Of a stretch of 25,574 nucleotides of DNA, positions 1 to 25,574 are shown piece by piece. A model generated the notes under the pieces. The model was not told the origin of the DNA. It worked only from the letters and a program-made list of their open reading frames with translations, and did no database searches. The DNA is from a virus. How positions within the stretch are numbered: position 1 is the first letter of the stretch; each line of letters begins with the position of its first letter. The DNA lies in IMG/VR virus record IMGVR_UViG_3300028608_000072, positions 1 through 25,574 of that record. One strand, given 5' to 3'. A program made the translations under genes and the position numbers.

Positions 1-1
1 G

Positions 2-118
2 TCCAGGGATAGGCGTGTTCTAAAAACGGCTATTCGTCTTGTGGACAGAGGGGAAGGGTTGCCTCAGCAACTAACGGACGCCATTAAAGAGCTGGTACGT
101 CGACGCGGATTGAATTAA
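2..118 (+). CDS. 3' end of an unidentified phage gene (partial)
   Basis: An open frame enters from the left edge and stops at TAA 116-118, giving 38 C-terminal residues rich in Arg, Lys and Leu and ending RRRGLN. It runs straight into the next gene after 10 bases, so it probably belongs to the same late operon. Position just upstream of the portal would suit the large terminase subunit, but no terminase motif is present in the visible part, so the function is not assigned. Confidence 0.6.
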   Translation, partial: SRDRRVLKTAIRLVDRGEGLPQQLTDAIKELVRRRGLN

Positions 119-128
119 AGGACAGAAA

Positions 129-473
129 ATGGCGTTATTCCCTGTGGTGGCTGGAAAGGTAAAGTTTGGCTGGACAGACCAGCCTACCCGTGTCGGCCAT
201 AATGGATTCATCCAGGAAGGCGATGCAGTATTCAACCCAAACATGCCCGTCATGGGTGATTACGACATGGGTATCGTCCGGTATTCGCAGGGGATCCCGA
301 CCGATGGCAATGGCTCTGTAGTGCTGACAGACGGCACTGCTGGCATTCCTGCAGGAACGAAATGGCAGAATGGCTTTCCGATCCATACAAAGGGTTTGGT
401 GACTTCTACCGCTGCTGTGGCCTATTGGGCTAACGGAATTCCCTTTGCTGCCTTGGGCGGGGTGTGCGTATGA
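129..473 (+). CDS. Small phage protein upstream of portal, function unknown
   Basis: This 114-residue protein is rich in Gly, Val and aromatic residues and predicted beta structure, with no signal peptide or membrane segment and no motif I recognise. The ATG at 129 has a good ribosome site (AAAGGA, 6 bases upstream). Its TGA overlaps the ATG of the portal gene as ATGA, so the two are probably translationally coupled. The setting between a probable packaging gene and the portal suggests a structural or assembly role. That is inference from position only. Confidence 0.75.
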   Translation: MALFPVVAGKVKFGWTDQPTRVGHNGFIQEGDAVFNPNMPVMGDYDMGIVRYSQGIPTDGNGSVVLTDGTAGIPAGTKWQNGFPIHTKGLVTSTAAVAYWANGIPFAALGGVCV

Positions 474-2650
474 AGCCCGAAGTTGTGGGAGTGACGGAAG
501 TTCAGGTTACCGTCGAGAGCACGGTAGAGATTGCCCGCAAATTCAAGGCGGAGCTTGAGCTTGCCAAGCGCAAAGACGAGAAATGGATTCGCCAGGGCAA
601 GCGGATCGTCAAACGCTATCGGGATGAGCGCAATACCAATACGGGTGGGGTCGGAGGCGTTCGGTTCAACATCCTCTGGTCGAACATTCAAACCCTGCTT
701 CCTGCGACCTATGCAAAGCCTCCGAAGGCTGAAGCAGAGCGCCGCAACAAGGACAACGACCCCGTTTCCCGCTGCGCATCCGAGATCCTGGAGCGCTGCC
801 TTCAGTATGAGATTGACCATTACCCTGACTTTGATGAGGCGTTGCGTGGTGCAGCGCTAGATCGTCTGTTGCCGGGGCGTGGTACAGCCTGGGTACGCTA
901 CGAGCAAAGGGAAGTGGACACGCCGCCTGATGCCACGATTGTGGCGCCTGGGATGCAGGCTCAAATCTCTCAGCCTCAGGTCAAGGAGTGCTCGGCCACC
1001 GATTACGTGTACTGGGAAGACTTCCGCTGCTCACCTGCGCGTGTGTGGGGGGAGGTGACGTGGGTTGCTCGCCGGGTTTACCTGACGCGGGACGAGCTGA
1101 AGGCCCGGTTTGGGGAGAAAATGCAAGCTCGGGACCTGAGCTACATGAACATCCCCTTAGTGAACGCGCCTATCGGCCTGGATCATCTGAACGAGAGCGG
1201 CGAGTATGGAGACACTGAATGCCTGAAGAAGGCTGAGGTGTGGGAACTGTGGGATAAGAAGACGCGGCGCGTTTACTGGGTTGCTGAGGGCTACGACGAC
1301 CTTCTGGATCTTACCAACGATCCGTATGGGCTGGACGAGTTCTGGCCGTGCCCCAAGCCTCTCTTTGCCACGCAGACGACCGACACTATCACGCCGGTTG
1401 CTGATTACGTGCTGTATCAGGACCAAGCGACGGAGCTGGATAACCTGACGCGCCGGATAGGCCTGCTGGTACAGGCCGTGAAGGTTGCCGGGGTGTATGA
1501 CGCCAGCGCGACTGGTGTGGAGCGCATGCTGAGCGAGTCGGCAGAGAATACGCTCATCCCGGTCAATAATTGGGCTGCGTTTGCTGAGAAGGGCGGAATT
1601 AAGGGCACGATTGACTGGTTGCCGCTTGAGCAGGTTATCCGGGCGCTGAACGAGTGCTATATGGCTCGTGAGCAGACCAAGCAGGTTATCTACGAGGTTA
1701 CGGGGATTTCGGACATTATCCGAGGTTCCACGCAAGCTTCGGAGACGGCAACCGCTCAGAATATCAAGCGCCAGTTTGGATCGCTGCGTTTGCGTCCGCG
1801 TCAGCAGGATATGGCAATGTTCGCCAGCGAGATCCTGCGCATCAAGGCTCAGTTGATGATGGACGTATACAGCCCAGAGACGCTGATTGCCATTTCGGGC
1901 ATTCTGGACACGTACGACGGCCAGTATGTTGAGCAGGCTATCCAGATGATGAAGTCTGAGCCGATGCGGGCCTACCGCGTGGAAGTGGCTGCGGATTCGC
2001 TGGTGGAGATGGATCAGGAGCAGGAAAAGCAATCGCGGGTTGAGTTTCTGACGGCGGCTAGCGGTTTCCTGCGCCAGGCTGTACCTGCTGCTGAGCAGAT
2101 CCCGGCATTGGCGCCCGTCCTGGGCGAAATGCTCATGTTTGGCGTGCGGGCATTCAAGGGTGGCCGCGAGCTTGAGGGCGTATTCCAACAGTTTGTCGAT
2201 ACGATGAGCCAGCCGCAACAGGATAAGCCGGATCCTGCCATGCAGAAGATGCAGGCCGACATTCAGATGCAGCAGCAGAAATTGCAGATGGATATGCAGA
2301 TCAAGCAGGCGCAGATGCAGGTGCAGCTTGAGGGTGATCGGGCCAAGGCTCAGGCAGATATCGAAGTGGAAATGGCCAAGGCGCGCATGCAGGCAGAGGT
2401 TGATATCAACCGCCAGCGCGCAGAAGCTGAGCAGCACGCGATGAAGATCCAGAACGAAGCAGAATTGCAGTCCCTGCGTTCACAGCTGGATCAGGCGAAC
2501 GAGCTGCGGCAGTTGGAATTCCAGCGCTGGAAGGCAGAGCTTGATGCGGCTGTGAAGGTTCAGGTTGCGGAGATCAGCGCGGAGAAGGGCGCGGAGAACG
2601 CGGCTACTGCTGCGGCTACGAACGAGATTGCTACTGAGGTGAGGCAATGA
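470..2650 (+). CDS. Portal protein (P22-like size and layout)
   Basis: A 726-residue protein, close to the 725 residues of the P22 portal. It forms the dodecameric ring at the packaging vertex, through which DNA is pumped in and to which the tail is attached. The N-terminal half carries conserved portal-like stretches such as FNILWSNIQTLLPATYAK near residue 65 and the central ITGISDIIRG-type segment near 420. The last 140 residues, from about 585, are a long Gln, Met, Ala and Lys-rich coiled coil, comparable to the helical barrel that P22 portal extends into the capsid. The ATG at 470 overlaps the preceding stop (ATGA). A GTG two codons upstream (464) is an alternative start. It heads the packaging and capsid block, followed by three coupled small genes, scaffold and major capsid protein. 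Confidence 0.93.
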   Translation: MKPEVVGVTEVQVTVESTVEIARKFKAELELAKRKDEKWIRQGKRIVKRYRDERNTNTGGVGGVRFNILWSNIQTLLPATYAKPPKAEAERRNKDNDPVSRCASEILERCLQYEIDHYPDFDEALRGAALDRLLPGRGTAWVRYEQREVDTPPDATIVAPGMQAQISQPQVKECSATDYVYWEDFRCSPARVWGEVTWVARRVYLTRDELKARFGEKMQARDLSYMNIPLVNAPIGLDHLNESGEYGDTECLKKAEVWELWDKKTRRVYWVAEGYDDLLDLTNDPYGLDEFWPCPKPLFATQTTDTITPVADYVLYQDQATELDNLTRRIGLLVQAVKVAGVYDASATGVERMLSESAENTLIPVNNWAAFAEKGGIKGTIDWLPLEQVIRALNECYMAREQTKQVIYEVTGISDIIRGSTQASETATAQNIKRQFGSLRLRPRQQDMAMFASEILRIKAQLMMDVYSPETLIAISGILDTYDGQYVEQAIQMMKSEPMRAYRVEVAADSLVEMDQEQEKQSRVEFLTAASGFLRQAVPAAEQIPALAPVLGEMLMFGVRAFKGGRELEGVFQQFVDTMSQPQQDKPDPAMQKMQADIQMQQQKLQMDMQIKQAQMQVQLEGDRAKAQADIEVEMAKARMQAEVDINRQRAEAEQHAMKIQNEAELQSLRSQLDQANELRQLEFQRWKAELDAAVKVQVAEISAEKGAENAATAAATNEIATEVRQ

Positions 2651-2847
2651 ACAGCACCGGATTTGATTTGCGAAGGCTTATCCATGGCATGCGAAAAGGG
2701 AGAGCAGATGCCACGTATACCAAGTTTTTTTACCTTGGCTGGCATGGTGGCCCCAATCCATACGAAGCGTGGGTGTTGAATGTCTGGACTAATCTGTGCT
2801 GGCGCTATTACCAGATGAAGAGGCGAATTTTTGGGGGCAACCGATGA
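2647..2847 (+). CDS. Small basic aromatic-rich protein, unknown
   Basis: A 66-residue protein with many Trp, Tyr, Arg and Lys residues (WHGGPNPYEAW, WTNLCWRYYQMKRR). It has no clear membrane segment. Its ATG overlaps the portal stop (ATGA) and its own TGA overlaps the next start in the same way, so it sits in a coupled run of three tiny genes. The DNA here is more AT-rich than the portal. It may be a recently acquired cassette between portal and scaffold; the function is unknown. Confidence 0.65.
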   Translation: MNSTGFDLRRLIHGMRKGRADATYTKFFYLGWHGGPNPYEAWVLNVWTNLCWRYYQMKRRIFGGNR

Positions 2848-3092
2848 AACCAGCATACAAAGCATGGCCCTGGTCGATATATGGCCGCCAGCCCGGTAAG
2901 TTTGCACGATTGGGGCTGCCAGTTATTGAGTATTATTTCTTTGCATCAGTGAAAAGCGTTCCTGGTTTTTTTGCTCATGCATTTGAGTATCATGCTCGGC
3001 GCCTACTTTCTCGCATTGGTATACGTCGTAAGGGAGAAATTGATGTTACCTATGCCGTGCAGGCTCTGTGCTCTCGGATGAGCCAAAAATGA
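2844..3092 (+). CDS. Small protein, unknown
   Basis: An 82-residue product. The frame is open from 2796, but ATG 2844 overlaps the preceding stop as ATGA, the rule in this operon, so I use it. The sequence is aromatic in the first half (YKAWPWSIYGRQ, IEYYFF) and basic in the middle (YHARRLLSRIGIRRKG). It has the look of a sibling of the preceding 66-residue protein. It also ends in an ATGA overlap with the next gene. No family recognised. Confidence 0.6.
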   Translation: MKPAYKAWPWSIYGRQPGKFARLGLPVIEYYFFASVKSVPGFFAHAFEYHARRLLSRIGIRRKGEIDVTYAVQALCSRMSQK

Positions 3093-3367
3093 GAACGCGC
3101 TATATCCAAGACCCGGTGACGCTCAAGCTCGTTCCCGCTGACGAATACGACCGCCCTGAGGTGAACGCGCCGATGGTTATGGGGGACATTACCCCATACA
3201 AGTCGATGGCCACTGGCGAGATGATCAATGGTCGGCGCCAGCATCGAGAGCATCTGAGGCAGCACCGATTGATTGAGATCGGAAACGAGAAACCTGTTGC
3301 GCCAAAACGACGGGAAGATTCGGGACTGAAACAGCATATTGTGGATGCCGTCCGGCGACACAGTTAA
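3089..3367 (+). CDS. Conserved small phage protein between portal and scaffold
   Basis: A 92-residue, soluble, basic protein. ATG 3089 overlaps the upstream TGA (ATGA) and is preferred to the GTG at 3068. The pattern YIQDPVTLKLVPADEY, then VMGDITPYKSMATGEMI followed by GRRQHREHLRQH, looks like a small protein commonly found next to portal and scaffold genes in short-tailed phages. The function is not established. The 30-base gap before the scaffold gene has its own ribosome site. Confidence 0.75.
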   Translation: MRTRYIQDPVTLKLVPADEYDRPEVNAPMVMGDITPYKSMATGEMINGRRQHREHLRQHRLIEIGNEKPVAPKRREDSGLKQHIVDAVRRHS

Positions 3368-3397
3368 CCCGCCGTAAGGCACAACAAGGAAATCCAA

Positions 3398-4402
3398 ATG
3401 GAAAACCCACAGGATGACCTGCAAAGCACGCTGACCGCAGCGTTTGAGCAGGCTGAAGAAACCCAGGCTGCTGCCAAACCTGAAGTCGAAGTGGCTACCC
3501 GGGAACGGGACGAAGCAGGGAGATTTGCCGCCAAGCAGGAACAGGAGGCTAAGCCTGGGGTTCAGGCTGAACCGGCCCAGACAGAGGTAGCGCCTCCCCG
3601 TCGCGCCCCTTCTAGCTGGAAGCCAGACGCGCAGGCTGCCTATATGAAGGCAGAATCTGGCGAGCCATTGACGCCGGCAGAAATCAAGCTGCTGACGGCA
3701 GAAGCCAATCGCCGTGAGACGGATTACCACAAGGGGATCGAGCAGTATAAGTCGCACGCCCAGGAAGCGCAGGCATATCAACGGGCTGTAGAGCCGTATA
3801 TGCAGACCATCCGAGGGTTGGGGGTGGATGCTCCTACTGCGGTGGCCAAGCTATTCCAGGCTGACCATACGCTGAGGTATTCGGATCCGGCAACCAAGGC
3901 TCGTTTCTTGGGTCAATTGGCGCAAGAATACGGTGTTGACCTGGGCCAAGTAATTAATGCGCCGCAGGTTGATCCTAACGTACAATATTTGCAACAACAA
4001 ACTATGCAGTTGCAGCAGCAATTGCAGCAGTTCCGCCAGCAGCAGGAACAGGCGGAAATGTCTGGGTATCAGACCGAGATCCAGAAGTTTATGTCCGATC
4101 CTGCGAACGTGCATTTTAACGAGGTCCGAGAGGATATGGCCCGCTTGCTGTCAACCGGCACGGCGGAAAACCTTCAGGACGCGTACGATAAAGCGGTATG
4201 GATGCGTAGCGATATCAGGCAATCCCTGATTGAGCAGCAACGCGCCGAAGCCCAACGCGCAGCAACCGAACAGAACCAGGCCAACCGTGCGAAAGCCGCA
4301 GCGGTAAGCGTCCGGGGTAGTTCACCTGCTGGCAGTGCGGCAACGCCCGTAAAGGGGTCACTTCGAGATCAAATCGAAGCGGCCTTCTCTGATGCTTCTT
4401 AA
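3398..4402 (+). CDS. Capsid scaffolding protein
   Basis: A 334-residue, highly charged, Glu, Gln and Ala-rich protein placed directly before the major capsid gene, the standard site of a scaffold. Scaffolds guide procapsid assembly and then leave or are degraded. Residues 1-75 are acidic and disordered-looking and include the phage-scaffold-like phrase RERDEAGRFA. Residues about 80-180 are helical (PSSWKPDAQAAY, then LTPAEIKLLTAEANRRE). Residues about 197-217 are a Gln-rich coiled coil. The C-terminus (GSLRDQIEAAFSDAS) resembles scaffold tails that dock on the coat. The start ATG has AAGGAA 6 bases upstream. Function comes from composition and context; sequence identity among scaffolds is usually low. 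Confidence 0.85.
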   Translation: MENPQDDLQSTLTAAFEQAEETQAAAKPEVEVATRERDEAGRFAAKQEQEAKPGVQAEPAQTEVAPPRRAPSSWKPDAQAAYMKAESGEPLTPAEIKLLTAEANRRETDYHKGIEQYKSHAQEAQAYQRAVEPYMQTIRGLGVDAPTAVAKLFQADHTLRYSDPATKARFLGQLAQEYGVDLGQVINAPQVDPNVQYLQQQTMQLQQQLQQFRQQQEQAEMSGYQTEIQKFMSDPANVHFNEVREDMARLLSTGTAENLQDAYDKAVWMRSDIRQSLIEQQRAEAQRAATEQNQANRAKAAAVSVRGSSPAGSAATPVKGSLRDQIEAAFSDAS

Positions 4403-4415
4403 TTAAGGATTCCTC

Positions 4416-5408
4416 ATGGCTACCTTTGCCAACCTGAGTGACATTGTCACTACCACTATCCAAAGCCGTTCCGGCAAGCTTGCCGATAACGTCACCAATA
4501 ACAACGCACTACTGTACAAGCTCAAGCGTCGGGGCAATGTCCGTCTGTTCTCGGGCGGTAACGTGATCCTCGAAGAGATCATGTACAACGACCCGAACAC
4601 GATCAACGCCGGTTCGTATTCCGGCTACGACGTGATCGACATTACGCCGAACAGCCCGATTTCCTCGGCTCAGTACGACATTAAGCAGTATGCGTCGGCA
4701 GTTACCATTTCCGGGCTGGAAGGTCTGCAAAACTCGGGCAAAGAGCGCATTATCGACCTGCTCGAAGGTCGTATGCGTGTGGCTGAGGCTCAGCTGGAAA
4801 ACTCGATCAGCTCGGGCATCTACGGCGACGGTACCGGCAACGGCGGCAAGAACATTACCGGTCTGGCCGCTGCTGTCTCGACTGCGCCAACCTCTGGCAC
4901 CTATGGCGGCATCAACCGTGCTACGTGGACGTTCTGGCGCAACCAGGCCTTCTCCGCTTCGGTGGACGGCGGTGCTGCTGTGACTCCGGCCAACATCCAA
5001 TCGTACATGAACCAACTGGCCGTTCGCCTGGTTCGCGGCACGGATCGCCCTGACCTGATCGTCGCCGACAACAACTACTACCGCGCCTACCTGGAATCAC
5101 TCCAGGCGATCCAGCGCGTCACGTCGGAAGACATGGCGGCTGCGGGCTTCATGTCGCTCAAGTACATGGGTGCAGGCTCCAACGCGGACGTGGTGCTGGA
5201 TGGCGGTATCGGTGGCTCGATCCCGGCAAACACGATGTACTTCCTGAACACGGACTACATCTTCTTCCGCCCGCACCGCGAACGCAACTTCGTCCCCATC
5301 GGTGGTGATCGTCAATCGGTCAACCAAGACGCGATTGTCAGGCTTATCGGATGGGCTGGCAACCTCACCACGTCGGGCGCGCAGTTCCAAGGCGTGCTCT
5401 TCGCCTAA
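4416..5408 (+). CDS. Major capsid protein
   Basis: A 330-residue protein with the composition of an HK97-fold coat: balanced, Gly, Ala and Asn-rich, without membrane segments. It follows the scaffold after 13 bases with a good ribosome site (AAGGAT). It has an N-terminal helical arm (TTTIQSRSGKLADNVTNNN), a central helix VAEAQLENSISSGIYGDG and the late segment DYIFFRPHRERNFVPIGGDR, which look like phage coats of this class. Codon use shifts to GC-ending codons compared with flanking genes, as expected for the most abundant virion protein. The two small genes after it are probably co-expressed head proteins. Confidence 0.92.
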   Translation: MATFANLSDIVTTTIQSRSGKLADNVTNNNALLYKLKRRGNVRLFSGGNVILEEIMYNDPNTINAGSYSGYDVIDITPNSPISSAQYDIKQYASAVTISGLEGLQNSGKERIIDLLEGRMRVAEAQLENSISSGIYGDGTGNGGKNITGLAAAVSTAPTSGTYGGINRATWTFWRNQAFSASVDGGAAVTPANIQSYMNQLAVRLVRGTDRPDLIVADNNYYRAYLESLQAIQRVTSEDMAAAGFMSLKYMGAGSNADVVLDGGIGGSIPANTMYFLNTDYIFFRPHRERNFVPIGGDRQSVNQDAIVRLIGWAGNLTTSGAQFQGVLFA

Positions 5409-5435
5409 CAACGGACTAGACAAGGAACATATATC

Positions 5436-5738
5436 ATGGCTACTCCCTTTACCGATACCCCCAAGATCGGCCCGTCGCTGCGCACCATCGACACTGCGGC
5501 GCAACTGGCTGACGGCACCGCCAACGGCTCTTCGCACCGTCTGGGCTCGCAGATCTGGGCCAACGACGGCAAGCGCTACGTGTACGCGCAAGCCAACGCG
5601 GCAATCACCGCCAGCACGGCAGTGGCAACCGTGAGCGCGACTACCTTCCTGGCTACGGCCTCGGGCGGTGCGTATACGTCGCCTCCTGTCACGATGGCCT
5701 CTGGTGATCGCGGCTGGTTTGCTGCGGCTTCTGTCTAA
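5436..5738 (+). CDS. Small head protein, possible decoration protein
   Basis: A 100-residue, Ala and Thr-rich, beta-predicted protein immediately after the coat gene, with its own ribosome site (AAGGAA, 8 bases before ATG). It shares the strong GC-ending codon bias of the coat gene, suggesting high expression. Phages often place head-stabilising or decoration proteins here. The segment HRLGSQIWANDGKRYVYAQA is the most distinctive. The decoration role is inferred from position and codon bias. Confidence 0.7.
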   Translation: MATPFTDTPKIGPSLRTIDTAAQLADGTANGSSHRLGSQIWANDGKRYVYAQANAAITASTAVATVSATTFLATASGGAYTSPPVTMASGDRGWFAAASV

Positions 5739-5747
5739 GGAACCGAC

Positions 5748-6116
5748 ATGCCTATTCCTAGCCGTGTTATGGGGACTGGGAACTCGGCGCAATCGGCGGC
5801 GTCTATCTGCGGTCGTGTGGCTAATACCCTCACGGCTGTGGGTACGACGAACGCCAACGCGCTGGCTCTCTCCAACGAAATCAACATCGTCACGACGGCA
5901 GCTGCTGGTACGGGTGTCGTTCTCCCCCGGGTGGAAACGGGCGCTTCGGTGTACGTCTCCAACCTGGGAGCAAACGATATCCTGGTGTATCCGGGTACTG
6001 GCGTTCAAATCAACGCGCTTACTGCAACGACCGGTGGTTTTACCGTTCCGACCGGGAAGTCTGCGATGTTCTTTGGCGCATCTGGAACGCGCTGGACGAG
6101 TTTGTTGTCTGCCTAA
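5748..6116 (+). CDS. Small beta-rich head-associated protein
   Basis: A 122-residue protein. ATG 5748 lies 9 bases after the previous stop, with AAGGA just upstream. It is nearly all predicted beta strand (VVLPRVETGASVYVSNLG, then ANDILVYPGTGVQINA). This looks like a compact jelly-roll or beta-sandwich, such as capsid-decorating or head-fibre proteins use. There is no Cys cluster or membrane segment. It is the last gene before a candidate terminator, so it closes the capsid transcription unit. The function is inferred. Confidence 0.72.
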   Translation: MPIPSRVMGTGNSAQSAASICGRVANTLTAVGTTNANALALSNEINIVTTAAAGTGVVLPRVETGASVYVSNLGANDILVYPGTGVQINALTATTGGFTVPTGKSAMFFGASGTRWTSLLSA

Positions 6117-6127
6117 GTAGTACCATA

Positions 6128-6157
6128 AGGGGCGGTCTAACGGCCGCCTCTCTCTTT
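6128..6157 (+). terminator. Candidate rho-independent terminator after the capsid genes
   Basis: AGGGGCGG (6128-6135) pairs with CCGCCTCT (6144-6151), eight pairs with one G-T wobble, around an 8-base loop, followed by CTCTTT. The short T run makes it a weak or partial terminator. A second small GGGG-CAAA-CCCC hairpin follows at 6168-6179, just before the next ribosome site. The 75-base gap is one of the longest in the late operon, which supports a transcription boundary lowering expression of the tail genes. Confidence 0.5.
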
Positions 6158-6191
6158 ATTTACTGTCGGGGCAAACCCCCAAGGAAATGCA

Positions 6192-6737
6192 ATGAACCTT
6201 ACCCAAGAAGACAAGATGTTTGTTGAGTTCTATTCGGACGCTGTGCATATGGCGGCTGAGTCTGAATCTCAAGGGCGCCCGATTTACAAGGAATTCGATC
6301 ACGTCAAGATCGTTGTTCCCGGCGATCCGTTCAATGTGATTGAGCGCCGCGCAACGGACGAGGACAAGCAGAAGTACCCGAAGTCTTGGATGCGTTACCA
6401 GAACTCGGTGCAGACCGGACACGACGGCACGCCTCTGGAGCAGTGGCCGCAGATCAATCGGGCGTTGGTGAAGGAAGCAAAGCATTTCAACATTCATACG
6501 GTCGAACACATGGCGGGGATGAGCGATACCCAGTGCAGTAAAATGGGGATGGGCTTTACCGACCTGCGAGCAAAGGCCAAGGCGTACCTCATGGCGGCAC
6601 ACGAAACGGCTGCTGTGACGGCTCAGGCTGCTGAAAATGAGCGAATGAAACTCATGATTGAAGACCTGCAAGCCCAAATCAAGGAAATCGGCAAGCGCGG
6701 CCCTGGTCGCCCGCCGAAGGAACAAGCAGAGGCATAA
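6192..6737 (+). CDS. Conserved phage protein with AT-hook-like C-terminus
   Basis: A 181-residue, soluble, charged protein. Residues 1-60 contain a conserved-looking block (RPIYKEFDHVKIVVPGDP and then VIERRATDEDKQKYP). Residues 60-140 are helical, and residues about 140-167 form a coiled coil. The tail, residues 168-176, reads KRGPGRPPK, matching the AT-hook core for minor-groove binding. Family members occur in the morphogenesis region of short-tailed phages, but I know no established function. The start has AAGGAA 6 bases upstream. The stop TAA is immediately followed by the ATG of the adaptor gene. Confidence 0.78.
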   Translation: MNLTQEDKMFVEFYSDAVHMAAESESQGRPIYKEFDHVKIVVPGDPFNVIERRATDEDKQKYPKSWMRYQNSVQTGHDGTPLEQWPQINRALVKEAKHFNIHTVEHMAGMSDTQCSKMGMGFTDLRAKAKAYLMAAHETAAVTAQAAENERMKLMIEDLQAQIKEIGKRGPGRPPKEQAEA

Positions 6738-7649
6738 ATGAATCTTCTCCAGATCGTTCAGCAGGCGTGCAGGGAAATGGCGCTTGTAGCACCGGATAGC
6801 GTGGTGTCGTCTACCGACCCTCAGATTATCCAGATGTACGCCCTGCTGAATCGATTTGGTGGGGATTTGTGCCGCCAGGATGATTGGCGCCGTCTTGACC
6901 GTGAGCACATTCTAATCACGGTTGCGCAGAATATTTCGACCACGCTGGTAGAGGGAAGCGCCGTAGCAACGGTGGTGGATACCAGCGGCCTTAGCAAAAA
7001 CTGGGGTATCGATGGGCTTGGGGTAAACCCATTTGCCCAGATTGTCAGCATTGATTCTGCCACGCAAATCACCATGAACATGCCCGCGACACAAACGGGC
7101 ACGTTTGATTTGAACTATGCGCAGGTTCAGTATCCGTTGCCATCTGACTGGAAAAAACAGATCGAGCAAACGGAATGGGATCGCACGAACCGATGGCCAC
7201 TGATGGGTCCTCAAACCCCGCAGGCATGGCAATCGTTCAAGTCCGGAATTGTATATGCAGGCCCTCGGGAGCGGTTCCGCATCCTTGGGAATACGATTGC
7301 CCTCAATCCCCCCCCGCCTAGCGGCCTGGTGTTGTCGTTTGAGTACATCAGCAGTGCCTATGTTGTATCTGCTGACGGAACGACTTATAAGACGTCCTTT
7401 ACTGAAGACGCCGATAATTGCCTCTTTGATGACTCCTTGATGGTCGAGGGGCTGAAAGTCGCGTTCAAGCAGGCTAAGGGCCTCGATGTGACATTCGAGC
7501 TGTCCAGGTTCAACATCCTTTTGGAGAACTGCAAGGCTCAGGATCGCTCTGCGCCTAAGCTTAGCCTAACCCCGTGGAATGGGACTGTGTTGCTTACAAC
7601 TCAGAATATCCCGGATGGGAATTGGGGTGTTGATGGGGTTTGGGGATGA
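6738..7649 (+). CDS. Head-to-tail adaptor (connector) protein
   Basis: A 303-residue protein. Its N-terminal helical segment (LLQIVQQACREMAL, then MYALLNRFGGDLCR about residue 40) and beta-rich middle resemble phage adaptor proteins that form a ring under the portal and extend the DNA channel. The C-terminal third again has a helical stretch (DSLMVEGLKVAFKQAKG) and ends in an aromatic-Gly tail. It starts directly after the preceding TAA and overlaps the next gene by ATGA. Position two genes after the head block and before the large tail protein fits this role. The assignment rests on context and fold-type impression, not on a motif. Confidence 0.72.
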   Translation: MNLLQIVQQACREMALVAPDSVVSSTDPQIIQMYALLNRFGGDLCRQDDWRRLDREHILITVAQNISTTLVEGSAVATVVDTSGLSKNWGIDGLGVNPFAQIVSIDSATQITMNMPATQTGTFDLNYAQVQYPLPSDWKKQIEQTEWDRTNRWPLMGPQTPQAWQSFKSGIVYAGPRERFRILGNTIALNPPPPSGLVLSFEYISSAYVVSADGTTYKTSFTEDADNCLFDDSLMVEGLKVAFKQAKGLDVTFELSRFNILLENCKAQDRSAPKLSLTPWNGTVLLTTQNIPDGNWGVDGVWG

Positions 7650-9202
7650 TTCCTACCAGGAACTTGAGTATCGGTCGTCAAAAGGCGGGCGCGGTAAATA
7701 TCCCGGCTCCTGTTGGGGGGTTGAACGACCGTGATTCCCTGGCCGATATGCCGCCTCAAGATGCTGTAATTCTTGAAAACTGGTGGCCTTTGCCGTCAAA
7801 GTTGCGTGTTCGCAATGGCTCGGTGGACTGGGCAACCGGATTTTCCCTGGCCGTTAACACGATTGTCGAGTACGCCCCTCCTAGCGGGTCTAATGAGCTT
7901 TTTGCTGCGTCTGGCGACTCCATATTTAACGTAACCAACCCAGGCCCGATAGGTGTGGCCGAAGTGACGGGGCTGAGCAGCAGCAGATGGCAAGACGCCA
8001 GTATGACTACGCCTGGGGGAAATTTTCTCTACCTTTTTAACGGCGTTGATGATCCGCAACTGTATGACGGTACGACATGGCAAGCCGTTAACAACGGTTC
8101 TGCCCCTATCGCCATCACAGGGGTGAACACGTCGTTGCTGATTCAGGGATGCGTGTTTAAGAATCGTCTTTGGATGGTTGAAAACGCATCGATGCGTGCG
8201 TGGTATCTGCCTACCACACAAGTTGGTGGTGCTGCTGTTCAATATGATCTAGGCTCAATTTTCACCCGGGGCGGCTATCTGGTTGGGATGTATTCCTGGA
8301 CCATCGATGCGGGTAGCGGGGCGGATGACCATGCCGTATTTCTGTCGAGTAATGGCGAGATTGCTGTTTATGATGGCTCAGACCCCGGGAATGCTATGGA
8401 CTGGAGGCTAGTGGGCCTTTTCTATCTCGGTGTTCCTATTGGTCGCCGATGTGCGGTTAAGTATGGTGGGGACCTATTAATACTGTGCGAGCGTGGGGTG
8501 CTGCCGCTGGGTGCATCGTTGCTTTCAAGTGCCATTGATCGTCGCACTGCCATTACGGACAAGATACAGAACGGTATCGCTGCTGCTGTGCAGGCAAATC
8601 GCAATAGCTTTGGTTGGCAATTGACGATTGTTCCGCAACAGAACGCGCTGATATTGAATGTCCCGACTGAAAACGGGATGAATTATCAGTACGCGATGAA
8701 CAGCATCAGCGGAGCATGGACCAAGTTTACTGGCTGGCAAGCTCATACGTTTCGGAATACGTTGTCGGGGCTGTACTTTGGCGATGCCAATTCGGTTAAG
8801 TTGGCGTGGGAGGGTAATTCTGACGGCCAAAACCTTATTGTTGCTGACGGGCTTCCTTCATTCCAAGATTTTGGTTCTAGCGCACAAAACAAATCTTTTA
8901 CGATGGTTAGGCCGTTCCTGCAAACGGACGGGCGCCCTTCGGTTTTGTACTCTATCAATGGTGACTATGTTCCTCAGGAACCGACAGGAACGCTTAGCTA
9001 TACGCCGCCTGGCGGGATGGTGTGGGGGTCGATGGTATGGGGATCGATGATTTGGGGCGGATCACTAACGCAACTTTCGAATTGGAATGCCGTAGGCGGG
9101 ATTTACCGTGCAGCGGCTATTAGATTGAAGGTGCAAAGCAACTCGTCTAACGTAGAATGGGCAGCAACAAGTTATGTTTACGAGCGCGGGGGATTGCTTT
9201 GA
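7646..9202 (+). CDS. Large tail / head-completion structural protein
   Basis: A 518-residue, beta-rich, Trp and Gly-rich protein. The N-terminus (INIPAPVGGLND-like VNIPAPVGGLNDRD, then DAVILENWWP) is typical of a widespread protein in short-tailed phages that stabilises the portal-tail junction. The repeated short aromatic-Gly blades suggest a beta-propeller-like body. Residues 458-472 are three tandem pentapeptides (MVWGS, MVWGS, MIWGG). I chose ATG 7646, which overlaps the adaptor stop (ATGA), over the TTG at 7640. The downstream GNAT-like gene overlaps its end. Exact role (tube, knob or stabilisation) is inferred from position. Confidence 0.75.
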   Translation: MIPTRNLSIGRQKAGAVNIPAPVGGLNDRDSLADMPPQDAVILENWWPLPSKLRVRNGSVDWATGFSLAVNTIVEYAPPSGSNELFAASGDSIFNVTNPGPIGVAEVTGLSSSRWQDASMTTPGGNFLYLFNGVDDPQLYDGTTWQAVNNGSAPIAITGVNTSLLIQGCVFKNRLWMVENASMRAWYLPTTQVGGAAVQYDLGSIFTRGGYLVGMYSWTIDAGSGADDHAVFLSSNGEIAVYDGSDPGNAMDWRLVGLFYLGVPIGRRCAVKYGGDLLILCERGVLPLGASLLSSAIDRRTAITDKIQNGIAAAVQANRNSFGWQLTIVPQQNALILNVPTENGMNYQYAMNSISGAWTKFTGWQAHTFRNTLSGLYFGDANSVKLAWEGNSDGQNLIVADGLPSFQDFGSSAQNKSFTMVRPFLQTDGRPSVLYSINGDYVPQEPTGTLSYTPPGGMVWGSMVWGSMIWGGSLTQLSNWNAVGGIYRAAAIRLKVQSNSSNVEWAATSYVYERGGLL

Positions 9203-9639
9203 GGATTTGCACGCTGGATAACCACACGTGGCTGTCGTTCGATGAGGATGCAATAGGCCCGTGGGTGTGTGAGCGTGCAGGTGGTCAGTATCAAAGGGGG
9301 CGATTCAAGGCTATCGGCAGGGTTACCGAGGAAGGCCAGATAATGGCCGGCGTGCTGTACGAGGAAACAAACGGGGTCAGTATTGTTTGTCATATCGCGG
9401 GTGAGGGGCGATGGGCAAACAGGCATTTCCTTTGGGTGATTTTCAATTACCCATTTGTGCAGCTTGGCTTGAATCGCATAACCACGATAATCGAGCCTCA
9501 GAATGTAAAAAGCCAGGAGTTTGTGAAGAAGCTTGGCTTTGAATTTGAGACAGCGTTAGAAGGCTCGCACCCTTTGGGCGATTTGCAAATCTACCGCATG
9601 TTTAAACGTGATTGCCGCTGGCTGGAAGAAAAGAAATGA
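9199..9639 (+). CDS. GNAT-family acetyltransferase-like protein
   Basis: A 146-residue protein with the GNAT layout. It has a beta-rich N-terminal half with VAGVLYEETNG-type central strands (here IMAGVLYEETNG), then a helix (NRHFLWVIFNYPFVQLG). The typical C-terminal block follows (NRITTIIEPQNVKSQEFV, then KKLGFEFE). The usual acetyl-CoA loop (Q/R-x-x-G-x-G/A) is not clear; GEGRWANR occupies the place. I prefer TTG 9199, which overlaps the upstream TGA (TTGA) and has GGGGGA 5 bases before it. The in-frame ATG 9157 would overlap the previous gene by 46 bases and lacks a ribosome site. GNAT-like genes among tail genes are known in several phages; the substrate is unknown. Confidence 0.78.
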   Translation: MRICTLDNHTWLSFDEDAIGPWVCERAGGQYQRGRFKAIGRVTEEGQIMAGVLYEETNGVSIVCHIAGEGRWANRHFLWVIFNYPFVQLGLNRITTIIEPQNVKSQEFVKKLGFEFETALEGSHPLGDLQIYRMFKRDCRWLEEKK

Positions 9640-11087
9640 GATATTCCTCGCATGATATTCCCGACTTGCCTGGTGCAGCGTTTCAGCGTGGCCCTGGCCG
9701 TTCCATCAAACCGCAAGGCGGCGGCGGTAAGGGCGGAAGTTCGCCTAAGACGCCGGATTACATGGCGCTTGCGGACAAAGATGCGGCATCAAACATGGCT
9801 ATGGCCAAGTATGCCACGCAAGCAAACCGCGTGAATCAGGTTACTCCATATGGCAATCTGACATGGAGTAACAATCGCTCGTTCGATCAGGCTGGCTATG
9901 ATGCCGCGATGGCAGCCTATAACCAAAGCTTGGCGAACCAAGGCAGCTCAAGCGGCGGTAGGTGGATTGAAACGCCGGGGAGCTATGGCTATGCCGGAAA
10001 TGACGGGCCGGCATATAACCGCCAGTGGATTCCTGATAGCTCGTCTTCTGGTCGTAGCGGTTCGCTTGCTGCTCCAGATATCAATAATTTCTATTCTGGC
10101 GGTGACGACTGGACGCAAACTATCTCGCTCTCGCCTGAGATGCAGGCCATTTATGACCAGCAAATGAAGTTGTCGCAGGGCCTGTTTGGCTCTCAAGATG
10201 CGGCGCTCGCTCGTGTTCAGCAAATGATGGGCAGCGGGTTTGATATGTCGAGTATCCCGGCTGCTGGTACTGCCCTGGATCCTAACTACCTTCCTGGCGT
10301 CGGGTTAGCTTATGACCCCAACATTGCGACCAATAATGCAACCCAGGCGTTGCTTTCTCGAATCAATCCTGAGCTAGACCGTCAGCAGGAAGGTTTGCGC
10401 ACGCAACTGGCCAATCAGGGGATTGCGCAAGGTTCGGCGGCATGGAACAACGCGATGGGGTCTTTTGGGCAGCAGCGTAACGATGCTGTCACGCAAGCGG
10501 GATTGCAGGGGATCAATCTTGGTATGCAGCAGCAAGGGCAGACGTATGCCCAGCAGATGCAGAACCGGCAACTAGCCGCTGCGTTGCAGGGCCAGCAGTT
10601 TGGCCAGCAGAATCAGCTTCGAGGTTCTGCGCTACAAGAACAGGCTTTCCTGCGGTCCCTGCCGTTGAACGAGCTTAACGCGCTTCGTAGCGGCTCCCAG
10701 ATAGAAATGCCGCAATTCCCGGGGTATGCGCAACAGGCAACGACGGGTGGAACTGACTACACAGGTGCTGCTCAGAACACGTATCAGTCGCAGATGGCGG
10801 CTAACAATGCCAGTGCGGCTGGCCAATCCAACATGATGAGTGGGCTATTTGGCCTAGGTCAGATGGGCCTTATGGGCTACGGAATGGGCATGTTCTCTGA
10901 TAGGCGCCTGAAGAAAAACATTCAACGTGTCGGCAATGCGGAGAACGGCTTGAACGTCTATGCCTATCAGTACATTTGGGGCGGACCGTCGATGCTTGGC
11001 TATATGGCCGATGAGGTTGAAAAGGTGGCCCCCAATGCCGTCACGACGGTTGGCGGATTGAAGATGGTCAATTACGAGGCGGTGTGA
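9636..11087 (+). CDS. Virion protein with C-terminal peptidase S74 (intramolecular chaperone) domain
   Basis: A 483-residue protein. Residues 1-130 are Gly and Ser-rich and disordered. Residues about 135-330 are helical and very rich in Gln, Asn and Ala (GMQQQGQTYAQQMQNRQLA). A hydrophobic Gly and Met-rich stretch (MSGLFGLGQMGLMGYGMGM) precedes the last 63 residues. These start with SDRRLKKNI and contain YQYIWGG and MADEVEKVAP, the signature of the S74 self-cleaving chaperone of endosialidases and tail spikes. Ser421 and Lys426 keep the S/K spacing of the catalytic dyad, so cleavage before Ser421 is expected. ATG 9636 overlaps the preceding stop (ATGA) and has GGAAGA upstream; the TTG at 9612 is unlikely. 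The next three genes look like ejection proteins, so this may be one too rather than a fibre. Confidence 0.82.
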   Translation: MRYSSHDIPDLPGAAFQRGPGRSIKPQGGGGKGGSSPKTPDYMALADKDAASNMAMAKYATQANRVNQVTPYGNLTWSNNRSFDQAGYDAAMAAYNQSLANQGSSSGGRWIETPGSYGYAGNDGPAYNRQWIPDSSSSGRSGSLAAPDINNFYSGGDDWTQTISLSPEMQAIYDQQMKLSQGLFGSQDAALARVQQMMGSGFDMSSIPAAGTALDPNYLPGVGLAYDPNIATNNATQALLSRINPELDRQQEGLRTQLANQGIAQGSAAWNNAMGSFGQQRNDAVTQAGLQGINLGMQQQGQTYAQQMQNRQLAAALQGQQFGQQNQLRGSALQEQAFLRSLPLNELNALRSGSQIEMPQFPGYAQQATTGGTDYTGAAQNTYQSQMAANNASAAGQSNMMSGLFGLGQMGLMGYGMGMFSDRRLKKNIQRVGNAENGLNVYAYQYIWGGPSMLGYMADEVEKVAPNAVTTVGGLKMVNYEAV

Positions 11088-11088
11088 C

Positions 11089-11934
11089 ATGGGCCTAGGC
11101 GGAATGTTCGGAAGCGGCGACCACTCGTCGGTGCTTGGGAAACTTGGCGGAAAGATCCAGAAGTTCACGGATCCTATCGCCATGATCCCAGGTGTCGGCG
11201 ATAAATGGGTGGATCTGACCAGCAACAAGATACCCACGGCTACCAATCGTGTCTTGTCCAAGGTAATGACGCCTTTTGACCGGATCGACGAGACGATTAA
11301 CCCTGTGCGCAAGATCCCGATTGTTGATCAGATCGGGGATGCGGTACGGGATAAGCCGGGCGATGCAATCGGGTTGGCCATCGGTAGCTACTTTGCTGCT
11401 CCGGCGATTGCGGGAGCTATGGGGGGCGCTGGTGGTGGTGCGGCTGGTGGCGCTAGTGCTGGCGGCCTTGGTGGGGGGGCTGCTGGCGGTGGTTTGGGCG
11501 GTCTTACTGTTTCGCCTAGCTTTGTCTCTGGCGGCACTGCAATGGGCAATCTCGGTGGCGTTGGTGGTAGTTTGGGGTCTTTTATGGGAGGAGGTTCAGG
11601 CGCTGTCGCTGGCGGCGGGTTAAACTCTCTATCAGTATCTCCTTACTACCAGTCAGGCGGAAGTTATACGGGCAATCTGTCCGGTATGAGTCCACAAGGT
11701 AGTAACTGGTTGGATATGGCACAGCAGTTTATGGGCCAGCAGAGCAACCAGCAACAGCAGCAATCGCAGCAGTCTAGGAAGAATACCGGGATTGAAGAAG
11801 TAGTTGCGCGAAATCAGGCTAAACGTCAGGCCCAAGCAATGGCACTCTTGCAGTTCAATAATGCTGAGGCCCAGGCTGCGCAACAGAGAGACGGATATAA
11901 CCAGCGCCTAGCGGCACAGCTACGGGGTTATTAA
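11089..11934 (+). CDS. Gly-rich virion protein, probable ejection protein
   Basis: A 281-residue protein. Residues 1-95 are a mixed N-terminal part. Residues 96-200 are extremely Gly, Ala and Ser-rich and include a hydrophobic stretch (AIGLAIGSYFAAPAIAGAMG in part). Residues 217-230 are a Gln run. The C-terminus is a charged, Gln and Ala-rich helix (RQAQAMALLQFNNAEAQAAQ). Two related segments of 25 residues (133-157 and 175-199) share VSP, SGG and GNL. The gene starts two bases after the previous TGA and is followed by TAA-ATG to the next gene. The composition suits proteins ejected into the host with DNA (compare T7 gp14 or P22 gp7 in position), which is inference. Confidence 0.72.
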   Translation: MGLGGMFGSGDHSSVLGKLGGKIQKFTDPIAMIPGVGDKWVDLTSNKIPTATNRVLSKVMTPFDRIDETINPVRKIPIVDQIGDAVRDKPGDAIGLAIGSYFAAPAIAGAMGGAGGGAAGGASAGGLGGGAAGGGLGGLTVSPSFVSGGTAMGNLGGVGGSLGSFMGGGSGAVAGGGLNSLSVSPYYQSGGSYTGNLSGMSPQGSNWLDMAQQFMGQQSNQQQQQSQQSRKNTGIEEVVARNQAKRQAQAMALLQFNNAEAQAAQQRDGYNQRLAAQLRGY

Positions 11935-13308
11935 ATGGCACAGCGGAACACCGGTATGGGGCAGAACATGGGCTTTGGATCGCCCATGATGGCGCCTGAC
12001 ATTGCGCAGAAGCAATACCAGCTTGCTCAGCGCCAGGCCTATGCTCAGGCGCTCATGCAGCAATCGCAAGAGCCATTGCAGGGTCAGATGGTGGGCGGTC
12101 AATATATCGCACCGTCCTGGACTCAAGGGCTGGCAAAGGCGCTCGGAGCATACCTGGGCGCAAAGTCTATGGCCGACATGCCGCAACAGCAGATGGAGTT
12201 GCAGCAGATGCAAAACCAGCGCCTTGCGAGCCAGTTCGGCCTGGGGCAGATGGAGCCTCAAGGCGCGCAATCTTTCCCGATCTCGCAAGGAGGTCAACAG
12301 GCGCCACAACAACCCACAGGGATGGGGCAACCGCAGATTCCGTTGCTGCCCGGACGGTCGGCTCAAGAATCTTTCATGGTTGCTCAAAACGTCGGTCTTC
12401 CTGCTTACTTCAAGATGGTTGGCGAGCAGGGCAACACAATGACGGACATTCAGAAAAACTTGGTAGCCCAGGGCATTCAGCCTGGAACGCCGCAATGGAA
12501 TGCGGCCCTATCTGGGAACCTGGAGAAACAGAACTACATTGCCCCTCCGAGCGCTGCGCCAGGTGCAACGCTTATAGACCCGCGCTCAGGGCGTCCGATG
12601 TTCAACGCGCCGCAGAACGGGATGCAAATGCAATATGGACCAAACGGGGAAGCAATCGCTATCCCCGTGCAGGGCTATTCCGATATCACGGCTCAGCAGG
12701 AAGGCGCAAAGGCCCGCGCAGCAGCCCAGGGGAACGCGGCCTTTGATCTCGTTACGCAACAGGGCGCAAACGGGCAGGGCAAGACGTTCAACACCCGGGA
12801 GAATTTGGCTTTGCAAGCACAGGCAGGCAACCCCCCGATTGCAGAACAAGACCCGAGGGCAAAGAAGGCGGGTGAACTAATAAATCTCGCCAATGAGGCA
12901 AGGGGGATTCTGAAAGATGCCAGTAGCGGCGTGATCAGTGGCCTCAAGACGCAGGCAGCAGAGGCTGTCGGCATGAGTACGGATTCGTCTAAGGCGGATG
13001 CCCGGCTGAAGGTTATTTCCGGTCAGCTGGTTATGAACATGCCCCGTATGGAAGGCCCCCAATCGGATGCGGATCGTCTGCTGTATCAGCAGATGGCAGG
13101 CGATATTGCTAACCCGAAAGTCCCCCGAGAAACCCGGGAGGCCGCTCTACAAACGATTATCGAGCTACAGCAGAAATATACGCCACAAGGCCAACCCTCT
13201 GCTGCGCCTGGAGGAATCGCCGCGCCAAAAACTGCTCAGGAAATGCAGGCGCTACCTTCAGGCGCCTTGTTTCGTGCTCCTGATGGATCTTTGCGGAGGA
13301 AGCCGTAA
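11935..13308 (+). CDS. Gln-rich virion protein, probable ejection protein
   Basis: A 457-residue protein rich in Gln, Ala, Met and Pro. The first 110 residues are a Gln and Met-rich helix-forming part (AQKQYQLAQRQAYAQALMQQ). The middle, about 110-270, is Pro and Gly-rich. Residues about 290-420 are helical and charged. No enzyme motif is visible. It begins immediately after the previous TAA and ends in a TAATG overlap with the 803-residue transglycosylase gene. The trio of 281, 457 and 803 residues parallels the three ejection proteins of T7 (gp14, gp15, gp16) and P22 (gp7, gp20, gp16) in number and order, which is the basis of the call. Confidence 0.75.
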   Translation: MAQRNTGMGQNMGFGSPMMAPDIAQKQYQLAQRQAYAQALMQQSQEPLQGQMVGGQYIAPSWTQGLAKALGAYLGAKSMADMPQQQMELQQMQNQRLASQFGLGQMEPQGAQSFPISQGGQQAPQQPTGMGQPQIPLLPGRSAQESFMVAQNVGLPAYFKMVGEQGNTMTDIQKNLVAQGIQPGTPQWNAALSGNLEKQNYIAPPSAAPGATLIDPRSGRPMFNAPQNGMQMQYGPNGEAIAIPVQGYSDITAQQEGAKARAAAQGNAAFDLVTQQGANGQGKTFNTRENLALQAQAGNPPIAEQDPRAKKAGELINLANEARGILKDASSGVISGLKTQAAEAVGMSTDSSKADARLKVISGQLVMNMPRMEGPQSDADRLLYQQMAGDIANPKVPRETREAALQTIIELQQKYTPQGQPSAAPGGIAAPKTAQEMQALPSGALFRAPDGSLRRKP

Positions 13309-15719
13309 TGGCTGGCCAATGGTGGGAATCGGCTCCCAAGGTGGACCCTTTCGAGGCTGCTGTTAGCCTTGAGGGGTTGGATCCTACGCGGGCAGCTATC
13401 GCACGTTCTATCTATCAGCAGGAATCTGGCTCGGGTCGAAACACGGCCACATCCAATGCCGGCGCGGTAGGTGGAATGCAAGTCATCCCTGCGACGTTTA
13501 ACCGCATGGCTGACAAGGGGTGGGATATCAATGATCCGCTAGACAATGCGCGGGCTGGCCTGCGCTATGTCAATCGGCTATATGACTTGGCAGAGGGTGA
13601 TCCGCGTCTAACCGCTGCTGGCTACTATGGTGGGGAGGGAGCGATTCCGAAAGCCAGGGCTGGCCAAGCAGTGTCTGATCCGCGCAACCCGAATGCACCT
13701 AACACGTTGCAGTATGCCGATCAGGTTGCGTCCAGGATCCCGGCTGATGAGTCGTGGTGGCAAAACGCGCCGCTTGCGGAGCAGCCCGGGGAAGCCGTGA
13801 CGACTCGCGGCCCGGATGGCGTAATGCGCGTCGAGATGGGCGGGACCGCTCCGGCTGTTCAAGAGTCGGTATCTGATAACTCTCTGGTAGCCCTGGGCGC
13901 TGGTCTTGGCTCCGGAGTGGGTCAGGTGGCGTTGGGTGCTCAGGAATGGCTTGGGAAGGGGATGCGCGGCCTGGGGATGGAGCAAGCCGGGAATTGGCTT
14001 GTCGATGATGCGCAATCTGGGCGCCGAAAGCTTGCCGCTGAGGTTGCCCCCTACAAAGAGGTAAGCCCCTGGGCCGCTGGCGGTGGAGAGCTTGCCGGCA
14101 ATATTGCGGCTACGCTTCCTGTTGGTGGCGTGCTTGGTCGTGGCGTATCGTCTGTAGCGCCGTATTTGGGCCGTGTTGCCCCCCAGGCTGAGAAGCTGGC
14201 TAGTGCTTTGCGCTCTGGTGGTATGACGCTGGGAGGTATGCCGGCGTCAACTGTGGCTGGGCAAGCGGGGAATCTGCTTACTCGCATGGTTGGTGGCGCT
14301 GGCACTGGCGCAGCTACTGCGGGTCTTGTCGATCCTGAATCGGTAGGCACAGGCGCTGTTATCGGGGCGGTATTGCCGCCTGCGATGATGGGGCTAGGAA
14401 AGGCTGCTGGTGCTGCGGGTGCGGCCCTGCAACCGTTCTTTTCTGGTGGTCAAAATGCCATCGTTAGGAACACCTTGCGGGAGTTTGCAGATAACCCGGC
14501 TGCGGCATCTTCGGCCCTGCGCTATTCCACGGAGGTTGTCCCTGGGTCGGCTCCAACAACGGCAATGGCAGCGGGGGATGCAGGGCTGGCTGCGCTATCT
14601 CGGTCTATGCAAGGCGCCAATCTTGAATATGCGGGGGCCTTGGCCGCACGGCAAACCGCGCAGAACCAAGCGCGGACGGCTGCTCTTGAGGCTGTTGCGG
14701 GCAATCCTGGGAAGCTGGCGACGGCGAAAGCTGCACGGGACGCCCTTACTGCGCCGATGCGGGAAAGCGTTCTGGACGCGGCTGGTCAGGTGCCTTCTGG
14801 GAATCTGCTTAAATCCATAGACAGGCTGATTACCAATCCCAGTAATGCAGGGAAGCTCTCGCAGCAGGCCTTGAACGAATTCAAGGGCCGCATTGCCCAG
14901 TTTACCCAAGAGGGCGCCATCGATGCTCGGGCCTTGTACGCCATCCGAAAGGATATTGGGGATGTTCTGGGCGGCAAGCTACAAGGGGAGGCGGGCAATA
15001 TCCGCTATGCCTCGTCCCAGCTTATCAAAGTTAGAGAATTGATCGATGACGCCATTGATAAGGCCAGCCGGGCAGTAAAAACGCCGGGGACGGAATTGAT
15101 GCCGTATGGCGCGAATATAGAACGTGCCGGCATGGCCCCCCCAGCTAGCGCAGGCCCGCGCACTTCCTGGAAGAAGTACCTTAAGACCTACGCCGACGAG
15201 AGCATGCCCATCAATCAGATGGAAAAGCTGGATGACGTGTTCAAGAGGATCCAGAACAGCCGGGTAGATCAACGCGGAAGCCTGGAGCTTTCTGGAGCGA
15301 AGCTAAACAATATCCTCAAAAACGAGGGTGACGACCTGGCCAAGCTTCTAAGCCCTGATCAGATGGCATTGCTGCGGAATCTTTCTGCTGATCTGAACGC
15401 CTCCCAGCTGGCAGAATCGGCGGGGCGTATGGTCGGTTCTTCGACGTTCCAGAATTTGGCTGTAGACAATCTTATGACTCAGGCTCTGGGCCGCACTATC
15501 GGCGGGTCTACTCCGGCACGAGCCACGCTTGGACGCCTACTTCAGCTTCCCTATGGCCTAGCAAATCAAGGGATTCAGGAGAAACTAGGTGCAGCACTTC
15601 TTAACCCGAAACAAGCGGCTGGGTTGCTAGCTGATCCGAAAAACTCGAAAATTATTGAAGCGCTGAGGCTTATGTCGGCTCCTGTGGCTAAATCTGTACC
15701 GGTCATTTCCGCCCAGTAA
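13308..15719 (+). CDS. Ejection protein with N-terminal SLT lytic transglycosylase domain
   Basis: An 803-residue protein. Residues about 22-125 form a soluble lytic transglycosylase (SLT, goose-lysozyme-like) domain: IYQQESGSGRN with catalytic Glu39, AVGGMQVIPATF and the later AGLRYVNRLYD and AAGYYGG motifs. It would open the peptidoglycan locally during DNA entry, as T7 gp16 does. Residues about 195-215 and 325-380 are Gly and Ala-rich hydrophobic stretches that could insert in or cross a membrane. The rest is helical and charged. The gene starts within a TAATG overlap and has a strong ribosome site (GGAGGA, 7 bases upstream). It ends the ejection block, and its last 17 bases overlap an antisense small gene. 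Confidence 0.88.
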   Translation: MAGQWWESAPKVDPFEAAVSLEGLDPTRAAIARSIYQQESGSGRNTATSNAGAVGGMQVIPATFNRMADKGWDINDPLDNARAGLRYVNRLYDLAEGDPRLTAAGYYGGEGAIPKARAGQAVSDPRNPNAPNTLQYADQVASRIPADESWWQNAPLAEQPGEAVTTRGPDGVMRVEMGGTAPAVQESVSDNSLVALGAGLGSGVGQVALGAQEWLGKGMRGLGMEQAGNWLVDDAQSGRRKLAAEVAPYKEVSPWAAGGGELAGNIAATLPVGGVLGRGVSSVAPYLGRVAPQAEKLASALRSGGMTLGGMPASTVAGQAGNLLTRMVGGAGTGAATAGLVDPESVGTGAVIGAVLPPAMMGLGKAAGAAGAALQPFFSGGQNAIVRNTLREFADNPAAASSALRYSTEVVPGSAPTTAMAAGDAGLAALSRSMQGANLEYAGALAARQTAQNQARTAALEAVAGNPGKLATAKAARDALTAPMRESVLDAAGQVPSGNLLKSIDRLITNPSNAGKLSQQALNEFKGRIAQFTQEGAIDARALYAIRKDIGDVLGGKLQGEAGNIRYASSQLIKVRELIDDAIDKASRAVKTPGTELMPYGANIERAGMAPPASAGPRTSWKKYLKTYADESMPINQMEKLDDVFKRIQNSRVDQRGSLELSGAKLNNILKNEGDDLAKLLSPDQMALLRNLSADLNASQLAESAGRMVGSSTFQNLAVDNLMTQALGRTIGGSTPARATLGRLLQLPYGLANQGIQEKLGAALLNPKQAAGLLADPKNSKIIEALRLMSAPVAKSVPVISAQ

Positions 15720-15798
15720 ATCCGCGCCAAAAGCAGTAAATGCAGAAGGCAACTACCAAAGCTACGGCTTTCCAGATTTTGAAATCTATATAGTCCAT
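15703..15798 (-). CDS. Tiny antisense membrane protein (31 aa)
   Basis: A 31-residue frame on the strand opposite the late operon: MDYIDFKIWK, then a hydrophobic stretch from residue 11 to about 24 (AVALVVAFCIYCFW) and the basic tail RGFTGRK. The acidic start, single membrane span and basic end (inside or outside not decidable) look like a real small membrane protein, not chance. AAGAG lies 5 bases upstream of its ATG. It fills almost all of the 117-base gap between the transglycosylase and tail-fibre genes and overlaps the former by 17 bases. No promoter for it is evident. Function unknown. Confidence 0.55.
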   Translation of the reverse strand: MDYIDFKIWKAVALVVAFCIYCFWRGFTGRK

Positions 15799-15836
15799 AT
15801 AATCTCTTGTGTGGATGAAGTTAAAGGAAAATCACC

Positions 15837-17084
15837 ATGCCTCGTAATGGGTCCGGCACTTTCAGTTTGGTAAACAACGGGTGGAATCCGGCCATCAACG
15901 GTAATGCAGCGACGGCAGCGGATTGGCAAACGCTAGCTAATGATATCGCATCAGCATTAACCCAATCCCTCTCTAATGACGGTCAAACGCCAATGATTGG
16001 CGCGCTGAATATGGGCGGATTTCCTATTTCAGCGGTAGGTGCTCCTTCGGGGAATGGTAATGCATTGCGCTGGGAGCAGCTAACAAAAGGTCCTGACATA
16101 GCATCTGCCGCCGCGCTTCCTATCCCGAATGAGGGGGCGCTATTCGATGTGACGGGGACCACAACCATTACATCCTTCAGTGGTTCCTATCCTGGCCGCA
16201 TTGTTTATCTTCGGTTTATGGCCGCGCCGATACTTACTAATTCGGCTTCATTGGTTATGCTACAAGGGAAAGACCTGCGACCTTTCCCCAATGAAGTCTA
16301 TGCATTTTGTAATACTGCCCCAGGCATCTGGGCTTGCGTGGGTACTGTTAATAGATTGCCCCCGCTTTATCGATCAGGTGGGGCGATTACGGTGTCGACC
16401 GCCTCTGTCAGTATTGCTCCAGGGGCGTGGCGTAGCGGTAGCGATGCAACAGATATCATACTGAATACCGCGCTGGTAAAGCTTTTGAATACATCGGGGT
16501 CTTGGACGCCAGGTAGCGGCAACAATGGCATTTTTAGCGGGGTGGCGGCGCTCAGTACGTGGTATCACATGTTCGTTATAAAAAATGCCACTACTGGTGC
16601 TGTGGATGCCGGTTTTGACACGTCCCCATCTGGCGCCAACATCCCCGCAGGGTGGACGGCAGCAAGGCGCGTCGGATCGGTTTTTAATCAATCCGCAGGA
16701 GGGATTTTGCCGGTGCTTCAAACGGGGAATATATTCCGGTTCGTTACGCCTCGGGTCATTTTGTCGAACGCGCCCTATAACGGCACAATCGCAACTGTCA
16801 ATATGGGCACCCCTCCCGGATTCAGTACCATTGCAAAAGCTCGGGTTTTTTCTAATGCAAACGCGGGTGGAACAACATCCTATCTTTTGTACGCGCCGGA
16901 TGAAACGCGGGTTGCATCGGGTGTAACGGCGATTACCGTGTCTGGTCCTGGGATTTCAGGGCTAGGCATTTGCGAAGCCGTAACTAACCCTTCGGCTCAA
17001 CTTTTTGGCGGTGCAGCAGGATTTCTACCCGCTAACGGGTTGAATATCAACACCGAGTGGTACACCGATTTTCTAGGAGATTAA
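15837..17084 (+). CDS. Tail fibre / receptor-binding protein
   Basis: A 415-residue protein. The N-terminus (MPRNGSGTFSLVNNGWNPAI, then ATAADWQTLANDIASALTQS) is the kind of virion-attachment segment shared by many phage tail fibres, followed by the collar-like GQTPMIGALNMGGFPI. The remainder is beta-rich, Thr, Ser, Gly and Asn-rich, as in trimeric receptor-binding fibres, ending with NTEWYTDFLGD. It contains no S74 chaperone domain. AAAGGA lies 8 bases before ATG. Base composition is more AT-rich than the structural genes, common for exchangeable host-range genes. The next small gene overlaps its ribosome site with the end of this gene. Confidence 0.85.
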   Translation: MPRNGSGTFSLVNNGWNPAINGNAATAADWQTLANDIASALTQSLSNDGQTPMIGALNMGGFPISAVGAPSGNGNALRWEQLTKGPDIASAAALPIPNEGALFDVTGTTTITSFSGSYPGRIVYLRFMAAPILTNSASLVMLQGKDLRPFPNEVYAFCNTAPGIWACVGTVNRLPPLYRSGGAITVSTASVSIAPGAWRSGSDATDIILNTALVKLLNTSGSWTPGSGNNGIFSGVAALSTWYHMFVIKNATTGAVDAGFDTSPSGANIPAGWTAARRVGSVFNQSAGGILPVLQTGNIFRFVTPRVILSNAPYNGTIATVNMGTPPGFSTIAKARVFSNANAGGTTSYLLYAPDETRVASGVTAITVSGPGISGLGICEAVTNPSAQLFGGAAGFLPANGLNINTEWYTDFLGD

Positions 17085-17086
17085 AG

Positions 17087-17233
17087 ATGCCTTACGTTGA
17101 TCCAAATGGAGAAATCGGCGGATGGTCTGAAGTTCCGCAACCTGACCTTGGCTATACGGAATGGGTTGATGAACCGCCGTATTACTCTGATCCGCTTGGG
17201 CTAAACCAGCCTGCACCAAAACCTGAGGAGTAG
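17087..17233 (+). CDS. Small fibre-linked protein (48 aa), unknown
   Basis: An acidic, Pro and aromatic-rich 48-residue product (MPYVDPNGEIGGW, later GYTEWVDEPPYYSDP). A strong ribosome site, AGGAGA, lies 6 bases before the ATG, inside the last codons of the fibre gene. Its stop is 2 bases from the next ATG, so it is clearly part of the fibre-lysis operon. The GxIxGW and YTEWVDE pattern recalls small proteins encoded after fibre genes, possibly fibre chaperones, but I cannot name a family. Confidence 0.65.
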   Translation: MPYVDPNGEIGGWSEVPQPDLGYTEWVDEPPYYSDPLGLNQPAPKPEE

Positions 17234-17235
17234 AC

Positions 17236-17538
17236 ATGGAAGTCAACCCGGCGAGCATAGAGGGCCGAGTGTCGGCGCTAGAGCGGGAAATGTTCGGCCT
17301 TAAGTCCACGCTGCGGGCTGCAATCGCCGTGGTTTTATTCATGGGTGGGGGCTATTGGTGGTATGCCAATAAGAGCGTGGATAAGCTCGAATTTATGATG
17401 GCGAGCATAAGCACCATCCAGACCGATGTGCTTTTGATAAAACAGGATAATCAGCGCAAAGACTGGGAACGCCGTCTCATCAATTCGATGGTAAAAAAGG
17501 GGATCCCCGATGTTTCAAAATCCATCATCGAGGAATAG
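17236..17538 (+). CDS. Membrane protein of the lysis module (holin accessory or antiholin candidate)
   Basis: A 100-residue protein. An N-terminal coiled coil (ASIEGRVSALEREMFGLKS) is followed by one membrane segment at about residues 28-44 (AAIAVVLFMGGGYWWYA). After it comes a second helical, charged part (IQTDVLLIKQDNQRKDWERR). It has GAGGAG before its ATG and precedes the holin by 9 bases. The layout, soluble coil then single span then coil, resembles small phage lysis-associated membrane proteins such as XhlA-like or antiholin-type proteins. The role in lysis timing is an inference. Confidence 0.7.
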   Translation: MEVNPASIEGRVSALEREMFGLKSTLRAAIAVVLFMGGGYWWYANKSVDKLEFMMASISTIQTDVLLIKQDNQRKDWERRLINSMVKKGIPDVSKSIIEE

Positions 17539-17547
17539 GGTGTAAAC

Positions 17548-17820
17548 ATGAGACTTATCCCACAATGGCGGTTATTCTGGAAGTTCTGGTCGGTCCGCAT
17601 ATCCACCTTTGGGGTTCTGGTGGGCGGCTATTTTCTGGAGTTCCCGCAACATGCAATCGATATTTGGAACGCTCTTCCGGTTGATTTCAAGGCTGTCGTT
17701 CCGCCGAAATTCGTACAGTGGGCAAGCTACGCAATCATCGCAATCGGTATCCTCTCCAGAGGCATTCACCAGCCCAAGCTTAATCAGCCAGAACGGGATG
17801 ACTCTGATAAAGCACTATGA
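17548..17820 (+). CDS. Holin
   Basis: A 90-residue protein with two hydrophobic segments, at about residues 18-34 (ISTFGVLVGGYFLEF) and 56-72 (FVQWASYAIIAIGIL). It starts with the basic aromatic MRLIPQWRLFWKFWSVR and has a polar charged tail (PERDDSDKAL). The pattern matches small holin-like proteins (DUF7940-type) found just before endolysins. It would form membrane lesions that release the endolysin. A ribosome site (AGGAATAGGG) precedes ATG. Its last 23 bases overlap the endolysin start in another frame. Confidence 0.8.
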   Translation: MRLIPQWRLFWKFWSVRISTFGVLVGGYFLEFPQHAIDIWNALPVDFKAVVPPKFVQWASYAIIAIGILSRGIHQPKLNQPERDDSDKAL

Positions 17821-18250
17821 AAGCTGCAAGCTGGAGGCTTATAGGGATTCGGTGGGCATTTGGACCATCGGCTGGGGAACGACTAAGGGCGTCAAACCGG
17901 GTATGAAGATCACGCAGGCAGAGGCTGACCGCTTGCTGGCAAAGGATCTCTACGACGAATTTGAGCCTGGCGTGAAGGATGCAATCAAGGTGCCGTACTC
18001 TCAGGCCCATTTCGACGCCTGCGTGTCCTTTGCCTACAATCTAGGGGTAGGCGCATTCCAGTCGTCCACGCTGCTCAAGATGCTCAACGCAGGCAATCCT
18101 AAAGGCGCTGCGGATCAATTCAAGCGCTGGACACTAGCAGGCGGCGTATCACTCCTGGGGTTGCGCCGTCGGCGTGCTGCTGAGTCCCTGGTGTTCCAGG
18201 GTTATGACGCCAAGGAAGCCATTAAAATCGCATTGAGGGACACGAAATGA
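17798..18250 (+). CDS. Endolysin, GH24 (T4-lysozyme-type) muramidase
   Basis: A 150-residue protein that cleaves the MurNAc-GlcNAc bond of peptidoglycan. The catalytic triad pattern of T4 lysozyme (Glu11, Asp20, Thr26) is kept as Glu8, Asp17 and Thr23 in HYESCKLEAYRDSVGIWTIG. The usual Gly after the catalytic Glu is Ser here. Also present are the ISFAYNLG-type motif (VSFAYNLGVGAF) and the late block GLRRRRAAE. ATG 17798 is used because it starts the enzyme just before the catalytic region. The residues before it in the same frame (LISQNG) resemble family N-termini, so a longer protein starting at ATG 17651, inside the holin gene, is possible. There is no N-terminal membrane anchor, so release depends on the holin. 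It overlaps the holin by 23 bases and i-spanin by ATGA. Confidence 0.88.
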   Translation: MTLIKHYESCKLEAYRDSVGIWTIGWGTTKGVKPGMKITQAEADRLLAKDLYDEFEPGVKDAIKVPYSQAHFDACVSFAYNLGVGAFQSSTLLKMLNAGNPKGAADQFKRWTLAGGVSLLGLRRRRAAESLVFQGYDAKEAIKIALRDTK

Positions 18251-18501
18251 CCGCTCTAATCGCTGAATTCTGGCCCTATCTTGCTGGCGGCTTTGCTATC
18301 GTCCTGACGTACTTCGGTGTGCGCATGAAGGGCAAAGCTGACGGCAAACAGGAAGTGCGAGATCAGATCAACAAGCAGGCGGTAGAAGCCGCCAAGGAAA
18401 GCAGCCATGTTCAAGCCAAGATTGATCGGATGCCTGACGGTGGGGCTGCTGCTGAGCTTCGGCGCAAGTGGATGCGCAACAAGGGAGCCGATGGGGGCTG
18501 A
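18247..18501 (+). CDS. Rz-like inner-membrane spanin (i-spanin)
   Basis: An 84-residue protein with an N-terminal membrane anchor at about residues 9-26 (WPYLAGGFAIVLTYFGV). A periplasmic charged helix follows (KQEVRDQINKQAVEAAKESS), and the C-terminus has AAELRRKWMRN. It is the usual Rz shape, though shorter than lambda Rz. It would pair across the periplasm with the o-spanin to disrupt the outer membrane. Its ATG overlaps the endolysin stop (ATGA). The o-spanin gene begins inside it in another frame. Confidence 0.85.
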   Translation: MTALIAEFWPYLAGGFAIVLTYFGVRMKGKADGKQEVRDQINKQAVEAAKESSHVQAKIDRMPDGGAAAELRRKWMRNKGADGG

Positions 18502-18631
18502 GTTCTGCTTGGTAGCTCGTATGATCTTCATCGAGCCAGAAGATGTGCTGACGGACTCTACAGCCCGTCAGATACTCTATCATAACGAGCTGGGGGCTCG
18601 CCTATGCGATTGGCCTGGGATGGACGATTAA
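18407..18631 (+). CDS. Rz1-like outer-membrane spanin lipoprotein (o-spanin)
   Basis: A 74-residue protein with a basic N-terminus, hydrophobic signal segment and lipobox ASGC, so Cys23 would be lipidated, leaving about 52 residues. The C-terminal half (FIEPEDVLTDSTARQILYHN, then GARLCDW) is typical of a class of phage o-spanins. AAGGAAAG lies 6 bases before ATG. The first 95 bases lie within the i-spanin gene in another frame, the classic Rz/Rz1 nesting. Its TAA overlaps the TAA of a - strand gene, marking the meeting point of the two operons. Confidence 0.85.
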   Translation: MFKPRLIGCLTVGLLLSFGASGCATREPMGAEFCLVARMIFIEPEDVLTDSTARQILYHNELGARLCDWPGMDD

Positions 18632-18750
18632 CCCTTCTGGCACACTGCTTGCCGATCTAACAAGTCCATGATCTTGTCGTGTAGATCAGGCGTCCCAGAG
18701 AAAAGAACTACCCAGATAGTGATCAATACAAACAGGCCCCATTCCTTCAT
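18628..18750 (-). CDS. Tiny membrane protein (40 aa), end of early operon
   Basis: A 40-residue frame with MKEWG, a hydrophobic span at about residues 6-18 (LFVLITIWVVLFS), then a polar helix DLHDKIMDLLDRQ. It has an excellent ribosome site (GGAGG, 5 bases before ATG), much better than chance. The stop overlaps the o-spanin stop by four bases (TTAA). It is the most distal gene of the - strand cassette; a candidate attenuator-like hairpin lies just upstream. Function unknown; single-span type. Confidence 0.68.
   Translation of the reverse strand: MKEWGLFVLITIWVVLFSGTPDLHDKIMDLLDRQAVCQKG
18654..18687. other. Long hairpin at the convergent operon junction
   Basis: GATCTA then ACAAG (18654-18664) pairs with CTTGT (18673-18677) and TAGATC (18682-18687): eleven pairs with an 8-base loop and a 4-base bulge (CGTG). 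No T run follows on either strand, so it is not a standard terminator. It sits inside the 40-residue gene, 23 bases from the overlapping stops. It could slow or process convergent transcripts, or simply reflect coding constraint. Confidence 0.4.
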
Positions 18751-18759
18751 ATTGCCTCC

Positions 18760-18784
18760 AAAACAAAGCCCGGGCTAGGCGGGC
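18760..18784 (-). terminator. Candidate terminator or attenuator between NinX and the 40-aa gene
   Basis: Read on the - strand, GCCCG and CGGGC form a 5-pair GC stem with a 7-base loop, followed at once by TTTGTTTT. The ribosome site of the 40-residue gene comes directly after, so readthrough is needed to express it. The alternative pairing AGCCCGGGCT at the same spot may compete. A 19-codon frame (18834 to 18775) ends inside the hairpin. Confidence 0.4.
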
Positions 18785-18834
18785 ATCCAATACTTGCGGG
18801 TTACTTCCAGCACGCGCTGGATTTGGTCATTCAT
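18775..18834 (-). CDS. Possible 19-aa leader peptide
   Basis: ATG 18834 overlaps the end of the NinX gene, and 19 codons (MNDQIQRVLEVTRKYWMPA) end in TAG within the hairpin noted above. A GGAG lies 12 bases upstream of the ATG, farther than ideal. The amphipathic look and the placement before a terminator-like hairpin suggest a leader peptide. A chance frame of this size is also quite possible. Confidence 0.25.
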   Translation of the reverse strand: MNDQIQRVLEVTRKYWMPA

Positions 18835-19201
18835 CGGGTACTTCTACTCCGTACTTGCTGGCCACGTAGGCGCGCATGGCTGCGATCAGGGGCGTATCGC
18901 CATAGCCGTATATCGGCATCACTGAGTTCCCATCGACAAATATCTGGGACGCCCAGGGAATTCCGTCGCTTCTGTGGTGTAGGCGGATCCGCTCGCGCTC
19001 GATGATGGGTCCACCGTGCGACCAATCGGACGACGGCATCAGGTTGCCGGTGGTCGCGCGGAACGGAACGCCGTCAGGAAAGATCAGACAGTTCTTCTCT
19101 GGCCGCCCATCTTTGACCAGTTGGTAAGGACCTCGATACCCGCCCAACGCCTTGACAACCCAAGCGTCCAGCAGTGCTCCTTCCAGATCAGCTACCTTCA
19201 C
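18827..19201 (-). CDS. ninX: NinX-like phage protein (DUF2591)
   Basis: A 124-residue protein. It opens with MKVADLEGALLDAWVVKALG, has the central block PSSDWSHGGPIIERERI, and ends with GDTPLIAAMRAYVASKYG then VEVPDE. These are the conserved parts of the NinX family (DUF2591), small proteins of lambdoid and other phage early regions, with no firmly known activity. It starts at GTG 19201, supported by GGAGGG just upstream and a GTGA overlap with the preceding gene. Full length for the family. Confidence 0.85.
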   Translation of the reverse strand: MKVADLEGALLDAWVVKALGGYRGPYQLVKDGRPEKNCLIFPDGVPFRATTGNLMPSSDWSHGGPIIERERIRLHHRSDGIPWASQIFVDGNSVMPIYGYGDTPLIAAMRAYVASKYGVEVPDE

Positions 19202-19536
19202 GTTCCCTCCTTCGCCATCTCGGCGTCTGCGTTAAAGATTGGCATGTAGCCCCAATAAATAGGCTTCCAGGAAGCATTCGATACATGCCATGTCTTGGTC
19301 TCGCCAGAATAGAAGCCCTGACGAGTTCGCCAATCATGCGGACCATCGAACATCCCGGCTACCAACAGCCAGACATCGGTATCTGGAACTTCTTTATCGC
19401 ATCGCCTCCACACTACTGCCTTCTTCGCCAGTGCCACCAGCCCATCCCTTTCGGCTCGGCTCAAGCTGACGCTCTCCCCGAAGTTCCGACAATACGGCTG
19501 GCGCTCTGCGATGGCGTCTAAGTCTTCCTTACGCAT
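19198..19536 (-). CDS. DUF551-like small phage protein
   Basis: A 112-residue protein. The N-terminal 45 residues are helical (LSRAERDGLVALAKKAV). The C-terminal part, VPDTDVWLLVAGM followed by GFYSGETKTWHVSNA and YWGYMP, has the W...P...V and Tyr/Trp pattern of DUF551-type phage proteins, though the match is partial. Two ATGs stand side by side. I take the second (19536) because GGAG is 5 bases from it but only 2 from the first (19539). Either way, it overlaps the upstream gene's TGA, and its own end overlaps the NinX start. Function unknown. Confidence 0.72.
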   Translation of the reverse strand: MRKEDLDAIAERQPYCRNFGESVSLSRAERDGLVALAKKAVVWRRCDKEVPDTDVWLLVAGMFDGPHDWRTRQGFYSGETKTWHVSNASWKPIYWGYMPIFNADAEMAKEGT

Positions 19537-19766
19537 CATTTCTCCTTCAATTCATCCAGCAGCTTCGTTGCATCGGCATAGGCCCGCATGGCGCGCTGCT
19601 CGTCGATCAGGTCGGCCCCGAGAGTTTCGGCGCACTCGCGGAGCTGGGCGGTGAGGCGCTCTATAACATCGGCGGCCTCCAACTCCAGCGCGATCACTTC
19701 CGGGTTGCCGCCTTCTGCTGCGTCCAAGTCCGCGTTCTCGCGCAGGCGTGTGATCAGGTCATTCAT
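19536..19766 (-). CDS. Small helical phage protein, unknown
   Basis: A 76-residue, acidic, almost wholly helical protein (LRENADLDAAEGGNPEV, then LEAADVIERLTAQLRECAET). The start ATG 19766 has GGAGGGG 6 bases upstream. The frame is open further but without a ribosome site. Proteins with the pattern LI.RLRE and AAD.IERL followed by a coiled coil are common short accessory proteins in phage early regions. It overlaps both neighbours by a few bases. Confidence 0.72.
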   Translation of the reverse strand: MNDLITRLRENADLDAAEGGNPEVIALELEAADVIERLTAQLRECAETLGADLIDEQRAMRAYADATKLLDELKEK

Positions 19767-20019
19767 AGACAGCCCCTCCATCCTTGTGGCCGGGGTGGGC
19801 GCAAGGCTTGCAGATGCGACCGCCCGGTGCGAGCTCTTGAGGGAACGCCCAGCGGCGGCAGCGCGGGCATTCAACTTGGCGCAGACCACCCTTGATCTGC
19901 GCGTTAAACCAATCCTCTCTCGCGCTGTAGCCGGTGGGCGGCGGATCGCCGGGCTTGTAGTCGCCGGAGACGGTCAGGATCGCCACGCCGCCGCCGAAGT
20001 TGACGCGGATATCAGGCAT
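19759..20019 (-). CDS. Small zinc-ribbon-like protein
   Basis: An 86-residue protein. An N-terminal beta part (VNFGGGVAILTVSGD) and GYSAREDWFNAQIKGG precede four cysteines, CPRC (51, 54) and CKPC (70, 73), spaced as a zinc ribbon. Such small zinc-ribbon proteins of phages are usually nucleic-acid or protein-binding adaptors; the partner is unknown. GGAGG lies 5 bases before ATG 20019. It overlaps the end of the next upstream gene by 8 bases and the start of the downstream gene by 8. Confidence 0.75.
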   Translation of the reverse strand: MPDIRVNFGGGVAILTVSGDYKPGDPPPTGYSAREDWFNAQIKGGLRQVECPRCRRWAFPQELAPGGRICKPCAHPGHKDGGAVYE

Positions 20020-21082
20020 CGCCGCCTCCGTTCTTCTGCGCGCCCGGTTGCGCGGACAGGGCTGCGCGGTAAAAGTCTGCGCGCTCATTGATCTTCCGCT
20101 GGTCGCCGCCGTGGCACAGCATGATGGAATGGAGCGTTTCAGCGTTGTCATCGACAGTTGTGGCCCATCGCCACCGTGCGGCGTCTTCGGCATCGCGCAC
20201 CGCCTCGCTGGCCTGGTGCACCGAGCACGGATGACGCAGGGAGCCGTCGCCGCTGGGGCAGGAGCATTGCGCCTCGCTGGCCGGGCGCTCGTGTAGCGCG
20301 GCAAAGTCTTGAACCAGCTTGTCGTGTTGCTGGCGGTCGAAGGCGTTCAGCGCCGAACGGCGGATAAGCTGCATGGCAACGGTCGCCACCTGAAGTGCGT
20401 TCCCGGCTACAGGGGCGCTTGCCAGGGCAGCGGCAAGTTGGTCGCGCCAAGCGTCGTCGTCGCCTGCCGGTTCGTTGTCATAGACGAACAATTCCAGCGG
20501 GGTTAGCGTCTCGTCGCGCTCCAGCTTGGCCGAGATTTGCTCCCACTCGGGCAGCTCATCGGCTACAGGGGCGCTTGCCGGTTCGTAAGTAGCAACGAAT
20601 ACGTCCGGCTTGCAGGGGTAGAACTCGCCTTTGACCCCCCGTATGATCCAGTCGCCTTTATTGGCGAGCATTTCCCCTTCCAGCGTATAGATTTTCAGGC
20701 CTCCGCGACCGACAAGGCCTTCGTAGCTTTCCCAGGCCATCCCTGCGTGAATCGTGCGAGTTTCGGGAGGCCCATCAGTGAAGGCGATGACTTGCCGCAG
20801 ATTCTTCCCGTTCCAACGGATTGCACTGATTGTTACGGGCTTCTTCGTGTACTGTGCCACGCCAGTAACGGGTGCGGTCGTCTCCCGCTCACCGCCTACA
20901 GGGGCGCCCAGCTTGGACAGCAGGGCGGATTCGATGGCGCGCCCCAGCGCCAGTGACTCGGGACTCCAAGCGGCCCTATCTAACTCGTCAAAGTTCGCTG
21001 ATACAGCAATGGCGTCGAGGATTTCGTCATCCGTCAGCACGGCATCCTTCGGCGCCGGGGCGGGGGTGTTGTTGTCGGTCAT
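20012..21082 (-). CDS. Modular phage protein with PGDYG-like domain
   Basis: A 356-residue protein built of pieces. Residues 14-58 (LTDDEILDAIAVSANFDEL) are a helical part. Residues 78-168 carry a PGDYG-like domain (KKPVTISAIRWNGKN, then NKGDWIIRGVKGEFYPCKPD), the type seen in small phage proteins. Residues 228-266 are helical (ATVAMQLIRRSALNAFD). The C-terminal part has Cys273, Cys275 and Cys286 and ends with ARWRWATTVDDNAE and ERADFYRAAL. Short linkers rich in Ala-Pro-Val (59-64, 169-175, 221-227) join the parts. The start ATG 21082 has AAGGAAAGGA upstream and overlaps the preceding TGA as ATGA. A fusion of several accessory modules is the simplest reading; function unknown. Confidence 0.72.
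   Translation of the reverse strand: MTDNNTPAPAPKDAVLTDDEILDAIAVSANFDELDRAAWSPESLALGRAIESALLSKLGAPVGGERETTAPVTGVAQYTKKPVTISAIRWNGKNLRQVIAFTDGPPETRTIHAGMAWESYEGLVGRGGLKIYTLEGEMLANKGDWIIRGVKGEFYPCKPDVFVATYEPASAPVADELPEWEQISAKLERDETLTPLELFVYDNEPAGDDDAWRDQLAAALASAPVAGNALQVATVAMQLIRRSALNAFDRQQHDKLVQDFAALHERPASEAQCSCPSGDGSLRHPCSVHQASEAVRDAEDAARWRWATTVDDNAETLHSIMLCHGGDQRKINERADFYRAALSAQPGAQKNGGGDA
20404..20907. repeat. Three in-frame copies of CTACAGGGGCGC in a modular gene
   Basis: The 12-mer occurs at 20407-20418, 20563-20574 and 20896-20907. The first two share the longer 20-mer CGGCTACAGGGGCGCTTGCC. The spacings (156 and 333) are multiples of three, so every copy encodes the same Ala-Pro-Val linker on the - strand. 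They fall exactly between the modules of the encoded protein. They may be scars or hot spots of module exchange by homologous recombination. Confidence 0.75.
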
Positions 21083-21369
21083 GTCCTTTCCTTGGTGGTG
21101 GGCTGGGCGGCACGGATCAGGCTGCGCACGCCGCGATGGTCCCTGGTGCTGCCGCGCATGCGCCATAGGCCGGTGCCAGGCCAGAAGTCGTAGGTGTGGC
21201 CGTTAGCGCCGATCACGATCAAATGCGCCCCGGCGTTCCGGCTAAGGAACTGGATGCCAGCGTCCGTCAGAGATCGCGCGGACTGCTCGCGGTTGCCGGC
21301 CCGCTTTTGCTGGCTGCGCTCTTTCATGGCTGGCTTCACATCGCGCCAGAAATCTCCCATGTCGCCCAT
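21079..21369 (-). CDS. Small conserved phage protein, unknown
   Basis: A 96-residue, basic protein. Residues about 1-35 are helical (DVKPAMKERSQQKRAGNRE). The second half is beta-rich with DFWPGTGLWRMRGS and GVRSLIRAAQP, a pattern of small phage proteins in early regions; no activity is known to me. ATG 21369 has GGAGGGG 6 bases upstream. It starts 2 bases after the previous TAG and overlaps the next gene as ATGA. Confidence 0.72.
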   Translation of the reverse strand: MGDMGDFWRDVKPAMKERSQQKRAGNREQSARSLTDAGIQFLSRNAGAHLIVIGANGHTYDFWPGTGLWRMRGSTRDHRGVRSLIRAAQPTTKERT

Positions 21370-21371
21370 GT

Positions 21372-21767
21372 CTACCCCTCCTGCTGCTGAGAGGCCGAAA
21401 GGGCGGCGAGCTTGGCCTCAAACACCGCCGCAGCATCGGCGTACACGCCCGCCAGCCAGCGCATAGGTGCGCCCATGTATTCCTGCTGGTAGGCGGCTCG
21501 GCAGCGCTTTTCTTTGTCGCGCATATGCGATGCGCTGAATCGCAGGTTGTCCGTCACCATGCGGTGACGCATTGCGCACGTCATCCAGTCCGGCCGCTTG
21601 TGCTTCGCATCGTCCTGTGCGCTGGCGGGAGGGGTGGGGGCAGCGGCGAGCATGGCGGCGTAGGCTGACTTCCGATACGTGCCGCCAGACTGCTCGTAGT
21701 CGCCAACGGCCGCCGCCTCCATTTCTTCGGTCGGCTCAACCGGGACAAGCTTCCATTGTTGGGTCAT
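21372..21767 (-). CDS. Small phage protein, unknown
   Basis: A 131-residue protein starting MTQQWKLVPVEPTEEM, a very common opening of short accessory proteins of phage early regions. It is followed by YRKSAYAAMLAAAPTPP and a charged, helical C-terminal half (ASHMRDKEKRCRAAYQQEYM). ATG 21767 overlaps the stop of the 45-residue gene (ATGA). The ribosome site is weak, consistent with coupled translation. No catalytic motif is seen. Confidence 0.72.
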   Translation of the reverse strand: MTQQWKLVPVEPTEEMEAAAVGDYEQSGGTYRKSAYAAMLAAAPTPPASAQDDAKHKRPDWMTCAMRHRMVTDNLRFSASHMRDKEKRCRAAYQQEYMGAPMRWLAGVYADAAAVFEAKLAALSASQQQEG

Positions 21768-21901
21768 ATCAGTATCCAGATGATCGAAAGGACGGCATAA
21801 GCGCCGAGAATCCCGAAGAACCACGCGATAGGATTGGGACCTACGCACCCGTCGTCCAAGTCGTCTTCTCTACGTGACAGGTCAGAAAGATCGCTTTCCA
21901 T
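21764..21901 (-). CDS. Small membrane protein (45 aa)
   Basis: A 45-residue frame. Its acidic N-terminal part (ESDLSDLSRREDDLDDG) is followed by one membrane span near the C-terminus (AWFFGILGAYAVLSIIWILI). The start is part of TGATG with the upstream stop, GGGGG lies about 6 bases before it, and the stop overlaps the next ATG as ATGA. This perfect fit in the coupled operon supports a real gene. It would place a charged N-terminus on one face of the membrane. Function unknown. Confidence 0.7.
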   Translation of the reverse strand: MESDLSDLSRREDDLDDGCVGPNPIAWFFGILGAYAVLSIIWILI

Positions 21902-22065
21902 CACATCCCCCTCAGGAGCGCACGCTCCTTGTATCGGTCATATGCGTCATCAAGGTCTAACGCCCGCGCCACAATCTCGGCACGGCGCTCCAGGTACTGC
22001 TTGTCGGTCGTGATGCCGTCAACGCGGTCTGCGTCGGCTTGTTCGAGTTGTTGCGCGAGGTCCAT
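21901..22065 (-). CDS. Small helical protein (54 aa)
   Basis: A 54-residue, charged, helical protein (LAQQLEQADADRVDGIT, then LERRAEIVARALDLDDAY). ATG 22065 has GGAG 6 bases upstream. The frame opens earlier at 22125 but without a ribosome site. Its stop overlaps the start of the 45-residue membrane protein. It lies in the early operon after a 10-base gap. No family recognised. Confidence 0.68.
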   Translation of the reverse strand: MDLAQQLEQADADRVDGITTDKQYLERRAEIVARALDLDDAYDRYKERALLRGM

Positions 22066-22075
22066 ATCTGCTCCG

Positions 22076-22225
22076 TTAGGCGGGGACGTACTTGCGGATG
22101 CGCGTAGTTGTGCCAGTGAATACAAACTTCTTTGAATGGCGCGCTATATGGCGAGTCTTGTGGCATACAAGGAAATGCCACTTGCCGCCCTTAAGAACTT
22201 CGGTTACCCAAATGTGCGTAGGCAT
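22076..22225 (-). CDS. Small basic protein (49 aa)
   Basis: A 49-residue, strongly basic protein (KTRHIARHSKKFVFTGTTTR, ending RKYVPA) with a beta-rich start (HIWVTEVLKGGKWHFLV). The likely start is ATG 22225, 8 bases after GGAG; the ATG at 22231 is only 2 bases from it. The sequence resembles very small nucleic-acid-interacting or accessory phage proteins, but nothing specific can be said. An 85-base gap with a hairpin separates it from the SSB gene. Confidence 0.65.
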   Translation of the reverse strand: MPTHIWVTEVLKGGKWHFLVCHKTRHIARHSKKFVFTGTTTRIRKYVPA

Positions 22226-22254
22226 TCGCATTTCTCCAAGTAATAGGGTGGCAG

Positions 22255-22274
22255 CCCCCAGCGGATGCTGAGGG
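22255..22274. other. Strong hairpin downstream of SSB
   Basis: CCCCCAGC (22255-22262) and GCTGAGGG (22267-22274) form eight pairs with one wobble and a 4-base loop, in an 85-base gap between ssb and the 49-residue gene. There is no T run, so it is not a standard terminator. It may be an RNA-processing or stability element that separates SSB expression from the downstream genes. Confidence 0.4.
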
Positions 22275-22310
22275 TTCCAGGTGGGTTGTGCGGGGAGCTG
22301 CCGGGGAAGG

Positions 22311-22724
22311 CTAGAAAGGTATGTCCGACAGGTCGTCGCTGGTGCTTGGTGCGACCTGACGCGCTGCTGGCTTAGAGGTCGGGCGCTGCTCAGATTCGTC
22401 GTTCTTGCCACCCAACATCTGAAGCTGGTCAGCGACGATTTCAGTGCTGTAGCGATCTTGGCCGCTGTCCTTGTCCGTCCATTTCCGAGTCGTCATCCGA
22501 CCAGACACGTAGACCTGCTTGCCCTTGGTCAGGTACTCGCCGCAAATCTCAGCCAGCTTGCCGAAGGCGACAATGCGTACCCATTCGGTGCCTTCTTTGC
22601 CGGAAGTCTTCCAACCAACTGCCAGGGAGAAGTTGCAGATAGCTGCACCATCGGGTGAGTGGCGCGTCTCAGGATCCTTGCCTAGCCTCCCGATGAATTC
22701 GCAACGGTTCAAATCGTTTGCCAC
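22311..22724 (-). CDS. ssb: Single-stranded DNA-binding protein
   Basis: A 137-residue SSB. Residues 1-105 are the OB fold (NRCEFIGRLGKDPETR, FSLAVGW, TEWVRIVAFGKLAEICGEYL, KGKQVYVSGRM, TEIVADQLQMLGG). A flexible Pro, Ser and Ala-rich linker leads to the acidic tip SDDLSDIPF that recruits partner proteins. The start is GTG 22724, 6 bases after AAGGAG. It follows the annealing-protein gene immediately, so the two form a replication-recombination pair. Somewhat shorter than the host SSB, mainly in the linker. Confidence 0.95.
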   Translation of the reverse strand: MANDLNRCEFIGRLGKDPETRHSPDGAAICNFSLAVGWKTSGKEGTEWVRIVAFGKLAEICGEYLTKGKQVYVSGRMTTRKWTDKDSGQDRYSTEIVADQLQMLGGKNDESEQRPTSKPAARQVAPSTSDDLSDIPF

Positions 22725-22725
22725 A

Positions 22726-23388
22726 TTAGGCTCCTTGAGTAGCGGGTTTGTCGGCCTCGGCTTTCGCTTTCTTGATGTAGGCGCGGACCTTGCTGTCCAA
22801 CTGGCTCCAAACGGCGGTTCGGAAGTCCACATCAGCGTCCATTCCGTCCCATTCTTCGAATGCCGCCCAGTCGTTTCCTTCGTTGAAATTCGTCTGGATC
22901 AGTGAGGCCAAATCCCGCGCTTGAGCTTGAGCGGCCTTCCCTAGGGCATCCATCGCCCCGCTGGTCGGCTTGATAACCGCCGCCTTCTTCTCTCCCGCAC
23001 CAGATGCCGCATTGCCGTCATCGTCGTCTTGGTAGACGCCAGTGATAGCCGCCAGAGCGTAACGACGGGCGTAGGTCATCGCCGATCCGTACCCCTGCGG
23101 GTCTTGCTTCGGAAGCGGCATAACCAGCGTGTCGGAGATCCACTCCCCCGACTCGTGCATCAGCATCGTCGTCAGGTGAAGGCGGTTATCGTCGGACGGG
23201 CTGGCGGTCTGGATGTACACGATGCCAGCAGCGTTCAGAGCCGGTTTGACGGCCTCAATGACGGCGGGCAGGTCGGCGTACTTATTCTTGAAATGCGGGT
23301 TCGTGGCATCCTTCTTGGCGAACTCCGTAGCCTTCTGAGCAGCCAAGAGGGCCGGAGCGATAGACTTCACTGACTCGCTGTGTTTCAT
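22726..23388 (-). CDS. erf: Erf-family single-strand annealing recombinase
   Basis: A 220-residue protein of the ERF family. The N-terminal core has KDATNPHFKNKYADLPAVIE and later LPKQDPQGYGSAMTYARRYA, followed by the hallmark acidic run QDDDDG (121-124). ERF proteins anneal complementary strands and drive phage recombination. Residues 150-215 are a charged helical tail (AYIKKAKAEADK), which in P22 Erf binds partners. AGGAACAGGA precedes ATG 23388. It is followed directly by ssb; no exonuclease partner gene is visible within the window. Confidence 0.92.
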   Translation of the reverse strand: MKHSESVKSIAPALLAAQKATEFAKKDATNPHFKNKYADLPAVIEAVKPALNAAGIVYIQTASPSDDNRLHLTTMLMHESGEWISDTLVMPLPKQDPQGYGSAMTYARRYALAAITGVYQDDDDGNAASGAGEKKAAVIKPTSGAMDALGKAAQAQARDLASLIQTNFNEGNDWAAFEEWDGMDADVDFRTAVWSQLDSKVRAYIKKAKAEADKPATQGA

Positions 23389-23455
23389 GATCCTGTTCCT
23401 GTTGATCTAGTTGTTGCTGGTAGGCCAGCGCGGCGGCTTCGTCATCGCGATCCAT
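23282..23455 (-). CDS. Possible small gene overlapping the start of the Erf gene
   Basis: A 57-residue frame from ATG 23455 with AGGTGA 5 bases upstream. The first 22 residues (MDRDDEAAALAYQQQLDQQE) are acidic and Gln-rich and lie in the otherwise empty stretch before the Erf gene. The rest overlaps Erf by 107 bases in another frame and reads like a shadow of it. It overlaps the end of the 57-residue membrane protein gene. A real short gene or a leader whose translation couples to Erf are both possible. Confidence 0.3.
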   Translation of the reverse strand: MDRDDEAAALAYQQQLDQQEQDHETQRVSEVYRSGPLGCSEGYGVRQEGCHEPAFQE

Positions 23456-23615
23456 AGCTGTCACCTGCCGCGTATCGGGTTCCGCCTTCCTTCGCAACCC
23501 GGTCCTCTTCCAGTTTGTCGAGCGTGGGACGCAGAATGCAGGTGGCAGTAATAAAAACGGCCCCGAAAAGAATCGTGAGGCCGTGGATTTTGAGGAAGGT
23601 CAGCAGGCGTTTCAT
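23442..23615 (-). CDS. Small membrane protein (57 aa)
   Basis: A 57-residue frame. The basic N-terminus (MKRLLTFLKIHG) precedes a hydrophobic span (LTILFGAVFITATCIL, residues about 13-28), then a charged tail (DKLEEDRVAKEGG). AGGGGA lies 6 bases before ATG 23615, which overlaps the upstream gene's TGA as ATGA. It is a signal-anchor-type protein with the tail probably periplasmic by the positive-inside rule. Other frames over this stretch read as low-complexity Arg and Pro-rich sequence. Function unknown. Confidence 0.7.
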   Translation of the reverse strand: MKRLLTFLKIHGLTILFGAVFITATCILRPTLDKLEEDRVAKEGGTRYAAGDSYGSR

Positions 23616-23800
23616 TGAGGTCCCCTGAAGTAGGTCGTGCCGCCGTAGTTAGCAATAACCTCCTGAGCAGCGTCATAGGCATCGCCAGCTCGTTTGATGT
23701 AGTCCTCTGACCACCCAGCCATTTCCATGTCGGAGTCGGTGGGGAAAAACTTGCAGACCTCGATCAATGCGAGAATCTCTGGCGGATATTTGATGCTCAT
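23612..23800 (-). CDS. Small phage protein (62 aa), unknown
   Basis: A 62-residue, acidic, helical protein (YPPEILALIEVCKFFPTDSD, then EDYIKRAGDAYDAAQEVIA). ATG 23800 overlaps the upstream stop as ATGA and is preferred to ATG 23812, with AT-rich GGGAAAAATC before it. Its own stop overlaps the next gene's ATG. No family recognised. Confidence 0.68.
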   Translation of the reverse strand: MSIKYPPEILALIEVCKFFPTDSDMEMAGWSEDYIKRAGDAYDAAQEVIANYGGTTYFRGPQ

Positions 23801-24129
23801 GATTTTTCCCATTCCGGCCAGAAGCCGCGAACGAATTTCTTGGTTTGGTAGTCGGTAAGATGGCCTATCGCCAGCTTCACCATGTCTTGGGCTGCTTGCC
23901 CCATGATCCCGTCGTGAGCCTGTCTGAGAATCACTTCGGGCTTGTCTGCCTCTGATGCGAAGTGGTAAAGCTCGCAAGCATCCGGGTTGTGGCGCTCCTG
24001 CCCGAGTTCTTCGACGATCTGGTGCCGCCACTTGAACAGATCCGCCTCGATTGCCTTGGCGACTTCTGCGTACTTCTCGTCGTAGATGTGCTGGGGGGGG
24101 TCGAAGGTGAATCTAGGATGGCTCCCCAT
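23797..24129 (-). CDS. Small phage protein (110 aa), unknown
   Basis: A 110-residue protein, acidic and helical (YDEKYAEVAKAIEADLFKWR, HQIVEELGQERHNPDACE), ending DYQTKKFVRGFWPEWEKS. Composition suggests a compact soluble helical protein. GGAG lies 7 bases before ATG 24129; the longer frame to 24204 has no ribosome site. The first 17 bases overlap the end of the preceding gene, a larger overlap than elsewhere in this operon. Function unknown. Confidence 0.7.
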   Translation of the reverse strand: MGSHPRFTFDPPQHIYDEKYAEVAKAIEADLFKWRHQIVEELGQERHNPDACELYHFASEADKPEVILRQAHDGIMGQAAQDMVKLAIGHLTDYQTKKFVRGFWPEWEKS

Positions 24130-24367
24130 GATCTTTCTCCGGGATGATGGTGCGTATTCTCTGGGCGCAATGCTCTGCATAATTCTTCTCGGTGATAACG
24201 GCATCCGAGTCCCATTCGCGGCCTTCTTCGGAACAGATCTCAGCCGCCACCTTCAGCGCATCACAAACTGCCTTTTTGACATGCGCCTCTACTTGAGAGG
24301 CGCTGAACATGCGGTGCCCAGCAACAGGATGCGGCTCCGGGTATGCAGGCAGATAGTTCTTGCTCAT
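24113..24367 (-). CDS. Small phage protein (84 aa), unknown
   Basis: An 84-residue protein. It has PHPVAGHRMFSASQVEAHV followed by KKAVCDALKVAAEICSEEG and EHCAQRIRTIIPEKD, with histidines and cysteines but no spaced metal motif. It is the type of short helical accessory protein common in phage early regions. AGGAG lies 8 bases before ATG 24367. A 10-base gap separates it from the 32-residue membrane gene. Confidence 0.72.
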   Translation of the reverse strand: MSKNYLPAYPEPHPVAGHRMFSASQVEAHVKKAVCDALKVAAEICSEEGREWDSDAVITEKNYAEHCAQRIRTIIPEKDHGEPS

Positions 24368-24377
24368 TGGTTATCTC

Positions 24378-24476
24378 CTACCACCCCACAACGCACGCGA
24401 GCGGGATAATTAGGGTTGCGTAGTACCAGCGCATGGCCCAGGCGTTGTGCAGCATGTGCTTGAGGGCGGCTAGCAT
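24378..24476 (-). CDS. Tiny membrane protein (32 aa)
   Basis: A 32-residue frame: MLAALKHMLHNAWAMRW then a hydrophobic end (YYATLIIPLACVVGW). AAGGA lies 6 bases before ATG 24476, which overlaps the preceding gene by 7 bases. It fills the gap between two genes precisely. A single span without a charged tail, so it may be a small membrane regulator. Function unknown. Confidence 0.6.
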   Translation of the reverse strand: MLAALKHMLHNAWAMRWYYATLIIPLACVVGW

Positions 24477-24820
24477 GGCGGGTCCTTGTCGGGGTTGGGG
24501 ATGATGGCTATAGCCACAAATCCGCCGCGAGGAGCGTTCTCCAGCGCCGCAGCGCAACCGGCGACGTATGGTTTTTGCAACCGGTCAAGCGCTTCGGCAT
24601 TCAGGTAGGCCACCGGCTCCAGCGCCGCCAGAGCTTCGCGTACAGCCTGCTCGGCGTAGGCGGGAAGCGCATGGCACAAAGCTGCGTAAATGGCCGGCTT
24701 CAGATCGTTGAAGATCGGCCCCGGTATGGTGTGGGGAAGGTTCTCGATGAATTTCCAGCAAGCTTCATTGACGACACAACTTCCCAGGCTGGGCAACTCG
24801 GGCAGATTGATCTTGCTCAT
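24470..24820 (-). CDS. Small phage protein, first clear gene of the early operon
   Basis: A 116-residue protein. It opens with MSKINLPELPSLGSCVVNEA, continues with a helical part (AIYAALCHALPAYAEQAVRE) and has ALEPVAYLNAEALDRLQKP, a pattern of small phage accessory proteins. It ends near IAIIPNPDKDPPC. GGAG lies 7 bases before ATG 24820; upstream ATGs in the same frame lack a ribosome site. It is the first convincing coding region after the structured right-hand gap. Function unknown. Confidence 0.7.
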   Translation of the reverse strand: MSKINLPELPSLGSCVVNEACWKFIENLPHTIPGPIFNDLKPAIYAALCHALPAYAEQAVREALAALEPVAYLNAEALDRLQKPYVAGCAAALENAPRGGFVAIAIIPNPDKDPPC

Positions 24821-24849
24821 CGCAGTTCTCCAATCAGGTAAGACCCCGC

Positions 24850-24877
24850 TCTCCCCCGGCATACCCTGCACGGGAGA
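24850..24877. other. Hairpin next to the early operon start
   Basis: TCTCCC (24850-24855) pairs with GGGAGA (24872-24877), enclosing a small GCA/TGC inner pair set. It lies 30 bases upstream of the first early gene and could be part of its transcript leader. No T run follows on the - strand. Confidence 0.4.
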
Positions 24878-25010
24878 ATTAGGGGAAGAGGGGAACTTAG
24901 AAATGTGCCGGTTACGTCTCCGGCGCGGACTTCCACCGCCGTATTGATTCCGCTCGTCTGCTGCGTACGCGCTCGGCGCTGCACGCTCGTTGCGGTTCTA
25001 CTCGCTACAT

Positions 25011-25044
25011 CCGTGCCGATCCCCTTTTGGACCATGTGACACGG
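25011..25044. other. Nested hairpin
   Basis: CCGTG (25011-25015) pairs with CACGG (25040-25044). Inside it GATCC (25018-25022) pairs with GGACC (25029-25033) with one mispair tolerated as G-U on the - strand RNA. It forms a two-tier stem on paper. Confidence 0.4.
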
Positions 25045-25069
25045 CATCCGCTTTCGACAACCGGACTTA

Positions 25070-25122
25070 ACCCAGCCGGTGGGTGAGGGTGCCCAATCTA
25101 TTTCGGCAGACTCCCACTGGGT
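25070..25122. other. Nested inverted repeat ACCCAG...CTGGGT
   Basis: ACCCAG (25070-25075) pairs with CTGGGT (25117-25122), and TGGG (25080-25083) with CCCA (25113-25116), giving ten pairs with a CCGG bulge. A short inner TGCC/GGCA stem lies within the enclosed 29 bases. Confidence 0.45.
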
Positions 25123-25169
25123 CAAGGAGGGAACGGACGGGTGGATACCCGATCTGCCTTATTCACAAC

Positions 25170-25267
25170 CCTCAAGTCGGAACCCTGCTCTACTTGCTCC
25201 GGCACGTTGCTGGTTCAGGCATGACCAGCGCCTTCATCGCGTTCCCGATCAGGATTCCGACTTGAGG
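25170..25267. repeat. 13-bp perfect inverted repeat with an inner hairpin
   Basis: CCTCAAGTCGGAA (25170-25182) and TTCCGACTTGAGG (25255-25267) are perfect inverted copies. Three more pairs (one G-U on - strand RNA) extend the stem to 16. Within the 72-base interval, GCTGGT (25209-25214) pairs with ACCAGC (25224-25229). The outer stem plus inner hairpin looks like a folded RNA domain or a cruciform. Confidence 0.65.
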
Positions 25268-25313
25268 ACCCCGGGTTTCGTCCGGGAGACGGCCGACTGT
25301 TGCACGGCGCCAG

Positions 25314-25349
25314 GGAGATTTGGGTGGGGGTGGCCGGTGCTGAATCTCC
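25314..25349. other. Inverted repeat GGAGATT...AATCTCC
   Basis: GGAGATT (25314-25320) is the perfect inverted copy of AATCTCC (25343-25349), 22 bases apart. It is one of the series of paired segments in this region. Confidence 0.4.
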
Positions 25350-25402
25350 GGCTTGGTGTCAGACATGCCCGAGGCCCTTAACACCCGATTCCAATTCAAG
25401 CT

Positions 25403-25424
25403 ACTGCGCATCAGCACTGCGCAT
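25403..25424. repeat. Two direct copies of ACTGCGCAT
   Basis: ACTGCGCAT occurs at 25403-25411 and 25416-25424, a 13-base period, just outside the 16-bp inverted repeat. The related core TGCGC appears again at 25470. Two tandem copies could be a protein-binding site, but the number is small. Confidence 0.4.
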
Positions 25425-25430
25425 TCACCC

Positions 25431-25514
25431 CCAAGGATGCGGAGCCACCGGTACTGCTGTGGGACTCATGCGCTTTTTCGCGGAACGAATGAATAAAAGG
25501 CTCCGCATCCTTGG
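25431..25514. repeat. 16-bp perfect inverted repeat enclosing a 52-base segment
   Basis: CCAAGGATGCGGAGCC (25431-25446) and GGCTCCGCATCCTTGG (25499-25514) are exact inverted copies. On - strand RNA the interior can also fold: AUUCAU with AUGAGU, closing CGC-GAAAAA-GCG. The GC-rich 16-bp stem would be very stable. No T run follows on either side, so it is not a simple terminator. Confidence 0.75.
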
Positions 25515-25518
25515 AGGT

Positions 25519-25539
25519 TCAGGGCTTGCGCGGCCCTGA
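25519..25539. other. Hairpin after the right-hand partial gene
   Basis: TCAGGGC (25519-25525) and GCCCTGA (25533-25539) pair perfectly, seven pairs with a 7-base loop. It begins 5 bases after the stop of the - strand partial gene, where a transcript end would be expected, but no T run follows on that strand. It may act with the adjoining 16-bp repeat. Confidence 0.45.
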
Positions 25540-25544
25540 GCGCG

Positions 25545-25574
25545 TTACTTCACCTTCACCAGATTGCCGAAGTC
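25545..25574 (-). CDS. 3' end of a - strand gene (partial)
   Basis: Nine codons entering from the right edge read DFGNLVKVK and stop at TAA (25547-25545), followed by a hairpin. The regular reading and the following hairpin suggest the end of a real gene, but nine residues do not allow a function to be given. Confidence 0.45.
   Translation of the reverse strand, partial: DFGNLVKVK

Follow-up and report, generated by a model that had tools for sequence, protein, structure and literature searches.

GOLLD (RF02032) and ROOL (RF03087) are large structured RNAs that phages and prophages encode, often near tRNA islands. GOLLD assembles into a homo-oligomeric nanocage and is induced in lysis. A different kind of phage RNA is represented by the put RNAs of HK022, which are leader antiterminators made of two adjacent hairpins that bind RNA polymerase. 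Binding of GOLLD to ribosomes in pull-downs and its rise during lysis have been reported (PMC12286853), and the STnc100/Pas sRNAs of E. coli prophages (RF02076) were reported in Stx phages (PMC13192938, PMC12370729). The RNA described herein, like GOLLD and ROOL, is a large structured RNA of phages and prophages that is often found near tRNA islands; unlike them, it comprises several separate domains that phages exchange, and the hosts seen are Proteobacteria. The locus lies in a 25,574-base IMG/VR virus fragment, referred to in full as the window. Its setting resembles that of GOLLD in that the RNA is phage-encoded; no tRNA gene was called in the window, yet tRNAs lie beside homologous domains elsewhere. 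With permissive filters, neither the GOLLD nor the ROOL model matched positions 24600-25574 at E<=10, which bears out the caution over such kinship voiced in an earlier note on this DNA. The window RNA may be regarded as analogous to GOLLD and ROOL in setting and unrelated in sequence, with GOLLD as the nearest functional analogue, by analogy only.

A 36.7-kb contig (L006) is identical to the window over the 975 bases compared and reaches further. No convincing gene was found at 24821-25544, a non-coding gap of ~725 bases on the minus strand with a co-directional gene on either side, in agreement with the earlier note. The upstream gene is present as its 3' end (25545..25574, minus strand; stop at 25545, ...DFGNLVKVK*); all 56 of its codons including the stop (55 aa) are found in L006 at 11936-12103. 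The downstream gene (24470..24820, minus strand) starts with an ATG at 24820, has a GGAG Shine-Dalgarno sequence, and encodes a 116-aa protein (MSKINLPELP...) without a Pfam match. It opens a run of early genes on the same strand that includes ERF and SSB, which supports the "early operon" proposed earlier to lie behind the gap. In the structural part of the window, a 728-aa open reading frame (ORF) at 464-2650 (plus strand) had no Pfam match and is putatively portal-like by position, and a phage lysozyme (PF00959) is encoded at 17609-18250 (plus strand). A scan of the gap found no promoter-like site and no minus-strand terminator-like site, so the window RNA is probably part of a longer transcript in the source phage.

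The gap almost certainly encodes a real structured RNA, as the earlier note had proposed. Compared with dinucleotide shuffles, the minus strand folded with z-scores of -4.82 and -4.83 in two runs and the plus strand of the gap with -1.7 or -2.7, while 24 window controls of the same length had a mean of -0.16 and a most extreme value of -3.1. The relevant strand is the minus strand, co-directional with both flanking genes. The long inverted repeats claimed previously are also present, one at 25170-25190/25247-25267 (21 nt, 90% match) and the other at 25427-25446/25499-25518 (20 nt, 95% match), and homologues supplied the covarying pairs described below. By comparison with other loci, and from its fold and domain matches, this modular RNA occupies at least 24906..25518 (minus strand) of the gap, giving a length of about 610-720 nt. 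On comparative grounds, it is made up of at least three domains, A (25518-25325), B (25267-25082) and C (25081-24906). Domains A and B are built alike: a long variable hairpin is followed by the conserved GUGAAU motif, which opens a domain that a helix of its own closes. The whole is a mosaic whose domains are each distributed differently among other phages. Almost all of this RNA is absent from Rfam, novelty being judged relative to Rfam 15 and the searchable literature.

Domain A starts with a long hairpin, P0 (25427..25518, minus strand), whose arms at 25518-25499 and 25446-25427 form a 20-nt inverted repeat. Right after this first hairpin of the window comes GGUGAAUGCGCAG, the domain A motif, a close form of which occurs in at least 120 IMG/VR stretches. 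Elsewhere, too, a long helix of differing sequence precedes the motif (score of at least 12 at 46 of 118 motif sites versus 7 of 1180 random sites). The shared plan comprises the long hairpin, one strand of a closing helix (P1), a hairpin (P2), an insert that varies and mostly measures 30-160 bases, a second hairpin resembling a tRNA T arm (P4), and the other strand of P1. In the window, the body of the domain lies at 25325..25433 (minus strand), with P1 at 25433-25426/25332-25325, P2 at 25422-25419/25409-25406, and P4 at 25352-25348/25337-25333, as determined by a covariance-model match and covariation. The P2 and P4 loops are complementary and can form the kissing pairs GCUGA/UCAGC.

The helices of domain A and the contact between its P2 and P4 loops covary across phages. 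When the tails were permuted among phages, P1 averaged 5.1 pairs with a maximum of 5.4 (200 permutations), versus an observed mean of 7.4 pairs. At P2, tested with a search pattern that fixed one side only, T is the partner at 9 of the 15 sites with A as the first base. In alignment A4, which includes the kissing loops, 97.4% of cells were paired and two-sided changes were seen in 13 of 23 pairs, counts that come from related phages and do not represent independent events; none of 500 shuffles equaled the observed covariation, and slid structures came nowhere close. For example, both kissing loops are altered jointly in Shigella phage DS8, from GCUGA/UCAGC to GUCGA/UCGAC (pairs 19-206 and 20-205 of the alignment). 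A covariance model trained without the window (R2) matched the window at 67.3 bits, with an E value of 7.1e-16 in 248 kb and 2.8e-18 against the region alone, and P1, P2, P4, the GUGAAU motif and the kissing loops of this family were all found there. No Rfam family matched domain A at E<=0.5 in ten loci carrying it. A tRNA fold was rejected, as the covarying structure contains neither an acceptor stem nor a D arm. At one locus (L230, from 3950), the variable insert holds tRNA D-arm and T-arm sequences without an anticodon arm.

A further feature of domain A is that the strand just before GAAU (e.g., GUUGUGGUG) can pair with either of two segments, namely the 5' arm of the hairpin upstream or the tail beyond P4. 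Both pairings recur with different letters, and they are mutually exclusive over the last 6-8 pairs. These exclusive P1 pairings may represent a switch, a folding intermediate, or contacts between molecules. One short sequence of the domain occurs twice, in its 5' arm and again in its 3' tail.

BLAST located domain A in at least 85 sequenced phages (85 records out of 50,697) and in 54 of 5,426 E. coli genomes. Lambdoid phage HK629 and the Lederbergvirus IME10 carry it between Q/pR' and the holin gene, in the late leader, while Schitoviridae phage IME11 has it inside a 2-kb gap and the Ackermannviridae Klebsiella phage KP6 inside a 3-kb gap ahead of a tRNA-Met. It is also carried by the BASEL phages Bas77-80. 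In Aeromonas phage ST4, domain A is followed by B and then by three tRNAs, so that A precedes B as in the window. Genome surveys with the models yielded few copies, in 2 of 249 genomes at the family level for the Pseudomonas genome, 3 of 399 at the order level for the Herminiimonas genome, and 1 of 274 at the class level for the Aeromonas genome; surveys of more than 40 genomes use stricter filters that lose weak matches, so these prevalences are lower bounds. The genes adjoining the RNA vary widely from phage to phage, and no protein partner shared by these loci was found. The domains are swapped between phages like cassettes. RNA islands of this kind also hold STnc100, which matched above the cut-off in KP6 and below it in ST4; domain A differs from STnc100 in that it lies at a separate position in both phages, and STnc100 had no match in the window. 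The STnc100 matches, at L160 (1943-2051) and L289 (3519-3732), share their islands with domain A.

Domain B is likewise preceded by a long hairpin (P0, 25170..25267, minus strand), with arms at 25267-25247 and 25190-25170 that form a 21-nt inverted repeat. Equivalent helices of other sequence lie ahead of the GUGAAUAAGGCA motif in three contigs (L005, L007 and L008) and ahead of a variant motif, GUUAAUAAGGCA, in L160. The DUF3800-X model (RF02984) was rejected as an explanation of this hairpin, its score of 20.9 bits (E 0.19) being at chance level versus a gathering score of 38.2. The body of domain B (25082..25176, minus strand) is a divergent relative of Methylophilales-1 (RF03011), which matched it over its full length (model positions 1-103) at 52.1 bits and an E value of 6.6e-10 in cmscan with permissive filters; the score is below the curated gathering score of 79.9, so domain B is not a member by Rfam's own rule. 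This was the yield of the Rfam search with Infernal that the earlier note had advised; at curated cut-offs, nothing matched in the window. Like Methylophilales-1, domain B contains the conserved GUGAAUAAGGCA and AUAGAUU motifs and a covarying closing helix. Unlike Methylophilales-1 as described, domain B forms part of a longer RNA, as one of its domains, and has a long hairpin before it. The domain B motif is common to four contigs, including L006. The closing helix occupies the same place with different letters in the window, L005, L007 and L008; 7 of its 13 pairs show two-sided changes among these 4 sequences, a small sample that nonetheless gives a strong signal, and 0 of 500 shuffles reached its covariation score.

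Domain C, the 3' domain (24906..25081, minus strand), consists of a hairpin ACCGG..CCGGU, the element GAAAGCGGAUGC-[stem]-GUAGCGAGUAG, and a terminal core, as delineated from homologous stretches in Bordetella phages and in L136 (96%), L135, L014 and L102. No Rfam family matched it. By BLAST, the 3' part of the region is present in three Bordetella phages, in two of which a tRNA begins a few bases later. The element GAAAGCGGAUGC-[stem]-GYAGCGAGUAG upstream of the core is common to Bordetella phage PHB04, the window and Geminicoccus, and the sequence of its stem varies. The universal core (24906..24950, minus strand) reads ACG, hairpin H1 (GCGG-UGGAAGU-CCGC), hairpin H2 (GCCGG-AGACGUAA-CCGGC), and A. 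All of these were found in the window, which the core model (R1) matched at 70.6 bits, its training set containing the identical sequence via L006. H1 covaries in 3 of 4 pairs and takes the forms GCGG/CCGC, GUGG/CCAC, GAGG/CCUC, GCCG/CGGC and UCGG/CCGA. The letters of H2 were fixed by the search pattern; its compensated forms came up independently, GCUGG/CCAGC in L135 and L136 and GCCGC/GCGGC in L102 (Geminicoccus). In nearly all sequences, the ACG before H1 is complementary to a CGU in the H2 loop; as the letters are invariant, this is a possible, candidate pseudoknot.

The core has been seen in phages or prophages of Bordetella, Pseudomonas, Aeromonas and alphaproteobacteria. A 20-base signature of the domain C end was found in 52 IMG/VR stretches. 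An 18-base one occurred in 72 genome stretches; on inspection, most of these proved not to be genuine, the many chance matches in high-GC coding genes being recognized by their missing H1 and ACG. One locus of the alphaproteobacterium Geminicoccus (L102, 3951-4160) has two cores separated by ~160 nt, and a tRNA-like sequence lies in the interval. In two other loci (L053, 5671-5930; L018, upstream of the core), a repressor-like gene with its terminator is directly followed by a promoter-like site with repeated operator-like half sites, immediately past which the RNA begins. BLAST with the L018 type identified one phage, and with the L059 type none.

Transfer RNA genes are frequent neighbors of the RNA. 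Within 1.5 kb, tRNA or tmRNA genes are on the same strand as the RNA in 42 of 42 cases (26 of 26 for domain A, 16 of 16 for the core), and tRNAs are ~5 times as dense near domain A as elsewhere in these loci (26 in 267 kb vs 10 in ~540 kb), these counts including related phages and hence not independent events. Of the tRNAs further from domain A, 6 of 10 share its strand. In 75 of 89 domain A loci, many of which are short fragments, no tRNA was called within 1.5 kb. Pieces of tmRNA sit in the phage RNA islands of L004, L285, L286, L287 and L289. Bordetella phage PHB04 (L004, 1968-2339) has a permuted tmRNA with the tag ANDDYIRAAA; the tag frames ANDDVVLMAA in Bas80, DS8 and IME11 and ANDNTFLAVA in KP6 were not called by ARAGORN. 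Modular RNAs in L014, L133 and L101 hold hairpins that copy the tRNA-Thr anticodon arm (CCGGAUCUUGUAAUCCGG; CCUGACUUGUAAUCAGG). In L088 (1-110), a core-bearing RNA module is directly preceded by a tRNA-like body that has its acceptor, D and T arms, the anticodon arm being replaced. In two Bordetella phages, a Burkholderiales-2 RNA (RF02917) lies close to the modular RNA but on the other strand (L002, 1677-1750; L003, 1723-1796).

The best overall explanation, which we regard as probable, is that this is a trans-acting, mosaic, modular phage RNA; equally, the odds favor a trans-acting non-coding RNA rather than a cis element. The RNA would be read along the minus strand within an early transcript, as the ERF and SSB genes that follow suggest, and would be cut out of its precursor. 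In several loci, a tRNA starts ~7 nt past the core, and RNase P cleavage there would free the 3' end. The freed RNA might act in trans as an RNA scaffold or a tRNA-like decoy. Its most likely arena would be translation or tRNA metabolism during infection, and a role linked to translation or tRNAs is our leading, albeit tentative, guess. The constant motifs would provide the frame, while what differs between phages would be the variable hairpins and inserts. More broadly, there may be, at a similarly tentative level, a hitherto undescribed superfamily of mosaic RNAs in which a constant frame is combined with interchangeable hypervariable parts, a phage-made machine acting on the host translation/tRNA system. 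The frame would consist of the GUGAAU motif, the kissing P2-P4 hairpins, T-arm-like ends and the 3' core, and would be inherited with phage tRNAs and tmRNA pieces by temperate and lytic phages of Proteobacteria.

A more specific form of the trans-acting reading, to which we assign a rather low probability, is a tRNA-like decoy or counter-defense RNA whose tRNA-like arms would capture tRNA-directed nucleases or modifying enzymes of the host and thereby shield the phage. It is suggested by the tRNAs and tmRNA pieces on the same strand, by T-arm-like hairpins (GCCGG-AGAUCAGCA-CCGGC-CACC), by the anticodon-arm-like CCGGAUCUUGUAAUCCGG in L014 and L133, and by the altered tRNA-like body of L088 and the D- and T-arm remnants in the L230 insert; a constant frame with variable parts would also fit an arms race. 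However, the fold of domain A is not that of a tRNA, and no defense system or target was identified.

Somewhat less probable still is a cis-acting leader or antiterminator, in which the nascent RNA folds and affects how the operon behind it, early or late, is transcribed or translated, in the manner of the HK022 put RNAs. The window RNA precedes early genes and lies between co-directional genes, so a cis role is conceivable there; domain A of HK629 and IME10 lies within the late leader, from Q/pR' to holin; and the Aeromonas-type loci (L053, L018) start the RNA just past a promoter-like site with operator-like repeats. The core, moreover, has two adjacent hairpins, as does put RNA. Nonetheless, the put RNA of HK022 is an operon leader, whereas many copies of the present RNA are not, and the core model had no match in a partial HK022 stretch (L132, 25000-34000), for which the positions of the put sites were not established. 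The RNA of Bas80 and DS8 runs antisense to structural genes and lies downstream of a promoter-like TTGACA-17-TAGATT, which scores 10/12 in the DS8 scan and is identical in Bas80; no sense gene is annotated directly behind it in either phage, and in Bas80, where no sense coding gene adjoins it, it runs into a tRNA-Met. As the RNA is antisense to its neighbors in at least these two phages, it is not generally a cis leader, and the variability of neighboring genes between phages also speaks against such a role.

An element acting at the DNA level through its hairpins, such as a replication origin, a recombination hot spot or transposon ends, would account for the long inverted repeats, the mosaic spread, and the short sequence shared by the 5' arm and 3' tail of domain A, but it is very improbable and was rejected, since loop-loop contacts covary, G-U pairs are present, the fold is biased to one strand in the window, and the orientation to tRNAs is fixed (42/42). 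A hidden protein gene, least credible of all, was dismissed as well: the region is crossed by several ORFs (60-102 aa), but these occur on either strand, insertions and whole-module replacement distinguish the homologous RNAs, and the hypothetical proteins annotated there in some records are inconsistent.

Large phage RNAs such as GOLLD and ROOL are known yet unexplained, and most work on them has used phages other than the standard laboratory ones. The tractable E. coli phages HK629, IME10 and BASEL Bas77-80 carry domain A without annotation, which makes RNAs of this type directly testable for function. The covariance models can be used to annotate unexplained gaps beside phage tRNA islands. 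Our findings also suggest that Methylophilales-1 is a piece of a larger mosaic RNA, and the same may hold for other orphan RNA families.
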